From [Mycobacterium] stephanolepidis (lineage in GTDB: Bacteria > Actinomycetota > Actinomycetes > Mycobacteriales > Mycobacteriaceae), in the NCBI RefSeq assembly GCF_002356335.1, contig NZ_AP018165.1, positions 1,116,001 to 1,180,000 on the forward strand: a stretch of DNA of 64,000 nt, given 5' to 3'. Shown here piece by piece: positions 1 through 64,000 of this stretch. Every line of letters starts with the position of its first letter. The first letter of the stretch is position 1. The translations under genes and the position numbers were made by a program. Below the pieces are notes generated by a model. That model made no database searches, had not been told where the DNA came from, and saw only the letters and a list, made by a program, of their open reading frames with translations.

Positions 1-261
1 ATCACCCGGCTGGGTGACCTGCTGCAGGCGGGCGCCGATCGCGCGCATCCGGGTGTCCAGCTCCACCCAGCTCAGTTCGATTGCGACGCCGTCATCGTCG
101 CGGGTGAAGTCCAGGTAGCGGTAGGCGGCGGTAGCGCCGAACTCGGCGATGTTGTGTGCGAAGTTGGAGAGCAGCGTGGTGCCTGGGGGAAGGTCGATCG
201 AGCCCTGGGCGTCGAGATAATCCTCAATTCCACTCTGGCGAACCGCCACTGCATCTGACAT
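1..261 (-). CDS. fatty acyl-AMP ligase (FadD-type), N-terminal part only
   Basis: Only the first 87 codons lie in the window. The gene starts with ATG at 261 behind a GGGAG ribosome site and runs off the left edge. The segment AAYRYLDF and the later RLQQVTQPGD are typical of the N-terminus of long-chain fatty acyl-AMP ligases (FadD32/FadD28 class), which activate fatty acids as acyl adenylates for polyketide or lipopeptide synthases. The substrate and any partner synthase cannot be told from this fragment. Confidence 0.8.
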   Translation of the reverse strand, partial: MSDAVAVRQSGIEDYLDAQGSIDLPPGTTLLSNFAHNIAEFGATAAYRYLDFTRDDDGVAIELSWVELDTRMRAIGARLQQVTQPGD

Positions 262-528
262 ATCCCACTCCCGACTCACGATGAAAAACACTACCTGCGC
301 TAACTAAGGGATCTCTTTGTTCGCAGGTGACCCGTCGTACGAGGAGCGGGCGGCAACTTTCAATGTCGGCGATCGCGCGGTCTGGTGACGAATCACACCA
401 GAGTCCGATCGAATCCCGGTGTTGTACAAGGGGTATCACTATCTGTCGGAGAGTTTCAATGTGACGCGAGGGTGTGTCGCGCCGGGGTGTGATCTTTGTC
501 GTAGGCCGGTGAGGGTCGGGGCCGGAAG
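262..528. other. intergenic region between the FadD gene and tRNA-Leu
   Basis: This stretch separates the minus-strand FadD start from the tRNA-Leu promoter. No open frame here has a convincing ribosome site or family signature. It should hold the FadD promoter on the minus strand. I see no repeat or RNA structure in it. Confidence 0.4.
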
Positions 529-557
529 TTGGCGCCACGGGATACGCCGGGTAGAAC
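529..557 (+). promoter_or_regulatory. promoter of tRNA-Leu
   Basis: A -35 hexamer TTGGCG (529-534) and a -10 hexamer TAGAAC (552-557) are separated by exactly 17 bases. They lie 17 bases before the mature 5' end of the tRNA, as expected for a SigA-type promoter. Confidence 0.5.
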
Positions 558-574
558 TAGGGCTGACCTGCAAG

Positions 575-648
575 GCCCCCATAGCCCAATTGGCAGAGGC
601 AGCGGACTTAAAATCCGCCAAGTGTCGGTTCGAGTCCGACTGGGGGCA
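575..648 (+). tRNA. tRNA-Leu (anticodon TAA)
   Basis: The 74-base sequence folds into a full cloverleaf. The acceptor stem GCCCCCA pairs with TGGGGGC; the D stem is GCC/GGC; the anticodon stem is GCGGA/TCCGC with loop CTTAAAA; the T stem is GTCGG/CCGAC. The anticodon TAA at 609-611 reads UUA leucine codons, and the discriminator base is A648. CCA is not encoded. The variable region is only 5 bases (619-623), unlike the long arm usual for tRNA-Leu. A decayed second copy lies at 6569-6641. Confidence 0.9.
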
Positions 649-759
649 CAGAGTACGAATTGGTAACGGCCCTGGGGTCAAACCGTGTACAGCGCGCTCG
701 CAGCGGTCATACATTGAGCCGTGGAGCCAAAACGGCTCACGAGCCGACCCACGAAGCTG

Positions 760-1965
760 ATGCCAGCAGCGCAGGCGCCATCGTTGCGGGTCCTGGTCGT
801 CGGTGCCGGTGTCGGCGGTATCTCCATCGCGCGGGGACTATTGCGCGACGGCCATGACGTGACCGTCTACGAGCAGCGTCCGGATGTGCACGCCGGTGGC
901 GGTGCGGTGACGATCTGGTCGAATGGCGCCACGGTGCTGCGGCAGCTGGGTGTGGATATGGACCGGGCCGGCCAGCAGCTGTCCACGGTGCGGGTCATGA
1001 CATCGACGGGGCACTCGCTGGCCACCTTGGACGTGGCCACCATCGCCGACCGGCTGGGCGAGCCGGTTCGGATGGTCCCGCGCCACGTCTTGCTTGAGCG
1101 GCTGCTGAAAGGTTTTCCGGCCGAACGTATCCGGTGTAATGCCAGGGCCGTCGCCGTGGGTGGCGGCTGCAACGGAGCGCGAGTGGAGTTCGCGGACGGC
1201 AGCGTGGCCGAGGGAGACCTGGTGATAGGCGCCGATGGCAGGCATTCGCTTGTTCGTGATGTTGTCGGCGCGGAGCGTGGGCAGTCGACCGGATGGTGCA
1301 GCTGGCAGGGGCTGACAACCCTCCCGGACGGCGCCAATGAGCGGGTCGGCTTCGTCGTCATCGGTGAGCACGCAAGCCTCGGCCTGTGGCCTGCTGGAGG
1401 CTCCGATGTGCAGTGGTGGTTCGACTTGCCCTGGTCGTCCGGTTTTGTCAGACCCGAACGCCCGATCGACATGATCCGGTCCACGTTCGCCGGGTGGTCC
1501 GGGCCCGTCGATCGCGTACTTGCGACGCTCACCGATGACGATCTGGCGCATTCGCCCTATCCGCATTTCCGCCATCCCATTCCCCGGCCGGGCCATGGAG
1601 TGCTGACGCTGCTCGGGGATGCGGCCCACACCATGCCGCCCACGCTTGCGCAAGGCGCCAACCAGGCACTGCTCGACACGATGGTGCTGTGTAGGGCGGT
1701 TTCGGAATTTCAGCGCGGCAACAACACTGATCTGCCCGAGGCGTTGCGCTGGTATGAGAAGACCAGGCGGCGCCGCGCTGCCGCCGTCTCCCGGGTTGCC
1801 TCGCTTCAGGTTTCGCACGGTGAGGGTGTGCTGAGAACGGCGGGGCTGGTCTCGGACCGTTTCATGACGTGGGCACTGGCGACCTTCTTACAGTCGGTGA
1901 GTCATCGCCGGATGGCCGCTGACATCAGCCGGGGCCATGCCGCCGACACAGCCTGCCGGCCGTGA
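760..1965 (+). CDS. FAD-dependent monooxygenase (UbiH / salicylate hydroxylase-like)
   Basis: This is a class A flavoprotein monooxygenase of 401 residues. It has the dinucleotide-binding GAGVGG at residues 15-20, a GADG motif near 157, and the FAD ribityl-binding GDAAHTMPPTLAQGAN motif near 286. Such enzymes hydroxylate aromatic or polycyclic substrates with NAD(P)H and O2; the substrate here is unknown. ATG at 760 places the Rossmann motif at the usual distance from the N-terminus; an upstream GTG at 721 is possible. It overlaps the DUF4389 gene by one base (TGATG), so the two are probably co-translated. The neighbouring methyltransferase suggests a small tailoring or detoxification operon. 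Confidence 0.85.
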   Translation: MPAAQAPSLRVLVVGAGVGGISIARGLLRDGHDVTVYEQRPDVHAGGGAVTIWSNGATVLRQLGVDMDRAGQQLSTVRVMTSTGHSLATLDVATIADRLGEPVRMVPRHVLLERLLKGFPAERIRCNARAVAVGGGCNGARVEFADGSVAEGDLVIGADGRHSLVRDVVGAERGQSTGWCSWQGLTTLPDGANERVGFVVIGEHASLGLWPAGGSDVQWWFDLPWSSGFVRPERPIDMIRSTFAGWSGPVDRVLATLTDDDLAHSPYPHFRHPIPRPGHGVLTLLGDAAHTMPPTLAQGANQALLDTMVLCRAVSEFQRGNNTDLPEALRWYEKTRRRRAAAVSRVASLQVSHGEGVLRTAGLVSDRFMTWALATFLQSVSHRRMAADISRGHAADTACRP

Positions 1966-2555
1966 TGTCCGAGGCTGTTCATGTGCGAGGCACGATCGAC
2001 GCGCCCTCGCGCTGGCTCTTTCTCGTCAAATGGTGCGTGCTGGCGGTGCCGCACTACCCCATATTGATCGTCCTTTATCTGATGTATCCGGTGCTGACCG
2101 TGATCGCCGGTATCGCGATCTTGTTCACGGGGCGATATCCGCGAATCATCTTCGACGTCAACGTCGGAGTGCTGCGGTGGTCCTGGCGGGTGATGAACTA
2201 CCGGTTTCCGATGAACAGCACCGATAGGTATCCGCCTTTCACGCTCGCCGCGCGGCCCGACTATCCCGGCGAACTCGACGTCGACTATCCAGAACACCTC
2301 ACCCAGTGGGCGGTGCTGGTAAAGCTGCTACTGGCACTGCCGCAGATCATCATCTGCTGGGCCATGGAGCCACTGCTGCAGGTGCTGGCGGTGATTTCCG
2401 CGGTGCGGTTGTTGGCCAGAGGCACGGTGTCGCAAGGCATGTTCGACCTCCTCATGGGAATCGTGCGGTGGCGTTACCGGGTGGCCGTGTATGTCTCGTT
2501 GATGTGCGACGAGTATCCGCCATTCCGAATGGACTTGGGCGGTGGCGGCACGTGA
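1965..2555 (+). CDS. DUF4389 membrane protein
   Basis: This is a protein of about 196 residues with two similar halves. Each half carries a hydrophobic hairpin followed by an arginine-rich amphipathic stretch and an aromatic motif (YRFPMNSTDRYPPF and YVSLMCDEYPPF). The duplicated YPPF signature is characteristic of DUF4389, whose function is unknown. Membrane segments lie roughly at residues 20-55 and 110-150. It sits between a monooxygenase and a methyltransferase with overlapping codons at both ends, so it may anchor them or help export their product. That role is inference. Confidence 0.75.
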   Translation: MSEAVHVRGTIDAPSRWLFLVKWCVLAVPHYPILIVLYLMYPVLTVIAGIAILFTGRYPRIIFDVNVGVLRWSWRVMNYRFPMNSTDRYPPFTLAARPDYPGELDVDYPEHLTQWAVLVKLLLALPQIIICWAMEPLLQVLAVISAVRLLARGTVSQGMFDLLMGIVRWRYRVAVYVSLMCDEYPPFRMDLGGGGT

Positions 2556-3175
2556 AGCACCGTAATCCATTGTTCCCGTATATATATGGGCTCGGCATGC
2601 CGATATTCGACCGGCTGTTCTATCGCCGATACCGGCGGGCGGCGATGAGTCTTGCGACCGGCCGGTTGCTGATCGTGGGCCTCGGCCCGGGCACCGATCT
2701 CATGTTTCTGCCGCCCGCGGTGACATCGGTCGCGGCGGTCGAGCCGGAGGCGGCGATGCGTCGGATGGCTGGCGCCCTGGCACGCCGCTGTGGCGTCGAG
2801 GTCGACATCCTGGAGGGGGTCGGGGAGGCGATACCGTTCCCGGACAACAGTTTCGACTCGGTACATGTCGGGCTGGTGTTGTGCTCGGTGGACGATGTGG
2901 CGGCAACCCTCGGTGAGATCCGGCGGGTGCTTGCGCCGGGAGGCCGGTTGGTGGTTCTTGAGCATGTCCGCGGGGACGGCGTGATGGGGCGCTTCCAGGA
3001 TCTGATCGCCAAGCCATGGTCGTGGCTGGCCTCCGGGTGCGAGCCGAACCGCCGGACCGTCGAAGCGATTGCCGCGGCCGGATTCGATACCAGCGGCCTG
3101 CACAGCGTTCGACGAACCCTGGTTCCGCCGCCGTGCACGCCTCACCTGCAAGGCGTCGCCACCGTAACCGAATAG
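2552..3175 (+). CDS. class I SAM-dependent methyltransferase (UbiE-like)
   Basis: The gene encodes 207 residues from a GTG start that overlaps the DUF4389 stop codon by 4 bases. Motif I for S-adenosylmethionine binding (LLIVGLGPGTD) is near residue 40. The FDSVHVGLVLCSVDD segment, the LAPGGRLVVLEH segment and the C-terminal fold fit the Methyltransf_11/UbiE group. The substrate cannot be read from the sequence, but the operon suggests methylation of a product of the adjacent monooxygenase. An in-frame longer reading upstream lies inside the DUF4389 gene and is unlikely to be used. Confidence 0.85.
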   Translation: MKHRNPLFPYIYGLGMPIFDRLFYRRYRRAAMSLATGRLLIVGLGPGTDLMFLPPAVTSVAAVEPEAAMRRMAGALARRCGVEVDILEGVGEAIPFPDNSFDSVHVGLVLCSVDDVAATLGEIRRVLAPGGRLVVLEHVRGDGVMGRFQDLIAKPWSWLASGCEPNRRTVEAIAAAGFDTSGLHSVRRTLVPPPCTPHLQGVATVTE

Positions 3176-3190
3176 TGCTATTCGACATCG

Positions 3191-5722
3191 CTATTCGACG
3201 CTGATGGCCTCGATGATGTTGAGCCGCGCCGCGCGGCGTGCGGGTGGGACCGAGCCCAGCAGGCTGATCGCCAACGCGCCCACGGTGAAGGCCACCGCCA
3301 TCGGGCTCGGCCGGAAAGTGACGTCGAAGTTCATGATGGTGCCGCTGACGAGGCTGAACAGCCACTGATCAACCACACCAATTAGCAGCCCCGCGACACC
3401 GCCCACGAGCCCGATGGCCGCGGCCTCGGCAAGAACCATGCCCAAGGTGTATCGGCGGCTCGATCCCATCGCCCGCAGCACACCGATTTCCCGGCGTCGT
3501 TCGAGTACAGAGAGTGTCAACGTGTTGAGTAGCGCGACCGCGGCGACGAACACCACGATGATCCACACGGCGTTGGCGATCAGCATGCTTTGGTGCAGCG
3601 GGGCTTCCAGACCGGCCAAGGCGGTGCGGCCGTCGTACACATAGTTCGGTGCGGGCACCGCACCGCGCACGCCGGCCAGCAGTTGTCCGCGATCGGCGCC
3701 CTCGACGGCGGTAACTTGCAGTGTCGTCGTGCCCGGGCGGTCAAACCATGCCCGCATGCGATCCAGGCTCATTCCGACGGTGCCGATGACCGTCGAGAAA
3801 TAGGGCACCAGGGCCAGCACGGGCGTGCGCTGCGGACCGTGGGGCGTTTGCAACTCCAGCTCGTCGCCCACCCGGACGCCGAGAGTCTTGCCCAGGTTCT
3901 GTGAGAGCACCACGCCCCGGCCCGCGAGTACGTCCTGACGTACCCGTCCGTCGAGCGCACGGAAAAGCGGATCGTGGGTGCCGGGGGAGAACCCGTCGAG
4001 CATCACGCGGGTGCCGCCGATGACGGCAAATCCGGAGGCACCTTCGACGACGTTCGCGACACCCCGCACCGCCGCCACCTTCTCGGTAAGACCTTGCGGC
4101 AGAACGTCAGTGGGGTAGCGGTCGGGTGAGTTCGCGCTCACCCAGACATCGACATCGGCGACCGGCGCGAAGATGGCGCGCGCGGATCGGATCATGTCGT
4201 TGTTCGTCCCGGTGATCACCACGGTGGTGACCACAGCGATGAGCACGGTCATGACCGTGGCCCACACCCGCCGCGGCGCACGCTGGACCGTCGGCGCCGC
4301 CAGCGCCCCGGGCGAACCGAACACTCGGGCCACTGTGGCTGTCGCACTGACGATGGGTCCGGCCAGCGCGAAGCCCAGCGCGATCTCGGCGACGAACAGT
4401 GCTGCGATCGCGACGAAGGCAAGCGACCCCGCTTGGTAGAACACGGTCAGCATCGATGCCGCTAACACCGCCGCCGCTACGACCCCGCTGGCGATACGCA
4501 GCCAGCGCGGCACGTTGTCGGCCACGGAAACTCCGACGGGCGCCAGCGCCTCGATCGGTGACACCTTGTACACCTGCCGTGCGGCCATCGCCGACGCGGT
4601 CACGCTGGTCAGTACCGTCGCGGCGACGGCCGCCGGGATCGCATAATCGGGCAGCCAGTATTCGATGCGGGCTTCGAGTCCTTGGGTTACCGTCGGCGGC
4701 AAACGGCCAATCGCCTTTCGGCCCAGCAGTATTCCGAGGGCAGACCCGATGGCTCCGCCGATCAGCCCGAGGATCGCGGCTTCGGCGAGCATGTCGCGAA
4801 TGATCGTGACGCGGCGGCCACCGATGGCGCGCAGCATCGAGATGACCGGGCGGCGTTGGGCGATCGCCATGGTCATCGTCGTGTAGATCAGGAACGCGCC
4901 GACCACCAGCGCGACCGCCGCGCCCATCAGAGCCATGTAGTTCATGAGCTTGACTCCGTCGCCGGCCCGCACCGCCCGCAGGCTCGGATCAGCGACGATC
5001 GCCCGGCCGTTCACGGCGGCGGTGACCCCGTCCCGGACCGCGGCCAGATCCGCACCCGGCGTTGTCGTGACCAGAATCGAATCGAGCTGACCTTGCCGTC
5101 CGGTGACCTCCTGCGCCAACGGCAGCGCGGCGAGCACATAGTGCCCGCCGTTGAGATCCGCGAGTTGCTTGCCCTGGAGCACCTCGGCGACGGTGACCGA
5201 ACCCGAGCCGAGCCGGAATGTATCGCCTTTCGTATGGCCCACGGACGGTCCGATCTGCACACCGGCGGCTGTCCGCGATGGTGCGTCAACCTTCACTCCG
5301 ACAGCATCTTTCAAGGCGCCTTCCAGCGCGGCGCTGCGGTCGTCGGCGCCGAACAGCAGAACCGGCTCGGCATCTGTGGGTGCGGACATCCTGATCATCG
5401 GTGCCGCGGTCGCCACTCCGGGAACCTTGGCGACGTCGGCCAGCACCGCTTCGGGGAAGCCCGCATCGGTGATACCTGATACCTCGAGTGCGGCGACGCC
5501 GGCGACTCCGTCCGCCAGCCGATTGACCGATCCGGTGATCGACCCGAAGATTCCGAATATCGCCACGAGATACATTGCGGAAACGGCCATTACGGCGATC
5601 GAGGCGATGGTGCGTCGACGATGTACGGTCAGCTCGCGCAGACTGAACACACGTAGCCTGCTCGCTGCGGCGGCGATGGTGGCTCCGGGGCCGTGCTGCT
5701 CTTCGCGTCCGCCGCCACTCAC
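3191..5722 (-). CDS. FtsX-type ABC transporter permease (MacB-like, duplicated)
   Basis: This 843-residue integral membrane protein contains two FtsX/MacB permease units. Each has a transmembrane helix, a large extracytoplasmic domain and a three-helix FtsX core, near residues 260-380 and in the last 130 residues. LRAIGGRR and LRAMGSSRR are the two matching coupling-helix regions. The 10-helix duplicated form is usual in actinobacterial LolCE/MacB-like exporters of lipids, lipoproteins or drugs. Its start overlaps the end of the ATPase gene by 4 bases, so the two form one transporter. Confidence 0.9.
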
Positions 5723-6456
5723 CCTGGCGCCACCGACATCTCGTCGGAACCAAGCCGACCGTCCTGCAGTGTGATGACCCGATCGGTTGCCGCGGCGGCG
5801 TCGGCGTTGTGGGTCACCATCACCACCAGGCGGCCGGAGCCCTCTTCATGGGCGACCTCGGCGAGCAGAGCCAGGATGGCGGTACCCGTGTGGGAATCCA
5901 GGTTCCCGGTGGGTTCGTCGGCGAGGATCAGCGGTGGGTCCATCATCATTGCCCGTGCCACCGCGACGCGTTGCATCTCGCCGCCGGACAGTTCAGCCGG
6001 TCGGTGTTCGGTCCGTTTACCGAGGCCGACCCTGTCCAGCAGTCGAACCGCGTCCGCTTTGACCTTGCCGAGGCGGATGCCGTCGAGCAGCTTCGGCACC
6101 GCCACGTTCTCCCACGCCGAGAGCGTGGGGAGCAGGTTGAAGAACTGAAAGACGAACCCGACCCGATGGTGACGGAACTCCGATTGTTGCTCGTCGCGGA
6201 GCCTGCCGATCTCCTCGCCGTCGAAGGTGATCGATCCCGAGTCGGGGGAGTCCAACGCCCCGAGCAGATGTAGCAATGTGCTTTTCCCCGCCCCCGACGG
6301 CCCAACGATCGAGACGAACTGGCCGCCGGCAAGGTGCAGGCTGATCTCGTTGAGGGCGCGCACCGTCTGCCCACCAACCCTGTACTCGCGCACTACATTG
6401 CGCAGTTCGATGGCCAGTTCGCGCTGGGGCGTATCGACGTTGTCCAGTTGTCTCAA
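5719..6456 (-). CDS. ABC transporter ATP-binding protein (LolD/MacB family)
   Basis: This is an ATPase of about 245 residues with Walker A (GPSGAGKST), Q-loop ([16 protein letters not shown]), signature [14 protein letters not shown], Walker B ([12 protein letters not shown]) and switch His (MVTHN). It energises the FtsX permease encoded immediately downstream. The TTG at 6456 is chosen because GGGAGG sits five bases upstream and the protein then begins just before the ABC fold. The frame stays open to an ATG at 6675, but that extension has no domain content and would run antisense through a tRNA relic at 6569-6641. Confidence 0.88.
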
Positions 6457-6568
6457 GGTGGCCTCCCGCGAGACCGAGTTACCCGGCGCGCGGAGGCGCG
6501 GTCGGGATATGCGGAGCCTACTCCCGGCGCTCTTGCCACATATGGGCTTACGCGAGGTTCCTAAGTGA

Positions 6569-6641
6569 GCCCGGCAACCCCATTGGTCGAGCCAGCGGGC
6601 ACGAAATCCGCCACGTGCCGCGTGAGTCCGAATAGGGGGCA
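6569..6641 (+). pseudogene. degenerate tRNA-Leu relic
   Basis: This 73-base stretch aligns end to end with the tRNA-Leu at 575-648. The 3' half is almost unchanged (AAATCCGCCA, GTG, GAGTCCGA, GGGGGCA). The acceptor stem no longer pairs (GCCCGGC against AGGGGGC). The anticodon loop is CACGAAA with A at position 33, so it cannot work as a tRNA. It has the same orientation as the intact gene, so the two bracket about 6 kb as imperfect direct repeats. Confidence 0.75.
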
Positions 6642-6841
6642 GAGTCCATAGGCGGACATATGTCACGAGGCCCACGACTAGACGGTCTTATCGGTATGCG
6701 GAAACGGTGACCGGCGGCGAGAGCGGCCGCCAGTAGCGTTGCTCGCACCCTGTGAAATCGTGGATACCGGAATTTGGCTACCGCGTATAGTTTGGCTAGC
6801 AGCAGTTCGTATTGCTGTATCAAACCGCAGGGGGCATTGGG

Positions 6842-7147
6842 GTGGTAGATCGGATTAAGGCCGATTTGGACGCGTTGGGAAAGCTGCGTCCGCAGGTTCA
6901 AGAGCTAGCTCAAGCGATCCAAGGCGAGACAGCCTCCGCAGGGGCGGCGTCCGGCGGTAGCGATCCGGCGTTGGCGGCGATTGCATCGTTGACGGGTAGG
7001 ACGTTGCCGAACGCCCAGAAGATTGTCGCCGGATGGATGAACGTGTTCGGTGAAGTATGCGAAGCCGGTCGGCAAGGCTTGATCGCGAATGAGGAGCACG
7101 GAGTGGCGCTGATGAAAAGCGTCCCAACCTTGGGCCGCAAGGGCTGA
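6842..7147 (+). CDS. small helical protein, probable partner of the adjacent type VII toxin
   Basis: This protein of about 101 residues starts at GTG 6842, seven bases after AGGGGG. It is predicted to be mostly alpha-helical with a Gly/Ala/Ser-rich middle (residues 28-40). It lacks a clear WXG motif. It ends 15 bases before the toxin gene, the place where WXG100/Esx-like or EspC-like partner genes normally sit. I infer a chaperone or co-secretion partner for the toxin. No family is recognised with confidence. A longer in-frame start at 6812 is possible. Confidence 0.6.
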   Translation: MVDRIKADLDALGKLRPQVQELAQAIQGETASAGAASGGSDPALAAIASLTGRTLPNAQKIVAGWMNVFGEVCEAGRQGLIANEEHGVALMKSVPTLGRKG

Positions 7148-7162
7148 CCTAGGACATCTGCT

Positions 7163-7243
7163 ATGTCTCCCACTAAACAGCTGATTCTGAACACCGACCA
7201 GAATGCCTACCTTGCTCCGATACAGGGCTGGAAACAGTCCGTG
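7163..7243 (+). pseudogene. 5' fragment (27 codons) of the IS-disrupted TNT toxin gene
   Basis: The frame opens at ATG 7163 (MSPTKQLILNTDQNAYL...) and reads 27 codons to GTG 7241-7243, where the insertion element begins. It then runs a few codons into the element and stops at TGA. The codon phase matches the 3' fragment exactly once the element and one copy of GTG are removed. These residues form the start of the N-terminal type VII secretion domain. Confidence 0.8.
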
Positions 7244-7268
7244 GGGTCTGGTGCACGGATAGGTGACA
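7244..7268 (+). repeat. left terminal inverted repeat of the IS3 element
   Basis: The 25 bases are the inverse of 8496-8520 apart from position 8 (G here, C in the other repeat read in the same sense). The base next to the outer end starts the 3-bp target duplication GTG. Confidence 0.85.
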
Positions 7269-7313
7269 ACTGAGATGGCTTGCCCTGTGGGGTGGGCCTG
7301 GAAGGATGTCGCT

Positions 7314-7619
7314 GTGCCGAAGCCGTTTCCTGCAGAGTTCCGTGCCGATGTGGTGCGAATTGCCCGTGATCGCGATGCTGGTGTGACGTTGGAGCAGGTC
7401 GCTGCTGATTTCGGTATTCACCCGATGACGCTGTCGAAATGGATACGCCAATCCGATGTCGATGAGGGGGTTCGCCCTGGTGTGACCGCCACTGAGTCCG
7501 CCGAGAACCGCGAACTCAAGAAGCGAGTCCGGTTGCTGGAGCAGGAAAATGAGGTGTTGCGGCGGGCGGCGGCCTATTTGTCGCAGGCCAACCTCAAGCT
7601 GGGTCAGTCCCCAAAATGA
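7314..7619 (+). CDS. IS3-family transposase OrfA (helix-turn-helix)
   Basis: OrfA has about 101 residues. The helix-turn-helix region (FRADVVRIARDRDAGVT ... FGIHPMTLSKWIRQ) recognises the element ends. It is followed by a leucine-zipper segment (LKKRVRLLEQENEVLRRA) for multimerisation. GTG 7314 has GGAAGG eight bases upstream; in-frame starts at 7263 and 7275 are alternatives. The stop overlaps the ATG of orfB, and an AAAA run just before the stop is a candidate -1 slip site giving the OrfAB fusion transposase. Confidence 0.88.
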   Translation: MPKPFPAEFRADVVRIARDRDAGVTLEQVAADFGIHPMTLSKWIRQSDVDEGVRPGVTATESAENRELKKRVRLLEQENEVLRRAAAYLSQANLKLGQSPK

Positions 7620-8491
7620 TGTACCCGCTCGTTCGTGAGCTGGCCGCCGACGGTGTTCCCGTCACGGTGACGTGCCGGGTCCTCAAAATCGCTCGTCAGC
7701 CATTTTATCGCTGGTGTGCTGGCCCGGTCACTGGAACTGAGTGGGTGCAAGCGTCAGTGACGAACGCGGTCTATGACGCCCACCGTGATGACCCCGAGTT
7801 CGGCTACCGATTCCTCGCTGATGAAGTCCGGGCCGCGGGAATCGCTGTGTCTGACCGGACGGTGTGGAAACGCTGCCGCGAGAACCGCTGGTGGTCGGCA
7901 TTCGGCAAGAAACGCAGCCGTGTCGGCAAGAAACCAGGCCCACCTGTTCACAACGATCTGGTATGCCGCAATTTCACCGCAACCACCCCAAACATGTTGT
8001 GGTTGACCGATATCACCGAACACCGGACCAGCGAAGGCAAGCTCTATCTGTGCGCGATCAAGGACGTGTTCTCCAACCGCATCGTCGGCTATTCCATCAG
8101 TAACCGCATGAAAGCTGCCCTAGCGGTGACCGCGCTCAACAATGCGGTGGCCCGCCGTGGCGATGTGAGTGGGTGCATCGTCCACAGCGACCGGGGCAGC
8201 CAATTTCGGTCCCGAAAATTCGTGCATACCCTCAACCGGCACAACATGATTGGCTCCATGGGCCGGATTGGCGCCGCCGGTGATAACGCCGCGATGGAGT
8301 CCTTCTTTTCCCTGCTGCAAAAGAACGTCCTGAATCGGCGCCGATGGAACACCCGCGACGAACTACGGACAGCGATCGTGACCTGGATCGAACGCACCTA
8401 CCACCGCCGCCGACGCCAACCCGCCCTCGGCAAGTTGACCCCCATCGAATACGAGACCATCATGACCACACCGGCCAATCAGGCCGCCTAA
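7616..8491 (+). CDS. IS3-family transposase OrfB (DDE integrase core)
   Basis: OrfB has 291 residues with an rve-type DDE catalytic domain. The first Asp lies in MLWLTDITEH, the second in IVHSDRGSQF, and the Glu in AAMESFFSLLQ with the following Lys. An HTH_21-like region precedes the core. It lies in the -1 frame relative to orfA and overlaps it by 4 bases (ATGA), as in other IS3 elements. No frameshift or stop breaks it. Confidence 0.92.
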   Translation: MMYPLVRELAADGVPVTVTCRVLKIARQPFYRWCAGPVTGTEWVQASVTNAVYDAHRDDPEFGYRFLADEVRAAGIAVSDRTVWKRCRENRWWSAFGKKRSRVGKKPGPPVHNDLVCRNFTATTPNMLWLTDITEHRTSEGKLYLCAIKDVFSNRIVGYSISNRMKAALAVTALNNAVARRGDVSGCIVHSDRGSQFRSRKFVHTLNRHNMIGSMGRIGAAGDNAAMESFFSLLQKNVLNRRRWNTRDELRTAIVTWIERTYHRRRRQPALGKLTPIEYETIMTTPANQAA

Positions 8492-8495
8492 AGAC

Positions 8496-8520
8496 TGTCA
8501 CCTATCCGTGCAGCAGACCC
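8496..8520 (-). repeat. right terminal inverted repeat of the IS3 element
   Basis: Inverse complement of 7244-7268 with one mismatch. The following bases GTG (8521-8523) duplicate 7241-7243. Confidence 0.85.
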
Positions 8521-10227
8521 GTGCAGAAATTAGAGTCACGGACTGAAACGTTCAAAGGCTATGTGGACAAGCCAGGTGGCACCTACTGGGAGGGGCAGTT
8601 CGCCGAGGCGGCCCAGCAGAACGCCGGCGATGGCCTGAAAACTATTGGCTCCATTCGCGACACGATCGATGGGCTCGCTGACGAAGTCACGTCCACGGTC
8701 ACCTACAGTGTGTTGCCGCCGTTGACCGCCGCTAAGGCGATCATCAATCACGCCGAGCAGCAACAAGGTGTGACGGTCAACGATGATCTGTCCATCACCT
8801 ATACCCCACCCAGTGGTATGAGTGATGAGGCGATTGAGAAGAGCCGTCAGGCTGTGGCAACCATGGCCAAGGAACTTAAAGACAGCGCTGATAAATGGTG
8901 GGCAGCAACACAAACTGTCAAAAGCCAGATCGAGACCGGCGAAGCGAAGGTCGCGGGTGAGTTGAATCTTGCAGCCGCGACGTTCAACGTCAACAATGCC
9001 GCCGCCCAGACAAAACCTGCCGATGTTCCCAGTGCGAAAGATGCGAACTTCTACAAGGAATGGTATCCGCGGTCCAGCGCACCGGTCAGCACTGAAGCCG
9101 CAGCCGCCACCGCAGTGGACCCGAACGCACCCAAGCTTGGCCCACCCGTACCCGGCGACAAGCCGCTCCAGCCCGATCCGCGGGCGGGCAGCCTCACAGG
9201 GAACTTGGGTGCGCTGGGCATCACGGACCCGAAGAGTCCATTGGAACAGCAGCTGCGCCCGGCAGCACCGAAGCTCGACCCCAACAGTCCACAAGGCAAA
9301 GCTGCCATCGACCAGATGCGTGGATATCTGCAGAAGATCTACCCACCTGCCGAGGCAGAGCAGCGGCTTCAAGAGGCGATCAAGGGCGCTCAACAAGACC
9401 GCCCCATGGTCGCGGTGCCAGAACCTGGTCCACAAGAGCGAGTTAGGGAAACCTTCAAAGACGCCTACCGCGCTAGCTGGGACGAGGGCATCAAAGGCAT
9501 CCAAGACATGTTGGGTGCCAACGGACTTGACGATTTCAAGGACGCCTGGAAGAACACTGGCGAAGGACTACTGCACCAGTTAAACCCGATCAACAACGTC
9601 ATCGACGGAATCAACGAACTCAAAGGCGCTGTAGATAACCCGGAAGCCTTCCTCGGCCACAAATCCGCCATTGCCACCCAGATGGTTCCGGGCCTCATTC
9701 TGGGTGGCGAAGGAGCAGCTGTCAGGGCGGGGCTTCCTGCCGAAATCCTCACCGAGGGTGGAGCGCCAGCATCTGTGCTGCGGGGATGGAATCCGACTGG
9801 TGGTATGCCTTGGAAGGACTTTGAAAGCCATTTCGGGACACCAGAAGCGCGGCACTACCCGACGGAGAACAATGGTTTTCCGCCCGGCTACGTCCCAAAG
9901 TCGGCCAATCTTCCGGCAGGCACGATCATCGACAGGTTCGGCTCAGAGTGGGGCCGCTATCTTGCGCCGGACGGTACTCCTGCTTCTGGCCGAGCAATAG
10001 CGCCTGAAACAGTGGGCGGTTCATACACGCGGTACATGCTTACAGGAGAGCCCCTGCCTCCTGGTTGGGACATCGTCGAGGGGCCAGTGCAACCATGGTT
10101 TGGGCAGACTCCCTCGCCCGGCGTCCCGCAGTACATGATTGTCGGTCCCGAAGGCGTCACGCCGAAGGTCAGGGATCTACTGAAGATGGGAATAATCGAA
10201 GAGGATGGACCTCCCCTTGGACGATAA
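8521..10227 (+). pseudogene. 3' part of an IS-split TNT-domain (NAD+ glycohydrolase) type VII toxin
   Basis: Joined to 7163-7243, this restores a 594-residue protein. The N-terminus is a WXG100-like helical domain with a WEG motif (TYWEGQFAEAAQQ). A long helical and Pro-rich middle (about 60-470) follows. The C-terminal TNT domain (about 480-590) shows DRFGSEWGRYLAPDG near residue 497, SGRAIAP, and PWFGQ...PQYMI, as in the tuberculosis necrotizing toxin of CpnT, which hydrolyses NAD+. Codon use is less GC-rich than the backbone, suggesting transfer. The frame is also open 5' into the IS from ATG 8344, so a chimeric product lacking the first 27 residues is conceivable. Confidence 0.85.
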
Positions 10228-10621
10228 GTCAAACCAACTTCAGGCCGAGATCAATCGACTATCAGAAAAGCTGGGGGTGCGTCCGATGCTCGTCGGGCAG
10301 CGCACCAATGACGGGCTCAACATCTTTGTCGCAGAAGATGGTTCGTACCACTTCGTATTCTATGAGCGGGGACAACTTGGCTTCGACCAATCGGGAAGCC
10401 TTGACGACCTTCTCTATTGGTACTGCGAAGACGTCATTTCAAGTCAAGCTTCAAAGCGCGTGAGCGACCGCAAAGAGCGGTTCAAGTTCGAGTATCAATG
10501 GCTGAGTGACTTCAGTGTTGACTGGGCTAAACGGAATGTCCGAGAAACAGCTGCCATGTTTCGGAGATACGGTAAGCCGCAGGATATTTCGCTACTTCCA
10601 GATATCGGCGAACCTCTGTAA
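10205..10621 (+). CDS. Imm63-family immunity protein to the TNT toxin
   Basis: This 138-residue cytoplasmic protein overlaps the toxin gene end by 23 bases. The segment EDGSYHFVFYERGQ, followed by SLDDLLYWYCEDV and the later FEYQW...WAKRNVRE, matches the pattern of the Imm63 family found beside TNT and other polymorphic toxins. It should bind and block the NAD+ glycohydrolase domain in producing cells. The GC content is clearly lower than in the surrounding genes. It stays intact although the toxin gene is split, which fits immunity against toxin from relatives. Confidence 0.75.
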   Translation: MDLPLDDKSNQLQAEINRLSEKLGVRPMLVGQRTNDGLNIFVAEDGSYHFVFYERGQLGFDQSGSLDDLLYWYCEDVISSQASKRVSDRKERFKFEYQWLSDFSVDWAKRNVRETAAMFRRYGKPQDISLLPDIGEPL

Positions 10622-10773
10622 GGGTGGGGCCTCAGCCGAGGCTTCCTGTTAGAAGGGGGCGGTAGGCCTTCGCAGGGATCGTTATGTACTCGGTACGAGT
10701 GGTTTCAGAATTGCGGAGGTCCCGTTGCGCTCGAAAAGACGACGACTGGGCGCCTTTGCAACTTAGGTACCAC

Positions 10774-10846
10774 TGGCGAGCTAAGGGGACTTGAACCCCC
10801 GCCTCTCGATTCGCAATCGAGCGCTCTACCACTGAGCTATGGCCCC
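10774..10846 (-). tRNA. tRNA-like gene with anticodon GCG (nominally Arg), imperfect acceptor stem
   Basis: The minus strand forms a D arm (GCTC/GAGC), an anticodon arm (CTCGA, loop TTGCGAA, TCGAG), a T arm with loop TTCAAGT, and encoded CCA at 10774-10776. The anticodon is GCG. The body resembles tRNA-Ala, including the third acceptor pair G-T. The first and sixth acceptor pairs do not form (G-G and C-A), so it may be a decaying or atypical tRNA. It lies just downstream of the toxin module. Confidence 0.6.
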
Positions 10847-11186
10847 GCCACGCAGCGCTGGGCCACGTAGGAACCAACACGATACTGTTGTCTGGCGTTG
10901 GGAATGCGCGTTTCAATTTAGTTAACGCCGCTTACCGGTGTCCGCGGGCGGCATAGGGCTGTACGACACCATCTGGGCAACGTTCCAGCCGGCTTGTTAT
11001 ACGCCGTGAACTTTTCGAGTGATTGCACGATAGTCGGCCCGTATGTTCTTAAGAAGCGGTAGGCATCAAGCGACGGGCTCGTTTGTACGCACTTTTGACG
11101 GAGCGCCACCGCCATTTCCGCGGTTGAGACCAGGGCCGGACCTGCTCATTGGCAACGTCCAACCGTCGCCCACCGGTTCATGCAAG
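10847..11186. other. intergenic region upstream of the CoA-transferase gene
   Basis: About 340 bases with no supported gene. Short open frames on both strands lack ribosome sites and family signatures. It presumably carries the promoters of the downstream plus-strand gene and of the minus-strand tRNA-like gene. I see no clear hairpin or repeat. Confidence 0.4.
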
Positions 11187-12518
11187 ATGGATGCCATGCC
11201 GCAGGAGCTCACCGCAGAACAAGCCGCTGCACTGTTGAAACCCGTCGACACACTGGGAATCCCTCTGGGCCCCGGCCAGCCACCGGCCTTCCTGCGCGCC
11301 CTCGGCGTGCGCACGGACTGGACGGACCTGCGGGTGTACGGCGCGCTGTTGGCGGTCGGCACCGAACTGTTCTCGCGGCAGGGTGTGCATTACCTGTCGG
11401 GCTTTTTCGGCCCACTCGAACGCGCGCTGCGGGACATGGGCGCAGATATCGAATTCGCCGCCGCAGACTTCCGCCGGTTCGGGCCATTACTTGAGCGCCA
11501 GTCGCCGCGGGTGATGACGACCGTCGCGGCACCACCGGATGCCGACGGCTGGTGTTCCCTGTCGCTACACGCGGGCGGGACCATCGGTGAGCTGCGCCGA
11601 GCGGGCGCCGATCCGGAGCGACTGCTCATTGCCGAAGTCTCGGAAGGATATCCGCGCACCTTCGGATTCGGGGAGGATCATCGCCACGCGCTGCATATGG
11701 ACGAGATCGACATCTTGTTGCGCTCGACGGATGCACCGCTGGCGCTGCCCGGGGGCGATGCGGAGCCGTCGGACGTCGATCGGGCGATCGCGCAGTACGC
11801 GGTGGCCTTCATCGGCCCGGGAGCGACACTGCAAACCGGAATCGGCGCCATTCCCAACCAGATTGCGACCCTCTTGGCCGAAGGCGATGGCGGCGGCTAC
11901 GGTCTGCACAGCGAGATGTTCACCGACGGCTGCATGCATCTGCACCGCGCAGGCAAGATCACCAACACCGGCAAGGGACAGTACGACGGCGTCAGCGTGA
12001 CGACCTTCGCCTTCGGATCGCCACAGCTGTACGAGTGGCTGGACGGCAACTCCGATGTCGCGTTCCTGCCGGTCGAGATTGTCAACGCGCCAGAGGTTAT
12101 CGGCGCCAACAACGACATGATCTCGATCAACGGGGCGCTCTCAATCGACATCCAGGGGCAGGTTGTCGCCGACACCATCAACGGAGGGCAGTTCAGCGGG
12201 ATCGGTGGCGCCGAAGACTTCGTGGCCGGGGCCGGGCTGGAGCTGTCGGACCGCTCGCTGATCTGTCTGCCCTCAACCTTCGAAAAGGATGGGGTGCTGC
12301 AGTCGCGCATCGTGCCGTGGTTCGGCCCGGGTGCCGTCATCACCACGCCGCGTCACCAGGTCGATGTGATCATCACCGAGTACGGCGCCGCAGAACTGGA
12401 AGGCAGAACGGTCCGTGAGCGCGGAGAGGCGCTGGCATCCATCGCCCACCCGCAGTTCCGGGATGACCTGTTGGCGGCTGCTGAGCGTGCGTCGAATGGC
12501 CGCTCACCGGTCAGCTGA
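11187..12518 (+). CDS. acetyl-CoA hydrolase/transferase family protein (CoA-transferase)
   Basis: This protein of about 443 residues belongs to the acetyl-CoA hydrolase / 4-hydroxybutyrate CoA-transferase family. Recognisable parts are the glycine-rich GPGATLQTGIGAIPNQ, the LHSEMFTDG segment, and the C-terminal VDVIITEYGAAELEGRTVRERGEAL characteristic of the family. These enzymes move CoA between carboxylic acids through a glutamyl-CoA intermediate. ATG 11187 or 11196 is preferred; the frame continues upstream to 11043 without domain content. It is convergent with the next gene, with two bases between stops. Confidence 0.85.
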   Translation: MDAMPQELTAEQAAALLKPVDTLGIPLGPGQPPAFLRALGVRTDWTDLRVYGALLAVGTELFSRQGVHYLSGFFGPLERALRDMGADIEFAAADFRRFGPLLERQSPRVMTTVAAPPDADGWCSLSLHAGGTIGELRRAGADPERLLIAEVSEGYPRTFGFGEDHRHALHMDEIDILLRSTDAPLALPGGDAEPSDVDRAIAQYAVAFIGPGATLQTGIGAIPNQIATLLAEGDGGGYGLHSEMFTDGCMHLHRAGKITNTGKGQYDGVSVTTFAFGSPQLYEWLDGNSDVAFLPVEIVNAPEVIGANNDMISINGALSIDIQGQVVADTINGGQFSGIGGAEDFVAGAGLELSDRSLICLPSTFEKDGVLQSRIVPWFGPGAVITTPRHQVDVIITEYGAAELEGRTVRERGEALASIAHPQFRDDLLAAAERASNGRSPVS

Positions 12519-12520
12519 GC

Positions 12521-13201
12521 TCAGCCCTGCTCGACGGTGTTGTTGTTACCGGACTTGGAGACTTCCGGTTCCCCGGAGTAATAGGTGACCTTGTTGTCGA
12601 AGCCCGAGACGCCGATCTTGCGGGCTGTTTCCAGGTGCACCGTGTTCTCGACACCGGATACCGTGAGGGTGTCGCAATTGCCGGTGATTTCAACGGTATT
12701 GGACACTCCGCTGACGTTGATCAGACAGCCGTCGCAGTCGACCGCGACCTGTTTATGCGTACCGGAGACGCTGAAGGTCGAACCCGCGGGCACAAATGTG
12801 GGACCCGCGGGCGCGCTCGACGAGGCAGTCGCGCGGGTACGCGTCGCAGGCGGCACGAGAGTCGATCTCACGGGCAGTGTGCTTGTTGGGCCCGGACTCG
12901 TGCGTACATGCTGGGGCAGTGTGGTTTTGGCGGCGTAGAACACCAGTCCGGCAACTCCCGCCGTGATCAGGGCGAAGAAGACGATGAATCGCCGGCGAAA
13001 TCTGCGGACGGAGAGCCGGGGCGGATAGGGCGTCCCGTACACCGGCGGGGGTGGATACGGGCTCGACACCGTCGGCGGATACGGGTTCGGTTTCGTGACA
13101 CCCAGTTCCGAGGTCCGCGCCGTCTCGTTCAGGGAGCGTTCCAGCTCTCGGATTCGGGCTTCGGGGTCACCGTCCGGCTCCACCCACAGATAGTCCCACA
13201 C
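12521..13201 (-). CDS. membrane-anchored DUF3060 protein
   Basis: This protein of about 226 residues has an acidic N-terminal region (LWVEPDGDPEARIRELERSL), a Pro/Tyr-rich stretch, one transmembrane helix (FIVFFALITAGVAGLVFYA), a Ser/Thr/Pro linker, and a C-terminal repeat region. The repeats (VSGTHKQV, VSGVSNTVEITG, VSGVENTVHL, VSGFDNKV) are the beta-helical pattern of DUF3060. The C-terminal domain is probably outside the membrane. Function unknown. GTG 13201 avoids overlap with the divergent VOC gene; an in-frame ATG at 13267 is the alternative. Confidence 0.7.
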   Translation of the reverse strand: MWDYLWVEPDGDPEARIRELERSLNETARTSELGVTKPNPYPPTVSSPYPPPPVYGTPYPPRLSVRRFRRRFIVFFALITAGVAGLVFYAAKTTLPQHVRTSPGPTSTLPVRSTLVPPATRTRATASSSAPAGPTFVPAGSTFSVSGTHKQVAVDCDGCLINVSGVSNTVEITGNCDTLTVSGVENTVHLETARKIGVSGFDNKVTYYSGEPEVSKSGNNNTVEQG

Positions 13202-13231
13202 AGGGGCCGCCGCGGCGGTAGCGTTTTGGTT

Positions 13232-13621
13232 ATGGGGTCCTCCGAGATTGTCGCCGCCGAACCACAACTGTTCGTCACCGACTTCGAGCGCGCCATCGGC
13301 TTCTACGTGGATACGCTCGGATTCGACGTGGCCTTCACCTACGGTGAGCCGCCCTTCTACGGCCAGGTGCGGCGCGGAGGGGCGAGCTTGAACCTACGCA
13401 AGGTCGACGGCCCGGTGTATGACGGCAATTTCCTTGCCACGGAACATGATCCGCTTGCCGCCACGCTCACGACCTATAAGTTGGGCCCCCTGCACGACGA
13501 GTACCAGGCGGCGGGTGTGGCCTTCCATCAGCCCCTGCGGACCGAGGAGTGGGGCAGCGTCACCTTCATCGTGAAGGACCCCGACGGGAACCTGCTGTTG
13601 TTCTCGGGCGCGGAAGCCTGA
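13232..13621 (+). CDS. VOC-family (glyoxalase / bleomycin resistance-like) protein
   Basis: This 129-residue single-domain VOC protein starts with ATG 13232. It has paired beta-alpha-beta-beta-beta modules with PQLFVTDFERAIGFYVDTLGF at the start and WGSVTFIVKDPDGNLLLFSG at the end. The family binds metal and either transforms or sequesters small molecules. The Glu/His ligand pattern is not complete enough to name a substrate. It is divergent from the DUF3060 gene, with about 30 bases between starts. Confidence 0.8.
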   Translation: MGSSEIVAAEPQLFVTDFERAIGFYVDTLGFDVAFTYGEPPFYGQVRRGGASLNLRKVDGPVYDGNFLATEHDPLAATLTTYKLGPLHDEYQAAGVAFHQPLRTEEWGSVTFIVKDPDGNLLLFSGAEA

Positions 13622-13665
13622 AAAGAAGCTCTCGCCATTGGGGCGCTGAGCGATGACAATGAGGC

Positions 13666-14040
13666 ATGCGATTGCCAACCTCATTTGAAGGGCTCGTCAC
13701 CGACGGAGGCAAGTCCATCGTCTACGGCGAGCCGTACACGACAGCCGACGGCACCCTGGTCATCACGGTTGCCAAGGTGCGCACCCGGGGCAGCGGCGCC
13801 GACGGCGAACCCGTGGAAACGCGTGCGAGACCATTAGGAGTCTTCGTCGTCAAGGACGGGAACGCTCAATGGCAGCCAGCCTTTAACGCCGACCGGGCCT
13901 CGACCCTGGGCATACTCACCGGAATGGTCGCGGCGGTGCTGGGACTGACAGCCCTGATCCGCCGGCCGCCATGGCCTGATCTCACCTTGCCGGGATGGTC
14001 ACCGGCAGAAAACCCGCACTGGTTCCGCGACAGGCGCTAA
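13666..14040 (+). CDS. GerW/YtfJ-like protein with C-terminal membrane segment
   Basis: This 124-residue protein begins LPTSFEGLVTDGGKSIVYGEPYTTADGTLVITVAKV, then has RPLGVFVVKDGNAQWQPAFN. The IxGEP...DGTxVIxVxKV and VxKDGxxxWxP pattern matches the GerW (YtfJ) family. The glycine-rich middle of Bacillus members is shortened. A hydrophobic segment (TLGILTGMVAAVLGLTAL) suggests membrane attachment. Function in non-sporulating mycobacteria is unknown. Confidence 0.65.
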   Translation: MRLPTSFEGLVTDGGKSIVYGEPYTTADGTLVITVAKVRTRGSGADGEPVETRARPLGVFVVKDGNAQWQPAFNADRASTLGILTGMVAAVLGLTALIRRPPWPDLTLPGWSPAENPHWFRDRR

Positions 14041-14070
14041 CCGCTCAGCGCCCGTCGCGGCAGCCAGTCT

Positions 14071-14685
14071 CTACTTCGGGGTGACGGTCTCCTTGAAGGT
14101 CCCGTCGCCCTGGTTCAGCCAGGTGATGGTGCCCTTCTGGAATTCGCCGATCCAGCCGCCCTTGGCGACGTCGGGCCCGCCGGCCGTCTCAGTCTCGTCG
14201 GCGGTGGGGAAGCCGAGCGTGCCGCCCGCGCCACCCTGCTCGGTGTACACCTTCAGGATTTCGCCCTGAACCAGGTGCGCACCGGTGGACGGCGAGCTGA
14301 AGATCGTGCCCTTGGCGAAGGCCTGCACCGTGCCGTCACCCACCTTCTCGGGCTGTCCGGTCGGCAAGCCGAGCTTGGCTTCTCCGCCGGCCTTGGTGTA
14401 CGCCTCGGCGACCGGCGGTTCCAGCGTCACGTCGCCGACACCCGGCACGTTGACGGTGGAGGGAGCCCCGGCGATGACGGACGACACCGCACTGCTTGCC
14501 GACGATGCGGCACTCGATGCGGCGCTACCACCAGCGCTGATGGCCGACGATGCCGCACTGGTCGCGCTCGACAGCGACTCCTTGGCGGCGTTTTTGTCAT
14601 CTTGAGAACACGCGACAACGACTGCTGCTGACATGGCGACGATGGAAACCGCGCCTGCTGCTCGTTTCATCAGATTGGTATCCAT
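14071..14685 (-). CDS. LGFP-repeat lipoprotein
   Basis: This 204-residue lipoprotein starts at ATG 14685. A signal peptide ends in a lipobox VVAC near residue 26. A long Ala/Ser linker (about 35-80) follows, then LGFP-type repeats (AKLGLPTGQPEKV, GTLGFPTADETET) each carrying a GGWIGEF/AFAKG-like segment. LGFP repeats occur in actinobacterial cell-wall proteins and are thought to anchor them to the arabinogalactan-mycolate layer. The frame remains open upstream to 14787 but the lipoprotein signal fixes the start. Confidence 0.82.
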   Translation of the reverse strand: MDTNLMKRAAGAVSIVAMSAAVVVACSQDDKNAAKESLSSATSAASSAISAGGSAASSAASSASSAVSSVIAGAPSTVNVPGVGDVTLEPPVAEAYTKAGGEAKLGLPTGQPEKVGDGTVQAFAKGTIFSSPSTGAHLVQGEILKVYTEQGGAGGTLGFPTADETETAGGPDVAKGGWIGEFQKGTITWLNQGDGTFKETVTPK

Positions 14686-14813
14686 GAACCGAACGTAACA
14701 ATGTAAACCGGGCCAATAGGTGAGTTTTTCGATGTTCACCAATTGGTCATCGATCGATTTCGGTGGAAAAAGGCGCGTTGAACGCACGAAAATGCACCGA
14801 AATTACGCGAAAA

Positions 14814-15290
14814 CTACGAAACCGGTGTCAGCTCGCAGACGTAGTCGCCGACCACGATGTGTACCTCGGTCGCGTCCGGAACCGTGGGAGTGGGCACGAC
14901 ATTGAGCTGGAACTGCTCGCGGCCGAACTCATCGGTAGTTCCCGGCCACTGTTCCTGCAGGATGTCGCTGATCAGACCGGCGACTGCGGGTTCGGTGATG
15001 CGGTAGGTCTCGGCCTGGCAGAACTTCGAGTACACCTCGGTGACCCGGATGCGCGCCTTCTCGATAGGCAAGGTGCCCAGGTCATCGCCGGTTTCCGGGT
15101 CGCGTACCGCGGTGCCGGTGGCTCCGATGACCGAGAAGATCATCCCGACCTCTACGCCGGCCTCATCGCCCTTGTTGACCAGCACCGAGTAGCGGTCGAC
15201 GATATCGGCGACCTTCCCGATGATGGGGTCGACGGGCTCCGGCTCCAGCTCACCAGCCGATTGCTCCGCTGGTTTCGTCTCTTCAGGCAT
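14814..15290 (-). CDS. conserved hypothetical protein
   Basis: This 158-residue protein starts at ATG 15290, overlapping the stop of the preceding gene by 8 bases. It has an acidic N-terminal tail rich in Glu and Pro. A beta-rich core (GKVADIVDRYSVLVNKGDEAGVEVGMIFSVIG, then DPETGDDLGTLPIEKARIRVTEVY) follows. The core pattern resembles proteins with FlgT-like C-terminal or small barrel folds, but I do not assign a family. No signal peptide or membrane segment is seen. It is likely co-transcribed with the membrane protein upstream. Confidence 0.65.
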   Translation of the reverse strand: MPEETKPAEQSAGELEPEPVDPIIGKVADIVDRYSVLVNKGDEAGVEVGMIFSVIGATGTAVRDPETGDDLGTLPIEKARIRVTEVYSKFCQAETYRITEPAVAGLISDILQEQWPGTTDEFGREQFQLNVVPTPTVPDATEVHIVVGDYVCELTPVS

Positions 15291-15870
15291 TGCCCACGCC
15301 GACGGTGTAGTTGTTGGCGCGCGACGCGGTCTCGATCTTTTGCCGCTCCGGCTGTCCGGCGGTCTCGGCCGTCGCGAAATCGGTCTTGGCCTTGGCCACT
15401 GCCGTGCTCGAGACATTCTCCGACTCGCGCAGCGCCTGGAAGGCGTGGCGCAAAGTCAGGCGGCTGATGGTCAGCGCCAGGTTCAGCGCGCTGGAAGCGG
15501 AGTGCTTGTTGCCCTCGTTGAGGTCGTTCGACGCGGTCGCAAGGTGCTTGTCCACGTCGATCATGCCCTGCAGGGTCACCATCGTGGCGTACGCCGACTG
15601 TCCGACATTGCGGTCAAGCTTGTTGCTCTGCTGAATGCGGTGATACAGATCGGCAATCAAGATTCCGGAGACGAGGGCAAGCAGCGGTGTGACGATGCCC
15701 TGTACGAATCGCACGAGTTCGGTGTCGCCCGCCGTGAAGCCGACAACCGCCGCGACGATGGTTGCGACAACCGCCGCTCCGACGATCGTCCAATGAACCA
15801 GCGTGGGCTTCGGGGGAAGCTGATCTGAATTTGCCAACGTCGTTACCGTCCGTTCGGTGAGTGGACACAT
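15283..15870 (-). CDS. two-helix membrane protein, hypothetical
   Basis: This 195-residue protein has two transmembrane helices near the N-terminus (VHWTIVGAAVVATIVAAVVGFTA and FVQGIVTPLLALVSGILIADLY). A long helical cytoplasmic tail (about residues 75-195) follows. No family is recognised. It is the first gene of a two-gene minus-strand unit with the 14814-15290 gene. A GTG a few codons in is an alternative start. Confidence 0.6.
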   Translation of the reverse strand: MCPLTERTVTTLANSDQLPPKPTLVHWTIVGAAVVATIVAAVVGFTAGDTELVRFVQGIVTPLLALVSGILIADLYHRIQQSNKLDRNVGQSAYATMVTLQGMIDVDKHLATASNDLNEGNKHSASSALNLALTISRLTLRHAFQALRESENVSSTAVAKAKTDFATAETAGQPERQKIETASRANNYTVGVGNA

Positions 15871-16047
15871 TCATTGCATCCGTGACCCCATGAGCACTGA
15901 CCGGAGCATGCTAACACCGTGTACAGGTTCGTCCAAGGTGAGGTTACGCGCATTACTCGATGTTTGCTGAGTGTTGCGATCGCGTCGGATTTTTTCGAAT
16001 ATTGTTGAATCGCAAGGGGTGTCGATAGGGGCCCTATCGGGCAGTTC

Positions 16048-16485
16048 TTAGCACTGCTGCTCGGCGGCGGCATTCGTCGCCACAATTACCGCAGCTTGCC
16101 GGTCCGCGGGCAGCTCGTGCCAGGCCTTGTGAAAAGTCCCGGGGCCGACGTTCCCATTGGTCTGGATGGACTGCAGATAGCCCTCCACGAGCTGGGCGGG
16201 GCCATCCTGCTTCCCGGTCATCCAGTCGGCGGCTGCACGGCAGGCCTGGTAGTACTCCTCTTCCAGGGAACTGGGTGCGGCGTCCACGGACGTTGTGACG
16301 CCCGCCGGGGACATCCCCGAGCCGGAAGCCGGCGGCTGCGCCGCGGGCGCCTCGATCGGGGTGGTGGAGGCGCCGGCCGGGTTAGGGGCCGCCTTTTCGT
16401 CGGATTTCGACGTGCACGCCGTACCGATCAACGGGACGCAGAGGGCCATCAGGGTCGCGGCGATGCGGATTGGGGCGGTCACCAC
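16048..16485 (-). CDS. lpqV: lipoprotein LpqV-like
   Basis: This lipoprotein of about 145 residues has a signal sequence ending in LIGTAC (lipobox Cys). A Pro/Ala/Ser-rich linker (about 25-65) and a small alpha-helical domain with EEEYYQACRAAADWMTGKQ and a terminal Cys follow. Size, layout and position divergent from a cysteine dioxygenase-like and a rhodanese gene match lpqV (Rv1064c) beside Rv1065-Rv1066. Function unknown. GTG 16485 or 16482 is the likely start. Confidence 0.7.
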   Translation of the reverse strand: MVTAPIRIAATLMALCVPLIGTACTSKSDEKAAPNPAGASTTPIEAPAAQPPASGSGMSPAGVTTSVDAAPSSLEEEYYQACRAAADWMTGKQDGPAQLVEGYLQSIQTNGNVGPGTFHKAWHELPADRQAAVIVATNAAAEQQC

Positions 16486-16533
16486 TCCAAAGTAGCAAGT
16501 GCCTACCAGCGGCAACATTTACTCACTCAGAGC

Positions 16534-16552
16534 TTTTGCCCTGGGGGCAAAA
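16534..16552. promoter_or_regulatory. perfect 8-bp inverted repeat in the lpqV / dioxygenase divergent promoter
   Basis: TTTTGCCC and GGGCAAAA are separated by TGG. The repeat lies about 20 bases upstream of the -10 element TACCAT (16570-16575) of the dioxygenase leader, so it overlaps the expected -35 region. A repressor-type operator is likely; the regulator is unknown. Confidence 0.45.
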
Positions 16553-16569
16553 CCGCTGGAAAACGCCGG

Positions 16570-16575
16570 TACCAT
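16570..16575 (+). promoter_or_regulatory. -10 element for the leaderless leader transcript
   Basis: TACCAT is followed by seven bases and then the GTG of the leader peptide at 16583. Transcription would start at or within a base of the start codon, giving a leaderless mRNA as is common in mycobacteria. Confidence 0.5.
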
Positions 16576-16582
16576 TTCAGCT

Positions 16583-16624
16583 GTGATGGGACACAGGGGT
16601 TTTCAGGGGTGGTGTTGCGGCTAG
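16583..16624 (+). CDS. leader peptide with tandem Cys codons (probable cysteine attenuator)
   Basis: GTG-ATG starts a 13-codon frame, V-M-G-H-R-G-F-Q-G-W-C-C-G, followed by TAG. It is placed at the predicted transcription start, so it is probably translated from a leaderless mRNA. Two adjacent Cys codons (TGT TGC) lie just before the stop. Polycysteine leaderless short frames acting as cysteine-responsive attenuators are known in mycobacteria. The downstream genes encode a cysteine dioxygenase-like protein and a rhodanese, which fits. Translation itself is not proven by the sequence. Confidence 0.65.
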   Translation: MMGHRGFQGWCCG

Positions 16625-16639
16625 CCGCCACCATCCCTG
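16604..16639 (+). promoter_or_regulatory. attenuator hairpin overlapping the leader's Cys codons
   Basis: CAGGGGTGGTG (16604-16614) pairs over 11 bases (one G-T) with CACCATCCCTG (16629-16639). After a TT bulge, GCGG pairs with CCGC around a CTAG loop. The 5' arm contains the Trp codon and the Cys codons start in its bulge. A ribosome stalled there would open the stem. The hairpin ends 24 bases before the dioxygenase start codon. Confidence 0.6.
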
Positions 16640-16663
16640 CCCCTGCCATCGATTTGAGCCTTC

Positions 16664-17224
16664 ATGACCACTGCATCTGTCCTGGATCTGCGCCGCCCTG
16701 CCTCCGCCGGATCCTCTCCCACTCGCCTGCGACTGCCGGATCTGCTCCGTATCACCGATGAGGGCGCCGACGACGCGCTGCACGGCCGCTTCGACCATCT
16801 GCTGCCCGAGGGCGGGCTTCCTGTCGACGAGCGCTGGGCCACCCGCATTCACGCCGACGACGAGCTCGATGTCTGGCTGATCAGCTGGGTGCCCGACAAA
16901 TCCACCGAGCTGCACGACCACTGCGGTTCGCTCGGCGCACTGACCGTGCTCAACGGCTCTCTGCATGAATATCGCTGGGATGGAAGCCAACTGGTGCGCC
17001 GTCGGCTCGACGCGGGGGATCAGGCCGGATTCCCGCTGGGCTGGGTGCACGATGTGATGCGTGCACCTGAGGCGCCCGTGCGCATCGCCACCGGACCCAC
17101 GCTGAGCGTGCACGCGTACTCGCCGCCGCTGACCGCTATGTCGTATTACGAAGTGACCCAGGCCAAGACGTTGCGACGCAGCCGCACCATCCTCACCGAC
17201 GAGCCCGAAGGACCGGCGGCATGA
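16664..17224 (+). CDS. cysteine dioxygenase-like cupin protein (Rv1065 homologue)
   Basis: This 186-residue cupin has the metal-binding HDH motif at residues 84-86 (STELHDHCGSLGALTVLNG) and a C-terminal VHAYSPPL segment. That segment carries the third His and the catalytic Tyr typical of type I cysteine dioxygenases. The predicted reaction is oxidation of L-cysteine, or a related thiol, to the sulfinate with Fe(II). The stop overlaps the rhodanese start by 4 bases. The leader peptide with tandem Cys codons upstream supports a role in cysteine disposal. Confidence 0.82.
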   Translation: MTTASVLDLRRPASAGSSPTRLRLPDLLRITDEGADDALHGRFDHLLPEGGLPVDERWATRIHADDELDVWLISWVPDKSTELHDHCGSLGALTVLNGSLHEYRWDGSQLVRRRLDAGDQAGFPLGWVHDVMRAPEAPVRIATGPTLSVHAYSPPLTAMSYYEVTQAKTLRRSRTILTDEPEGPAA

Positions 17225-17589
17225 CGGTGCACGATCTGCTGGCCACGGCGCGTGGTCGGCTGCGGCGCCTGCCCGCCGACGAAGTCCCCACCGCGCTGGG
17301 CCGCGGCGCGTTCCTGGTGGACATTCGCCCCGCCGCGCAACGTGCGCAAGAGGGTGAAGTGATCAATGCCTTCGTCATCGAACGCAACGTCCTGGAATGG
17401 CGGCTGGACCCCGAAAGTGACGCCCGCATCCCTGAGGCGGGCAATCACGACATCGAATGGGTCATCCTGTGCCAAGAGGGCTACACCTCCAGCCTGGCCG
17501 CGGCCTCGCTGCAGGAGATCGGCCTGTACCGGGCCACCGATGTCATCGGGGGATACAAGGCCCTCAAGGACAAGGGCATCCTGATCTAG
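17221..17589 (+). CDS. rhodanese-like sulfurtransferase (Rv1066 homologue)
   Basis: This 122-residue single rhodanese domain has FLVDIRPAAQRAQEG near residues 30-45 and the active-site loop ILCQEGYTSSLAAASL with Cys84 as the predicted persulfide residue. It overlaps the dioxygenase gene by 4 bases (ATGA). The two probably handle excess cysteine sulfur, either passing on or detoxifying sulfane sulfur. No signal peptide is present, so it should be cytoplasmic. Confidence 0.88.
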   Translation: MTVHDLLATARGRLRRLPADEVPTALGRGAFLVDIRPAAQRAQEGEVINAFVIERNVLEWRLDPESDARIPEAGNHDIEWVILCQEGYTSSLAAASLQEIGLYRATDVIGGYKALKDKGILI

Positions 17590-17651
17590 GCACGCACGGC
17601 AGCTGTCGCATAGACGCGGGCACCACGTGCGATAGGTCCAGGACGTCTGGC

Positions 17652-18149
17652 TTAACCGAAGTCGCCCGCGTCGCGCCGCAGGTGCGTCAGCACCGACACC
17701 AGCGAGCGGGTGCGTGAGGGTGACAGCCCGATCTGTGCGAACACCTTGGCGTTCAGGTCGGTGGTCGCCGCCGAACCGAGATCGCGTCCGGCATCGGTAA
17801 TCTCCACCAGCGTTCCGCGTCCGTCGGCGGGGTTGGGCACCCGGCGCACCAGCCCCGCCTCCTCCAGCCGGTCCACCGTATTGGTCACCGAGGTCGGGTG
17901 AACCTGAAGTCGCGCACTGGCTTTGGCCATCGGCATGGAGCCGGCCCGGCTGAACGACAGCAGCATCAGCAGCTCGTAGCGCGAGAAGGTCAAGCCGTGC
18001 GGGCGCAACACATCTTCGACCCGCGCCAGCATGATCTGGTGGGCACGCATCACCGACGTGACGGCGGCCATCCCGTCGGCGACCTCACCCCAGCCGTTCT
18101 CAACCCAATGGCGATGGGCATCGTCGACGGGATCGAACGGCAGAGTCAT
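17652..18149 (-). CDS. MarR-family transcriptional regulator
   Basis: This 165-residue regulator has a winged helix-turn-helix: LTFSRYELLMLLSFSRAG, then MAKASARLQVHPTSVTNTVDRLEEAGLVRRVPNPADGRGTLVEITDAG. Both helices for dimerisation are present. It lies only 15 bases downstream of echA8 on the same strand, so it is probably the last gene of the valine-degradation operon. It is a good candidate to bind the tandem palindromes upstream of mmsA. The ligand may be an acyl-CoA or branched acid; that is inference. Confidence 0.88.
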   Translation of the reverse strand: MTLPFDPVDDAHRHWVENGWGEVADGMAAVTSVMRAHQIMLARVEDVLRPHGLTFSRYELLMLLSFSRAGSMPMAKASARLQVHPTSVTNTVDRLEEAGLVRRVPNPADGRGTLVEITDAGRDLGSAATTDLNAKVFAQIGLSPSRTRSLVSVLTHLRRDAGDFG

Positions 18150-18164
18150 GGTTCCGACGAATCT

Positions 18165-18938
18165 TTACCGGTGACTGAAGTTGGCGGGGCGCTTCTCGAC
18201 GAACGCGGCCATGCCCTCTGACTGGTCAGCGGTGCCGAATGCCGAGTGGAAGATCCTGCGCTCGAACAGCAATCCCTCGGTGAGGCTGGACTCGAAGGCC
18301 CGGTTGACGGCTTCCTTGGCCATCATCGAGGCCGACAGAGACATCTCGGAGATGGTCTTCGCGACGGCCTTGGCCTCGTCGAGCAGGCTCTCGGTGGCGA
18401 CCACGCGCGACACCAGACCACTGCGCTCGGCCTCGGCGGCGTCCATGTTGCGCCCGGTGAGGATCATGTCCATGGCCTTCGCCTTGCCGATGGCGCGGGT
18501 GAGCCGCTGTGACCCGCCCATGCCCGGCAGTACGCCGAGTTTGATCTCGGGCTGTCCGAACTTGGCGTTCTCGGCGGCGATGATCAGGTCGCACATCATG
18601 GCCAGCTCACATCCGCCGCCGAGGGCGTATCCGCTGACCGCGGCGATCGTCGGGGTGCGCACGGCGCCCAACTTTCCCCAGGCGGCGAAGAAGTCGGAGC
18701 CGAACATGTCGCTGAACGACTGGTCGGCCATCTCCTTGATATCGGCACCCGCTGCGAATGCCTTCTCGCTGCCGGTGATGATGATCGCCCCGATGCCGTG
18801 ATCGGCGTCGAATTCGGCTGCGGCGGTGGTGACCTCATTCATCACCTGCGAGTTCAGCGCGTTGAGCGCCTTGGGCCGGTTCAGGGTGATGACGGCGACG
18901 CGGTCGATCCGCTCGGTGAGGATGGTTTCGAAAGTCAT
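18165..18938 (-). CDS. echA8: enoyl-CoA hydratase EchA8-like
   Basis: This 257-residue crotonase has the oxyanion-hole segments [13 protein letters not shown] (near 60-72) and [16 protein letters not shown] (near 100-115). The catalytic Glu pair is [19 protein letters not shown] near 130-150. It is very similar in length and motif layout to EchA8 (Rv1070c). In this operon it can supply the hydration of methacrylyl-CoA to 3-hydroxyisobutyryl-CoA. The start overlaps the mmsB stop by 4 bases. Confidence 0.92.
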
Positions 18939-19816
18939 GACGCTCCTTGAATTCGCGTGAAGATCGCCGAGAAGTCTAGGCCCGAGCCGCCCGAGGTATT
19001 GAAGTCGTCGTAGATATGGGCGGCCGCAAGGCCAAGCTGCGCATCAACTCCGTTGGTGCGCACCGCATTGGCGGCCAGCCCCAAGTCCTTGGCCATCAAC
19101 GCGACCGCGAAGCCGGGTGTGTAGTCGCGATTGGCCGGGCTGGTGGGCACCGGCCCGGGGACCGGACAGTTCGACGTCAGTGCCCAGCACTGCCCCGAGG
19201 CGTTGGCCGCGACATCGAAAAGCGCCTGATGACTCAGACCGAGCTTCTCGCCCAGCGCAAATGCCTCGCTGATCGCGATCATCGAAATCCCGAGGATCAT
19301 GTTGTTGCAGATCTTCGCGGCCTGCCCCACGCCGGGGCCGCCGCAATGCACGACGCGCTTGCCCATGGCGGTCAGAATCGGCTCGGCGTCGGCGAATACG
19401 GCGTCATCGGCACCCACCATGAATGTCAACGTCGCCGCGGTGGCGCCGGGTACGCCGCCGGAAACCGGAGCGTCGGCGAAGCGATGGCCTGCGGCCGTCG
19501 CCGCGTCATGTGCGGCGCGGGCGTCGGCCACATCGACGGTGGAAGAGTCGATGAACAGCGTGCCCGGGCGCGCTGCGGGCAGCAGTTCCTGATAGGCGGC
19601 GAGCACATGCTCGCCCTTGGGCAGCATGGTGATCACCACCTCGGCGTTCGTGGCGGCCGCCGCGCCCGATTCCGCCAGCGGTACGCCGGCCTCGGTGGCG
19701 GCAGCACGTGCCTGCTCGGACAGGTCGAAGGCGGCCACGGCATGCCCGGCCTTCGTGAGGTTGACCGCCATCGGTAACCCCATGTGGCCCAAGCCGATAA
19801 AGGCAATGTTCGTCAT
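18935..19816 (-). CDS. mmsB: 3-hydroxyisobutyrate dehydrogenase
   Basis: This 293-residue beta-hydroxyacid dehydrogenase starts with [17 protein letters not shown] (NAD(P) Rossmann motif). It also has the substrate motif [21 protein letters not shown] near residues 115-135 and the catalytic Lys in [10 protein letters not shown] near 170. It oxidises 3-hydroxyisobutyrate to methylmalonate semialdehyde in valine breakdown. ATG 19816 overlaps the hydrolase stop by 4 bases; a GTG two codons earlier is less likely. Confidence 0.93.
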
Positions 19817-20844
19817 GACCACTCCAGATCATCACTGACCGGCTGGAAGAAGGCCTCGACATCGGCCGCCGTGACCTCGGCGAGTGTCTTCGGATTCCAC
19901 TGCGGGTTGCGGTCCTTGTCGACCAACTGCGCCCTGATGCCCTCGACGAGGTCGTGGGAGCTCACCGATTGGCTGGACACCCGGTACTCCTGCGTGAGAA
20001 CTGCTTCCAGCGAGGGCAATTCGCGCGCCCGCCGCACCGCTGCGAGCGTTACCGACAAGGCGATGGGGGAGCGGGTCAGGATCTGATCGGCGGCCGCGCG
20101 GGCACGTTCGTCGCCATGGGCCTGCAGTGCCGCCACGATGTCGGCGACGCTGTCCTTGGCATAGCACTCGTCGATCCAACTGCGCTGGGCAACAAGGTCA
20201 CTCGAGGGGGCGATGGCGCCGTGCACAGTGAGTGCGGTGGCGATATCGCTGTCGATGATGGCCTTGACGAACTTCCCGAGTCGGTCATGGGGCACGTAAT
20301 GGTCGGCGAACCCCAACGCGATGGCATCGGCACCGGAGAACGGGGCCCCGGTGAGTCCGGCGTGCAGTCCCAGCTGTCCAGGGGCGCGGGACAGCAGATA
20401 GGTTCCGCCCACATCCGGGATGAATCCGATGCCCACCTCGGGCATGCCGACCTTGGAGGTGTCGGTGACGATGCGGGTGTTGGCGTGTCCGGCCACTCCG
20501 ACGCCGCCGCCCATGACGATGCCATCCATCAGCGCCACATACGGTTTCGGGAACCGGCCGACCTGGGCGTTGAGTTGGTACTCCTCGCGGAAGAAGCGGC
20601 GGGCCACCACACCGTCGATCTTGGCGCTGTCGTGGATCTGAACCACGTCGCCACCGGCGCACAGGCCACGCTCCCCGGCGCCGGAGAGCACCACGGCGCG
20701 GATCGCGTCGTCGGCCTCCCACTCGGACAGGGCCACCGACATCGCGGTGATCATGTCGTTGGTCAGTGAGTTGATGGCCTTGGGGCGGTTGAGCGTCAGC
20801 AGGCCGACACCCTTTTCGACCCGCGTCTGGATCTGATCCGTCAC
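19813..20844 (-). CDS. 3-hydroxyisobutyryl-CoA hydrolase (EchA9-like)
   Basis: This 343-residue crotonase-fold hydrolase has [17 protein letters not shown] (oxyanion and substrate pocket), [16 protein letters not shown] near 105-120 and [20 protein letters not shown] near 135-155. The C-terminal HIBCH region has [19 protein letters not shown]. The length distinguishes it from ordinary 260-residue enoyl hydratases. It frees 3-hydroxyisobutyrate from its CoA ester before MmsB acts. It overlaps fadE9 by 4 bases. Confidence 0.92.
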
Positions 20845-21989
20845 GCCGGGAGCCCTTCCTGGATAAGCTTGCGGGACACAATGACTCGCATGATCTCGTT
20901 GGTTCCTTCCAGAATCTGGTGCACCCGTAGGTCGCGGACGATCTTCTCGATGCCGTACTCGGCCAGGTAGCCGTAGCCGCCGTGTAGCTGTAACGCCTCG
21001 TTGGCCACCGTGAAACCTACGTCAGTGGCGATGCGTTTGGCCATGGCACACAGCTCGGCCGCACGCGGATCGCCCTCGTGCACCGCAGAGGCGGCACGCC
21101 ACACCATGGTGCGGGCGGCCTCCAGCTCGGTGGCCATATCCGCGAGCCTGAACTGCAGTGCCTGGAACTTGATCAGCTCGTCACCGAATGCCTTCCGTGT
21201 GCGCAGGTACTCGATGGCCTTCTCCAGTGCGGATCGGGCACCGCCGAGTGAGCACGACGCGATGTTGAGCCGGCCACCGTTGAGGCCGCGCATCGCGATG
21301 GTGAATCCGATGCCTTCCTCGCCGATCCGGTTGTCCACCGGAACCCGGACGTCCTCGAAGACAACCTGCGCGGTGGGCTGGGCATGCCAGCCCATCTTGC
21401 GTTCGGGCGGCCCGAAAGACAGGCCCGGTGTGTCCTTGGGCACCACGATGGTCGAGATGCCCCGCGGGCCGGGGCCACCGGTGCGTGCCATCACCACGTA
21501 CAGATCCGCGGCCCCGGCGCCCGAGATGAACTGCTTGACGCCGTTGAGCACGTACTCGTCGCCCTGGCGAACCGCGCTGGTCCGCAAGGCCGATGCGTCA
21601 CTGCCGCATTCGGGCTCGGTGAGGCAATAGGCCCCGATCGTCTCCATGGTGCACATCGAGGGCAGCCATCGTTGCCGCTGCTCCTCATCGCCGAACTCGT
21701 CGATCATCCAGGCGGCCATGTTGTGGATGGAGATGAACGCCGAGACGGCGGAGCACCCGGTGGCCATTGCCTCGAAGATCAACGAGGCATCCAGGCGGGT
21801 GAGCCCGGAGCCCCCGACATCGGGATCGATGTAGATGCCACCCATGCCCAGGGCCGCGGCTTTCGGGAACACCTCGACCGGGAAGTACTTGTCGCGGTCC
21901 CATTCCAGGGCGTGTGGCGCGATGTGGATATCGGCGAATTCCCGCGCCGTATTCCAGATTTCGCGCTGCTCGTCGGTGAGTGAAAACAC
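20841..21989 (-). CDS. fadE9: isobutyryl-CoA dehydrogenase (FadE9-like acyl-CoA dehydrogenase)
   Basis: This 382-residue acyl-CoA dehydrogenase has [18 protein letters not shown] (FAD/substrate signature), the [20 protein letters not shown] segment, and the C-terminal [21 protein letters not shown] with the catalytic Glu region [13 protein letters not shown]-dependent oxidation of isobutyryl-CoA to methacrylyl-CoA is expected from the operon context (FadE9, Rv0752c). GTG 21989 begins [12 protein letters not shown] two bases after the mmsA stop; upstream frame is inside mmsA. Confidence 0.92.
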
Positions 21990-21991
21990 CG

Positions 21992-23509
21992 CTAGTCCAT
22001 GGTGGGAATGACGAAGGAGGCGCCTTCTTTGGTGCCGGAAGGCCAACGCTGGGTCACCGTCTTGGTCTTGGTGTAGAACCGGATCGAGTCGGGCCCGTGC
22101 TGGTTGAGGTCGCCGAATCCGGATCGCTTCCAGCCGCCAAACGTGTGGTACGCCACCGGAACCGGAATCGGAACATTCACGCCGATCATTCCGGTGTTGA
22201 CCCTGGCGCAGAAGTCGCGTGCGGTGTCGCCGTCGCGGGTGAAGATCGCGACACCGTTTCCGAACTCATGCTCGGACGGCAGGCGCAGCGCTTCGTCGTA
22301 ATCCTTGGCGCGCACCACCGATACCACCGGCCCGAAGATCTCTTCTTTGTAGATGCGCATATCGGGCGTCACGTGGTCGAAAAGCGAAGCGCCGATGAAG
22401 AATCCGTCTTCATGGCCGGCGACCTGGAGATCGCGGCCGTCGAGTACCAGCTCGGCTCCCTCGGCGATGCCGATATCGATGTAGTCGCGCACCCTCTTGA
22501 GGGCGTCGGCGCCCACCAGCGGGCCGAAGTCGACGCCACTGTCCAGGGATGGTCCGACCACCAGCTCGCGGGCACGTTTGGTCAGGCCGTCGACGAGCCG
22601 CTCGGCGGTGGATTCGCCGACGGGTACCGCAACAGAGATCGCCATACAGCGCTCACCGGCCGAGCCGTATCCCGCACCGATGAGCGCATCGATGGCCTGG
22701 TCGATGTCGGCGTCCGGCATGATGATCATGTGGTTCTTGGCGCCGCCAAAGCATTGGGCGCGTTTGCCGTTCGCGGTGGCGGTCTCGTAGATGTACTGCG
22801 CGATCGGGGTCGATCCGACGAAGCCGACCGCGGCGATGCGCGGATCGTGCAGCAGTGCGTCGACGGCGGTCTTGTCGCCGTTGACCACGTTGAAGACGCC
22901 CGGTGGCAGCCCTGCTTCGAGGAACAGCTCGGCAAGACGTAGTGGCACCGATGGGTCGCGTTCGGAGGGCTTGAGCACGAAGGCGTTTCCACACGCCAGT
23001 GCGGGGCCGGCCTTCCAGAGCGGAATCATGGCGGGGAAGTTGAACGGGGTGATGCCCGCGACCACGCCCAGGGGCTGGCGGATGGAGTACACGTCGATAC
23101 CCGTGCCCGCGCCGCTGGTGTATTCACCCTTGATGAGGTGGGGGATGCCGGTGGCGAACTCGCAGACCTCAAGCCCGCGTTCGATATCGCCCTTGGCGTC
23201 GGCATGCGTCTTGCCGTGCTCCTGGGACAGCATGGTGGCCAGGTCGTCGATCTCCGCGCGGACCAGGTCGACGAACTTGGCGAGGACACGAGCGCGTTGC
23301 TGAGGGTTGCGGGCGGCCCAGCCGGGCTGAGCTTCGGCGGCGTTCGCGATGGCCGCCTCGACTTCGGAAACGTCTGCCAGCGGAACCTGTCGTACCGGCT
23401 TGCCCAACGTCGGGTCGTAGACGTCGGCATAGCGGCCCGAGGTGCCGGGGACGTGCTTACCGGCCACGAAATGTGTCAATTTGGGCAGGGAATCAGGTAA
23501 CGAACTCAT
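21992..23509 (-). CDS. mmsA: methylmalonate-semialdehyde dehydrogenase (CoA-acylating)
   Basis: This 505-residue aldehyde dehydrogenase has the MmsA-type [21 protein letters not shown], the NAD region [15 protein letters not shown] and the active-site [15 protein letters not shown] with the catalytic Cys. It converts methylmalonate semialdehyde to propionyl-CoA, the last step of valine degradation. ATG 23509 ([15 protein letters not shown]) is the natural start. It is the first gene of the minus-strand valine operon, and two palindromic operators lie 55-95 bases upstream. Confidence 0.94.
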
Positions 23510-23823
23510 GGTGTAGCCCCTTGGGAAGCGGTTGGAGATCCGGGAGGTCGGCACTCCTGAATCTAGTTGGACATCCATCTAATGTCTAGTAGGACTTCCA
23601 GCTAAAAATCCTGTTGTTCACAGGGATCTCACAGGGATTTGCCACAGCGGCAGGCCGCGGGCGGTACTGTGAGCCCACGACGTGGCCGGACAGTTCGGGA
23701 ACCAGTGGCGTAAGCATGGAACTCTTGCACTTGCCTGCTCGTTAAACGTCCAGTTGACTTGTTTGACGTCATCCGCGGAGGCCGCATATCGCGGCACCGC
23801 ACTTCCAGGAGAGGATCACGACG
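23510..23823. other. divergent promoter region between mmsA and the Bax1-I gene
   Basis: This is 314 bases without a gene. It contains the tandem operators at 23564-23604 near the mmsA side. A GC-rich plus-strand stretch leads to the GTG start of the membrane protein, with AGGAGAGG at 23808-23815 as ribosome site. I see no further structure. Confidence 0.5.
23564..23604. promoter_or_regulatory. two tandem 18-bp palindromic operators upstream of mmsA
   Basis: TAGTTGGACATCCATCTA (23564-23581) and TAGTAGGACTTCCAGCTA (23587-23604) share the palindrome TAGNTGGANNTCCANCTA with few mismatches. Their centres are 23 bases apart, so they lie on nearly the same face of the helix. Position and form suggest binding of a dimeric MarR or TetR repressor controlling the valine operon. 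Confidence 0.65.
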
Positions 23824-24675
23824 GTGCGAACCACCAGCAATCCCATTCTTCGGTCGTTGCCCGGAAAAGAGGGTGGCGGCTATGCGCAGTTCGGGTCGGG
23901 CGCTGCAGGTGCCGGTGCCATGGCGGCCCAGCAGCTGCGGCAGGACCCCTACACCGCGTACCCGGAGGCGCAGGCCGGTGTATCCCGGCCACTGACCATC
24001 GACGATGTGGTGACCAAGACCGGTATCACCCTCGGCGTGATCGTCGCCGTCGCCGCGGCCGCGTTCTTCTTGATCAGCTCCAACACCGGGCTGGCGCTCC
24101 CGTTCCTGGCGGTCGGCGGCATCGGCGGCTTCATCATGGTGATGATCGCCAGCTTCGGGCGTAAGCAGGACAACCCGGCGATCGTGCTGAGCTACGCGGC
24201 GCTCGAGGGCCTTTTCGTGGGTGCCATTTCGTTTGTCATCCCGGCCAGTGTGGGTGTCGGAGGGGCCAGCGCGGGTGCGCTGATCGGTCAGGCAGTCCTC
24301 GGCACCGTCGGTGTGTTCATCGGCATGCTGTTCGTGTACCGCTCGGGCGCGATCCGGGTGACACCCAAGTTCCAGCGGATGCTGCTGGCCGGTCTGGTCG
24401 GTGTGCTGGTGCTGGCGCTTGGCAACCTGGTGCTCGGGTTCTTCGGCATCGACATGGGTCTGCGCAGCGGTGGCCCGATCGCGATCATCTTCTCGCTGGT
24501 CTGCATCGGCATTGCCGCGTTCAGCTTCCTGGTCGACTTCGACGCGGCCGATCAGCTGGTGCGCGCCGGTGCGCCGGAGAAGGCTGCCTGGGGTATCGCC
24601 CTGGGTCTGGCCGTCACCCTGGTCTGGCTCTACGTCGAGATCCTGCGACTGCTGAGCTACTTCCAGAACGACTAG
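23824..24675 (+). CDS. Bax inhibitor-1/YccA family membrane protein (Rv1072 homologue)
   Basis: This 283-residue protein has a soluble N-terminal tail of about 60 residues followed by seven hydrophobic segments. Among them are LGVIVAVAAAAFFLIS, YAALEGLFVGAISFVIPA and IAIIFSLVCIGIAAFSFLVDFD. The last matches the Bax1-I pattern of the YccA/Rv1072 type, including Asp residues near the final helices. The family may act as pH-sensitive ion leak channels; the role in mycobacteria is unknown. GTG 23824 follows a good ribosome site. A strong terminator follows. Confidence 0.85.
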   Translation: MRTTSNPILRSLPGKEGGGYAQFGSGAAGAGAMAAQQLRQDPYTAYPEAQAGVSRPLTIDDVVTKTGITLGVIVAVAAAAFFLISSNTGLALPFLAVGGIGGFIMVMIASFGRKQDNPAIVLSYAALEGLFVGAISFVIPASVGVGGASAGALIGQAVLGTVGVFIGMLFVYRSGAIRVTPKFQRMLLAGLVGVLVLALGNLVLGFFGIDMGLRSGGPIAIIFSLVCIGIAAFSFLVDFDAADQLVRAGAPEKAAWGIALGLAVTLVWLYVEILRLLSYFQND

Positions 24676-24686
24676 TTGTAGACAAC

Positions 24687-24721
24687 AAAAAAGGGCGCCC
24701 CGTTCGCGGGGCGCCCTTTTT
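24687..24721. terminator. bidirectional Rho-independent terminator
   Basis: A perfect 10-bp GC stem (GGGCGCCCCG / CGGGGCGCCC) with a TTCG tetraloop is flanked by A6 and T5 runs. It lies between the converging Bax1-I and purT genes and should stop transcription on both strands. Confidence 0.93.
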
Positions 24722-24725
24722 CACG

Positions 24726-25925
24726 TCACTGAGAAACGCGGACCCTGCCTGCGGCCTCGGCGGCATTGCGCCGCGCGGTCTCCACGTTCTCGTCGTACGC
24801 CAGGGCCACCCCCATGCGGCGGGTGACGAAACTCTCCGGCTTCCCGAACAGCCGCAGATCGGTACGCGGCACGGCCAGGGCGGCCTCGAGCCCGTCGAAC
24901 ACGACACCTTCCGCGTCGACACCGCCATAGACCACCGCGCTGGCACCCGGGGTCTTCAACGTCGTGTCGACAGGAAGCCCGAGAATCGCGCGGGCGTGCA
25001 GTTCGAACTCGTTCTGCCACTGCGTGATCATGGTGACCATGCCCGTGTCATGCGGGCGGGGGCTCACCTCGCTGAAGTACACCTGATCGCCCTTGATGAA
25101 GAGCTCGACGCCGAAAATTCCCTGCCCGCCCAGGTTTTCGGTGACGGACCGTGCAATGTGCTGTGCACTCCGCAAGGCTTCATCCGACATGGGGTGGGGC
25201 TGCCAGCTCTCGACGTAGTCGCCGTTGGCCTGCCGATGCCCGATCGGCTCGCAGAAGCTCGTTTCGATCTCTCCGCTGTCTCCCAGTGCCCTGACCGTCA
25301 ACTGCGTGATCTCATAATCGAAGTCGACGAATCCCTCGACGATCACGCGGTTGTTGGTTACCCGACTGCCTGCCATCGCGTAGTCCCAGGCCTTCTCGAC
25401 ATCGGCCGGTCCGTCGAGCTTGCTCTGTCCCTTGCCGGAGCTGCTCATCAGTGGCTTGACGACGCACGGGTACCCGATACCGCCGTCGATCGCGGCTTGC
25501 AGCTCGGTCAGTGAGTCACAGAATTGGTAAGGGCTGGTGGGTAATCCGAGTGTCTCGGCCGCCAGGCGCCGGATGCCCTCGCGGTCCATGGTGAGCCGGG
25601 CAGCGCGTGCGGTGGGGATTACCCGCACCGTGCCCTCGGCCTCCAGGGCTTCCAAGGTGGCGGTGGCGATCGCCTCGATCTCGGGGACCACCAGGTCGGG
25701 CTTCTCGGTCTCGATCAGGGCGCGCAGCTGCTCGGGGTCGGTCATCGAGATGACTCGCGCGTGATGAGCGATCTGGTGCCCGGGGGCGTTCTCGTAGCGA
25801 TCGACGGCAATGGTCTCGACGCCCAGACGTTGCAGGGCGATCAGCACCTCACGGCCGAGCTCACCGGCGCCGAGCAGCATGACCCGTGTCGCACGCGGTG
25901 ACAGGGGAGTTCCGATAGTGGTCAT
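24726..25925 (-). CDS. purT: phosphoribosylglycinamide formyltransferase 2 (formate-dependent)
   Basis: This 399-residue ATP-grasp enzyme starts [30 protein letters not shown]. It has [16 protein letters not shown] (ATP-grasp loop) near 150-165, [16 protein letters not shown] near 195, [28 protein letters not shown] near 265-290, and the C-terminal PurK-like domain. It formylates GAR using formate and ATP in purine synthesis. ATG 25925 is the only reasonable start. Confidence 0.95.
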
Positions 25926-25947
25926 CGCGACTGAACTTTAGTGGCAA

Positions 25948-26004
25948 CGAGACCGAGGTTGTGGCGGGAACGTCTGAGACGAACCCGCCACAACCTCGGT
26001 CTCG
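25948..26004. terminator. long 21-bp perfect intergenic hairpin
   Basis: Bases 25948-25968 pair perfectly with 25984-26004, beginning CGAGACCGAGG. The 15-base loop contains a second small palindrome CGTCT-G-AGACG. It follows the thiolase stop on the minus strand and precedes purT. There is no T run. It resembles the U-less intrinsic terminators proposed in mycobacteria, and it resembles the hairpin at 34925-34980. Confidence 0.6.
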
Positions 26005-26024
26005 GTGTGGAGCAGAACGACGAA

Positions 26025-27242
26025 CTAGGCGAGCCGCTCGATGACCATCGCCATACCCTGGCCGCCGCCGACACACATGGTCTCGACGCCGAAGGTCTTG
26101 TCGTAGGTGGTCAGGTTGTTGAGCAGGGTGGCGGTGATACGCGCACCGGTCATGCCGAAGGGGTGGCCCAGCGCGATCGCACCGCCGGAGACATTGAGCT
26201 TGTCCTCGTCGATACCGAGCTCGCGAGCCGAGCCGAGCACCTGCACCGCGAACGCCTCGTTGATCTCGAACAGGTCGATATCGCCAATCGTCTTGCCGGC
26301 GTTCGCCAGTGCGCGCTTGGTGGCCTCGATCGGACCCAGACCCATGATCTCCGGGGACAGCCCGGACACACCGGTGGACACGACGCGAGCCAGCGGGGTC
26401 AGGCCCAGCTCCTTGGCGCGCGTGTCGCTCAGGATGACCAGCGCGGCCGCGCCGTCGTTGAGCGGGCAGGCGTTACCGGCGGTGATGGTGCCGTTGGGAC
26501 GGAAAACCGGCTTCAGCTGGCTGATCGCCTCGTAGGTGGTGCCGGCACGCGGGCCGTCGTCCTTGGACACCACGGTGCCGTCGGCCAGAGTCACCGGGGT
26601 GATCTCACGCTCGAAAAAGCCGTCGGCGATGGCCTTTTCGGCCCGGTTCTGGCTGCGCACGCCCCAGTGGTCCTGGTCCTCGCGGCTGATGCCGGTGTGC
26701 AGCGCCACGTTCTCGGCGGTCTGGCCCATCGCGATGTAGACATCGGGGGTCAGGCTGTCGTTACGCGGGTCGTGCCATTCGGTGGCACCCTGCGCGGCAG
26801 CGGCGGTGCGGGCCTCGGCATCGGCGTACAGCGGGTTGTGGCTGTCCGGCCAGCCGTCGGAGGTGCCCTTCGGGAAACGCGAAACCGTCTCCACGCCAGC
26901 GGAAATGAAGGCGTGGCCCTCACCGGCCTTGATGGCGTGCAGCGCCATGCGGGTGGTCTGCAGCGAGGACGAGCAGTAGCGGTTGACGGTGGTACCGGGC
27001 AGGAAGTCGTAGCCCAACTGCACCGCTACGGCGCGACCGATGTTGAAACCGGCCTCACCGCCGGGCTGACCGCAGCCCAGCATCAGGTCGTCGATGTCCT
27101 TGGGATCCAGTGCGGGCACCTTGTCGAGGGCGGCGCGCACCATCTGCGCGGCCAGGTCATCCGGCCGCATGCTCACCAGCGAGCCCTTGCCGGCTCGCCC
27201 GATCGGGGAGCGGGCAACGGAAACGATCACGGCTTCGGGCAT
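26025..27242 (-). CDS. fadA3: acetyl-CoA acetyltransferase / thiolase (FadA3-like)
   Basis: This 405-residue thiolase has the acyl-binding Cys in TTVNRYCSSSLQTTRMAL near residue 90, the motif EAFAVQVLGSARELG, NVSGGAIALGHPFGMTGAR with the His, and a C-terminal CVGGGQGMAMVIE with the second catalytic Cys. It should cleave or form 3-ketoacyl-CoA. Position between a Rv1072-like and a Rv1075c-like gene matches fadA3 (Rv1074c). ATG 27242 (MPEAVIVSVARSPIG) is the true start although the frame is open upstream to 27473. Confidence 0.92.
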   Translation of the reverse strand: MPEAVIVSVARSPIGRAGKGSLVSMRPDDLAAQMVRAALDKVPALDPKDIDDLMLGCGQPGGEAGFNIGRAVAVQLGYDFLPGTTVNRYCSSSLQTTRMALHAIKAGEGHAFISAGVETVSRFPKGTSDGWPDSHNPLYADAEARTAAAAQGATEWHDPRNDSLTPDVYIAMGQTAENVALHTGISREDQDHWGVRSQNRAEKAIADGFFEREITPVTLADGTVVSKDDGPRAGTTYEAISQLKPVFRPNGTITAGNACPLNDGAAALVILSDTRAKELGLTPLARVVSTGVSGLSPEIMGLGPIEATKRALANAGKTIGDIDLFEINEAFAVQVLGSARELGIDEDKLNVSGGAIALGHPFGMTGARITATLLNNLTTYDKTFGVETMCVGGGQGMAMVIERLA

Positions 27243-27266
27243 GAAAACTCCTGAATATAGGGGAAT

Positions 27267-27280
27267 TAGTACTGGTTCTA
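27267..27280 (-). promoter_or_regulatory. KstR-like palindrome upstream of the thiolase gene
   Basis: Read on the minus strand, TAGAACCAGTACTA matches the cholesterol regulator consensus TNNAACNNGTTNNA with one mismatch. It lies 25-38 bases upstream of the start codon. A KstR or related TetR repressor may bind, but the half-site mismatch makes this tentative. Confidence 0.4.
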
Positions 27281-27292
27281 CTCCCCTGGAAT

Positions 27293-28300
27293 CTAATGCA
27301 GGGATACAGCGGGCAGGTCGTCGGCCCGGGCGGCGGGCTCGTTCATACCCACGGCGATCTCCGCGGCGCTGCGCCGCCAGATCCGTCCCAGAACGCGTAT
27401 CCGGGCACTCATGGTCTGCGATTCCGCGGCAGCGGACACCCACGGCAAATCGGGGATGGGGCCGCCCGTCCACTCGCCGAGGGCATGTGCGACTGCCGGT
27501 AGCAGTAGGCGCGCTGCCAGTGCGTATCCCGCCGCCGAGGGGTGGTAGTGGTCGTCGGCGAACATCTCTTCGGGTGCCTGCAGAAACTCCGGTGACAGCA
27601 GATCAGCAAGCGGAACCGGCACCCCGCCGGAGGCTCGCACCGCTGCCGCCTGGAAATGGGCCAGGCGCAGCCCGCGCGAGCGCACCACTGCGCGCAATGG
27701 CTGCGGTATGGCGGTGATCACCCCGAAATCGGGACAGGTACCCACCACCACGGCCGAGCCTGCCATGCGCAGTCGCCGGATCGCGTCGCCCAGACGCTGT
27801 GCGGAGGCGCGCACCGCATTGAGCGAGGTCACGTCGTTCGCGCCGATCATGATCACGGCGAGGTCCGGCGGCGGGCCGATGATCGACATGGCGTCGATCT
27901 GGGCGGCCAGCCCCTTGGACGTTGCGCCCGATATCGCCTTGGTGGACAGCCGGATTCGCTTCCCGGACTCTTCGGCCAAACCGCGGGCCAGCAGCACCCC
28001 CGGTACTTCGTCGGGCACGTGACAGCCGTATCCGGTGGCGGTGGAGTCTCCGAAAATCGCCAGGTGCAGGTCGAATTCCACGCCGCGGCTGTACCTGGTC
28101 ACCGGGCCGCCGCCCTGTACGTACACGCCGTCGGCAACCGGGGGAGCGTCGTGAGTCTTCGGGATCACCAGGCGAACCTGCCTGGCCTGCGCGTTCAGGA
28201 AGCTGTACGCCCCCCAGAGCCCGGTACCCATCGCTGCGCCCGCGGCCCCGGTGCTCAGGGCTGCCCAGATCGTCCGTCTGCGTGTGGCGAGGATGCTCAC
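27293..28300 (-). CDS. exported SGNH/GDSL hydrolase (Rv1075c homologue)
   Basis: This protein of about 335 residues has a hydrophobic N-terminal anchor (IWAALSTGAAGAAMGTGLWG). The SGNH esterase domain has block I IFGDSTATGYG with the nucleophile Ser, block III MIGANDV, and block V DDHYHPSAAGY with the Asp and His. Predicted function is hydrolysis of acyl esters at the cell envelope. Several GTG codons (28327, 28315, 28300) could start it and none has a clear ribosome site; 28300 leaves the shortest tail before the membrane helix. Confidence 0.85.
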   Translation of the reverse strand: MSILATRRRTIWAALSTGAAGAAMGTGLWGAYSFLNAQARQVRLVIPKTHDAPPVADGVYVQGGGPVTRYSRGVEFDLHLAIFGDSTATGYGCHVPDEVPGVLLARGLAEESGKRIRLSTKAISGATSKGLAAQIDAMSIIGPPPDLAVIMIGANDVTSLNAVRASAQRLGDAIRRLRMAGSAVVVGTCPDFGVITAIPQPLRAVVRSRGLRLAHFQAAAVRASGGVPVPLADLLSPEFLQAPEEMFADDHYHPSAAGYALAARLLLPAVAHALGEWTGGPIPDLPWVSAAAESQTMSARIRVLGRIWRRSAAEIAVGMNEPAARADDLPAVSLH

Positions 28301-28411
28301 GGTGGCTATTTTCACGGAAGGCGACACACCGCGCCAGTCCTCTGACCAGCATCACGCGAAATGAGGCGTGGACGATGCGGTATCGAAAGCGGTTCGTTGC
28401 CTGTTGATAGG

Positions 28412-28443
28412 TATAGTCCATCGGACGCTAGCTGGCAGCTAGC
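28412..28443 (+). promoter_or_regulatory. lipU promoter with a 17-bp palindromic operator
   Basis: TATAGT at 28412-28417 is a good -10 hexamer. Ten bases later GCTAGCTGGCAGCTAGC (28427-28443) is a perfect odd palindrome, which would cover the start of the transcript and suits a repressor. The regulator is not encoded next door. Confidence 0.5.
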
Positions 28444-28490
28444 AGTCTGAAGCATCACAGGACACTGGCTAGGCAAAGGAGCCTGAACAG

Positions 28491-29567
28491 ATGACCGCAC
28501 CGAAGCGCGCCCCTGAATACGCGCCTGCAGGGTCGATGGGATCTTCCCTGAACACGCTGGTACGCGCCTTTCCGATGAGCGATGGCGCCGCAGTCGAAGT
28601 GATCGAGGACGCGGCGAGTCTGGCCGCACGGCTCCTCGGATTCGGTGTCCGAATGACGGTGCGCACGGTGCTGCAGATCGGCAGCCACGCCCCCACGCTC
28701 CCGTACCCGTTTGGACTGATCGAGGAGCTGGGCCGCTTCCTGGTTCCCCCGCGCGGCACGGTCAAGGCGACGGTGACGCTGCCGAACACCAATGCGCGGT
28801 TGATTCGAGCCAAGGGTGTCGGTCCGGTGGACGGCACCGGACGCGTGGTCCTGTACCTGCACGGCGGCGCCTTCATCGTGGGCGGTCCAAACACTCACAG
28901 CGCCTTGGTGTCCACCATCTCCCAGCACGCCGACGCACCGTGTCTGCTGGTCGACTACCGGATGCCGCCCAAGGCCTCCTTGGACCAGGCCATCGACGAC
29001 TGCCTGGACGGGTACCGCTGGCTGCGCGGGCAGGGGTACGCGCCGGAGCAGATCGTGTTCGCGGGCGATTCGGCCGGCGGTTTTCTCTCGGTAGCGGTGG
29101 CCCAGCGGCTGCTCGCAGAGGACGGCGAGGCGCCTGCCGCGCTGGCCCTCATCTCGCCGCTCATCGAGCTGGACCCCGCACCCAAGGTCGCGCATGAGAA
29201 CGCCAAGACCGATGTGATGCTGCCGCCCAACTGCTTTGAGGCGCTGCAGAAGATCCTCACCAAGGCCGGCGGCGGCATCCCGCCACGGGAGATCATCGAC
29301 AAGGTCGACGGCCGGATGCCGCAGACTCTGGTGCATTGCTCCGGCTCGGAGGTGCTGCTGTACGACGCGCGCCTGCTGGGGCAGCGCCTCGCCGAGCAGG
29401 GTGTGCCGGTGGAGATCAAGGTCTGGCCCGGTCAGATGCACGTCTTCCAGGTGGCCACCAAGGTCGTGCCCGAGGCCAAGAGGTCCCTGGCGCAGATCGG
29501 CCAGTACATCCGCGACGCGGTGCCCGAGACTTCCTCGGCCGAGTTCGTCGCACCCGCGGCGGTTTGA
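28491..29567 (+). CDS. lipU: alpha/beta hydrolase, HSL-type esterase LipU-like
   Basis: This 358-residue esterase of the hormone-sensitive lipase group has the oxyanion motif LYLHGGAFIVGG near residue 125, the nucleophile elbow VFAGDSAGGFLS near 190, Asp in the LVHCSGSEVLLYDAR region near 285, and His in WPGQMHVFQ near 320. It hydrolyses short to medium acyl esters. AAGGAG precedes ATG 28491. Position before cystathionine beta-synthase matches lipU (Rv1076). A palindromic operator lies in its promoter. Confidence 0.93.
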   Translation: MTAPKRAPEYAPAGSMGSSLNTLVRAFPMSDGAAVEVIEDAASLAARLLGFGVRMTVRTVLQIGSHAPTLPYPFGLIEELGRFLVPPRGTVKATVTLPNTNARLIRAKGVGPVDGTGRVVLYLHGGAFIVGGPNTHSALVSTISQHADAPCLLVDYRMPPKASLDQAIDDCLDGYRWLRGQGYAPEQIVFAGDSAGGFLSVAVAQRLLAEDGEAPAALALISPLIELDPAPKVAHENAKTDVMLPPNCFEALQKILTKAGGGIPPREIIDKVDGRMPQTLVHCSGSEVLLYDARLLGQRLAEQGVPVEIKVWPGQMHVFQVATKVVPEAKRSLAQIGQYIRDAVPETSSAEFVAPAAV

Positions 29568-29624
29568 TCCCTCGGTTAGCTCCCCTGTGCGCGGGCCGGC
29601 CGCCGGTCTAATAGCGTTACCGGT

Positions 29625-31022
29625 ATGCGCATTGCCCAGCATGTCTCCGATCTGATCGGTAACACCCCCCTTGTCCAGCTCAACTCGGTGGTGCCCGAGG
29701 GTGGCGCGGTCGTAGCGGCCAAGATCGAGTACCTCAATCCCGGCGGTAGCTCCAAGGACCGCATCGCCGTCAAGATGATCGAGGCGGCCGAGGAAGCGGG
29801 CCTGCTCAAGCCCGGCGGCACCATCGTCGAACCCACATCGGGCAACACCGGCGTCGGACTGGCGCTGGTGGCCCAGCGCAAGGGCTATCACTGCGTGTTC
29901 GTGTGCCCCGACAAGGTCAGCGAAGACAAGCGGAATGTGTTGCGGGCCTACGGGGCCGAGGTCGTCGTGTGCCCCACGGCCGTACCGCCGGAGCACCCGG
30001 ACAGCTATTACAACGTCTCGGACCGTCTGGTACGTGAGATCGAGGGCGCCTGGAAGCCCGACCAGTACTCCAATCCGAACGGACCGGCCAGCCACTACGA
30101 GACCACCGGCCCGGAGATCTGGGCCGACACCGACGGCAAGATCACCCATTTCGTCGCCGGAGTGGGGACCGGAGGGACCATCACCGGTGCGGGCCGGTAC
30201 CTCAAGGAGGTTTCGGGGGGCGCGGTGAAGGTCGTCGGTGCGGATCCGGAGGGATCGGTGTACTCCGGCGGGACGGGCCGCCCCTACCTCGTCGAGGGTG
30301 TGGGAGAGGACTTTTGGCCCACCGCCTACGACCCCAGCGTGGTCGATGAGGTCATTGCGGTATCCGATGCCGACTCGTTCGAGATGACACGTCGACTCGC
30401 GCGCGAAGAGGGGTTGCTGGTCGGCGGATCCTGCGGCATGGCCGTGGTGGCGGCAATTCGACTGGCCGAGAAGGCCGGACCCGATGCCGTGATCGTGGTG
30501 CTGTTGCCCGACGGGGGGCGGGGATACCTGTCCAAGGTGTTCAACGACTCCTGGATGTCCTCGTACGGGTTCCTGCGCAGTCGCCTCGATGGCAGCAAGT
30601 CCGAACCGACCGTCGGCGATGTGTTGCGTGGAAAGTCCGGTGCGCTACCGGATTTGGTGCACACCCACCCGTCGGAGACGGTGCGCGACGCCATCGAGAT
30701 CTTGCGCGAATACGGGGTGTCGCAGATGCCCGTCGTCGGCGCCGAGCCGCCCGTGATGGCCGGCGAGGTCGCCGGGTCGGTGTCCGAAAGGGAGCTGCTG
30801 TCAGCGGTATTCGAGGGCCGGGCGCAACTGGCTGATGCCGTGTCCCAGCACATGAGTCCGCCGTTGCCACTGGTCGGTGCCGGCGAACCGCTGAGCACCG
30901 CGGGGTCCATGTTGCGCGACACCGATGCGGTAATGGTCATCGACGAAGGCAAGCCCGTCGGTGTCATTACCCGCCATGACCTGCTCGGATTCGTGTCCTC
31001 CGGCAGAAGCGTGCGGCACTGA
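29625..31022 (+). CDS. cbs: cystathionine beta-synthase
   Basis: This 465-residue PLP enzyme has the Schiff-base lysine in NPGGSSKDRIAVKMI near residue 44. The phosphate-binding loop is VGTGGTITGAGRYLKE near 185, and TSGNTGVGLALVAQ is the substrate loop. Two CBS domains follow in the last 120 residues (HTHPSETVRDAIEILREYGVSQMPVVG and SAGSMLRDTDAVMVIDEGKPVGVITRHD). It condenses homocysteine and serine to cystathionine. With metB nearby it forms the reverse transsulfuration route to cysteine. Confidence 0.94.
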   Translation: MRIAQHVSDLIGNTPLVQLNSVVPEGGAVVAAKIEYLNPGGSSKDRIAVKMIEAAEEAGLLKPGGTIVEPTSGNTGVGLALVAQRKGYHCVFVCPDKVSEDKRNVLRAYGAEVVVCPTAVPPEHPDSYYNVSDRLVREIEGAWKPDQYSNPNGPASHYETTGPEIWADTDGKITHFVAGVGTGGTITGAGRYLKEVSGGAVKVVGADPEGSVYSGGTGRPYLVEGVGEDFWPTAYDPSVVDEVIAVSDADSFEMTRRLAREEGLLVGGSCGMAVVAAIRLAEKAGPDAVIVVLLPDGGRGYLSKVFNDSWMSSYGFLRSRLDGSKSEPTVGDVLRGKSGALPDLVHTHPSETVRDAIEILREYGVSQMPVVGAEPPVMAGEVAGSVSERELLSAVFEGRAQLADAVSQHMSPPLPLVGAGEPLSTAGSMLRDTDAVMVIDEGKPVGVITRHDLLGFVSSGRSVRH

Positions 31023-31128
31023 ATTTGGTCCCAAATCGTTTCGCAGAAGCCAACCTGTGGAAACGCTGAAAGCGTAATGTGCTCTGTTGCTCGACGCTCA
31101 TGCGTGCCATACGAACTGGAGGACAACC

Positions 31129-31701
31129 GTGACTGAAGTTCCACCACCCTCGCCGCAGGATCCGGGCGGTTACCCGCCGCCTCCGCCGGCGGCCGGTGCA
31201 CCAGCTCTACCGGGCGGCAATTTCGAAATCTGGATCCGGCGTGTCGGTGCCTACATCATCGACGTCATCCCGGTGGCTCTGCTGAGCGGTATCGGCGGCG
31301 GAATCGCGGGTGGAACCGCTACGACCGCTGATTGCATCGGCGACTCCTACGGCGACCCCATGACCGGCGGAATGAGCTACATCAGCTGCCAGCCGGAGTA
31401 CACCGGCGTGGGCTGGGCCGCCTACATTCTGTTCACCCTCGCGGCGATCGCGTTCGCGGTATGGAACTGGGGCCTGAAGCAGGGCACCACCGGATCGAGC
31501 ATCGGCAAGGGCTTGCTCGGTATTCGGGTCCTGGGTGAGGCAACCGGCCAGCCGATCGGATTCGGCATGTCCGTCGTCCGCCAGATCGCGCACTTCCTGG
31601 ACGCGGTCATCTGTTACATCGGCTTCCTGCTGCCGCTGTTCACGGCCAAGCGGCAGACGATCGCCGACATGCTAGTGAAGACCGTGGTCGTTCCCAAGTA
31701 G
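31129..31701 (+). CDS. RDD-family membrane protein (Pra/Rv1078-like)
   Basis: This 190-residue protein starts at GTG 31129 behind GGAGG. The proline-rich N-terminus (PPPSPQDPGGYPPPPPA) is followed by an RDD domain with three membrane helices. IRRVGAYIIDVIPVALL holds the Arg and Asp of the RDD name. The segment KGLLGIRVLGE lies in the middle and TAKRQTIADMLVKTVVV at the end. It sits between cbs and metB like the proline-rich antigen Rv1078. Function unknown. Confidence 0.85.
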   Translation: MTEVPPPSPQDPGGYPPPPPAAGAPALPGGNFEIWIRRVGAYIIDVIPVALLSGIGGGIAGGTATTADCIGDSYGDPMTGGMSYISCQPEYTGVGWAAYILFTLAAIAFAVWNWGLKQGTTGSSIGKGLLGIRVLGEATGQPIGFGMSVVRQIAHFLDAVICYIGFLLPLFTAKRQTIADMLVKTVVVPK

Positions 31702-31764
31702 AAGTAACCCGCTTGGCGGCGTTGGGCTGTCTCACGTCACGAGGTCCGTATAGGCTCGGACCCG

Positions 31765-32937
31765 ATGAGTGAGCAGCGCAGCGCCGCCGACGCGTCTCGG
31801 TGGCAAGGGTTTTCCACACGGGCCATCCACGGCGGTTTCCATGCCGATCCGCAGACCGGTGCCGTCAACGTGCCGATTTATGCCAGCTCGACCTTCGCCC
31901 AGGACGGCGTCGGCCAGCTGCGCGGCGGATTCGAGTACGCACGCACCGGCAACCCCACCCGAGCGGTTCTTGAATCCTCGCTGGCCGCATTGGAGGACGC
32001 CCACTTCGGCAGGGCGTTCGCATCGGGCATGGCGGCCACCGACTGCGCGCTGCGCGCGTTGTTGCGCCCCGGCGATCACCTGATCATCCCCAACGATGCC
32101 TACGGCGGCACCTTCCGGCTGATCGACAAGGTGTTCTCGCAGTGGGGAATTAGCCACACACCTGTTCCGGTGGCCGATGTCGACGCCATTCGCACCGCCA
32201 TCACCCCCAAGACCAAGCTGATCTGGCTGGAGACACCCACCAATCCGCTGCTGAGCATCGCCGACATCGCGGCCGTCGCCCAGGTGGCCGCCGAGCACTC
32301 CGTGAAGCTCTTGGTGGACAACACCTTCGCATCGCCGGCGCTGCAGCAGCCGCTGAATCTCGGTGCCGATATCGCTTTGCATTCCACCACCAAATACATT
32401 GGCGGACACTCGGATGTGGTGGGCGGCGCCCTGCTCACCAACGACGAGGAATTGGATACCGCCTTTGCGTTCCTGCAGAACGGTTCGGGCGCGGTGCCGG
32501 GACCGTTCGATGCCTACCTCACCTATCGGGGTATCAAGACGCTGGCCTTGCGCATGCAGCGACACAGTGAGAACGCTCAAACGGTCGCCGAGTTCCTGGC
32601 GGGGCACCCCGCGGTCGCGAACACCATCTACCCGGGCCTCGACCGCCATCCCGGACATGCGGTGGCCGCCAAGCAGATGCGCGCATTCGGCGGCATGATC
32701 AGCGTGCGCCTTGCCGGCGGGCGGCAGGCCGCACTCGATTTGTGCTCGCGAACAGAGCTTTTCATTCTCGCTGAATCCTTGGGCGGCGTGGAGTCGCTGA
32801 TCGAGCATCCAGGTGCGATGACGCACGCGTCGACCGCCGGATCGCTGCTGGAGGTACCCGAGGACCTGGTGCGGTTGTCTGTGGGTATCGAAGAGGTTGG
32901 CGACTTGATCGGCGATCTCGAACAAGCCTTGCGCTAG
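31765..32937 (+). CDS. metB: cystathionine gamma-synthase/lyase
   Basis: This 390-residue Cys/Met-metabolism PLP enzyme has the lysine in ALHSTTKYIGGHSDVVGG near residue 208, FASGMAATDCALRAL (PLP phosphate), and the C-terminal SLGGVESLIEHPGAMTHAS. With Cbs it interconverts homocysteine, cystathionine and cysteine; gamma-synthase and gamma-lyase activity cannot be separated from sequence. ATG 31765 gives MSEQRSAADASRWQGFSTRAIH. It converges with the GPP34 gene 13 bases away. Confidence 0.93.
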   Translation: MSEQRSAADASRWQGFSTRAIHGGFHADPQTGAVNVPIYASSTFAQDGVGQLRGGFEYARTGNPTRAVLESSLAALEDAHFGRAFASGMAATDCALRALLRPGDHLIIPNDAYGGTFRLIDKVFSQWGISHTPVPVADVDAIRTAITPKTKLIWLETPTNPLLSIADIAAVAQVAAEHSVKLLVDNTFASPALQQPLNLGADIALHSTTKYIGGHSDVVGGALLTNDEELDTAFAFLQNGSGAVPGPFDAYLTYRGIKTLALRMQRHSENAQTVAEFLAGHPAVANTIYPGLDRHPGHAVAAKQMRAFGGMISVRLAGGRQAALDLCSRTELFILAESLGGVESLIEHPGAMTHASTAGSLLEVPEDLVRLSVGIEEVGDLIGDLEQALR

Positions 32938-32950
32938 GCGCGCGCTGCGT

Positions 32951-33622
32951 CTAGTTCATCGAGTGCAGGGCCGCGGAAATCACCGCGCCGGTCACGGCGA
33001 GATTCACCGCCGGGCCGCGGTTGTCGCGAACCTGGGCCGACCAGCCGCCGTCGGCGATGGTCTGCGACCACCGGGACACCTGCTGCTTGCCGACGGGATC
33101 CAGGCTCAGTATCGCGTCGAATCCGTTGACCCCGTGCAGTACTGCGATGATCGCGGCCGTGCTGGGAGCGGGCGGGGCGTAGTGGAACAACACATCCGTG
33201 ACGCCCTGTCGCACCGCATTGGCACGCTCGTTGTTGGTCACCGGCCAGTACTTCTCCGGGAAGAGCCGGCTGCCCATGCGAACCGTGTGGATATCCCCGG
33301 TGATCTCCAACCTGTGCAGCATCTGGGAGTTGACGCCGCGACCAACCTTGGTGATCGCCTCGGTCGGGCTCATCGGCCGTCGTCGCAGTCGGTGCACCGC
33401 CCTGTCGAGCACGGGGTCCCCGATATCGGGCGCCTGCAGCACCAGCAGATCGCCGGCTTTCCCCGGTTCACCGTGGGTGGCCGGTCGGACGCGTTGTGCC
33501 AGAGCAAGATCCAGAATGATCGCGGCGGCGAGGGCCTGCGTGCGCCGATCCTTGTCCAGCAGCGGCCGACCGGAGGCATTGTTCAGCAACAGAAGCAGGA
33601 GGTCCTCCGCAATCTGTGGCAT
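32951..33622 (-). CDS. GPP34-family phosphoprotein
   Basis: This 223-residue protein starts at ATG 33622 (MPQIAEDLLLLLLNNASG). The N-terminal helix EDLLLLLL...GRPLLD, then AAAIILDLALAQRV, is the hallmark of GPP34 (Golgi phosphoprotein 3) domains, which bind phosphoinositide-like head groups in eukaryotes. Bacterial versions are of unknown function. It is divergent from the threonine dehydratase gene with about 30 bases between starts. Confidence 0.85.
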   Translation of the reverse strand: MPQIAEDLLLLLLNNASGRPLLDKDRRTQALAAAIILDLALAQRVRPATHGEPGKAGDLLVLQAPDIGDPVLDRAVHRLRRRPMSPTEAITKVGRGVNSQMLHRLEITGDIHTVRMGSRLFPEKYWPVTNNERANAVRQGVTDVLFHYAPPAPSTAAIIAVLHGVNGFDAILSLDPVGKQQVSRWSQTIADGGWSAQVRDNRGPAVNLAVTGAVISAALHSMN

Positions 33623-33651
33623 GAGGGGACAATAGCGGCAGAACTGGTGAC

Positions 33652-34908
33652 ATGATGCGTGGCATGGGCATCCAGGCAGCGGGAGCAACAGGGTTGGTGA
33701 CGGTCCAGGAGATCCAGGAGGTGGCTGAGCGCCTCGCTCCTGTGATGCGGCGCACACCGGTCGTGGCCTTTCGGGCGCTCAGTGAACGCTGCGGCCACGA
33801 GGTACGGCTCAAATGCGAAAACCTGCAACGCACAGGATCTTTCAAACCGCGTGGCGCCTACAACCGGATCAGTCTGCTGCCCGATGACCAGCGGGTGAAC
33901 GGTGTGGTGGCCGCCAGCGCGGGTAATCACGCCCAGGGTGTGGCCTGGGCCGCGACCACGCTGGGCATCGCGTCCACGGTGTTCATGCCGGTAGGGGCCG
34001 CGCTGCCCAAGATCGTCGCGACCCGCGCCTATGGCGCCACGGTGCACCTGACCGGCACGACCATCGACGAAGCGCTGTTGGCTGCGACGGAGTTCGCGGC
34101 GGAGACCGGTGCGGTACTCATCCACCCCTTCGACCATCGGGATGTCGTGGCCGGGCAGGCCACCGTCGGGCTGGAGATTCTGGAGCAGCTTCCCGATGTG
34201 GGCACCATCGTGGTGCCCGCGGGCGGCGGCGGGCTGGTCGCGGGCATCGCCGCGGTGGTCAAAGCGTCCCGGCCCGAGGTGCGGATCATCGCGGTACAGG
34301 CCGCGGGTGCGGCCGCCTGGCCGGTGTCGCTGCAAGCCGGGCATCCGGTGGCGCTGGAATCCATGGAGACCATGGCGGACGGCATCGCGGTGGGCAAGCC
34401 GGGGGCGGTGCCCTTCGAACATGTGGCCGCGCTGGTCGATGACGTGGTCACGGTCAGTGAGGAGGCGCTCTCGCGCGGGCTGCTGCTATGCCTGGAGCGG
34501 GCCAAGCTGGTGGTCGAGCCCGCCGGCGCTGCCGCGGTGGCGGCTCTGCTCACGCTGTCCGCCGAGGAACTGGGTCTTAGCGGCCCGGTGTGCGCGGTGC
34601 TCTCGGGTGGAAACATCGATCCGCTGCTGCTCACTCACGTCATCACCCACGGTCTGCGGGCGGCGGGACGCTATCTGACGGTGCGTGTGACCGTCGCGGA
34701 CGCGCCGGGCGGTCTGTCGGGTCTTCTCGACGTGTTCCGGGCGTCAGGTGCCAGCGTCGTCGACGTGACTCACTGGCGTAACAGCGAGCGTCTGCGTCTG
34801 GGTGAGGTGGATGTACTGGCGACGGTCGAAACGCGGGGGCCAGAACATCGCCAGGCTGTTCTCGACGCAATCGTTGCGGCCGGTCTGACGGTTCACGAGG
34901 AGCGGTAG
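33652..34908 (+). CDS. ilvA: threonine ammonia-lyase with C-terminal ACT domain
   Basis: This protein of about 418 residues has the PLP lysine in RTGSFKPRGAYNRIS near residue 66, the glycine loop VPAGGGGLVAGIAAVV near 190, and LLCLERAKLVVEPAGAA near 290. A single ACT domain (YLTVRVTVADAPGGLSGLLDVFRASGASVVDVTHWRN) occupies the last 75 residues. It deaminates threonine (or serine) to 2-oxobutyrate. The short TdcB-like form with one ACT domain may serve breakdown as much as isoleucine synthesis. ATG 33664 is an alternative start. Confidence 0.88.
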   Translation: MMRGMGIQAAGATGLVTVQEIQEVAERLAPVMRRTPVVAFRALSERCGHEVRLKCENLQRTGSFKPRGAYNRISLLPDDQRVNGVVAASAGNHAQGVAWAATTLGIASTVFMPVGAALPKIVATRAYGATVHLTGTTIDEALLAATEFAAETGAVLIHPFDHRDVVAGQATVGLEILEQLPDVGTIVVPAGGGGLVAGIAAVVKASRPEVRIIAVQAAGAAAWPVSLQAGHPVALESMETMADGIAVGKPGAVPFEHVAALVDDVVTVSEEALSRGLLLCLERAKLVVEPAGAAAVAALLTLSAEELGLSGPVCAVLSGGNIDPLLLTHVITHGLRAAGRYLTVRVTVADAPGGLSGLLDVFRASGASVVDVTHWRNSERLRLGEVDVLATVETRGPEHRQAVLDAIVAAGLTVHEER

Positions 34909-34924
34909 CTGCCAAGTCAAACAA

Positions 34925-34980
34925 CGAGAGCGAGCCTCACACGGATTTCGGGTCAGATTTCCGCGTGAGGCTCGCGCTCG
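34925..34980. terminator. 21-bp intergenic hairpin between ilvA and greA
   Basis: Bases 34925-34945 pair with 34960-34980 with two mismatches, beginning CGAGAGCGAGCC, around a 14-base loop. It lies between converging genes, so it can serve as terminator for both. There is no long T run. Stem length, loop size and the CGAGANCGAG opening match the hairpin at 25948-26004. Confidence 0.65.
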
Positions 34981-35000
34981 GTCGACGAGTTATGGAACTT

Positions 35001-35495
35001 TTAGTCGTGGTACGGCTCGGCGCTGACGAGTGTCACCTTGACCTCGGCGCCATTGGGCACGGTGTAGCTGCGGGTCTCGCCGACCTTGGCGTCGATGAGT
35101 GCGCCACCCAGCGGTGAGCTGGGGGAGTACACCTCAAGCTTGCCGTCCTTGACGCCCTCCTGGCGGGTGGCGATGAGGAAGGTCTCGGTGTCGTCCTTGT
35201 CCCCGTCGTAGTACACCTTGACGACCGAACCGGGCAGCGCGATACCGGACTGCGTCGGGACCTCACCGACCTTCGCGTTGTTGAGCAGCTCTTGCAGCTG
35301 ACGGATGCGCGCTTCCTGCTGGCCCTGCTCTTCGCGGGCGGCGTGGTAGCCACCGTTCTCGCGCAGGTCTCCCTCTTCGCGGCGCTCGTTGATCTCGGCG
35401 GCGATGACGGGGCGGTTGGCGATCAGTTGGTCGAGTTCCGCCTTGAGCCGATCATGTGACTCCTGGGTCAGCCAGGTCACCTGGGTGTCGGTCAT
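35001..35495 (-). CDS. greA: transcription elongation factor GreA
   Basis: This 164-residue protein has an N-terminal antiparallel coiled coil ([21 protein letters not shown] to [14 protein letters not shown]) carrying the acidic tip region [20 protein letters not shown]. The C-terminal FKBP-like domain has [23 protein letters not shown] features. It stimulates RNA cleavage by backtracked RNA polymerase. Gene order with the Rv1081c-like and mca genes matches M. tuberculosis. Confidence 0.96.
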
Positions 35496-35599
35496 GGTGC
35501 AGGTACTCCTTGTCTCAGGCCAGCAACGTCCACTGGCGCTCCTCTATCGGGTGCCGGGTCGGGTGCATTGCTGCGGGTTTGACTCTCCAAAATGCAGCA

Positions 35600-35628
35600 A
35601 TACACGGTCCCAGCAGGGATCCGTGTAT
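35600..35628 (-). promoter_or_regulatory. stable hairpin upstream of greA
   Basis: ATACACGGTCCC (35600-35611) pairs with 35616-35628 over 12 bp, with one bulged T and an AGCA tetraloop. A second weaker inverted repeat (TTGCTGC 35568-35574 with GCAGCAA 35594-35600) lies between it and greA. They fall in the 265-base gap between the DUF4307 gene and greA. The hairpin may be a terminator of the former or a leader structure of greA. Confidence 0.45.
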
Positions 35629-35760
35629 CCGCCCAGCATACCACTGTCGCTGTGATGTTCAGCCTATTTTTGGACGAGGTTTGCCCGATGTGAACGTTGC
35701 CGACGTGTGTCTGTCGGCCCCCGACGTCGTCCGATGGCGCCGATCGTCAGGAAATCGGTG

Positions 35761-36180
35761 TCAGGACGCGACCAGATACGGCGGAACGGCCAGGCTGCAG
35801 CCGTAGACGTCTCCGGTCACCGGGGGGTGGGTGGTCTTCACCAGGGCTGTGACCGGCACGGATCGCTGTGAGGACGGCGGCACCAGCACTTCGCGTCGTC
35901 CCGTCTCGTTTCCGTCGATGGACCGCGCGCGCAGGATGCAGACAGCCGGCCGCGACGGATCTTTCCGTTCCACCGAGGCCGTGACGGAAACCGTGGACGA
36001 GTCAACGAGCTTGTACGCGGAAAGTTCGCCCTTGACGTCTCCGGGGCCCAATCGGGCATATCCGATCGCGGCGATCGCGACTCCGGCCACGATGACCAAT
36101 GCGGTCAGTCCGACCGCGATCCAGCGGCCGCGGTTGGGCTTGGCGGGCTTGGTGCCGTAACGGTCCTCTGGTCGCTGCAC
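35761..36180 (-). CDS. DUF4307 membrane protein (Rv1081c homologue)
   Basis: This 139-residue protein has a short basic cytoplasmic head (MQRPEDRYGTKPAKPNRGR), one transmembrane helix (WIAVGLTALVIVAGVAIAAIGYA), and an extracytoplasmic domain with two Cys residues (AVCILRARS and VYGCSLAVPPYL) that could pair. RYG near the N-terminus and the overall layout are typical of DUF4307. Function unknown. It is divergent from mca, as Rv1081c is. Confidence 0.85.
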   Translation of the reverse strand: MQRPEDRYGTKPAKPNRGRWIAVGLTALVIVAGVAIAAIGYARLGPGDVKGELSAYKLVDSSTVSVTASVERKDPSRPAVCILRARSIDGNETGRREVLVPPSSQRSVPVTALVKTTHPPVTGDVYGCSLAVPPYLVAS

Positions 36181-36266
36181 GGGTCAACGGTATGACGGGT
36201 ATACCCGGGATGAAACGATGGGGGCGCGAGAACAGTGACGGCTGACAGAAAGAGGCGGGCGCACGG

Positions 36267-37136
36267 GTGACCGGACGGCGATTGATGGCGGTGCACGCCC
36301 ACCCCGATGACGAGGCCAGCAAGGGTGCCGCGACCACGGCGCGGTACGCCGCCGAGGGCAACGACGTCATCGTGGTGACGCTGACGGGCGGCGAGCGCGG
36401 CGACATCCTCAACCCGGCGATGGACCGTCCCGAGGTGGCCGCGAACATCGGAACCATCCGTCGCGAGGAGATGGCCAAGGCGGCGGCCGAGCTGGGTGTG
36501 CAACACCGCTGGCTGGGTTATGTCGACTCGGGCCTCCCGCAGGGCGATCCGCTGCCCCCGCTGCCCTCGGATTCGTTTGCACTGGTGCCCATCGAGGAGC
36601 CGATCGCCAAACTGGTCGCGGTGATCCGGGAGTTCCGGCCACATGTCATGACCACCTACGACGAGAACGGCGGTTACCCGCACCCGGATCACATCCGGTG
36701 TCACGAGGTGTCGATGGCCGCCTTCGAGGCCGCCGCGGACCCCGAGCAGTTCCCCGAGGCCGGCGAGCCGTGGACCGTCAGCAAGATCTACTACAACCAC
36801 GGATTCATGCGGGCGCGCATGCAGTTGCTCAACGATGAGTGCAAGAAGCACGGATACAAGGGGCCGTTCGACGAATGGCTTGAGCGCTGGCCGGCCGATG
36901 ACGACGTCTTTGATCGCCGGGTGACCACTCGAGTGCCCTGCGCCGACTTCTTCGATGCCAGGGATGCCGCGTTACGCGCGCATGCGTCTCAAATTCCGCC
37001 GGACAGTAGCTTTTTCGCGGTCCCGCGTGAGTTCGAGCGGCGGCTGTGGCCCACCGAGGATTTCGAGCTCGCGAAATCACGCGTGCCGACGAGCACCCCC
37101 GAGGACGATTTGTTCGCAGGAGTTGAGGCCAAATGA
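36267..37136 (+). CDS. mca: mycothiol S-conjugate amidase
   Basis: This 289-residue LmbE-like zinc hydrolase has [22 protein letters not shown] (zinc ligands His and Asp-Asp) near residue 10 and [19 protein letters not shown] with the third His near 140. [13 protein letters not shown] follows. It cleaves mycothiol S-conjugates to mercapturic acids during detoxification of electrophiles and antibiotics. The GTG start at 36267 gives [12 protein letters not shown]. The stop overlaps the next gene by 4 bases. Confidence 0.96.
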
Positions 37137-37423
37137 TGTTGATGGATGCCGTGCTGGTGCTCGCCGACGAGAAGAGCCCGAGCAACATCGGGCCGGATTT
37201 CGGCAAGGCGGGCCCGTTCGGATTGACGGTGGTGGTGCTGCTGCTGGTGGGCACCTTCTTCCTGATTCGGTCGATGAACGCGCATCTGCGCAAGCTGCCG
37301 GAGACGTTCGACCCCGAGCATCCCGAGCCCGACCAGGCCGTCGACGACGGCACGGTCGGAACGGCCGCTGAGGAACCCGAAAAGCCTTCGGGTGCTGCCG
37401 ATCAGCGGGGCGATGACCGTTAA
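37133..37423 (+). CDS. small membrane protein (Rv1083 homologue)
   Basis: This 96-residue protein has one transmembrane helix ([21 protein letters not shown], about residues 25-45). A basic segment ([20 protein letters not shown]) and an acidic C-terminal tail follow. It overlaps mca at its start (ATGA) and the DUF255 gene at its end by 11 bases, a layout the same as Rv1082-Rv1083-Rv1084. Function unknown; translation is probably coupled to mca. Confidence 0.82.
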
Positions 37424-39389
37424 CCGGCTCGGCGAGGCGACCAGCCCATACCTGCGCCAGCACGTCGACAATCCTGTTCATTGGCAGCAGTGGACGCCAG
37501 AGGCATTGCAGGAAGCGCAGTCTCGCGATGTGCCCATCCTGTTGTCGATCGGGTACGCGGCCTGCCATTGGTGTCATGTGATGGCCCACGAGTCCTTCGA
37601 GGACGATGAGGTGGCCGCCGTCATGAACGCCGGTTTCGTCAACATCAAGGTTGACCGCGAGGAGCGTCCCGATTTGGACGCCGTCTACATGAACGCCACC
37701 GTCGCGATGAACGGACAGGGTGGCTGGCCGATGACGTGTTTCCTCACCCCGGACGGGCGGCCCTTCTACACCGGCACGTACTACCCGAAACAGGGTTTTC
37801 TGCAGTTACTTTCGGCGGTTCGTGAAACCTGGGAGCAGCGCCGGGACGAGGTGGAAGAGGCGGCCTCGAGCATCACCGGCCAACTGCAGGCGATGTCTGG
37901 CCGCCTGCCTGCCGGGCCCGGCGTGGATGTCGCGCTGTGCGATACCGCCATCGCGGCGATTCTGCCCGCGGAAGACGTGCGCTTCGGCGGATTCGGTGGG
38001 GCTCCGAAGTTTCCGCCGTCGGCTCTGCTGGAGGCATTGCTGCGCGGATACGAACGCACGGCGGACGCGGCGGTGCTCGGGGTGGTGGCCCGCACGGCGA
38101 CGGCGATGGCGCGTGGCGGCATCTACGACCAACTGGCCGGGGGCTTCGCGCGGTACAGCGTGGACGCGGCCTGGGTGGTGCCGCACTTCGAGAAGATGCT
38201 GTACGACAACGCGCTGCTGCTGCGGGTCTACGCGCACTGGGCCCGCCGCACCGGCGATGCCCTGGCGCGGCGAATCGCCTCCGAGACGGCCGATTTCCTG
38301 CTGAACGAGCTGCGCGTGGGTGACCTGTTCGTCTCATCGCTGGACGCCGACGCCGCCGGCTCCGAGGGTTCCACCTATGTGTGGACGCCCGACCAGCTCA
38401 CCGAAGTGCTTGGCGCAGAGGATGGCGATTGGGCGGCAACGCTTTTCGAGGTGACCGCGGCGGGAACCTTCGAGCACGGCAGCTCGGTGCTGCAGCTTCT
38501 GCAGGACCCCCATGACGTTGACCGGTGGCAGAACGTGCGAGTGGCCTTGCTGGCGGCGAGATCGCAGCGAGTGCAACCGGGCCGTGATGACAAGGCCGTC
38601 ACCGCCTGGAACGGGCTGACCATCACCGCGCTCGTCGAAGCCTCGATCGCCCTGGATCGCGACGATCTGTTGGATGCGGCGGCGGGATGCGCTGCCAGGC
38701 TGCTGGATCTGCATCTGTGTGAGGGGCGTTTGCGCCGTGCGAGTCTGGGTGGGCAGGTCTCCGATGGGGACGGTGTGCTGGAGGACTACGGCACCCTTGC
38801 GACGGGCCTGCTGTCGCTGTATCAGGTGACCGGTCAGTGGCGTTGGCGCGAGGCCGCCATTGCGCTGCTGGACACCGCGCTCGATCATTTCGCCGATCCG
38901 GAATCGCCCGGCGCGTGGTTCGACGTCGCCGATGATGCCGAGCAGTTGGTGCTGAGGCCGAGCGATCCCCTGGACGGCGCGACCCCATCCGGGGCGTCCT
39001 CGGTGACCGAGGCGCTGCTCACCGGCGGTTACCTGTTGGAGGACTCCCGCTACCGGGAAGCCGCGCACGCCTCGCTGTCGGCGGCGTCCATGGCGCTGGC
39101 GCGCGCTCCGCGATCGGCCGGTCACTGGCTGGCGGTGGCCGAGGCCGCGGTCCGGGGCCCGATCCAGGTGGCGGTGGCCTGCGACCCGGTGCACTCACCA
39201 CTGCTGCGGCAGGCCCGGCAGTCGGCCCCTGGGGGAGCGATTGTGGTTGGCGGGGTGAAGGATTCGAGCGAACTGCTGCGCGACAGAGGGCCGGTGGGCG
39301 ATGTCGAAGCCGCCTACGTGTGCCGGGGCACCGTGTGTGATCTCCCGGTCACCGGGACCCAACAATTAGACGCCGCGTTGGGTAGGTAG
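37413..39389 (+). CDS. DUF255 thioredoxin-domain protein (Rv1084 homologue)
   Basis: This 658-residue protein has an N-terminal DUF255/Spermatogenesis-associated 20 thioredoxin-like domain: LGEATSPYLRQHVDNPVHWQQW, GYAACHWCHVMAHESFEDDEVA with a CxxC pair, and VDREERPDLDAVYM. The C-terminal alpha/alpha-barrel resembles glycoside hydrolase-type folds (WVVPHFEKMLYDNALL, VTAWNGLTITAL). Function is uncertain. ATG 37413 starts [11 protein letters not shown] and overlaps the preceding gene. Confidence 0.9.
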   Translation: MTVNRLGEATSPYLRQHVDNPVHWQQWTPEALQEAQSRDVPILLSIGYAACHWCHVMAHESFEDDEVAAVMNAGFVNIKVDREERPDLDAVYMNATVAMNGQGGWPMTCFLTPDGRPFYTGTYYPKQGFLQLLSAVRETWEQRRDEVEEAASSITGQLQAMSGRLPAGPGVDVALCDTAIAAILPAEDVRFGGFGGAPKFPPSALLEALLRGYERTADAAVLGVVARTATAMARGGIYDQLAGGFARYSVDAAWVVPHFEKMLYDNALLLRVYAHWARRTGDALARRIASETADFLLNELRVGDLFVSSLDADAAGSEGSTYVWTPDQLTEVLGAEDGDWAATLFEVTAAGTFEHGSSVLQLLQDPHDVDRWQNVRVALLAARSQRVQPGRDDKAVTAWNGLTITALVEASIALDRDDLLDAAAGCAARLLDLHLCEGRLRRASLGGQVSDGDGVLEDYGTLATGLLSLYQVTGQWRWREAAIALLDTALDHFADPESPGAWFDVADDAEQLVLRPSDPLDGATPSGASSVTEALLTGGYLLEDSRYREAAHASLSAASMALARAPRSAGHWLAVAEAAVRGPIQVAVACDPVHSPLLRQARQSAPGGAIVVGGVKDSSELLRDRGPVGDVEAAYVCRGTVCDLPVTGTQQLDAALGR

Positions 39390-39399
39390 CGTCCGGGGC

Positions 39400-39774
39400 A
39401 TGACCGTTACCCGCGAACAAGTTCTCGCCGTTGTCCAGAGCTATTGCGATCTGCTCACCACGGGCACCGCGGCGCAGATCGCCGACCTCTACGCCGATGA
39501 TGCGACCGTCGAGGATCCGCTGGGCGCTGACGTGCTCAAGGGCCGTGAGGCGATCCAGGGCTTCTACGCCGCCATCGAGCCGCTGGACCGTCATGGCGAC
39601 CTCAAGCTGGTGCGGGCCACCAACAACGAGGCCGCGTTCCACTTCGAGCTGACCATCAAGCACGAGAACGGCGGCATGGTTATCGCGCCGATCGACGTGA
39701 TGACCTTCAACGACGAGGGCAAGATCAGCTCGATGCGGGCCTTCTGGACCCAGGACGACATCAAGCAGCTCTAG
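39400..39774 (+). CDS. SnoaL/ketosteroid isomerase-like NTF2-fold protein
   Basis: This 124-residue protein has an NTF2 fold with the first helix REQVLAVVQSYCDLLTTGTAAQIADLYADDATVEDPLG and the last strand VMTFNDEGKISSMRAFW. The YADDATVEDP motif places a Tyr and Asp as in delta5-3-ketosteroid isomerases. A second Asp (IDVMTF) lies where the KSI catalytic acid is found. Steroid isomerisation is possible but not certain. It follows the DUF255 gene by 10 bases. Confidence 0.82.
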   Translation: MTVTREQVLAVVQSYCDLLTTGTAAQIADLYADDATVEDPLGADVLKGREAIQGFYAAIEPLDRHGDLKLVRATNNEAAFHFELTIKHENGGMVIAPIDVMTFNDEGKISSMRAFWTQDDIKQL

Positions 39775-39798
39775 GTCCATTCGCCTGCTGGTTCGCTG

Positions 39799-40527
39799 TC
39801 AGAAGACGGCGAACCAGACGGCGATGTAGTGGCATGTCGCGGCGATCACGGTCGCGGCGTGGAAGAACTCGTGGTGACCGAAGTGCAAGGGCCACGGGTT
39901 GGGCCATTTCACGGCGTACAGAATCGCGCCGATGCTGTAGAAGGCGCCGCCGACGATCAGGAGCACCAGTGCCGGCACGCCGGCGCCGTGCAAGAGCGTC
40001 GATGAGAAGCCGATGGCCACCCAGCCCAGCAGCAGGTACAGGGGCACTCCCACCCAGCGTGGCGCCGTCGGCCAACACATCTTGAGAATCACTCCGGCGA
40101 GCGCGCCGCCCCACACGATGGCGAGCACCAGGTTGCCTTCCGACGGTGGCATCGCAAGCATCGCGAAGGGGGTGTAGCTGCCCGCGATGAAGATGAAGAT
40201 CATCGAGTGATCGAGCCGCTTCATCCAGGTGCGGGTGGTCTCGGATTTCCAGTTCACCCGGTGATAGGCGGCGCTGACCCCGAAGACACCCAGCACCGTC
40301 AGGCTGTAGATGGCTGTCGCCAGGCCCGCTTGTGCTGAGCGCACCGACCAGGCGACCGATACCAACACGATTCCCGCGACCACGGCGGTGACGCAGGCAT
40401 AGAAATGGATCCAGCCACGCGCCTTGGGCTTGATCGGGAGAGTTTCGATACCGCCGACGAATGCGGCCATCGGTAGGGAATGTTCAGAACCTTGGGTTTC
40501 CGGTGCAAGCGACTCATCGGTCTGCAT
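39799..40527 (-). CDS. hemolysin III family (PAQR-type) membrane protein (Rv1085c homologue)
   Basis: This 242-residue protein has seven transmembrane segments. The HlyIII motifs are [15 protein letters not shown] at the start, SAAYHRVNW...[20 protein letters not shown] in the middle, and [22 protein letters not shown] at the end. Together they supply the conserved Ser, His and Asp that coordinate zinc in the PAQR fold. Function in mycobacteria is unknown. It is divergent from the prenyl synthase gene, as in M. tuberculosis. Confidence 0.92.
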
Positions 40528-40627
40528 GCGTCACAGTATCCCCTCCCGTCCAGGCCCTGATTGTGAACGTTCTGTGCAGATCCATATCTGCTGCTCCGGT
40601 GCGCGGTCGGCTCGCTAGGCTGGATAC

Positions 40628-41410
40628 GTGGAGATCATCCCGCCGACGCTCAAGGAACCGCTGTACAAGCTCTACGAAATGCGGCTCCGCCAGGAGCTGG
40701 CCAAGTCGGCGAAACCACGGCACATCGCCGTCCTGTGCGACGGAAACCGCCGCTGGGCTCGGTCGGCGGGGTACACCGACGTCAGCCATGGGTACCGGAT
40801 GGGCGCCCGCAAGATCGGCGAGATGCTCGGCTGGTGTCAGGACGCGGGTGTCGAGATGGCCACCGTGTACCTGCTGTCGGCCGAGAACCTCACCCGCGAT
40901 CCCGATCAGCTCGGCGAGCTGTTGGAGATCATCACCGACGTCGTCGAGGAGCTGTGCGCCCCGCAGAACAAGTGGAGCGTGCGCAGTGTGGGAGATCTCG
41001 ACCTGCTGCCCGATGCGGTGGCTGAGCGGATGCGTCAGGCCGTGAAGTCGGCGCCCGCGGATGCCGCCTTCCATGTGAATGTGGCGGTCGGTTACGGGGG
41101 CAGGCAGGAGATCACCGATGCGGTGCGCACCCTGCTGAACAAGGAGCTGGCCAACGGGGCCACCGCCGAGCAGTTGGTACAGGCGGTGACCGTCGACGCC
41201 ATCTCGGAGAACCTGTACACCTCGGGACAGCCCGACCCGGATCTGGTGATTCGGACATCGGGGGAGCAGCGGTTGTCGGGATTCCTGCTTTGGCAGAGTG
41301 CGTACTCCGAGATGTGGTTCACCGACGCCTACTGGCCCGAGTTCCGGCGGGTGGATTTCCTGCGTGCGCTGCGCGATTACGCCGCGAGAAACCGGCGGTT
41401 CGGCCAGTAG
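40628..41410 (+). CDS. short-chain Z-isoprenyl diphosphate synthase
   Basis: This 260-residue cis-prenyltransferase has HIAVLCDGNRRWARSAGYTDVSHGYRMGA with the catalytic Asp and the GNRRWA motif near residue 38, and DLVIRTSGEQRLSGFLLWQSAYSEMWF near 205. The 'short' (2Z,6E)-farnesyl diphosphate synthase Rv1086 has the same neighbours, so this is probably the Z-FPP synthase feeding decaprenyl phosphate synthesis. GTG 40628 is the start. It abuts the next, converging gene. Confidence 0.92.
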   Translation: MEIIPPTLKEPLYKLYEMRLRQELAKSAKPRHIAVLCDGNRRWARSAGYTDVSHGYRMGARKIGEMLGWCQDAGVEMATVYLLSAENLTRDPDQLGELLEIITDVVEELCAPQNKWSVRSVGDLDLLPDAVAERMRQAVKSAPADAAFHVNVAVGYGGRQEITDAVRTLLNKELANGATAEQLVQAVTVDAISENLYTSGQPDPDLVIRTSGEQRLSGFLLWQSAYSEMWFTDAYWPEFRRVDFLRALRDYAARNRRFGQ

Positions 41411-42256
41411 TCAACGGCGGCCCATCAGCTCGTCGATCTCGTCGACGGTCCACACCGGGGCCTCGCGGTATCCGAGCGGCGTCGGCACCTGTCGTGTGAA
41501 GCGTCCGATGAAACCGCCTGCTGCGATGAATATCTGGCGGGTGATGCGTGTGGAGAGATCCCCGGCGAGGTAGGCGTACAGCGGTGCGACGCACTCCGGC
41601 GGTGCCGGTTCGAGCGATGCCTGCAGGGTCATCTCGTCGAGCAGTCCGCGGGCATACAGATCCCGCAGGTGGGCGATGTACTCCCCGCCCTCCGAGAGTC
41701 GGGTGCGTGCACCCGGACAGATCACATTGGCGCGCACACCGCTTTGCTTCAGCTCCGCGGCGATGGCCAGGGTGAGTCCGTGGACGGCCGCTTTGCCCGC
41801 CGGATATCCGGTGCCGCCGTAGATGCCCAGGGCGGCAGTCGATCCGGTATTGACGATGGCTCCGTGCCGCTGGGCGGCCATGAGCGGTGCGGCGACGCGG
41901 CAGGTGTGGAACACGGTGCCCAGATGCGCGTCGATCAGCCGTTGAAAGTCCTCGGGGGTAATGGTCAGGATGGACGACCCGGCGGGCTCCGGTATGCCCG
42001 CGCAGTTGATCAACGCGTCGAGGCCGCCGAACTCGGTGCGGCAGGTGTCGATCAGATCCGTGGCCGTCTGTTCGTTATCGGGCGACCCCACGAAAGCGAC
42101 CGCCGCGCCCCCGGCTGACGTGATGGTGGCGACCGTCTTCTCGACGGCGTCGGAATATCGGCCGTTGACAACCACATTCGCGCCGAGCTCACCCAACAGC
42201 TGTGCCACCGCCCGACCGATTCCGCGGCTACCGCCGACGACAATGCAATTGGCCAT
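41411..42256 (-). CDS. short-chain dehydrogenase/reductase
   Basis: This 281-residue SDR starts CIVVGGSRGIGRAVAQLLGELGANVVVNGR (NAD(P) motif). It has NCAGIPEPAGSS, the catalytic Ser in NTGSTAALG, and YPAGKAAVHGL (YxxxK). A C-terminal extension (FTRQVPTPLGYREAPVWTVDEIDELMGRR) resembles the tail of some mycobacterial 3-hydroxyacyl dehydrogenases. ATG 42256 lies 7 bases after the CYP125-like stop, so the two form one transcript. Substrate unknown. Confidence 0.87.
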   Translation of the reverse strand: MANCIVVGGSRGIGRAVAQLLGELGANVVVNGRYSDAVEKTVATITSAGGAAVAFVGSPDNEQTATDLIDTCRTEFGGLDALINCAGIPEPAGSSILTITPEDFQRLIDAHLGTVFHTCRVAAPLMAAQRHGAIVNTGSTAALGIYGGTGYPAGKAAVHGLTLAIAAELKQSGVRANVICPGARTRLSEGGEYIAHLRDLYARGLLDEMTLQASLEPAPPECVAPLYAYLAGDLSTRITRQIFIAAGGFIGRFTRQVPTPLGYREAPVWTVDEIDELMGRR

Positions 42257-42263
42257 CAGGACA

Positions 42264-43517
42264 TCAGTGCGAGACGGGGCAGTAGGCGGTGTCGAACTTC
42301 TTGATGCCGTTGATCCAGCCCGAATGAAACCGCGGGGCGTCGCCGATCCGCGAGATGTCGGGCATTCGATCGGCGATCTTGTTGAAGATGATCTCCAGCT
42401 CAACCTTGGCCAGGTTGGCGCCGAGGCAGTAGTGGGCTCCCGTACCGCCGAAGCCCAGATGCGGGTTGGGGTCGCGGGTGATGTCGAAGGTATGCGGATT
42501 CTCGAACACCTCTTCGTCGAAATTGGCCGACGGATAGAGCATGACCACTCGCTCACCGGCCTTGATGGGAACCCCACCGATCGTGGTGTCCTGCAATGCG
42601 GTGCGCTGTTGCGAGATCAGCGGGGAGGTGTACCGGACGATCTCGTCGACGGCGGAAGTAGGTCTGGCCCGTTTGAACAGTTCCCACTGATCTGGGTGTT
42701 CCAGGAAGGCCATCATGCCCATGGTCGTTGCGTTACGGGTGGTTTCGTTGCCCGCGACCGACAGCATCACCACGAAGAACCCGAACTGCTCGGGGGTGAG
42801 TTGCTCACCGTCCACCGTCCCGGTCAGCAGACGGGAAACCACATCGTTGCCCGGACAGTCCCGGCGCTGTTCGGCGAGTTGATAGGAGTACCCGAGGATC
42901 TGGGCGGCGCCGATACGGGGATCGATCTCGACATCGGCCTCGTCGTACCCCGTCATCTGATTGCTCCACTCGAAGAGCTTGACGCGGTCTTCCTCTGGGA
43001 CGCCGATCAATTCGGCGATGGCCTGCATGGGCAGCTCACTGGCCACCTCGCGCACGAATTCGCCGTGTCCACCCTCGAGGGCGGCCCGCACGATGCGTTC
43101 CGCGCGCTCCTCCAGGGTGATGCGCAACGCCGCGATGGAGCGCGGCGTGAACATGCGCGACACCAGCCCGCGCAGCTGGGTGTGTTCGGGTGCATCCTTG
43201 TTGATGAGGACAGACAGCGTGGCCTGGAACTCCTCGGGGCTGATGTGGTCCTCGAGGCGGGGGATGGCGCCCTTGCGGCCCGACGAGAAGATATCGGTGT
43301 GCAGCGAAACCTCACGCACGTCACGATGTTTGGAAATCACCCAGTAGCCGTCGTCGGCGAATCCGCCGACTGTGCGTGGTTGTGGGTTCCACCAGACGGG
43401 CGCCTCCCGGCGCAGGGTCGCGAACTCTGCATGTGGCATCCGTTCCCCGTACAGCCCCGGATCGGTGAAATCGAAGCCTTCCGGAAGTCCAAGCTCGGTA
43501 GTGCTTTTCATTGCCAT
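42264..43517 (-). CDS. cytochrome P450, CYP125-like
   Basis: This P450 of 417 residues has FFVVMLSVAGNETTRNATTMG (I helix), ExxR in AVDEIVRYTSP, and the haem loop FGGTGAHYCLGANLAKVELE. The N-terminal LPEGFDFTDPGLYGERMPHAEFATLR and APVWWNPQ closely resemble CYP125, which oxidises the C26/C27 side chain of cholesterol. It may be a paralogue with another substrate. GGAGG lies before ATG 43517; an ATG two codons later is equally good. It is followed by an SDR gene. Confidence 0.88.
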   Translation of the reverse strand: MAMKSTTELGLPEGFDFTDPGLYGERMPHAEFATLRREAPVWWNPQPRTVGGFADDGYWVISKHRDVREVSLHTDIFSSGRKGAIPRLEDHISPEEFQATLSVLINKDAPEHTQLRGLVSRMFTPRSIAALRITLEERAERIVRAALEGGHGEFVREVASELPMQAIAELIGVPEEDRVKLFEWSNQMTGYDEADVEIDPRIGAAQILGYSYQLAEQRRDCPGNDVVSRLLTGTVDGEQLTPEQFGFFVVMLSVAGNETTRNATTMGMMAFLEHPDQWELFKRARPTSAVDEIVRYTSPLISQQRTALQDTTIGGVPIKAGERVVMLYPSANFDEEVFENPHTFDITRDPNPHLGFGGTGAHYCLGANLAKVELEIIFNKIADRMPDISRIGDAPRFHSGWINGIKKFDTAYCPVSH

Positions 43518-43532
43518 ACACCTCCATATCCG

Positions 43533-43593
43533 GCCGAGTGTCGACTTTTTGTGCCCGCTACCCGCACTTCTTCGCAGAAACCCGACACTCGGC
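43533..43593. terminator. intergenic inverted repeat with 11-bp outer stem
   Basis: GCCGAGTGTCG (43533-43543) pairs perfectly with CGACACTCGGC (43583-43593). A T5 run and a small inner repeat (GTGC / GCAC) lie in the 39-base loop. It lies between the Rv0762c-like stop and the CYP125-like start on the minus strand and could end the CYP51 operon transcript. Confidence 0.45.
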
Positions 43594-43617
43594 GCGGTGG
43601 GTGGGGAAGCCCACTGT

Positions 43618-44163
43618 TCACCAGAGGGGGACCGGGGTCTTGCCAAGTGGGTAGTAGCCGGGCACCTTCTCGCTCGACAGGCCGCGCTGAATGCGTTTCT
43701 GCATGCCCTCGCTGAGCTTGCCCGCCTTGATGAGGTCCATGTACAGGGCGGACACATGACCGAAATCGAAGAAGTCGCGTTGCCAATTCCATTGGCCATT
43801 ACCGGCGTACCGGAACCAGCTGCCCCCGATGCCATAGATCTCGGACTCACTGCCGTTGGAGTCCGTGGCGATCTGTTTCCAGAATCCGATGACTTCGCCC
43901 TGCTTGTCGTCGACGATCACCTTCTGGTACGGATACGTCCACCCCTCCAGGCCCTCCATCTCCTGGCCGAGGGCGATATCCCGTATCTCATCGATGCCGA
44001 CGCACATCACGTCTTCCTTGGGGCCGATGTTCCAGCCGTAGGTGGCGTCGTCGGTATAGAAGCGCGCCAATGATTTCCAGTCGCCGGCCTTCTCGGCATC
44101 CAGATTGGCCTGTAGCCAGTCCGCGACGACATCGTCGAGTTCCTGGCGGGGGAATTCGGGCAC
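43618..44163 (-). CDS. SnoaL-like/NTF2-fold protein (Rv0762c homologue)
   Basis: This 181-residue protein starts at GTG 44163 behind AGGAG. The N-terminal VVADWLQANLDAEKAGDWKSLARFYTDDATYGWN and later VIVDDKQGEVIGFWKQI and SWFRYAGNGQWNWQRDFFDFG outline an NTF2/SnoaL fold. Length and position next to ferredoxin and CYP51 match Rv0762c. It may bind or isomerise a hydrophobic product of the P450; no catalytic residue can be assigned with confidence. Confidence 0.78.
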   Translation of the reverse strand: MPEFPRQELDDVVADWLQANLDAEKAGDWKSLARFYTDDATYGWNIGPKEDVMCVGIDEIRDIALGQEMEGLEGWTYPYQKVIVDDKQGEVIGFWKQIATDSNGSESEIYGIGGSWFRYAGNGQWNWQRDFFDFGHVSALYMDLIKAGKLSEGMQKRIQRGLSSEKVPGYYPLGKTPVPLW

Positions 44164-44174
44164 AGTCGGTACTC

Positions 44175-44381
<207 letters not shown>

Positions 44382-45734
44382 TCAGGCTCCTCGGCGCCGG
44401 TAACGAACCTTGGCGGGCTGCGCCAGCTGTACCACCATCTTGGAGTGATCGTTGTGGTACGAGTCGGCGGGCTGCGCCATCTCGAACTCATACTCGCGCA
44501 ACAACACCGAGAAGATGGCCTTGATCTGCATGGTGGCGAACGCGGCGCCCACGCAGCGGTGCCGACCCGCGCCGAACGGTATCCAGGTCCAGCGGTTCAC
44601 GATGTCTTCCTGGCGGGGCTTCTCGTATCGGTCGGGCACGAATCCGTCCGGGTCGGGGAAGTCTTCGGCGATGCGGTTCGAGACAGCGGGGGAGGCCGCC
44701 ACCATGTCGCCGTTGTGGATGGGAAAACCGCCTACGTCGAATTCGCCCTTGGCGACCCGCATCAGGACGATCAAGGGCGGGTGCAGCCGCAGGGTCTCCT
44801 TGAGTACATTCTCCAGCTTCGGGATCTGGCGCAGCGCATGGAAACTCACCTCGCTGCCATCGGCGTACAGCTCGTTCAGCTCGTCGATGACCTGCGTTTG
44901 GATAGCGGGGTGCCGGAGTAGTTCGATGAGAACCCAGGAGGCTGTTCCGGAGCTGGTGTGGTGCCCGGCGAACATCATGGAGATGAACATGCCGGTGATC
45001 TCATCGGCGGTGAAGCGGGGATTGCCATCCTCGTCTTTGATCATGATCAGCACGTCGAGCATGTCGCGCTGGCTCTTGTCGTTGGGCGGGTTGGCAATCC
45101 GGCTGTTCATGATCTCTTGGACCAGCGCCACCAAGCCCTCACGCGCGGCATCGCGTTGCCGGAAGCTCTCGATCTCCAGGTACGGGTCCACGTAGCACAG
45201 CGGGTCGGTGCCCTGTTCAAGCTGGTGGTAGAGGTGCGCGAACCGGCCGTCGAGTTCATCGCGAAACTTCTTGCCGATCAGGCACGCCGACGAGGTGTAG
45301 ATGGTCAGCTCGGCGAAGAACTCGAGAAGATCGATCTCGCCGCTCTCGCCCCATTGCGAGATCATCTGCCGGACTTCGTTTTCAATGGTTGCCGCATGGC
45401 CCTTCATCTGTTCGCCGCGTAGCGCCGCGTTGTGCAGCATCTCCTTGCGCCGTTCCGGGTCGGCGTCGAACACCACACCCTTGCCGAAGATCGGCGTCAT
45501 GAACGGGTACGCCTCGGCCTGATCCAAGTCGTCGTCGCTGGAGCGGAAGAAGAATTCGTTGGCCTCTGCACCGGAGAGAAACACGACCTGCTTGTCGGCG
45601 AGCTGGAAGGTGCCGACGTTCCCGCATTCCTCGCGAATGCGCCGCATCAGCGCGATGGGATCGGTGCGGAATTCCTCGAGGTGGCCGTATTGGTCCTCAC
45701 CGCCGGAGACCCGCGGAACGGTGGGAGTGGTCAT
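44382..45734 (-). CDS. cyp51: sterol 14-alpha demethylase CYP51
   Basis: This 450-residue P450 has the CYP51 B-region AEAYPFMTPIFGKGVVFDA, the I-helix motif FAGHHTSSGTASW, ExxR in ENVLKETLRLHPPL, and the haem loop WIPFGAGRHRCVGAAFATMQ. Mycobacterial CYP51 removes the 14-alpha methyl group of lanosterol-like sterols in vitro and binds azoles. The adjacent ferredoxin and the Rv0765c-like SDR with 4-base overlap reproduce the M. tuberculosis operon. Confidence 0.96.
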   Translation of the reverse strand: MTTPTVPRVSGGEDQYGHLEEFRTDPIALMRRIREECGNVGTFQLADKQVVFLSGAEANEFFFRSSDDDLDQAEAYPFMTPIFGKGVVFDADPERRKEMLHNAALRGEQMKGHAATIENEVRQMISQWGESGEIDLLEFFAELTIYTSSACLIGKKFRDELDGRFAHLYHQLEQGTDPLCYVDPYLEIESFRQRDAAREGLVALVQEIMNSRIANPPNDKSQRDMLDVLIMIKDEDGNPRFTADEITGMFISMMFAGHHTSSGTASWVLIELLRHPAIQTQVIDELNELYADGSEVSFHALRQIPKLENVLKETLRLHPPLIVLMRVAKGEFDVGGFPIHNGDMVAASPAVSNRIAEDFPDPDGFVPDRYEKPRQEDIVNRWTWIPFGAGRHRCVGAAFATMQIKAIFSVLLREYEFEMAQPADSYHNDHSKMVVQLAQPAKVRYRRRGA

Positions 45735-46558
45735 GATGGCATTCCTTCCTCACCAAGCTCGAGTTTCTGTTTGTCGGCGGGTGCGTCCGTCAGGGGTGCT
45801 TCGGGCTGCACTTCCATCTCGGCGATATGGGCGCCCCTGGGAGTTTCGGCGACGAAGGTGACCGCACGTGCGATATCCGAGGGGCGCAGGAAGTAGGAGT
45901 GCCGCGCTTGTCCCCACGTCTTCCAGTCCTCCAGCATGGGGCCGACCTGTTCGGCGGAGAGCTGCCAGCCCATCGAGGTCAGGGTCGGCCCGGGGTGCAC
46001 AATCGAGGCCCGAACGCCGGTGCCCTCCAACTCCATGCGCATGGTGTTCACCATGGCGAGCAGGGCCGCTTTGGCTGCTCCGTAGGCGCCCATGTGGGGA
46101 CGCTGGTGCAGTGCGACGTCGGAGCCGATGAAGACCACGTCGCCGCGCCGCCGAGCCACCATGTCGGGCACGATCGCTGTGGCGAGCCGATTGGCACCCA
46201 ACAGGTGCACCTGAATCTGCGCGGCGAAGGTGTCGGCGCTCATTTCATGAACCCGGCCGGGGTACATGTCACCGGCGCCGGACACCAGCAGGTCTATCTC
46301 GCCCAGCGCATCAATGCTCTGCGCAACAAACGATTTCACCGAGTCCGCATCGGTGACGTCGAGAGGAAAGGCCACGGCTTCGCCGCCGTCGGCCTGGATC
46401 TTCTCGACGAGTTCGGTCAGCTTATCGACGCGGCGGGCGCCGAGCGCCACCGGGAATCCGCGGCCCGCGAGCTCGATTGCCGTCGCCGCGCCGATGCCCG
46501 AGGAGGCTCCGGCGATGATCGAGGGGCGTCGATCCGGGTGGGGCTCAAAGCGGGGCAT
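45731..46558 (-). CDS. short-chain dehydrogenase (Rv0765c homologue)
   Basis: This 275-residue SDR has SSGIGAATAIELAGRGFPVALGARR as NAD(P) motif, VSGAGDMYPG, and YGAAKAALLAMVNTM with the catalytic Tyr and Lys. The usual catalytic Ser position is occupied in VVFIGSDVALHQRPHM. It overlaps CYP51 by 4 bases and abuts the CYP123-like stop. It is probably an oxidoreductase acting on the same sterol or terpenoid substrates. Confidence 0.88.
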   Translation of the reverse strand: MPRFEPHPDRRPSIIAGASSGIGAATAIELAGRGFPVALGARRVDKLTELVEKIQADGGEAVAFPLDVTDADSVKSFVAQSIDALGEIDLLVSGAGDMYPGRVHEMSADTFAAQIQVHLLGANRLATAIVPDMVARRRGDVVFIGSDVALHQRPHMGAYGAAKAALLAMVNTMRMELEGTGVRASIVHPGPTLTSMGWQLSAEQVGPMLEDWKTWGQARHSYFLRPSDIARAVTFVAETPRGAHIAEMEVQPEAPLTDAPADKQKLELGEEGMPS

Positions 46559-47763
46559 CAGCGGACCTCCACGGTGATGGGCAGATACGCGAATCCGCGG
46601 ACGTTGCTGGAATGCACACGTACGGAGCTACTTTCGTCGATCTCGTAATGTTTGATTCGGGTGAACAGCTCGGTCAGCGCCACCTTGGCCTCCATGCGTG
46701 CCAGGTGTGCGCCGAGGCAGAAATGGGCACCGCTGCCGAAGCTCACGAGCTTGGCGCCGATCTCGCGTCCGATGCGGTACTCGTCGGCGTTGTCGAACAC
46801 CCGGTCATCGCGGTTCGCCGAGCCGGGCAGCAGCAGCAGGATGTCACCGGCGGAAACTGTGGTGTCGTAGAAGGTCATATCCTCTGCCACGGTGCGCGCG
46901 AGGATCTGACTTGAGGTGTCATACCGCAGCGACTCCTCCACCCATAGCGGTATGAGCTCGTGATCGGCATGGACGGCGGCGAGCTGGTCCGGGTTTCGGT
47001 GACCCCAATACGCGGCGTTGGCCAACAGCTTGGTGGTGGTCTCGTTGCCGGCGATCACCATGAGGAACAGGAAGGCGAGCACCTCTTCGTCGGTGAGCCG
47101 ATCGCCGTCGATTTCCGCCTGCAGGAGAGCGGAAGTCAGATCCTCTGTTGGGCGCCGACGACGTTCTTTGACCATGTCGATGTAGTAGGTCATCAGGTCG
47201 ATGGAGGCCTGGATGGCCTTCTGTGGCACGTCGGCGAGGCCGTCCTCGCGGTGCATGACTCCGTCGGCCAACTCCCGGATGCGGGTGCGGTCGGGCTCGG
47301 GCACACCCATCAGCTCCGAGATGACATCCATGGGCAGCTTGCCGGCATAGTCGGCGACAAAGTCGAAGCTTTCCGACTGCAGGGCGTTGTCCAGGTGTGT
47401 GCGTGCGAGCGTGACGACCCGTCCTTCAAGTTCACGGATTCGTCTGGGGGTGAACCCCTTCGACACCAGCGTGCGAAGCCGAAGATGCTCGGGGTCGTCC
47501 ATCGCGAGGAACGACATCACCAATTTGGCGTGTGGGCCGAAGGAGGCCTTGTCCATCGAGACGCCGTTGGAGTTGGACAGTGCCTCGCTGTTCCGGAAGC
47601 CCTGCAGTACATCCTGATGACGCGAGAGCGCCCAGAAGTTCAGGTCGTCGTTGCGGTACAGCGGTGCTTCGTCACGCAGGCGCCGGTAGTACGGGTACGG
47701 GTCCTCGTGAAAGTCGTAGTCGTACGGATCGAAAACCACAGAGGACGTCGAGGCTGCCGTCAT
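46558..47763 (-). CDS. cytochrome P450 CYP123-like (Rv0766c homologue)
   Basis: This 401-residue P450 has FLFLMVIAGNETTTKLLANA (I helix), EESLRYDTSSQ (ExxR region), and the haem loop VSFGSGAHFCLGAHLARME. Position between the TetR regulator and the Rv0765c-like SDR matches cyp123. ATG 47763 overlaps the TetR stop by 4 bases, so it is co-regulated with the repressor. Its substrate is not known. Confidence 0.9.
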   Translation of the reverse strand: MTAASTSSVVFDPYDYDFHEDPYPYYRRLRDEAPLYRNDDLNFWALSRHQDVLQGFRNSEALSNSNGVSMDKASFGPHAKLVMSFLAMDDPEHLRLRTLVSKGFTPRRIRELEGRVVTLARTHLDNALQSESFDFVADYAGKLPMDVISELMGVPEPDRTRIRELADGVMHREDGLADVPQKAIQASIDLMTYYIDMVKERRRRPTEDLTSALLQAEIDGDRLTDEEVLAFLFLMVIAGNETTTKLLANAAYWGHRNPDQLAAVHADHELIPLWVEESLRYDTSSQILARTVAEDMTFYDTTVSAGDILLLLPGSANRDDRVFDNADEYRIGREIGAKLVSFGSGAHFCLGAHLARMEAKVALTELFTRIKHYEIDESSSVRVHSSNVRGFAYLPITVEVR

Positions 47764-48347
47764 TCGTTGCCTCCCAGCATGAGGTCCACCACGAAGGTCA
47801 GCTTGTCGGCGATCTCGTGATAGGTGAAGGTGCCACTGCCCGCGTGCATGAGAGCGCCGAAGAAGGTCATTTCGAGGGCCGACACCACGCGTGGATCGGC
47901 ATCGGGCCCCATGGCCGAGCGGATCCTGCGATGGATTTCCAGCCCGATCTTGTCGCGGACGGCGCGCACGGCTTCGTCGGTGTTGCTCAGCAGCGCGGTC
48001 GTGCACCCCGTGGCGATCTCGGGCTCGTCGGCGACCACCAATGCCAGGCTCCGCAGCGTCTTGGTGACCCGCGCGGTCTGGCCGTCGTTGACGTCGGTGA
48101 AGTAGGGCGCCTCATGGATGAGGTCGAGGTAGATCTCGGCCACCAGGTGACTCTTGGAGGAGAAGTAGGTGTACGCGGTCGCGGGGGCTACCTTTGCCCG
48201 CGCGGCCACGCCGCGGATCGTCATATCCGCATATGTCGTCTCGCCGAGCATCTCCCGGCCCGCGGTGACGATCTTGCGGATCGTCTCTTCTTGCCGCCGG
48301 TTTCGCGGCGATTCGCTTGTCAGGGTCACCACAGCTTCACTGGACAC
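47760..48347 (-). CDS. TetR-family regulator of the CYP51 cluster (Rv0767c homologue)
   Basis: This 195-residue TetR protein has the helix-turn-helix RGVAARAKVAPATAYTYFSSKSHLVAEIY near residues 45-75 and an all-helical ligand domain. GTG 48347 follows a -10 hexamer TAATCT (48359-48354) by six bases, with TTGCCC as -35 at 17-base spacing, so the mRNA is probably leaderless. The operator CTGGACA-CC-TGTCCAG covers this start point. Autorepression is therefore likely, together with control of the divergent aldA gene. Confidence 0.92.
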   Translation of the reverse strand: MSSEAVVTLTSESPRNRRQEETIRKIVTAGREMLGETTYADMTIRGVAARAKVAPATAYTYFSSKSHLVAEIYLDLIHEAPYFTDVNDGQTARVTKTLRSLALVVADEPEIATGCTTALLSNTDEAVRAVRDKIGLEIHRRIRSAMGPDADPRVVSALEMTFFGALMHAGSGTFTYHEIADKLTFVVDLMLGGNE

Positions 48348-48355
48348 CTGTCCAG
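48340..48355. promoter_or_regulatory. TetR operator at the regulator's own promoter
   Basis: CTGGACA and TGTCCAG flank a 2-base centre. The site overlaps the predicted leaderless transcription start of the TetR gene. The same core TGGACA-NN-TGTCCA recurs upstream of aldA at 48485-48498. Confidence 0.7.
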
Positions 48356-48484
48356 ATTAGCGTGTGTGTGATTCCTGGGCAATACGGTTCATGAAAAATA
48401 CTGTCCAACACTAGTTTTTGAGTAGTAACCGGATGAGCTCTTGCCATGGCTTGATTTAGATGGTTATGTTTCACAGGTAGGGAA

Positions 48485-48498
48485 TGGACATGTGTCCA
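48485..48498. promoter_or_regulatory. TetR operator upstream of aldA
   Basis: TGGACA-TG-TGTCCA is a perfect palindrome 21 bases before the aldA start codon. It shares its arms with the site at 48340-48355. A bound repressor would block aldA transcription or its early elongation. Confidence 0.7.
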
Positions 48499-48518
48499 GA
48501 TTCTTGGAATGAGGTGAC

Positions 48519-49988
48519 ATGGCACTTCTGGCCGATGGCGACAGTGATCTGTTCATCGACGGAAAGTTGATTCCCGGCGGTGCCGGACGGTTCCCGACGG
48601 TGAACCCGGCCACCGAGGAGGTGCTCGGAACCGCGGCGGACGCCGATGTCGATGACATGAGCCATGCCATCGAGGCGGCGCGTCGTGCGTTCGACGACAC
48701 CGATTGGTCACGGGATGTCCAGTTGCGGGTGCGGTGCCTGCGACAGCTGCGGGATGGCATGAGGGCCAATATCGAGGAGCTGCGCGACCTGACCATCGCC
48801 GAGGTGGGGGCGCCTCGGATGCTGACCGCCGGTGCGCAGCTGGAGGGACCGGTGGACGATCTGCGATTCGCCGCCGATACCGCGGAATCCTTCGACTGGA
48901 ACGCCGATCTCGGTGTTGCCTCACCGATGGGCATCAAGACTCGACGCACGCTTGCGCGCGAGGCCGTCGGCGTGGTCGGTGCGGTCACGCCGTGGAACTT
49001 CCCGCATCAGATCAACCTCGCCAAGGTGGGTCCGGCACTGGCCGCCGGTAACACCCTGATACTCAAGCCTGCTCCGGATACCCCCTGGTGTGCGGCGGTG
49101 CTTGGCCAAATCATCGCCGAGCACACCGATTTTCCACCGGGCGTCTTCAACATCGTCACCTCTAGCGACCACCGCATCGGTGCGCAGCTGTCGACGGATC
49201 CCCGGGTGGACATGGTGTCGTTCACCGGCTCCACGGCGACCGGGCGTGCGGTCATGGCCGACGCCGCCACCACCGTCAAAAAGGTGTTCCTGGAACTCGG
49301 CGGCAAATCGGCGTTCATCGTGCTCGACGACGCCGACCTCGCTGCGGCCTGCTCGGTCTCCGCATTCACCGCGGCGATGCATGCCGGACAGGGATGCGCC
49401 ATCACCACCAGGCTTGTCGTACCGCGCGCACAATACGACGACGCGGTGCAGGCGGCGGCTGCGACGATGGGCTCGCTCAAGCCGGGGGATCCCACCAAAC
49501 CGGGAACGATCTGTGGTCCGGTGATCTCGGCCCGCCAGCGCGACAGGGTTCAGTCGTACCTGGATCTTGCTGTTGCCGAGGGCGGTTCATTCGCCTGTGG
49601 AGGCGGGCGGCCGGAGGGCAGGGATCGCGGATTCTTCATCGAACCCACCGTCGTCACCGGACTGACCAACGACGCACGCGTGGCGCGCGAAGAGATCTTC
49701 GGACCGGTGCTCGTGGTGATCGCCCATGACGGCGACGACGACGCGGTGCGGATCGCCAACGACTCATCGTACGGACTGTCCGGAACGGTGTTCAGCGGAG
49801 ACGATGAGCGCGCGGCGCGAGTGGCATCCCGGCTGCGGGTGGGAACGGTGAACGTCAACGGCGGTGTCTGGTATTCCGCCGACGTGCCCTTCGGCGGCTA
49901 CAAGCAATCGGGTAACGGCAGAGAAATGGGCGTCGCCGGTTTCGAGGAGTACCTGGAAACCAAAGTCATTGCAACGGCTGTGAAATAG
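48519..49988 (+). CDS. aldA: aldehyde dehydrogenase (Rv0768 AldA-like)
   Basis: This 489-residue NAD-dependent aldehyde dehydrogenase has TPWNFPHQINLAKVGPALAAGNTLILKPAPDTPW, the SFTGSTATGRAVM loop near 235, catalytic Glu in FLELGGKSAFIV near 258, and the catalytic Cys in MHAGQGCAITTRLV near 290. GAGG before ATG 48519 is the ribosome site. It leads a plus-strand operon divergent from the CYP51 operon. It may oxidise aldehydes formed by the P450s. Confidence 0.93.
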   Translation: MALLADGDSDLFIDGKLIPGGAGRFPTVNPATEEVLGTAADADVDDMSHAIEAARRAFDDTDWSRDVQLRVRCLRQLRDGMRANIEELRDLTIAEVGAPRMLTAGAQLEGPVDDLRFAADTAESFDWNADLGVASPMGIKTRRTLAREAVGVVGAVTPWNFPHQINLAKVGPALAAGNTLILKPAPDTPWCAAVLGQIIAEHTDFPPGVFNIVTSSDHRIGAQLSTDPRVDMVSFTGSTATGRAVMADAATTVKKVFLELGGKSAFIVLDDADLAAACSVSAFTAAMHAGQGCAITTRLVVPRAQYDDAVQAAAATMGSLKPGDPTKPGTICGPVISARQRDRVQSYLDLAVAEGGSFACGGGRPEGRDRGFFIEPTVVTGLTNDARVAREEIFGPVLVVIAHDGDDDAVRIANDSSYGLSGTVFSGDDERAARVASRLRVGTVNVNGGVWYSADVPFGGYKQSGNGREMGVAGFEEYLETKVIATAVK

Positions 49989-49998
49989 AGGAGATCTC

Positions 49999-50751
49999 AT
50001 GGGAGAGTTTGAGGGCAAGGTCGCCATCGTCACCGGTGCCGCGCAGGGCATCGGTGAGGCCTACGCGCATGCGTTGGCCCGCGAAGGTGCGGCGGTGGTG
50101 GTCGCCGATATCAACGCCGAGTTGGGGGAGGGTGTCGCCAAGCAGATCGTGGCAGACGGCGGGACCGCGAGCTTCGTCAGTGTTGATGTATCAGACCCCG
50201 ATTCGGCAATAGCCATGGCCGACAAGGCGGTCGCGGAGTTCGGCGGTATCGACTACCTGGTGAACAATGCTGCCATCTACGGCGGCATGAAGCTGGACCT
50301 GCTGCTGTCGGTGCCGTGGGACTACTACAAGAAGTTCATGAGCGTGAACCAGGATGGCGCCCTGGTGTGTACCCGCGCGGTGTACAAGCACATCGCCAAG
50401 CGTGGTGGCGGTGCCATTGTCAACCAATCTTCCACGGCTGCCTGGCTGTATTCGGGGTTCTACGGGCTGGCCAAGGTAGGCATCAACGGTCTGACGCAGC
50501 AGCTCTCGCGTGAGCTGGGCGGCCAGAAGATTCGCATCAACGCCATTGCGCCGGGGCCCACCGACACCGAGGCCACCCGCGGCACAGTGCCGGAGCAGTT
50601 CCGCAGCGAGCTCGTCAAGAACATCCCGCTGAGCCGCATGGGCACCGTCGACGACATGGTGGGCATGTGCCTTTTCCTGCTGTCGGACAAGGCCTCCTGG
50701 ATCACCGGTCAGGTGTTCAACGTCGACGGCGGACAGATCATTCGGTCATGA
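49999..50751 (+). CDS. short-chain dehydrogenase (Rv0769 homologue)
   Basis: This 250-residue SDR has VAIVTGAAQGIGEAYAHALAREGAAVVVADIN, NNAAIYGG, the catalytic Ser in VNQSSTAAWLYSG, and YGLAKVGINGL (YxxxK). It ends with the DGG motif common in this family. It follows aldA by 10 bases and overlaps the next gene by 4 bases. The substrate is probably an alcohol or ketone intermediate of the CYP51-cluster pathway. Confidence 0.92.
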   Translation: MGEFEGKVAIVTGAAQGIGEAYAHALAREGAAVVVADINAELGEGVAKQIVADGGTASFVSVDVSDPDSAIAMADKAVAEFGGIDYLVNNAAIYGGMKLDLLLSVPWDYYKKFMSVNQDGALVCTRAVYKHIAKRGGGAIVNQSSTAAWLYSGFYGLAKVGINGLTQQLSRELGGQKIRINAIAPGPTDTEATRGTVPEQFRSELVKNIPLSRMGTVDDMVGMCLFLLSDKASWITGQVFNVDGGQIIRS

Positions 50752-51614
50752 CGCAATCGGCCCTCACACTGGGGTACATCGGTCTGGGGAACATGGGTGC
50801 GCCCATGGCCCAGCGGCTTGTCGACTGGCCCGGCGGCCTGACGGTCTTCGATCTGCGAGCCGAGACCATGGCGCCACTCGTCGAGGCCGGCGCGCGCGCG
50901 GCGGACAACCTCGCCGATTTCGCCGATGCCGACCTCATCAGCGTCACCGTGCTGGATGATGCGCAGGTGCGTGAGGTAGTCGGGGAACTCGCGCCGAAGG
51001 TCAAGCCGGGCACCATCATCGCGATCCACTCCACCATCGGTGACGCGACTGCGGTGCAGCTCGCCGATGAACTCGCGCCCCAACGGATTCACGTCATCGA
51101 CGCGCCGGTGAGCGGTGGCGCCCCCGGTGCCCATAAGGGTGAGCTCGCCACCATGGTCGGCGCCGACGACGAGACGTTCGCACGGATCAAGGAGCCCTTC
51201 TCGAAGTGGGCGTCGCTGGTGATTCATGCCGGTGCTCCGGGAGCGGGCACGCGAATGAAGCTGGCGCGCAACCTCCTACATTTCGTCGCCTTCACCGCGG
51301 CAGGGGAGGCGCAGCGGCTGGCCGAAAGTTGCGGCCTGGACATCACCGACCTGGGCAAGGTGGTGCGTCATACGGACGCCATCACCGGTGGCCCGGGCGC
51401 CATCATGTTGCGCGATACCACCGAGCCGGTGTCGTCGGACAGCTTTTGGCGCCCCATCTTCACCCATGTGCGAGGTCTCGGTGAAAAAGACTTGAGCCTG
51501 GCCCTGGCGCTGGGCGAAGAGAAGTCCGTCCAGCTGCCGCTTGCCTCGTTGGCCCGTGAGCGGCTGGCCGCGAGTCTTGGTGTGCCACACGAGGAAGGGG
51601 CAAGTAATGGATGA
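50748..51614 (+). CDS. beta-hydroxyacid dehydrogenase-like protein (Rv0770 homologue)
   Basis: This 288-residue NAD-binding dehydrogenase starts LGYIGLGNMGAPMAQRLVDW. It has IDAPVSGGAPGAHKGELATMVG near 115 and AGTRMKLARNLLHFV with the catalytic Lys near 170. It is in the 3-hydroxyisobutyrate/6-phosphogluconate dehydrogenase superfamily, but its context differs from mmsB at 18935-19816. ATG 50748 overlaps the SDR stop. Confidence 0.9.
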   Translation: MTQSALTLGYIGLGNMGAPMAQRLVDWPGGLTVFDLRAETMAPLVEAGARAADNLADFADADLISVTVLDDAQVREVVGELAPKVKPGTIIAIHSTIGDATAVQLADELAPQRIHVIDAPVSGGAPGAHKGELATMVGADDETFARIKEPFSKWASLVIHAGAPGAGTRMKLARNLLHFVAFTAAGEAQRLAESCGLDITDLGKVVRHTDAITGGPGAIMLRDTTEPVSSDSFWRPIFTHVRGLGEKDLSLALALGEEKSVQLPLASLARERLAASLGVPHEEGASNG

Positions 51615-51984
51615 GCTGCGCCGCAAGGGCCTGGACAAGATGAAAGAGGTCTACGGCTGGGACATGCCCGATCTGCCCGGTGACTACTTCAAGTACACCG
51701 CCGAGCATCTCTTCGGCACCATTTGGGATCGTCCAGAGCTGTCGATGCGTGATCGCCGACTGCTGCTCCTGGGTGCGGTAAGTGCCTTGGGGCTGGACGA
51801 GATCCTGGAGATCCAGACGGGGGCCGCACTGGCCAACGGTGAGCTCACCGATGCCGAGCTGCGCGAGGTCGCGCTGTTCATCACCCATTACGTCGGGTGG
51901 CCGCTGGGGCAACGGGTCAACAAGCATGTCGAGATGGCCATCGCAAAACGTGCCAAGAAAGACACGGAATCCTCCGGTGACTAG
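51607..51984 (+). CDS. carboxymuconolactone decarboxylase family protein (Rv0771 homologue)
   Basis: This 125-residue CMD/AhpD-fold protein has LSMRDRRLLLLGAVSALG and the terminal helices ELREVALFITHYVGWPLGQRVNKHVEMA. The CxxC of peroxidase-type AhpD proteins is absent, as in true decarboxylase-like members. It overlaps genes on both sides by 8 bases, so the operon is tightly coupled. The likely role is a decarboxylation step or small-molecule binding in the cluster's pathway. Confidence 0.88.
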   Translation: MDELRRKGLDKMKEVYGWDMPDLPGDYFKYTAEHLFGTIWDRPELSMRDRRLLLLGAVSALGLDEILEIQTGAALANGELTDAELREVALFITHYVGWPLGQRVNKHVEMAIAKRAKKDTESSGD

Positions 51985-53200
51985 CCGATTCGCCGAGCTG
52001 TCCCGGGATCAGTTGGCGGTCCTGGTTCCCGAGCTGCTGCTCATCGGTCAGCTGATCGACCGCTCGGGAATGGCCTATTGCATACAGCATTTCGGAAGGG
52101 AGGAGATGCTGCAGGTCGCCATCGAAGAGTGGGCGTCATCTAGTCCGATCTATACCCGGCGTATGCAGAAGGCGCTGCGGTTCGAGGGCGACGATGTGAT
52201 CACCATCTTCAAAGGTATGCAGCTCGACATCGGCGCGCCGCCCCAGTTCATGGACTTCCGGTACACCGTGCACGACAAGTGGCACGGGGAGTTTCATCTC
52301 GACCACTGCGGCGCGCTGCTCGACGTCGAGCCGCTCGGACCCGACTACGTGACGGGTATGTGCCACGACATCGAAGACCCCACCTTCGATGCGACGGCCT
52401 TTGCCACCAATCCGCATGCGCAGGTTCGCCCGATTCACCGGCCGCCGCGCGCGCCCGCCGACCGGCATCCGCATTGTGCGTGGACGGTGACCATCGACGA
52501 GTCGTATCCGGCGGTGTCCGGAATCCCGGCCCTGGACGTCGTCGGCGCATCGATAGCCGCCGGTTGGGAATTGGACGGAATCGATACGGCCGATGTGGGC
52601 GCCTCCGACTACGCCGGACCGCTGCTGTCGGACTTGGACTTCGGTGCCTTTTCGCATTCGGCACTGGTGCGGATTGCCGACGAGATCTGCCTGCAGATGC
52701 ACTTGCTGTTCCTGGGATTCTCCATCGCAGTGCACAAGCGGGCGGCCGATGCGGAGCTGGCCCGCACCGTGTGCACTCAGCAGTTGATCGGGCTGGCGGG
52801 TGTCGCGGCGGCGCGGATCAAACACGCATTGCAGGTGCCCGACGGGATCGAAGGTGTCCTGCGGGTACTTCAGGTGCACCCACTGTTGAGTCCGGTCGGA
52901 TACGTGAATGCCGAAATCTCCGGCGGCCAGCTCCATGTGTGGGAGTCGCCCGCACACGAGGACCACGCCTGGATCTCGCTGTGCGGTGCAGCCGAGACGC
53001 GGCCGCTTCAGGCCATCGCGACGGCGGTCGATCCGCATATCGGCGTGGAGATTTCGGGAGATACGCAGGAATGGGTGGCCTCATTCGTTGAGCATGAGGG
53101 CGAGGACAAGCAGCTGCCCGAAGTCATGATCGCCAATGTCAGTGGGGGATCTCGGTTCGTCTTCGAGCCGCGCAAGTCGCTGCCGCTGACCGTGGTCTGA
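51977..53200 (+). CDS. hypothetical protein with conserved His/Cys segment
   Basis: This 407-residue protein starts at GTG 51977, overlapping the CMD gene by 8 bases. The N-terminal helical part (LSRDQLAVLVPELLLIGQLIDRSGMAYCIQHFGREEMLQ) and a central region rich in His, Cys and Asp (WHGEFHLDHCGALLDV, GMCHDIEDPTF, HPHCAWTV) suggest a metal site. It vaguely recalls proteins related to thiazoline-carboxylate hydrolase (DUF6125-type), but I do not assign a family. Placement in the aldA operon suggests a catalytic role there. Confidence 0.7.
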   Translation: MTSRFAELSRDQLAVLVPELLLIGQLIDRSGMAYCIQHFGREEMLQVAIEEWASSSPIYTRRMQKALRFEGDDVITIFKGMQLDIGAPPQFMDFRYTVHDKWHGEFHLDHCGALLDVEPLGPDYVTGMCHDIEDPTFDATAFATNPHAQVRPIHRPPRAPADRHPHCAWTVTIDESYPAVSGIPALDVVGASIAAGWELDGIDTADVGASDYAGPLLSDLDFGAFSHSALVRIADEICLQMHLLFLGFSIAVHKRAADAELARTVCTQQLIGLAGVAAARIKHALQVPDGIEGVLRVLQVHPLLSPVGYVNAEISGGQLHVWESPAHEDHAWISLCGAAETRPLQAIATAVDPHIGVEISGDTQEWVASFVEHEGEDKQLPEVMIANVSGGSRFVFEPRKSLPLTVV

Positions 53201-53207
53201 GGCGTCG

Positions 53208-54740
53208 ATGACAAAAGGCTCGAAATACGTTGTCCGGGTTCCGGTGCGGGTGCAGACCGCCAACGGCGTGGTGGAGGGCTTCCACGATCGCGGTGTGCGC
53301 CGGTTTCGGGCCATACCGTACGCCGAGCCGCCGGTTGGCGCGCTGCGTCTGCGCAGCCCGGCGCCCGCCAGGCCCTGGGCCGGGGTGCTGCCCTGCGACT
53401 CCTGGAAATCGGCGTCACCGCAGAAACGCATCTACGTGCCGCTCTCGCTCAACAGGTTCCAGGCGGTCAGCGAGGATTGTCTGACGGTGAACGTGACGAC
53501 GCCGGATGAGCCGTCCTCGGAGGCTCTGCCGGTGATGTTCTACATCCACGGTGGCGCCTATGTTTTGGGGAGTTCCGCGCTGGCCTTGTATGACGGCGCC
53601 GACCTTGTGCGACGCGGTTGTGTCTTCGTCTCGGTGAACTATCGAGTCGGGGCTTATGGGGCTATCGATTTGTCGTCTCTGTCCGATGATCGGCACACCA
53701 TCGACAGCAATCTGTACTTGCGCGATCTGGTGCTGGCGCTGCAGTGGGTGCGCGACAACATAGCTGCCTTCGGCGGAGATCCGGGCAGTGTCACGATCTT
53801 CGGCGAAAGCGCGGGGGCGCATTGCGTTCAGATGCTGTTGGCCGTTCCGACGGCTGCCGGGTTGTTCCAGCACGCGATCTGCCAGAGCACGGCCAGCGGA
53901 ATGATCCATACCCGAGATGAGGCGGCGGCCAACGCGCGCCGGCTCGTCGAGTATCTCGGTGTCGATGTCCGTAACCCCGCCGAGGCGGTCATCAATGCCG
54001 GGCCGCGCGATCTCGTGCGGGCGACACATCGGCTGCTCACCGCGAAGACTCGGGAGTCGGCCTTTTCGCTAGGTGTGGGCCCCAGCATCGACGGTGACGT
54101 TGTGCCCGATGATCCGATTGCGATGATGGAACGCGGGGAGGCGCAACGGGTCCCACTCATCATCGGATACAACGCGGAAGAGGTTCGGTTGTTCAACCGA
54201 CTGCTGACCCGGGTGTTGTCGGTGTCCCGGTTCGACGCCCATGCCGTCGCGGGCACTCTCAATGCGTTGAGCCCCGAGGCCGCGAAACGGGTGATCGATT
54301 CCTACGAGGGCTATCCGTCCAAGGCTGCGCTGGTGCGTCTGATGGGGGACGCGATGTTCAGCTCGGAGGCCTGGCGGGTGGCCCGGGCGCACAGCCGGCA
54401 TGCGTCGGTCTACTTCTACCGGTACGACTATGCGCCGCGTCCGCTGCGGCGTTTTGGGCCGGGGGCCGCGCACGCGACGGAGCTGTTCGCGGTGTTTGGC
54501 CTCTTCAAGCGCTGGCCCGCGTTGGCAGGGAAACGCGATATGCCTGAGGCGCTGGCGCTGACCGAGGACATCCAGAGCCGATGGCTCGCGTTCGCACGAA
54601 CGGGTATCCCGGGCATCGAATGGCCCGCCTACACAGAGCCCGAGCACGCCGTCATGGTGTTCGACCAGCAGCGGCGTATCGACATGGACCCGCATCGTGC
54701 GCAGCGGGAGTTATGGCGCGATATCGCCCGTGCAGCCTGA
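53208..54740 (+). CDS. type B carboxylesterase
   Basis: This 510-residue carboxylesterase/para-nitrobenzyl esterase-type hydrolase has the oxyanion segment YIHGGAYVLGSS near 115, the nucleophile elbow TIFGESAGAHCVQMLL near 200, Glu in the NAEEVRLF region, and His in the FGPGAAHATELFAVFG segment near 425. No signal peptide is seen. It starts 7 bases after the preceding gene and is probably the last of the aldA operon. Ester substrate unknown. Confidence 0.9.
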   Translation: MTKGSKYVVRVPVRVQTANGVVEGFHDRGVRRFRAIPYAEPPVGALRLRSPAPARPWAGVLPCDSWKSASPQKRIYVPLSLNRFQAVSEDCLTVNVTTPDEPSSEALPVMFYIHGGAYVLGSSALALYDGADLVRRGCVFVSVNYRVGAYGAIDLSSLSDDRHTIDSNLYLRDLVLALQWVRDNIAAFGGDPGSVTIFGESAGAHCVQMLLAVPTAAGLFQHAICQSTASGMIHTRDEAAANARRLVEYLGVDVRNPAEAVINAGPRDLVRATHRLLTAKTRESAFSLGVGPSIDGDVVPDDPIAMMERGEAQRVPLIIGYNAEEVRLFNRLLTRVLSVSRFDAHAVAGTLNALSPEAAKRVIDSYEGYPSKAALVRLMGDAMFSSEAWRVARAHSRHASVYFYRYDYAPRPLRRFGPGAAHATELFAVFGLFKRWPALAGKRDMPEALALTEDIQSRWLAFARTGIPGIEWPAYTEPEHAVMVFDQQRRIDMDPHRAQRELWRDIARAA

Positions 54741-54786
54741 TTGGCTCTGGCGGGAACTTGCCGACCAATAGCAGCGTTGACGGTCA

Positions 54787-55373
54787 ATGCCCGCAGCTCA
54801 GGATGAATTCGACCGCCAGCTTTCCCACCTGACCGAACTGGGGTACCCGGTCGGCGACGGCGCCAGTCCGCTTCGAACCCGAGTCGCCGACCTTCCGCAG
54901 TCCGTGGTCGACTCCGGCGATCACATCCCGTTCATTCTCATTGCCACCGGGACCAGCTATGAGCAGACGGCGCCGTTGATGAGCCTGAATGGGCGCAAGG
55001 CTTTCATGTCATGGATGACGGCGACGTGGACGCGTACCGACCGATTCTGGGCATTCCGGATCGGGCCTACCTGCTCACCGATATCGACACCGGCAGCGAG
55101 TTCTGCAACGTGACACCGGAGACAGCGTTGCAGACGATCACCGGACGAGGACGGACCCCGCTCACCATCGAGGAGGGCATCGCCTTGGTTCTGTTGCGGC
55201 CGGACATGTTGCGCAAGAACAAGTGCTTCTCGCTCGCGGCCTCGCGAGGAAAAGGACAGCGAGTGCCTGCGATCTGGATATCCGATCGGCGCCCCAAACT
55301 CGGGTGGTGCTGGGACCGCAATCCGCACACCTGGCTGGGTACCGCCTCGTGCGGCGGCCGACTGGCCTTATAG
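54787..55373 (+). pseudogene. DUF5701-like gene broken by a frameshift
   Basis: The first frame (from ATG 54787) reads MPAAQDEFDRQLSHLTELGY to LMSLNGRKAF. The second frame (from about 55011) continues DDGDVDAYRPILGIPDRAYLL to PKLGWCWDRNPHTWLGTASCGGR. Together they make one continuous DUF5701-type protein of about 195 residues. A one-base loss near 55003-55011, beside the repeated tCATGtCATG, explains the break. The rest is well conserved, so the mutation is recent or an assembly error. Confidence 0.75.
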
Positions 55374-55676
55374 GTTGCGCCCCACGTCATTCATGTTGGC
55401 GGCGTTATTGACGTCGAGGTTCGCGAAGCTGGCCGCGTTGTTCTGCATGATGTACACCTTATGTAGAAGTCCGGTGACAACCTTGCGGAATCCTTGATCC
55501 CACTCGCTCCAGCCTTTGCGATACGCGTCAGCTGCCTGGCCGGTCCATCCTGTATCGAGCAGCGCGGTTACCTGTTGGGATACGCGCTGGTGCCGGTCGA
55601 TCAACCCATCGGCCGTGTCCTGCGCGAATTTGGCGGCCTCCAAGAGCCTTTCGGGTGTGACATCGAATCGCGTCAC
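55368..55676 (-). CDS. WXG100-family type VII secretion protein
   Basis: This 102-residue helical hairpin protein has a WTG turn (LLDTGWTGQAADAYRKGWSEW) in the middle and heptad-like helices on both sides, as in Esx proteins. It overlaps the probable immunity gene by 4 bases. It is the last gene of the second toxin module and probably serves as partner or co-secreted factor. The tail (NLDVNNAANMNDVGRNL) is polar. Confidence 0.85.
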   Translation of the reverse strand: MTRFDVTPERLLEAAKFAQDTADGLIDRHQRVSQQVTALLDTGWTGQAADAYRKGWSEWDQGFRKVVTGLLHKVYIMQNNAASFANLDVNNAANMNDVGRNL

Positions 55677-56011
55677 TGTTGTCCGCTCTCTGGAAGTGGG
55701 GCGTTTTCCTTGAGAATGAGGGCCGGGTACGGCTGATTCTCAACAGGGTCGTCCCATACCGTGACCGTCAGGTTGTTTGCGTCGAAGGTGCCTATCGGAT
55801 CTGAGTGTGGCCAAACCAGCAGAACAGTGTCGACCTCCCGCGCTTTGATGAGATGCTGAAGTGCGGCGGCGGCCAGGTCTCGGAGCCGGTCGATCGGCGC
55901 ATCTGGCAGCTCGCTGCGCAGCGTCCATATGAACTCATATAGGCCAACAGCCCCAGCGTCCAGCAAGTCCTCGATGTCTTGAACTAGCTGGCTGTTTACA
56001 TTCTCAGTCAT
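55673..56011 (-). CDS. probable immunity protein of the second type VII toxin
   Basis: This 112-residue acidic cytoplasmic protein starts at ATG 56011 and overlaps the toxin gene by 4 bases. It has an N-terminal helical part (QLVQDIEDLLDAGAVGLYEFIWTLRSELP) and a beta-rich C-terminal part (TVLLVWPHSDPIGTFDANNLTVTVWDD). No family is recognised. Its place directly after a polymorphic toxin gene and its lower GC content are typical of immunity genes. Confidence 0.65.
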   Translation of the reverse strand: MTENVNSQLVQDIEDLLDAGAVGLYEFIWTLRSELPDAPIDRLRDLAAAALQHLIKAREVDTVLLVWPHSDPIGTFDANNLTVTVWDDPVENQPYPALILKENAPLPESGQQ

Positions 56012-57315
56012 AGTGTCGGATTCCCTAGTAGCGGAATTTTTGTTGTGACGCCGTTTTGTGAGATCACAGCATACGGACCGCAAGTCAACGGATCGGGTCG
56101 AGAGCCGGCCGGATAGCCGGGCATGATTCTGATCTGGCGCCCTGGGTTGGCAGGATCCCGAAAAACCTCACCATCGCCAGCTTTAGACGGAGCGCGCTCC
56201 CAGTTTGATGGGATGCTTGACCGGAGATCATCGGGAGCCATCCCTCTGACCGATTGGGGATCAAACTCTTTAGGTGCTCCGATTTTGACCGACTTCGGAG
56301 GTTGGGGCTTCGGAGGAGGGGTTGGCTCGTCTGGCTTCTTTGGCGCGTCGTCGATGGACTTCTTGTTCTTGTTCGCGAGGTCTTCAAGCTTCTTCTTGGA
56401 CGCATCGGACAGCTTCTTGAGTTTGGCTCTGGCCTTCTTGAGCTTAAGAAGTTCCTTGAGCTTGTCGATCAGCTCTCGAATCTTGTTGGCCACCGACGCG
56501 ATTTTCGCGGCCATCGCCGCGGTGCCCAATGCCGCGCCCAAACCGGCAGTCAGAAACGTCACCGCAGCGGTGATAGCAGCTTCGGCTAGAAGTCCTTTTA
56601 GCTCTTTGATGGCGATTTGTTTGAGCTCGTCGCGCATTTTCCGTAGTTCGTCGGCGTGGTCTCGAGCCGACTGCGCTATGTGTTTTGCGTTCTCGGCCAG
56701 CGCATCACACTGTTCACGCATTGAGGCCAAGTGGCCACGCACGTCTTGAATCTCGGGTGATTCGATGCCGTCGAGCTTCGTGCCCTTCTCGGCTAGTGAC
56801 CGCGACTGCGCGCTGGCCACTTCGGCGAACTTGTCCCATGCGCTGGCTGCGTTGCCAAGATTGTCGACGTTGCCGTTGGGCACAGGGACGTCGATGGCGT
56901 CCAGTAGTTCGATGAAATCCTGAATCCCTGCACCGCTGTCGCCCACCGAGGATGGCGGGAAGGCGACGCACTGGTAGAACGGGGGGCCGGTGGGTTCCGG
57001 CACGGCGTATGGGCCCTGGCTGTTCTGTCCGAAGCGGGCCCTGTGATCGGCCACCGCGTGGTTGTACGCAGCCTGCTGGACAAGGTCACCAAAATTCAGG
57101 CCGGCATTTCGAATGATGGACACGGTCATGAATTGGTCGCTGGCCGCGCCGTCGTAGTCTTGGCCCCAGTCCTTTCCGCCCTCGTCGCTTCCGGCCATCG
57201 AGCCGGTGCTTCCAAGCGTGCCCATGAGTGTGTTGAGGGCTTCATTGATCTTGAGGCCAGAGTCCTTCAGGGCAGTGCCGACTGCGTAGTAATCGACTGG
57301 ATTAACGGCTACCAC
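56008..57315 (-). CDS. polymorphic toxin, type VII secretion substrate
   Basis: This 435-residue protein starts at GTG 57315, overlapping the WXG100 stop by one base. The N-terminal domain has DSGLKINEALNTL, SMAGSDEGGKDWGQDYDG (WG motif) and a long helical region with a Gly/Ala hydrophobic hairpin (ITAAVTFLTAGLGAALGTAAM). A Lys-rich coil and a Pro-rich linker (EPTPPPKPQPP) lead to the C-terminal toxin domain (residues 343-435). That domain contains GEVFRDPANPGRQIRIMPG and GPYAVIS, a tail seen in several polymorphic toxins; its activity is not assigned. Confidence 0.8.
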   Translation of the reverse strand: MVAVNPVDYYAVGTALKDSGLKINEALNTLMGTLGSTGSMAGSDEGGKDWGQDYDGAASDQFMTVSIIRNAGLNFGDLVQQAAYNHAVADHRARFGQNSQGPYAVPEPTGPPFYQCVAFPPSSVGDSGAGIQDFIELLDAIDVPVPNGNVDNLGNAASAWDKFAEVASAQSRSLAEKGTKLDGIESPEIQDVRGHLASMREQCDALAENAKHIAQSARDHADELRKMRDELKQIAIKELKGLLAEAAITAAVTFLTAGLGAALGTAAMAAKIASVANKIRELIDKLKELLKLKKARAKLKKLSDASKKKLEDLANKNKKSIDDAPKKPDEPTPPPKPQPPKSVKIGAPKEFDPQSVRGMAPDDLRSSIPSNWERAPSKAGDGEVFRDPANPGRQIRIMPGYPAGSRPDPLTCGPYAVISQNGVTTKIPLLGNPTL

Positions 57316-57611
57316 TATCGGAACATCTCGGTGTTCGCATCGACAGCCGACTGGTATGAGCTGTGGGCGTTTCTCGCAGATTTGCGCATGGTGTCGAGTC
57401 CCTCGGCCATTTCCTGTGCACCGGTTGTCCACTCGTCATGCGCCTGCCGATGAGCCTCCGCAGCGGCACCTGACCAATCGAGATGGAGCTTGGCAGTATG
57501 CCTGGCCAACTGATCGAGCCCGTCCTGAACGTGCTGTGTGAACTGTTGCAGCTCTGTGACAACGCTGTTCAGCTCTTCTAAATCGACGGTGAACCCGTCA
57601 GCTTCCCCCAT
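57315..57611 (-). CDS. WXG100-family type VII secretion protein
   Basis: This 98-residue protein starts at ATG 57611, with GAGGGG six bases upstream. The two helices flank the WSG turn (LHLDWSGAAAEAHRQAHDEW) near residues 40-58. It is the first gene of the second toxin module and overlaps the toxin start (TAGTG). Esx-type proteins pair with the toxin N-terminus for export through an ESX machine. An in-frame ATG at 57638 is less likely. Confidence 0.88.
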   Translation of the reverse strand: MGEADGFTVDLEELNSVVTELQQFTQHVQDGLDQLARHTAKLHLDWSGAAAEAHRQAHDEWTTGAQEMAEGLDTMRKSARNAHSSYQSAVDANTEMFR

Positions 57612-57691
57612 CAGCAACCCCTCAGTCGTGTAGGGCAAGTATCGGCAGACACGCGTGACTCGTCAACCGGTCACCTGTCACACTGTTACCA

Positions 57692-59089
57692 ATGGTGGCG
57701 ATGTCGGCACTGGTTTTCGGACTCAGCTGGTGGCTGGGTCTGTATCTGCTCGCGCGTAATCCCCGTAAGCCCGTCCTGGTCCTCGCGGCCATCGGGCTGA
57801 TCGGCTACTCCGTAGTCGTCGCACTCGATGCCATCCGCGTCACCCCGGGTTCGGATGCCGATCTCCTGGGCCGTATCGAAGTGTTCACCGCGATCATTCC
57901 GAGCGTCTCGTGGCTGCTGGTGCTGCTTGAACTCACCAACACCGGCGACCGGTGGCGTGATCGCGCAGCGATGGCCGTACCCGGTGCGGTCCTGGCCATC
58001 GCGCTGCTCGTGGGCGCCTCATTGGCCGGCACCATCGCCGGTCCCGCCCAACCGGGGCACTGGATCATGTTCTGTGCCAATGGGACTGCCGCCATCGGTG
58101 CGGCCATATTGTTGTTCCGCCGACGTGCCTCGATACCCGGTTCGGCGCGGGGTGTCGTCCTGGTCGCCACCATGTTCTTCACCCTTGGCGATGCGCAGCT
58201 GATCATTCCGCTCGGCATTCTTCCGAGCTGGCTGGCGTTGGCGTCGACAGGCTTCGACCTGGTGCTACTCGGTCTGGGTGTGGCGCTCTGGGATGCCTTC
58301 GACGAAGGACAAGCGTTGCGCGGCGACATGCTGCGTTCCTTTGTGGCCTCGATCCTTGTCGGGGCGTTGTTCGGTGCCCAGGCCATGGTCGGCATCGCTG
58401 TTGTCGGGCAGTCGGTTGCGCTGGTGGTCCTGCTGTTCACCAGCGTGGGCCTGGCCATCTGCATTCAGGTGCAATCGGGCCCCTTCGCCGACTTCCTTGA
58501 CCGCCTGGCCTTCTCGCGTTCCCCGCAGCTGCGCCACGAGCGTTCCGAGCTGCGTAACACCGAGGCGGCGTTGCCGCTGAAATCGGCATCGCCCATCGAC
58601 GGCGTGGACGACGAGACGTTCACCCGCTTGACCCGCCGGGCGCTGAGCCACTACGGAGATCTCGCCAAACTCGTCGCGAGCCCGCTGACGTCGCTGCCCG
58701 CCATCGATGAACGGCTCACCGATCGTGGTGCGTCCGATCAGCCCGTCGAGCGTGCCAACGAACTCAGAGCGGTGCTCGCCGAATCCATCTCGCGGCTCAA
58801 ACCCCGGGACGACGGGGATTTCGGCACCACCGATCAGTGGCGGTACTACAACGCCCTGTATTTCCCGTACGTCATGGGTGTGCGGGCATACGCCCAGGGC
58901 GCGACGGCTGCGGGACTGGACCCGGTATCGCGTCAGGCGTGGCAATGGCTGGTCACAGAGGTGCCGCAGCGTTCGTTGCACAACTGGCAGAATGCCGCGG
59001 CCAAACTCATCGCCGCAGATCTGCGCGTGCAGACCGTCGCCATGCCGAATGGTGTGCGCACCAATGGTTCGTCACCAGTTCCGCGGTAG
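57692..59089 (+). CDS. multi-pass membrane protein, hypothetical
   Basis: This 465-residue protein has about eight hydrophobic helices in the first 260 residues ([55 protein letters not shown] and others). A soluble C-terminal domain (about 265-465) rich in Arg and Asp follows. The layout recalls histidine-kinase sensor membrane modules without a kinase. No family is assigned. Its end overlaps the DUF2236 gene on the opposite strand by 18 bases. Confidence 0.75.
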   Translation: MVAMSALVFGLSWWLGLYLLARNPRKPVLVLAAIGLIGYSVVVALDAIRVTPGSDADLLGRIEVFTAIIPSVSWLLVLLELTNTGDRWRDRAAMAVPGAVLAIALLVGASLAGTIAGPAQPGHWIMFCANGTAAIGAAILLFRRRASIPGSARGVVLVATMFFTLGDAQLIIPLGILPSWLALASTGFDLVLLGLGVALWDAFDEGQALRGDMLRSFVASILVGALFGAQAMVGIAVVGQSVALVVLLFTSVGLAICIQVQSGPFADFLDRLAFSRSPQLRHERSELRNTEAALPLKSASPIDGVDDETFTRLTRRALSHYGDLAKLVASPLTSLPAIDERLTDRGASDQPVERANELRAVLAESISRLKPRDDGDFGTTDQWRYYNALYFPYVMGVRAYAQGATAAGLDPVSRQAWQWLVTEVPQRSLHNWQNAAAKLIAADLRVQTVAMPNGVRTNGSSPVPR

Positions 59090-59982
59090 CCGTCCCCGTT
59101 CCCGGCGCCATCCGGCATGGCTGCCCGGATGCCACCTCCACGATGTCGGGATGAACGGCCACGCCAGCGGCACGGCACGGCCCAGCGCGCGATAGGCGGT
59201 CTCGTCGGCCAGGTTCCACCGAATCCCAAAACGCTTGCGAACCTGGGGTGGCAATCCGCCATAGATGGTCAGCCGCAGCGGAGGTGCCAACGCCATCCGC
59301 ATCGGTGTGGTGGGCAATGCAAGTCGTGCGGCGGGCTTCAAATAGGAGGCCACCGGTAGGTAAGGAGACTTGCTCATATCGGGGACGGCGCGTCCCTCGA
59401 TGACCTTCATCAAATAGTCTGCCGCGGGGTTGGGGGTGAGCACCTCGTCGCAGTACCGGTCCCATTCCTGTTGGAACGCCGCCCTATTCGGTGGCAGCGG
59501 TTGCTCGCTCATCGCGTACCGGCGATACCATTCGACACCCTCTTGGTAGAGCTGCTCACGTTCAGCGTCGGACAGTCGATGGCGGGAGTACCTGTCGATG
59601 GTCTGTTCGACCATCACCTGGAACGTGGCGTGAGCCCACCAGAACGTTGTCGGGTTCAGCGCGTGATACCGGACGCCGTCGGGCTGGATATTCCCTTGAT
59701 ATCGCGGTGAAAGTCCCGCACCTTCACGCCTGTGCCGGCGGCGGGATCGTCGTACACGGTGCCCAGGATCGGTGGCAGCGAGCGGAACACCCTGTCAACG
59801 GGGTCTGCGAAGAAATTCGAGTGCTCGATCAGTGCGTAACCGATGGCGGGGTCCATTGTTTGCAGGAGCCCGGCAGTCCCGCCGGTGAAGGCGATGCGCA
59901 TATCGCCAGCCCAGCGCCATAAAAGTGAATGACGGCCGAGCTGTGCGCCGGGTGCGGTAGAGATGACATCCACTGTTGTCAT
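59072..59982 (-). pseudogene. DUF2236 (oxygenase MpaB/rubber oxygenase-like) gene broken by a frameshift
   Basis: The first part, from ATG 59982, reads LGRHSLLWRWAGDMRIAFTGGTAGLLQTMDPAIGYALIEHS to VRDFHRDIKG. The second part, in another frame, continues NIQPDGVRYHALNPTTFWWAHATFQVMVEQT to the end at 59072. DUF2236 proteins have exactly this order (FHxDIKG then RYHALNPxxxxWAHATF). A one-base loss in the AAGGGAAT segment near 59699 accounts for the shift. Some relatives are haem-dependent oxygenases. Confidence 0.8.
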
Positions 59983-60112
59983 CCTTAGATGATGGCACAC
60001 CCCGCAGCGAATTGGCAGGGATTGGCAGTGCCGAATGTCGAGATGGCAGTACATCCCGAGGAATGTCAGTGGTGTCAGCTTTCGCCCGGAGCTTTCACAC
60101 AAGGAGTCCCCA

Positions 60113-60547
60113 ATGTCCATAGCTTCAGAGAACGCCTCAGTACTTCGCACACGATTCGCCCAACCCGAATCGCTCCTGCGATTCGGAATCGGCCTCGACG
60201 GCATCGCTACCGGTTCGGTTGCTGTCGTCCTGCTGATCGCCGCGAAATGGCTTGTCGAGCCGCTTGGTCCCTCGCTGGGATTTCAGGTGGCGCATGCCGC
60301 CGCTCTCATCGGATACGGGGTACTGGCCTTCGTGCTGAGCCGGGCCGACAGGTCCAAGCTCGGAACAATCGGCGTCGCCTACATCGCCGGCAACCTGCTG
60401 GCCACCGTGCTCTATGTGGCGGCGGGTGTCATGAAATGGGTACCGCTGACCACCGCCGGGGTGGCGCTTTCCGTCGCGTTCGGCATCTACACCGCCGTCA
60501 TGGCGGACATCCAATTCCTCGGACTACGGCGCCTGCGCTCGGCGTAG
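60113..60547 (+). CDS. four-helix membrane protein, hypothetical
   Basis: This 144-residue protein starts at ATG 60113 behind AAGGAG. Four transmembrane helices are seen (IGLDGIATGSVAVVLLIAAKWL, FQVAHAAALIGYGVLAFVLSR, GVAYIAGNLLATVLYVAAGVM, GVALSVAFGIYTAVMADIQFLGL). It resembles small SPW/DoxX-like membrane proteins but no family is assigned. It is followed by a strong terminator. Confidence 0.75.
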   Translation: MSIASENASVLRTRFAQPESLLRFGIGLDGIATGSVAVVLLIAAKWLVEPLGPSLGFQVAHAAALIGYGVLAFVLSRADRSKLGTIGVAYIAGNLLATVLYVAAGVMKWVPLTTAGVALSVAFGIYTAVMADIQFLGLRRLRSA

Positions 60548-60582
60548 CCGCCCACATGCTCGCCTCGTTCTGAAGGTGAGCC

Positions 60583-60615
60583 GGTGCCGGGCCATCCACT
60601 GGGTGGCCCGGCACC
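60583..60615. terminator. bidirectional hairpin terminator
   Basis: A perfect 12-bp stem (GGTGCCGGGCCA / TGGCCCGGCACC) with a 9-base loop lies between the converging membrane protein and choD genes. Only short T tracts flank it. Confidence 0.75.
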
Positions 60616-60622
60616 TTCACGT

Positions 60623-62305
60623 CTAGACCGGGGTCAGCGGCAAGCGCAGCGCGCCGGGCGCAGACTCCGGAACCGTCGGACGGTTGGGCTGCACCGGGAA
60701 GACGCGTTTGTAGGGAGAGCCCAGCGCCGGCCGTGGATCGAGCTCACCCTTGTTGGGCCAGAACGCCATTGCGCGTTCGGCTTGGGCGGTGATGGTGAAT
60801 GACGGATTGACCCCCAGGTTGGCCGAGATCGCCGAACCATCGGAGACATACAGCCCGGGATATCCGTAAACCCGTTGGTACGGGTCGATCACGCCGGTCT
60901 CGGGGGAATCACCGATGGGGCAGCCACCGATGAAATGCGCCGTCAGCGGGATGTTCATCGAATCCAGGTGGGTGCTGCCCGCGTATCCGTCGACCTTGTC
61001 GGCCATCCGCCGTGCGACATCGTGCGCGACCGGGATCCAGTCCGGGTTCGGTTCTCCCGAGCCCTGTTTGGTGGTCATCTTCTTGCCGAAAAGTCCGCGC
61101 TTGAGATAGGTGGTCAGTGAGTTGTCCAACGACTGCATCACCAGCACGATGATGGAGTGCTGCGCGGCGCGGTAGGGGAACATCGATCGGAGCACCATTG
61201 CGGGGTGCCGCACGTTGGCCAGCCAGGTGCGCGCGAAACGCCATGGGCCGCCGTCAACCATGTTGGTGCCCAACATGCTCAGGAAGGTGGAGCCTTCCCC
61301 GTATCGGACCACCTCGACATGGGTGTTGGGTTCGGGGTGGATCGACGAGGTGATGGCGACGCCTTGCGAGAAGTCATCGCGGGTGGGGGAATAGACGATG
61401 GGCACTGATTCGGAGTTGGTGCGTGTCTGTTCGCCCAGACGATCCGACAGGTTGGGCAGCGACCCTGAATCCTTGAATTTGTGCAGCAGCCGCTGGGTGC
61501 CCAGCGATGCCGCCGAGAACACCACATGCTGTGCGGTGAACGTGCGCTTCTTCTTGCGTACCAGCCGCCCGGTCTGTTTGGTGCTGACCGCATAGCCCTC
61601 ACGATCCTGCAGGGGCTGCACATCAAGCACCTCGGTAAGCGGATGTATTTCTGCGCCAGCGTGTTCCGCGAGATACAGGTAGTTGGTCTCGGTGGTGTTC
61701 TTGGCATTGTGCTTGCAACCGGTCATACAGGCGGCACAGCCGATGCAGCCGGAGCGTTCGGGGCCGGCACCGCCGAAGAACGGATCCGGCACGGTCTTGC
61801 CCGGCTCATCGCCGAAGAAGACGCCGACGTTGGTGGGGTGGTAGGTGTCCTCGACACCGAGGTCCTTGGCGACAGCCAGTAGCACCTCATCGGGCGGGGT
61901 GGTGTGCGGAGTCTGCGCGACCCCGAGCATCCGGCTGGCCTGGTCGTAATAGGGCGCCAGTTCGGACTTCCAGTCGGTGATATGCGCCCACTGCTTATCG
62001 GTATAGAACTGCTCCAGCGGTTCATACAGCGTGTTGCCGTAGATCAGCGATCCACCGCCCACACCCACCGCGCTGGCGATGAAGGTCTTGCCCAGCACGG
62101 TAAGTCGCTGCGGTCCGAAGCACCCGAGCGCGGGTGCCCACATCGCCTTGCGAACGTGCCAGTTATTCGGGGGAAAATCCTCGCGTTTCCAGCGTTTTCC
62201 CATATCTAGTATGCCGACTCGGTAGCCCTTTTCGGTGAGGCGGAGGGCCGCAACGCTCCCACCGAAACCGGACCCGATGACGACTACGTCGTAGTCATAG
62301 TCCAT
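60623..62305 (-). CDS. choD: cholesterol oxidase ChoD-like (GMC oxidoreductase)
   Basis: This 560-residue flavoprotein starts YDVVVIGSGFGGSVAALRLTEKGYRV (FAD motif). It has the GVGGGSLIYGN segment near 90 and a Cys-rich GCIGCAACMTGCKHNAKN near 185. The C-terminal GMC_oxred_C region includes LDSMNIPLTAHFIGGCPIGDSP and YVSDGSAISANLGVNPSFTITAQAE. It matches the ChoD (Rv3409c) class, proposed to oxidise 3-beta-hydroxysterols. ATG 62305 is the start. Confidence 0.92.
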   Translation of the reverse strand: MDYDYDVVVIGSGFGGSVAALRLTEKGYRVGILDMGKRWKREDFPPNNWHVRKAMWAPALGCFGPQRLTVLGKTFIASAVGVGGGSLIYGNTLYEPLEQFYTDKQWAHITDWKSELAPYYDQASRMLGVAQTPHTTPPDEVLLAVAKDLGVEDTYHPTNVGVFFGDEPGKTVPDPFFGGAGPERSGCIGCAACMTGCKHNAKNTTETNYLYLAEHAGAEIHPLTEVLDVQPLQDREGYAVSTKQTGRLVRKKKRTFTAQHVVFSAASLGTQRLLHKFKDSGSLPNLSDRLGEQTRTNSESVPIVYSPTRDDFSQGVAITSSIHPEPNTHVEVVRYGEGSTFLSMLGTNMVDGGPWRFARTWLANVRHPAMVLRSMFPYRAAQHSIIVLVMQSLDNSLTTYLKRGLFGKKMTTKQGSGEPNPDWIPVAHDVARRMADKVDGYAGSTHLDSMNIPLTAHFIGGCPIGDSPETGVIDPYQRVYGYPGLYVSDGSAISANLGVNPSFTITAQAERAMAFWPNKGELDPRPALGSPYKRVFPVQPNRPTVPESAPGALRLPLTPV

Positions 62306-62346
62306 GGCGGTCAACCTACTGGTTGGTCGTGAGCTGTGGGGTGAAA

Positions 62347-62745
62347 TCAGGCTTGCGCTTGGGCTAATGCGGCGCGCATCTTCTCGTGCAGCAGATTGAT
62401 GGCCTGCAACGGACGGATCATAACCTTGAACTCCACGATCTTTCCGGCATCGTCGCAGGTGATGATGTCGATTCCGTTGATGTATTTGCCGTCCACGGTG
62501 GCCTCGAACTCGAGCGCAGCGGTGTTCCCGTCCAGGATTTCCTTGGTGTAGTGGAAGTTGTTATCCGGTCCGGCAAGGGTGGCGAAGGCTGCCAACAAGT
62601 ACATGGCGGTGATCTGCTTACCCTGCTGCGGGGTGAACACCACGGGGGAGTAGAAGGCCGCGTCCTCGGCCAGCAGGTCGTTGAGCGCTTCCGGGTTCGC
62701 GCCGGAGATGATGCCGTGCCAGGTTTCAACCACGTCGTTGATCAT
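62347..62745 (-). CDS. NTF2-like (SnoaL) fold protein
   Basis: This 132-residue protein has MINDVVETWHGIISGANPEALNDLLAEDAAFYSPVVFTPQQG as the first helices of an NTF2 fold, FEATVDGKYINGIDIITCDDAGKIVEFKVMIRP as the sheet, and a C-terminal helix. A conserved Asp (GIDII) could act in catalysis but no activity is assigned. It sits 41 bases upstream of choD on the same strand and may share its transcript. Confidence 0.85.
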   Translation of the reverse strand: MINDVVETWHGIISGANPEALNDLLAEDAAFYSPVVFTPQQGKQITAMYLLAAFATLAGPDNNFHYTKEILDGNTAALEFEATVDGKYINGIDIITCDDAGKIVEFKVMIRPLQAINLLHEKMRAALAQAQA

Positions 62746-62785
62746 GCGGCGAATATACCATTCGGTCTACTTCGCGCAAGCTGAT

Positions 62786-63718
62786 CTACAGCTTGCGCAG
62801 GCGCAGCCGGTTGATCGAGTGGTCGGCGTCTTTGCGTAGCACCAGCGTCGCCCGTGGCCGGGTCGGCAGGATGTTCTCCAGCAGGTTCGGCAAGTTGATC
62901 GAGTGCCAAATCTCCTGTGCGGCAAGGGTTGCCTGCTTATCGGACAGCTTGGCGTAATGGTGGAAATGCGAGGACGGATTTGCGAACGACGTGGAGCGCA
63001 TCGCCAGGAACCGGGAGATGTACCACTGTTCGATGTCTTCGATGCGGGCGTCCACGTAGATCGAGAAATCGAACAGATCCGAGACCATCAGCGTCGGGCC
63101 GGTCTGCAATACGTTCAGGCCCTCGAGAATCAAGATATCGGGTTGTTCCACAACGTGTTTCTCGTTTTTGATGATGTCGTACAGCAGGTGCGAGTACACC
63201 GGGGCGGTGACCTCATGGGCCCCCGATTTGACCTCGGTCACGAATCGCAGCAGTCCGCGCCTGTTGTAGCTCTCGGGAAAGCCCTTGCGGTGCATGATGT
63301 TCCGCCGGGACAGTTCGGCATTGGGGTAGAGGAATCCGTCGGTGGTCACCAGGTCCACGCGGGGATGGTGGTCCCATCGTGCCAGCAGCGCCTGCAGCAC
63401 GCGGGCCGTCGTCGACTTGCCGACCGCGACGCTGCCGGCCACCCCGATGACGAAGGGGACCAGACGGTCCGGATGCTGATCGCCGAGGAAGGTCGCGGTC
63501 GCGGCGAAGAGACGCTGCCGGGCGGCCACCTGGAGATGGATGAGACGAGCCAGCGGCAGATAGACCTCGGCGACCTCGATCAGGTCGATCTGTTCACCCA
63601 GGCCGCGCAGGCCGAAGAGCTCTTCTTCGGTGAGGACCAGCGGCGTGGATTTGCGCAGCGCGCGCCACTGTTTCCGGTCGAACTCCACATAGGGGCTCGG
63701 CTCGCTCAGCCGCGGCAT
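62786..63718 (-). CDS. coaA: pantothenate kinase type I
   Basis: This 310-residue enzyme has the P-loop [21 protein letters not shown] near residue 95, then [50 protein letters not shown] and EGLNVLQTG. It phosphorylates pantothenate, the first step of coenzyme A synthesis. ATG 63718 ([18 protein letters not shown]) is the family start; the frame is open further upstream to 63946 without support. Confidence 0.95.
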
Positions 63719-63803
63719 GGATGAGCCGCTCGCGCGCAGACCGACGACATAGGCGCAAGTCTTGCAGGAACCATTCGTGAACGCGGCACTAGGGTTGTGT
63801 GAC

Positions 63804-64000
63804 ATGGGCGATAGCGGCCGGTCGGAGAACAGCCTCGTCGACGAATACTTGCTGCTCGGGCTGCGATTTGACCGTATCGAGAGTGGATACGTGGACTCCT
63901 TCACCGGTGATCCCACGCTGCGGCAGCGTGTCGAGAACGAGCCCACCCCCGATCCGGCAGAGCTGGCCCGCCAGGCTGTGGCCCTGCGGGCTGAGCTGGC
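63804..64000 (+). CDS. start of a conserved protein, possibly DUF885-type, cut by the window edge
   Basis: ATG 63804 begins [22 protein letters not shown] and continues for 65 codons to the right edge, with [13 protein letters not shown] following. The [14 protein letters not shown]...GDP pattern is typical of actinobacterial gluzincin-like (DUF885-related) proteins located beside coaA, as far as I can recall. It is divergent from coaA. Assignment is tentative because the catalytic part lies outside. Confidence 0.6.

What the first reader, a model, noticed from the sequence alone, without database searches (positions are those of the whole stretch)
16583..16663. Leaderless Cys-Cys leader peptide and hairpin before a cysteine dioxygenase-rhodanese operon
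TACCAT lies seven bases before GTG 16583. The 13-codon frame ends W-C-C-G-stop, and its 3' half forms the 5' arm of a 15-bp hairpin ending 24 bases before the dioxygenase ATG. This fits cysteine-responsive attenuators known from mycobacteria. Those described control sulfur acquisition genes; control of a cysteine-degrading operon would need the opposite or a modified logic, which makes this one worth testing.
Basis: partly seen in the sequence, partly recalled or inferred. Interest (0 to 1): 0.8.

Follow-up and report, generated by a model that had tools for sequence, protein, structure and literature searches.

The report
Cysteine-sensing leader before thiol-dioxygenase operon
A tiny gene ending in two cysteine codons sits in front of a sulfur-compound-oxidising operon in this mycobacterium and in many related bacteria, and it most likely switches the operon on when cysteine runs short, hinting that the operon releases sulfur rather than disposing of cysteine.

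Summary
In detail: TACCAT, 7 nt, then GTG 16583; 13 codons ending W-C-C-G-stop (TAG 16622-16624); a 15-bp stem ending 24 nt before the dioxygenase ATG. It is real. A Cys-Cys leader precedes the orthologous dioxygenase in 111 of 111 sequences chosen by the protein alone (95 distinct; Mycobacterium sensu lato, Rhodococcus, Nocardia), and in 59 of 70 loci of a family sample (16 of 21 genera read). Outside Mycobacterium the leader RNA pairs with the dioxygenase start codon, with compensatory changes. A ribosome parked on the Cys codons would free it (73 leaders: relief 8.7 kcal/mol; shuffled leaders 1.3). That is ordinary starvation-ON logic; I found no support for reversed logic. In Mycobacterium, and in this window, the RNA is built differently and the same calculation is only suggestive (20 of 200 shuffles do as well). 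The puzzle may lie in the enzyme: its closest solved relative is an actinobacterial ergothioneine dioxygenase, it is nearly cysteine-free, and a cysteine dioxygenase rises under sulfur limitation in Gordonia (PMC7661421). A sulfur-salvage role is plausible, unproven. It is a new member of a known kind; I could not read the 2020 paper that may already list this locus.

The parts
16570..16575 (+). -10 element TACCAT, 7 nt before the leader GTG (predicted leaderless start at 16583)
   Evidence: Across 149 leaders an xAxxxT hexamer stands at a 7-nt gap in 132, at 6 nt in 17, at 8-11 nt in 0 (leaders were partly chosen by a -10 at gap 6-7, so this is not independent).
16583..16624 (+). leader short ORF VMGHRGFQGWCCG plus TAG stop
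   Evidence: a Cys-Cys short ORF in 111 of 111 sequences, 95 distinct.
16613..16618 (+). regulatory Cys-Cys codons TGT TGC (codons 11-12)
   Evidence: first Cys of the last pair lies 4 codons before the stop in 131 of 149 leaders, 3 in 9, 2 in 5, 5 in 4. In the window it is 3.
16604..16639 (+). inner 15-bp hairpin; 5' arm = leader codons 8-13, stop codon in the loop
   Evidence: 26 consensus pairs over 6 sequences, none with both sides changed.
16584..16651 (+). full three-tier stem (outer 16584-16589/16646-16651, middle 16594-16599/16640-16645)
   Evidence: minimum free energy fold.
16656..16658 (+). weak Shine-Dalgarno-like GAG; most relatives have GGAG or GAAAG here
16664..17224 (+). thiol dioxygenase of the cysteine dioxygenase family (186 aa, 1 Cys)
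   Evidence: PF05995 E 5.7e-9; closest PDB chains 8qfl-8qfr.
17221..17589 (+). rhodanese-domain protein, start overlaps the dioxygenase stop (ATGA)
   Evidence: PF00581 E 1.1e-7; same strand within 80 nt in 193 of 198 loci.

Best explanation
It is a leaderless, ribosome-mediated, cysteine-responsive attenuator of the thiol dioxygenase-rhodanese operon, with starvation-ON logic. Transcription starts at GTG 16583 and ribosomes start there. With enough Cys-tRNA they run to the stop and leave, and the leader RNA refolds; in most non-mycobacterial relatives this refolded RNA hides the start codon of the dioxygenase, in the window it folds into the long stem whose base abuts the ribosome landing site. 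With too little Cys-tRNA the ribosome waits on the Cys codons, covers the 5' arm (about 16596-16625 in the model used), the stem cannot form, and the dioxygenase start is open. Shown: sequence anatomy, conservation, base-pair covariation outside Mycobacterium. Inferred: transcription start, stalling, polarity in vivo, and that the chelonae-group stem does the same job as the start-codon helix of the relatives.
For: Conservation: 111 of 111 sequences picked by protein similarity carry a Cys-Cys leader, 95 of them distinct; in the genus sample 45 of 48 genomes have the dioxygenase, 44 could be read and 44 have the leader; 59 of 70 loci of the family sample, plus 3 with a one-Cys leader. Structure: in 39 aligned non-mycobacterial leaders, codons 4-6 pair with the dioxygenase start codon; with the stop-codon hairpin, 99.3% of cells are paired and 17 cells changed on both sides against 3.6 in shuffles (0 of 500), slid controls 30-51% paired; one pair follows the start codon from ATG to GTG (U-A 22, U-G 13, C-G 4). 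Energetics: 73 non-mycobacterial leaders (68 distinct), relief on stalling 8.7 kcal/mol against 1.3 for shuffled leaders, 72 of 73 above their null mean. Chelonae group: 13.6 free, 7.5 stalled, 7 of 7 easier; window 13.0 to 6.2. A covariance model of the non-mycobacterial element finds one place per genome in 10 of 14 genomes, each just upstream of the dioxygenase, including one Mycobacterium, E 0.002. Polarity: in Gordonia a cysteine dioxygenase and four sulfurtransferases rise on organosulfonates versus sulfate (PMC7661421, abstract and passages). The dioxygenases average 0.14% Cys, none in 109 of 149, against 1.05% in window ORFs.
Against: In Mycobacterium the first test, opening Shine-Dalgarno to start+1 codon, showed no gain on stalling (69 leaders: free 7.1, stalled 7.3; chelonae 3.2 and 3.7). 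The wider site (-20 to +15) was chosen after that; with a matched null it is not significant in Mycobacterium (2.5 vs 1.95 kcal/mol, 269 of 690 shuffles as large) and weak in the window (20 of 200). The same kind of test on 13 nirA leaders, a published Cys-leader type, also shows nothing (1 of 13 easier by more than 1), so it has little power there. In one search two other measures do not favour the structure as clearly: pairs with both-sided change 3 against 1.4 (29 of 500 shuffles), further pair types 9 against 10.1 (495 of 500). The Gordonia data are transcripts, the passages do not show that the gene is this one, and the three leaders of genus g42, which I guess to be Gordonia, have one Cys codon. 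The covariance model does not find the window's nearest genome G001.
Confidence: 0.62

Rival explanations
1. Reversed logic: high cysteine turns the operon on. Free passage to the stop codon would keep the ribosome on the post-stop arm and expose the start, while stalling upstream would let another pairing close it.
For: A cysteine-degrading enzyme would be wanted at high cysteine. In some mycobacterial leaders the stalled state is harder to open by more than 1 kcal/mol at the narrow site (6 of 11 MTER, 9 of 35 other, 6 of 23 MERFG, 1 of 7 chelonae; easier in 3, 4, 7 and 0).
Against: The post-stop segment does not pair with the Shine-Dalgarno better than foreign ones. In non-mycobacterial relatives stalling opens more than a ribosome at the stop codon (7.5 vs 9.6, free 14.2 kcal/mol). 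Sulfur limitation raises a cysteine dioxygenase in Gordonia.
Confidence: 0.12
2. Transcription attenuation: the stem acts as a terminator or pause/Rho signal, and the stalled ribosome prevents it. Output is again starvation-ON.
For: In the chelonae group and many other mycobacterial folds the stem uses the post-stop arm, not the Shine-Dalgarno; Rho was suggested for Cys leaders in 2005 (PMC1262725, abstract and passages).
Against: No terminator-like site at the leader: the one hit in 16300-17000 is at 16374-16391, and no U-run follows the stem. Rho cannot be tested here.
Confidence: 0.18
3. Constitutive coupling: leader translation opens the start whatever the cysteine level, and the Cys codons are kept for another reason (RNA structure or the peptide).
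For: GGAGTGTTGTCG is invariant across 39 non-mycobacterial leaders, and TGT is used 299 times against 75 TGC in the 149 leaders, which speaks for a nucleotide constraint. In the non-mycobacterial set a ribosome at many upstream codons opens the site as well as one on the Cys codons.
Against: In the chelonae group the Cys pair shifts between WCCG, CCRG and CCCG, and the one-Cys leaders keep a Cys three codons before the stop. Cys leaders also stand before cysA2 and nirA (PMC4633059, passages).
Confidence: 0.08

Closest known systems
Leaderless polycysteine short-ORF attenuators of mycobacteria (Shell 2015 PMC4633059; Canestrari 2020, recalled)
   Same: Leaderless short ORF, Cys codons just before the stop, conserved position before sulfur genes. 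Shell 2015 shows cysA2, Rv0485 and nirA (passages and figure legend).
   Different: Target is a thiol dioxygenase-rhodanese operon; the leader is mostly 11-15 codons with usually one Cys pair; found here in 16 of 21 genera read outside Mycobacterium, where the start codon itself is in the helix.
Cys leader peptides predicted upstream of cys operons in Actinobacteria (2005, PMC1262725)
   Same: Short ORFs with Cys runs near the stop, no terminator.
   Different: Other target genes; no conserved hairpin was found there, and no dioxygenase is mentioned in the text (term search and passages).
uORFC-8-2 motif upstream of cysS in proteobacteria (PMC8632094)
   Same: Tandem Cys codons in a stem, presumed starvation-ON read-through.
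   Different: Intrinsic terminator, other phylum (passages).
Ergothioneine dioxygenase, Thermocatellispora tengchongensis (PDB 8qfl-8qfr)
   Same: Closest solved relative of the gene product by sequence (E 3e-14) and by fold (E 1e-11, TM 0.75 by target, 0.63 by query).
   Different: About 25% identity; substrate of the window enzyme unknown; partner gene here is a rhodanese.

Membership tests
Leaderless polycysteine attenuator | Start codon at the 5' end of the mRNA | tested here: inconclusive
   -10 at 7 nt, conserved; no mapped start.
Leaderless polycysteine attenuator | Consecutive Cys codons close to the stop | tested here: met
   111 of 111 sequences, 95 distinct; position.
Leaderless polycysteine attenuator | Precedes a sulfur/cysteine operon, conserved | tested here: met
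   Rhodanese follows the dioxygenase in 193 of 198 loci.
Leaderless polycysteine attenuator | RNA structure hides the ribosome-binding site and a ribosome on the Cys codons frees it | tested here: inconclusive
   Met outside Mycobacterium (72 of 73; covariation); only suggestive in the window (20 of 200) and not significant in 69 other mycobacterial leaders.
Leaderless polycysteine attenuator | Expression rises on cysteine limitation, lost when Cys codons are changed | not testable with these tools
   Needs reporters. Indirect: Gordonia transcriptome.
Classical terminator attenuator | GC-rich stem followed by a U-run between leader and gene | tested here: not met
Known Rfam RNA family | Match at gathering score | tested here: not met
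   Only two tRNAs in the window.
Ergothioneine dioxygenase (gene product) | Closest to that enzyme in sequence and fold among solved structures | tested here: met
   (model mean pLDDT 75).
Ergothioneine dioxygenase (gene product) | Acts on ergothioneine | not testable with these tools
   No assay. Co-occurrence with EgtD: 115 of 128 dioxygenase-bearing family genomes; the 13 exceptions are all genus g53, whose 11 loci read have no leader.
Cysteine dioxygenase (gene product) | Three iron His and Ser-His-Tyr triad | tested here: met
   H84, H86, H129 and S148, H150, Y152 invariant in 12 sequences; their catalytic roles are recalled. The substrate-binding Arg could not be aligned with confidence.

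The most novel reading that the evidence does not exclude
A family-wide cysteine-starvation switch opens a sulfur store: when Cys-tRNA runs short, ribosomes stalled on the leader turn on a thiol dioxygenase (acting on ergothioneine or a like stored thiol, not on cysteine) and its rhodanese, releasing sulfite or thiosulfate for renewed cysteine synthesis. This would explain the polarity, the cysteine-poor enzyme, and its association with ergothioneine makers.
Probability: 0.27. Interest if true: 0.82.

Novelty: new member of a known kind. Interest (0 to 1): 0.6.

Why it matters
It extends ribosome-sensed cysteine control from mycobacteria to Rhodococcus, Nocardia and further genera, gives a covariation-backed structure in which the start codon itself is hidden, and turns the function of a little-studied operon into a testable question: if starvation turns it on, calling it cysteine-degrading is probably wrong. 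It also offers a natural contrast, one genus with a fused dioxygenase-rhodanese gene and no leader.

Tried and rejected
Reversed logic by a post-stop/Shine-Dalgarno helix: looked for, not found. Intrinsic terminator: none at the leader. Opening of the Shine-Dalgarno alone in Mycobacterium: no effect. nirA leaders as positive control: no effect either (a first script, missed the gene). A loose pattern hit all 297 genomes at noise level and was dropped. Mapping the Arg of Arg-type cysteine dioxygenases: alignment starts too late, left open. Passages read without gain: PMC11133741, PMC12071650 and PMC10903977. Rows dropped: 80 of 360 relatives were kept by the tool; 5 of 111 sequences as duplicates (the stricter recount gives 95 distinct); six loci for which the script found no anchor or start (L008, L023, L027, L051, L083, L085) and 9 identical sequences, although one search shows their leaders; L183 and leaders without a -10; 7 of 46 references left out of alignment A2.

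Full report
What is there. The window holds, on the + strand, a -10 hexamer TACCAT (16570-16575), 7 nt, and a 13-codon frame from GTG 16583 to TAG 16622-16624 (VMGHRGFQGWCCG). A 15-bp stem with a UU bulge in the Cys codons and the stop codon in its loop ends 24 nt before ATG 16664; the full predicted stem runs 16584-16651. The ATG opens a 186-aa protein of the cysteine dioxygenase family (PF05995), overlapped by ATGA with a rhodanese-domain protein; LpqV lies divergently upstream. No Rfam family matches the leader. Close named relatives are Mycobacteroides of the chelonae group (L032 M. chelonae, 94% protein identity); the window's own assembly is not held.

Conservation. Loci were gathered by dioxygenase similarity only. 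They include records named Mycobacterium, Mycolicibacterium, Mycobacteroides, Rhodococcus, Rhodococcoides and Nocardia. In the first sample 45 of 48 genomes of the genus have the dioxygenase; 44 could be read and 44 have the leader (one lies at a contig edge). In the family sample the dioxygenase is in 128 of 201 genomes, 22 of 31 genera. I first fetched 70 loci of the 113 such genomes outside the genus: 59 have a Cys-Cys leader (57; L204 and L209), 3 a one-Cys leader, 8 none that I could find; 16 of the 21 genera read have the Cys-Cys form. At least two of the 70 repeat leaders already counted (L165, L185). Genus g53 accounts for 3 of the 8; eight more g53 loci also have none, so 0 of 11. In 10 of these 11 the dioxygenase open frame is 306-313 aa; one checked (L241) holds both a dioxygenase and a rhodanese domain, and most start at an ATG seven nt after a -10-like hexamer (L210, 204 aa, is the exception in length). 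In other families of the order, two of ten loci (L231, L236) have longer leaders ending DECCR or DECCP. The leader consensus ends ECCRx-stop; the last Cys pair begins 4 codons before the stop in 131 of 149 leaders (143 distinct). The rhodanese follows within 80 nt in 193 of 198 loci; four of the other five end within 90 nt of the dioxygenase match and have no room for it.

Structure and logic. In 39 non-mycobacterial leaders of like length (36 distinct), two helices are supported: a hairpin around the stop codon, and leader codons 4-6 with the dioxygenase start codon; 99.3% of cells pair, 17 cells are changed on both sides (shuffles 3.6, 0 of 500), and slid registers pair at 30-51%; but pairs with both-sided change are 3 against 1.4 (29 of 500) and further pair types 9 against 10.1 (495 of 500). 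Where the start codon is GTG the partner base can change with it. The cost of opening Shine-Dalgarno through start+1 codon is 14.2 kcal/mol free, 7.5 with a ribosome on the Cys codons, 9.6 with one on the stop, 8.2 for shuffled leaders (53 leaders; 47 easier by more than 1, 2 harder). Moving a model ribosome codon by codon, the site is open from several codons upstream up to the Cys codons and begins to close beyond them. This is starvation-ON.

Mycobacterium, and the window, are built differently. The leader pairs mainly with the post-stop segment; the Shine-Dalgarno alone is no easier to reach on stalling. With the whole landing site (-20 to +15), a choice made after the first result, stalling helps: window 13.0 to 6.2, chelonae group 13.6 to 7.5 (7 of 7), other mycobacteria 53 of 69 easier by more than 1 and 3 harder. 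A matched null removes most of that: window 6.8 against 3.4 (sd 2.5), 20 of 200 shuffles as large; chelonae 6.0 against 3.8 (15 of 70); other mycobacteria 2.5 against 1.95 (269 of 690); non-mycobacterial 8.7 against 1.3 (33 of 730). Thirteen nirA leaders show nothing in the narrow-site test. In 52 mycobacterial 13-codon leaders a consensus fold keeps part of the stop-codon hairpin, one of its pairs with 24 both-sided changes, and pairs the first codons with the Shine-Dalgarno region. In the chelonae group 0 of 26 consensus pairs have changes on both sides. So conservation of the device is firm; its second step in this window is inferred from relatives.

A covariance model from the non-mycobacterial leaders finds one place each in 10 of 14 genomes searched, each at the dioxygenase leader, including one Mycobacterium (E 0.002); 4 genomes, among them the window's nearest relative G001, gave none.

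The gene product. The closest solved structures by sequence are 8qfl-8qfr (3e-14), ahead of B. subtilis (1.6e-8) and type 1 cysteine dioxygenases (4e-6 and weaker). The PDB chain name is cysteine dioxygenase, but the entry titles read ergothioneine dioxygenase from Thermocatellispora; the fold search ranks them 1-13. Nearness may reflect actinobacterial descent only. EgtD is present in 115 of the 128 dioxygenase-bearing genomes and in 49 of 73 without; all 13 exceptions are in g53. Since g53 is one genus, this may be one event, not a statistical proof; one g53 genome with EgtD (G468, L239) has no leader either. The dioxygenases are nearly free of cysteine, as expected of proteins made when sulfur is short, and in Gordonia a cysteine dioxygenase and four sulfurtransferases are among the genes raised when organosulfonates replace sulfate (PMC7661421, abstract and passages). 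Together these favour a sulfur-supply role over cysteine disposal; the substrate is unknown.

Placement. It works like, and in the sequence features tested resembles, the leaderless polycysteine attenuators of mycobacteria (Shell 2015, passages; Canestrari 2020, recalled; cited in PMC9094748 and PMC13236596, passages). Membership by response to cysteine is untested. The Shell 2015 passages name cysA2, Rv0485 and nirA only; whether the dioxygenase is among the later six loci I could not see.

Noticed in passing
L184, L195, L239-L246 (genus g53): Dioxygenase open frames of 306-313 aa; L241 holds dioxygenase and rhodanese domains in one frame. Most start seven nt after a -10-like hexamer; no Cys leader.
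   Followed up: partly
L177, L191, L199 (genus g42): Leader kept with a single Cys codon (RRCRS, GRCRG, RRCHG before the stop).
   Followed up: partly
L231, L236, also L232 and L234 (other families of the order): Longer leaders ending DECCR or DECCP; in L232/L234 a frame ending GC-M/R-CG-stop was seen by eye only.
   Followed up: partly
149 leaders: Cys codons are TGT 299 times and TGC 75 times; GGAGTGTTGTCG is invariant in 39 leaders and contains a Shine-Dalgarno-like GGAG.
   Followed up: no
L111-L140, nirA loci: nirA leaders share a conserved peptide like VARRHIDLKRVCSCCCLP, about 30 codons, with a much longer post-stop region.
   Followed up: partly
window 7616-8491 (+) and 8344-10227 (+): A transposase-like ORF overlaps the start of a long ORF, as if an insertion sequence had landed at its 5' side; judged by eye, not searched.
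   Followed up: no
window 17652-18149 (-): MarR-family regulator gene converging on the operon's 3' end.
   Followed up: no
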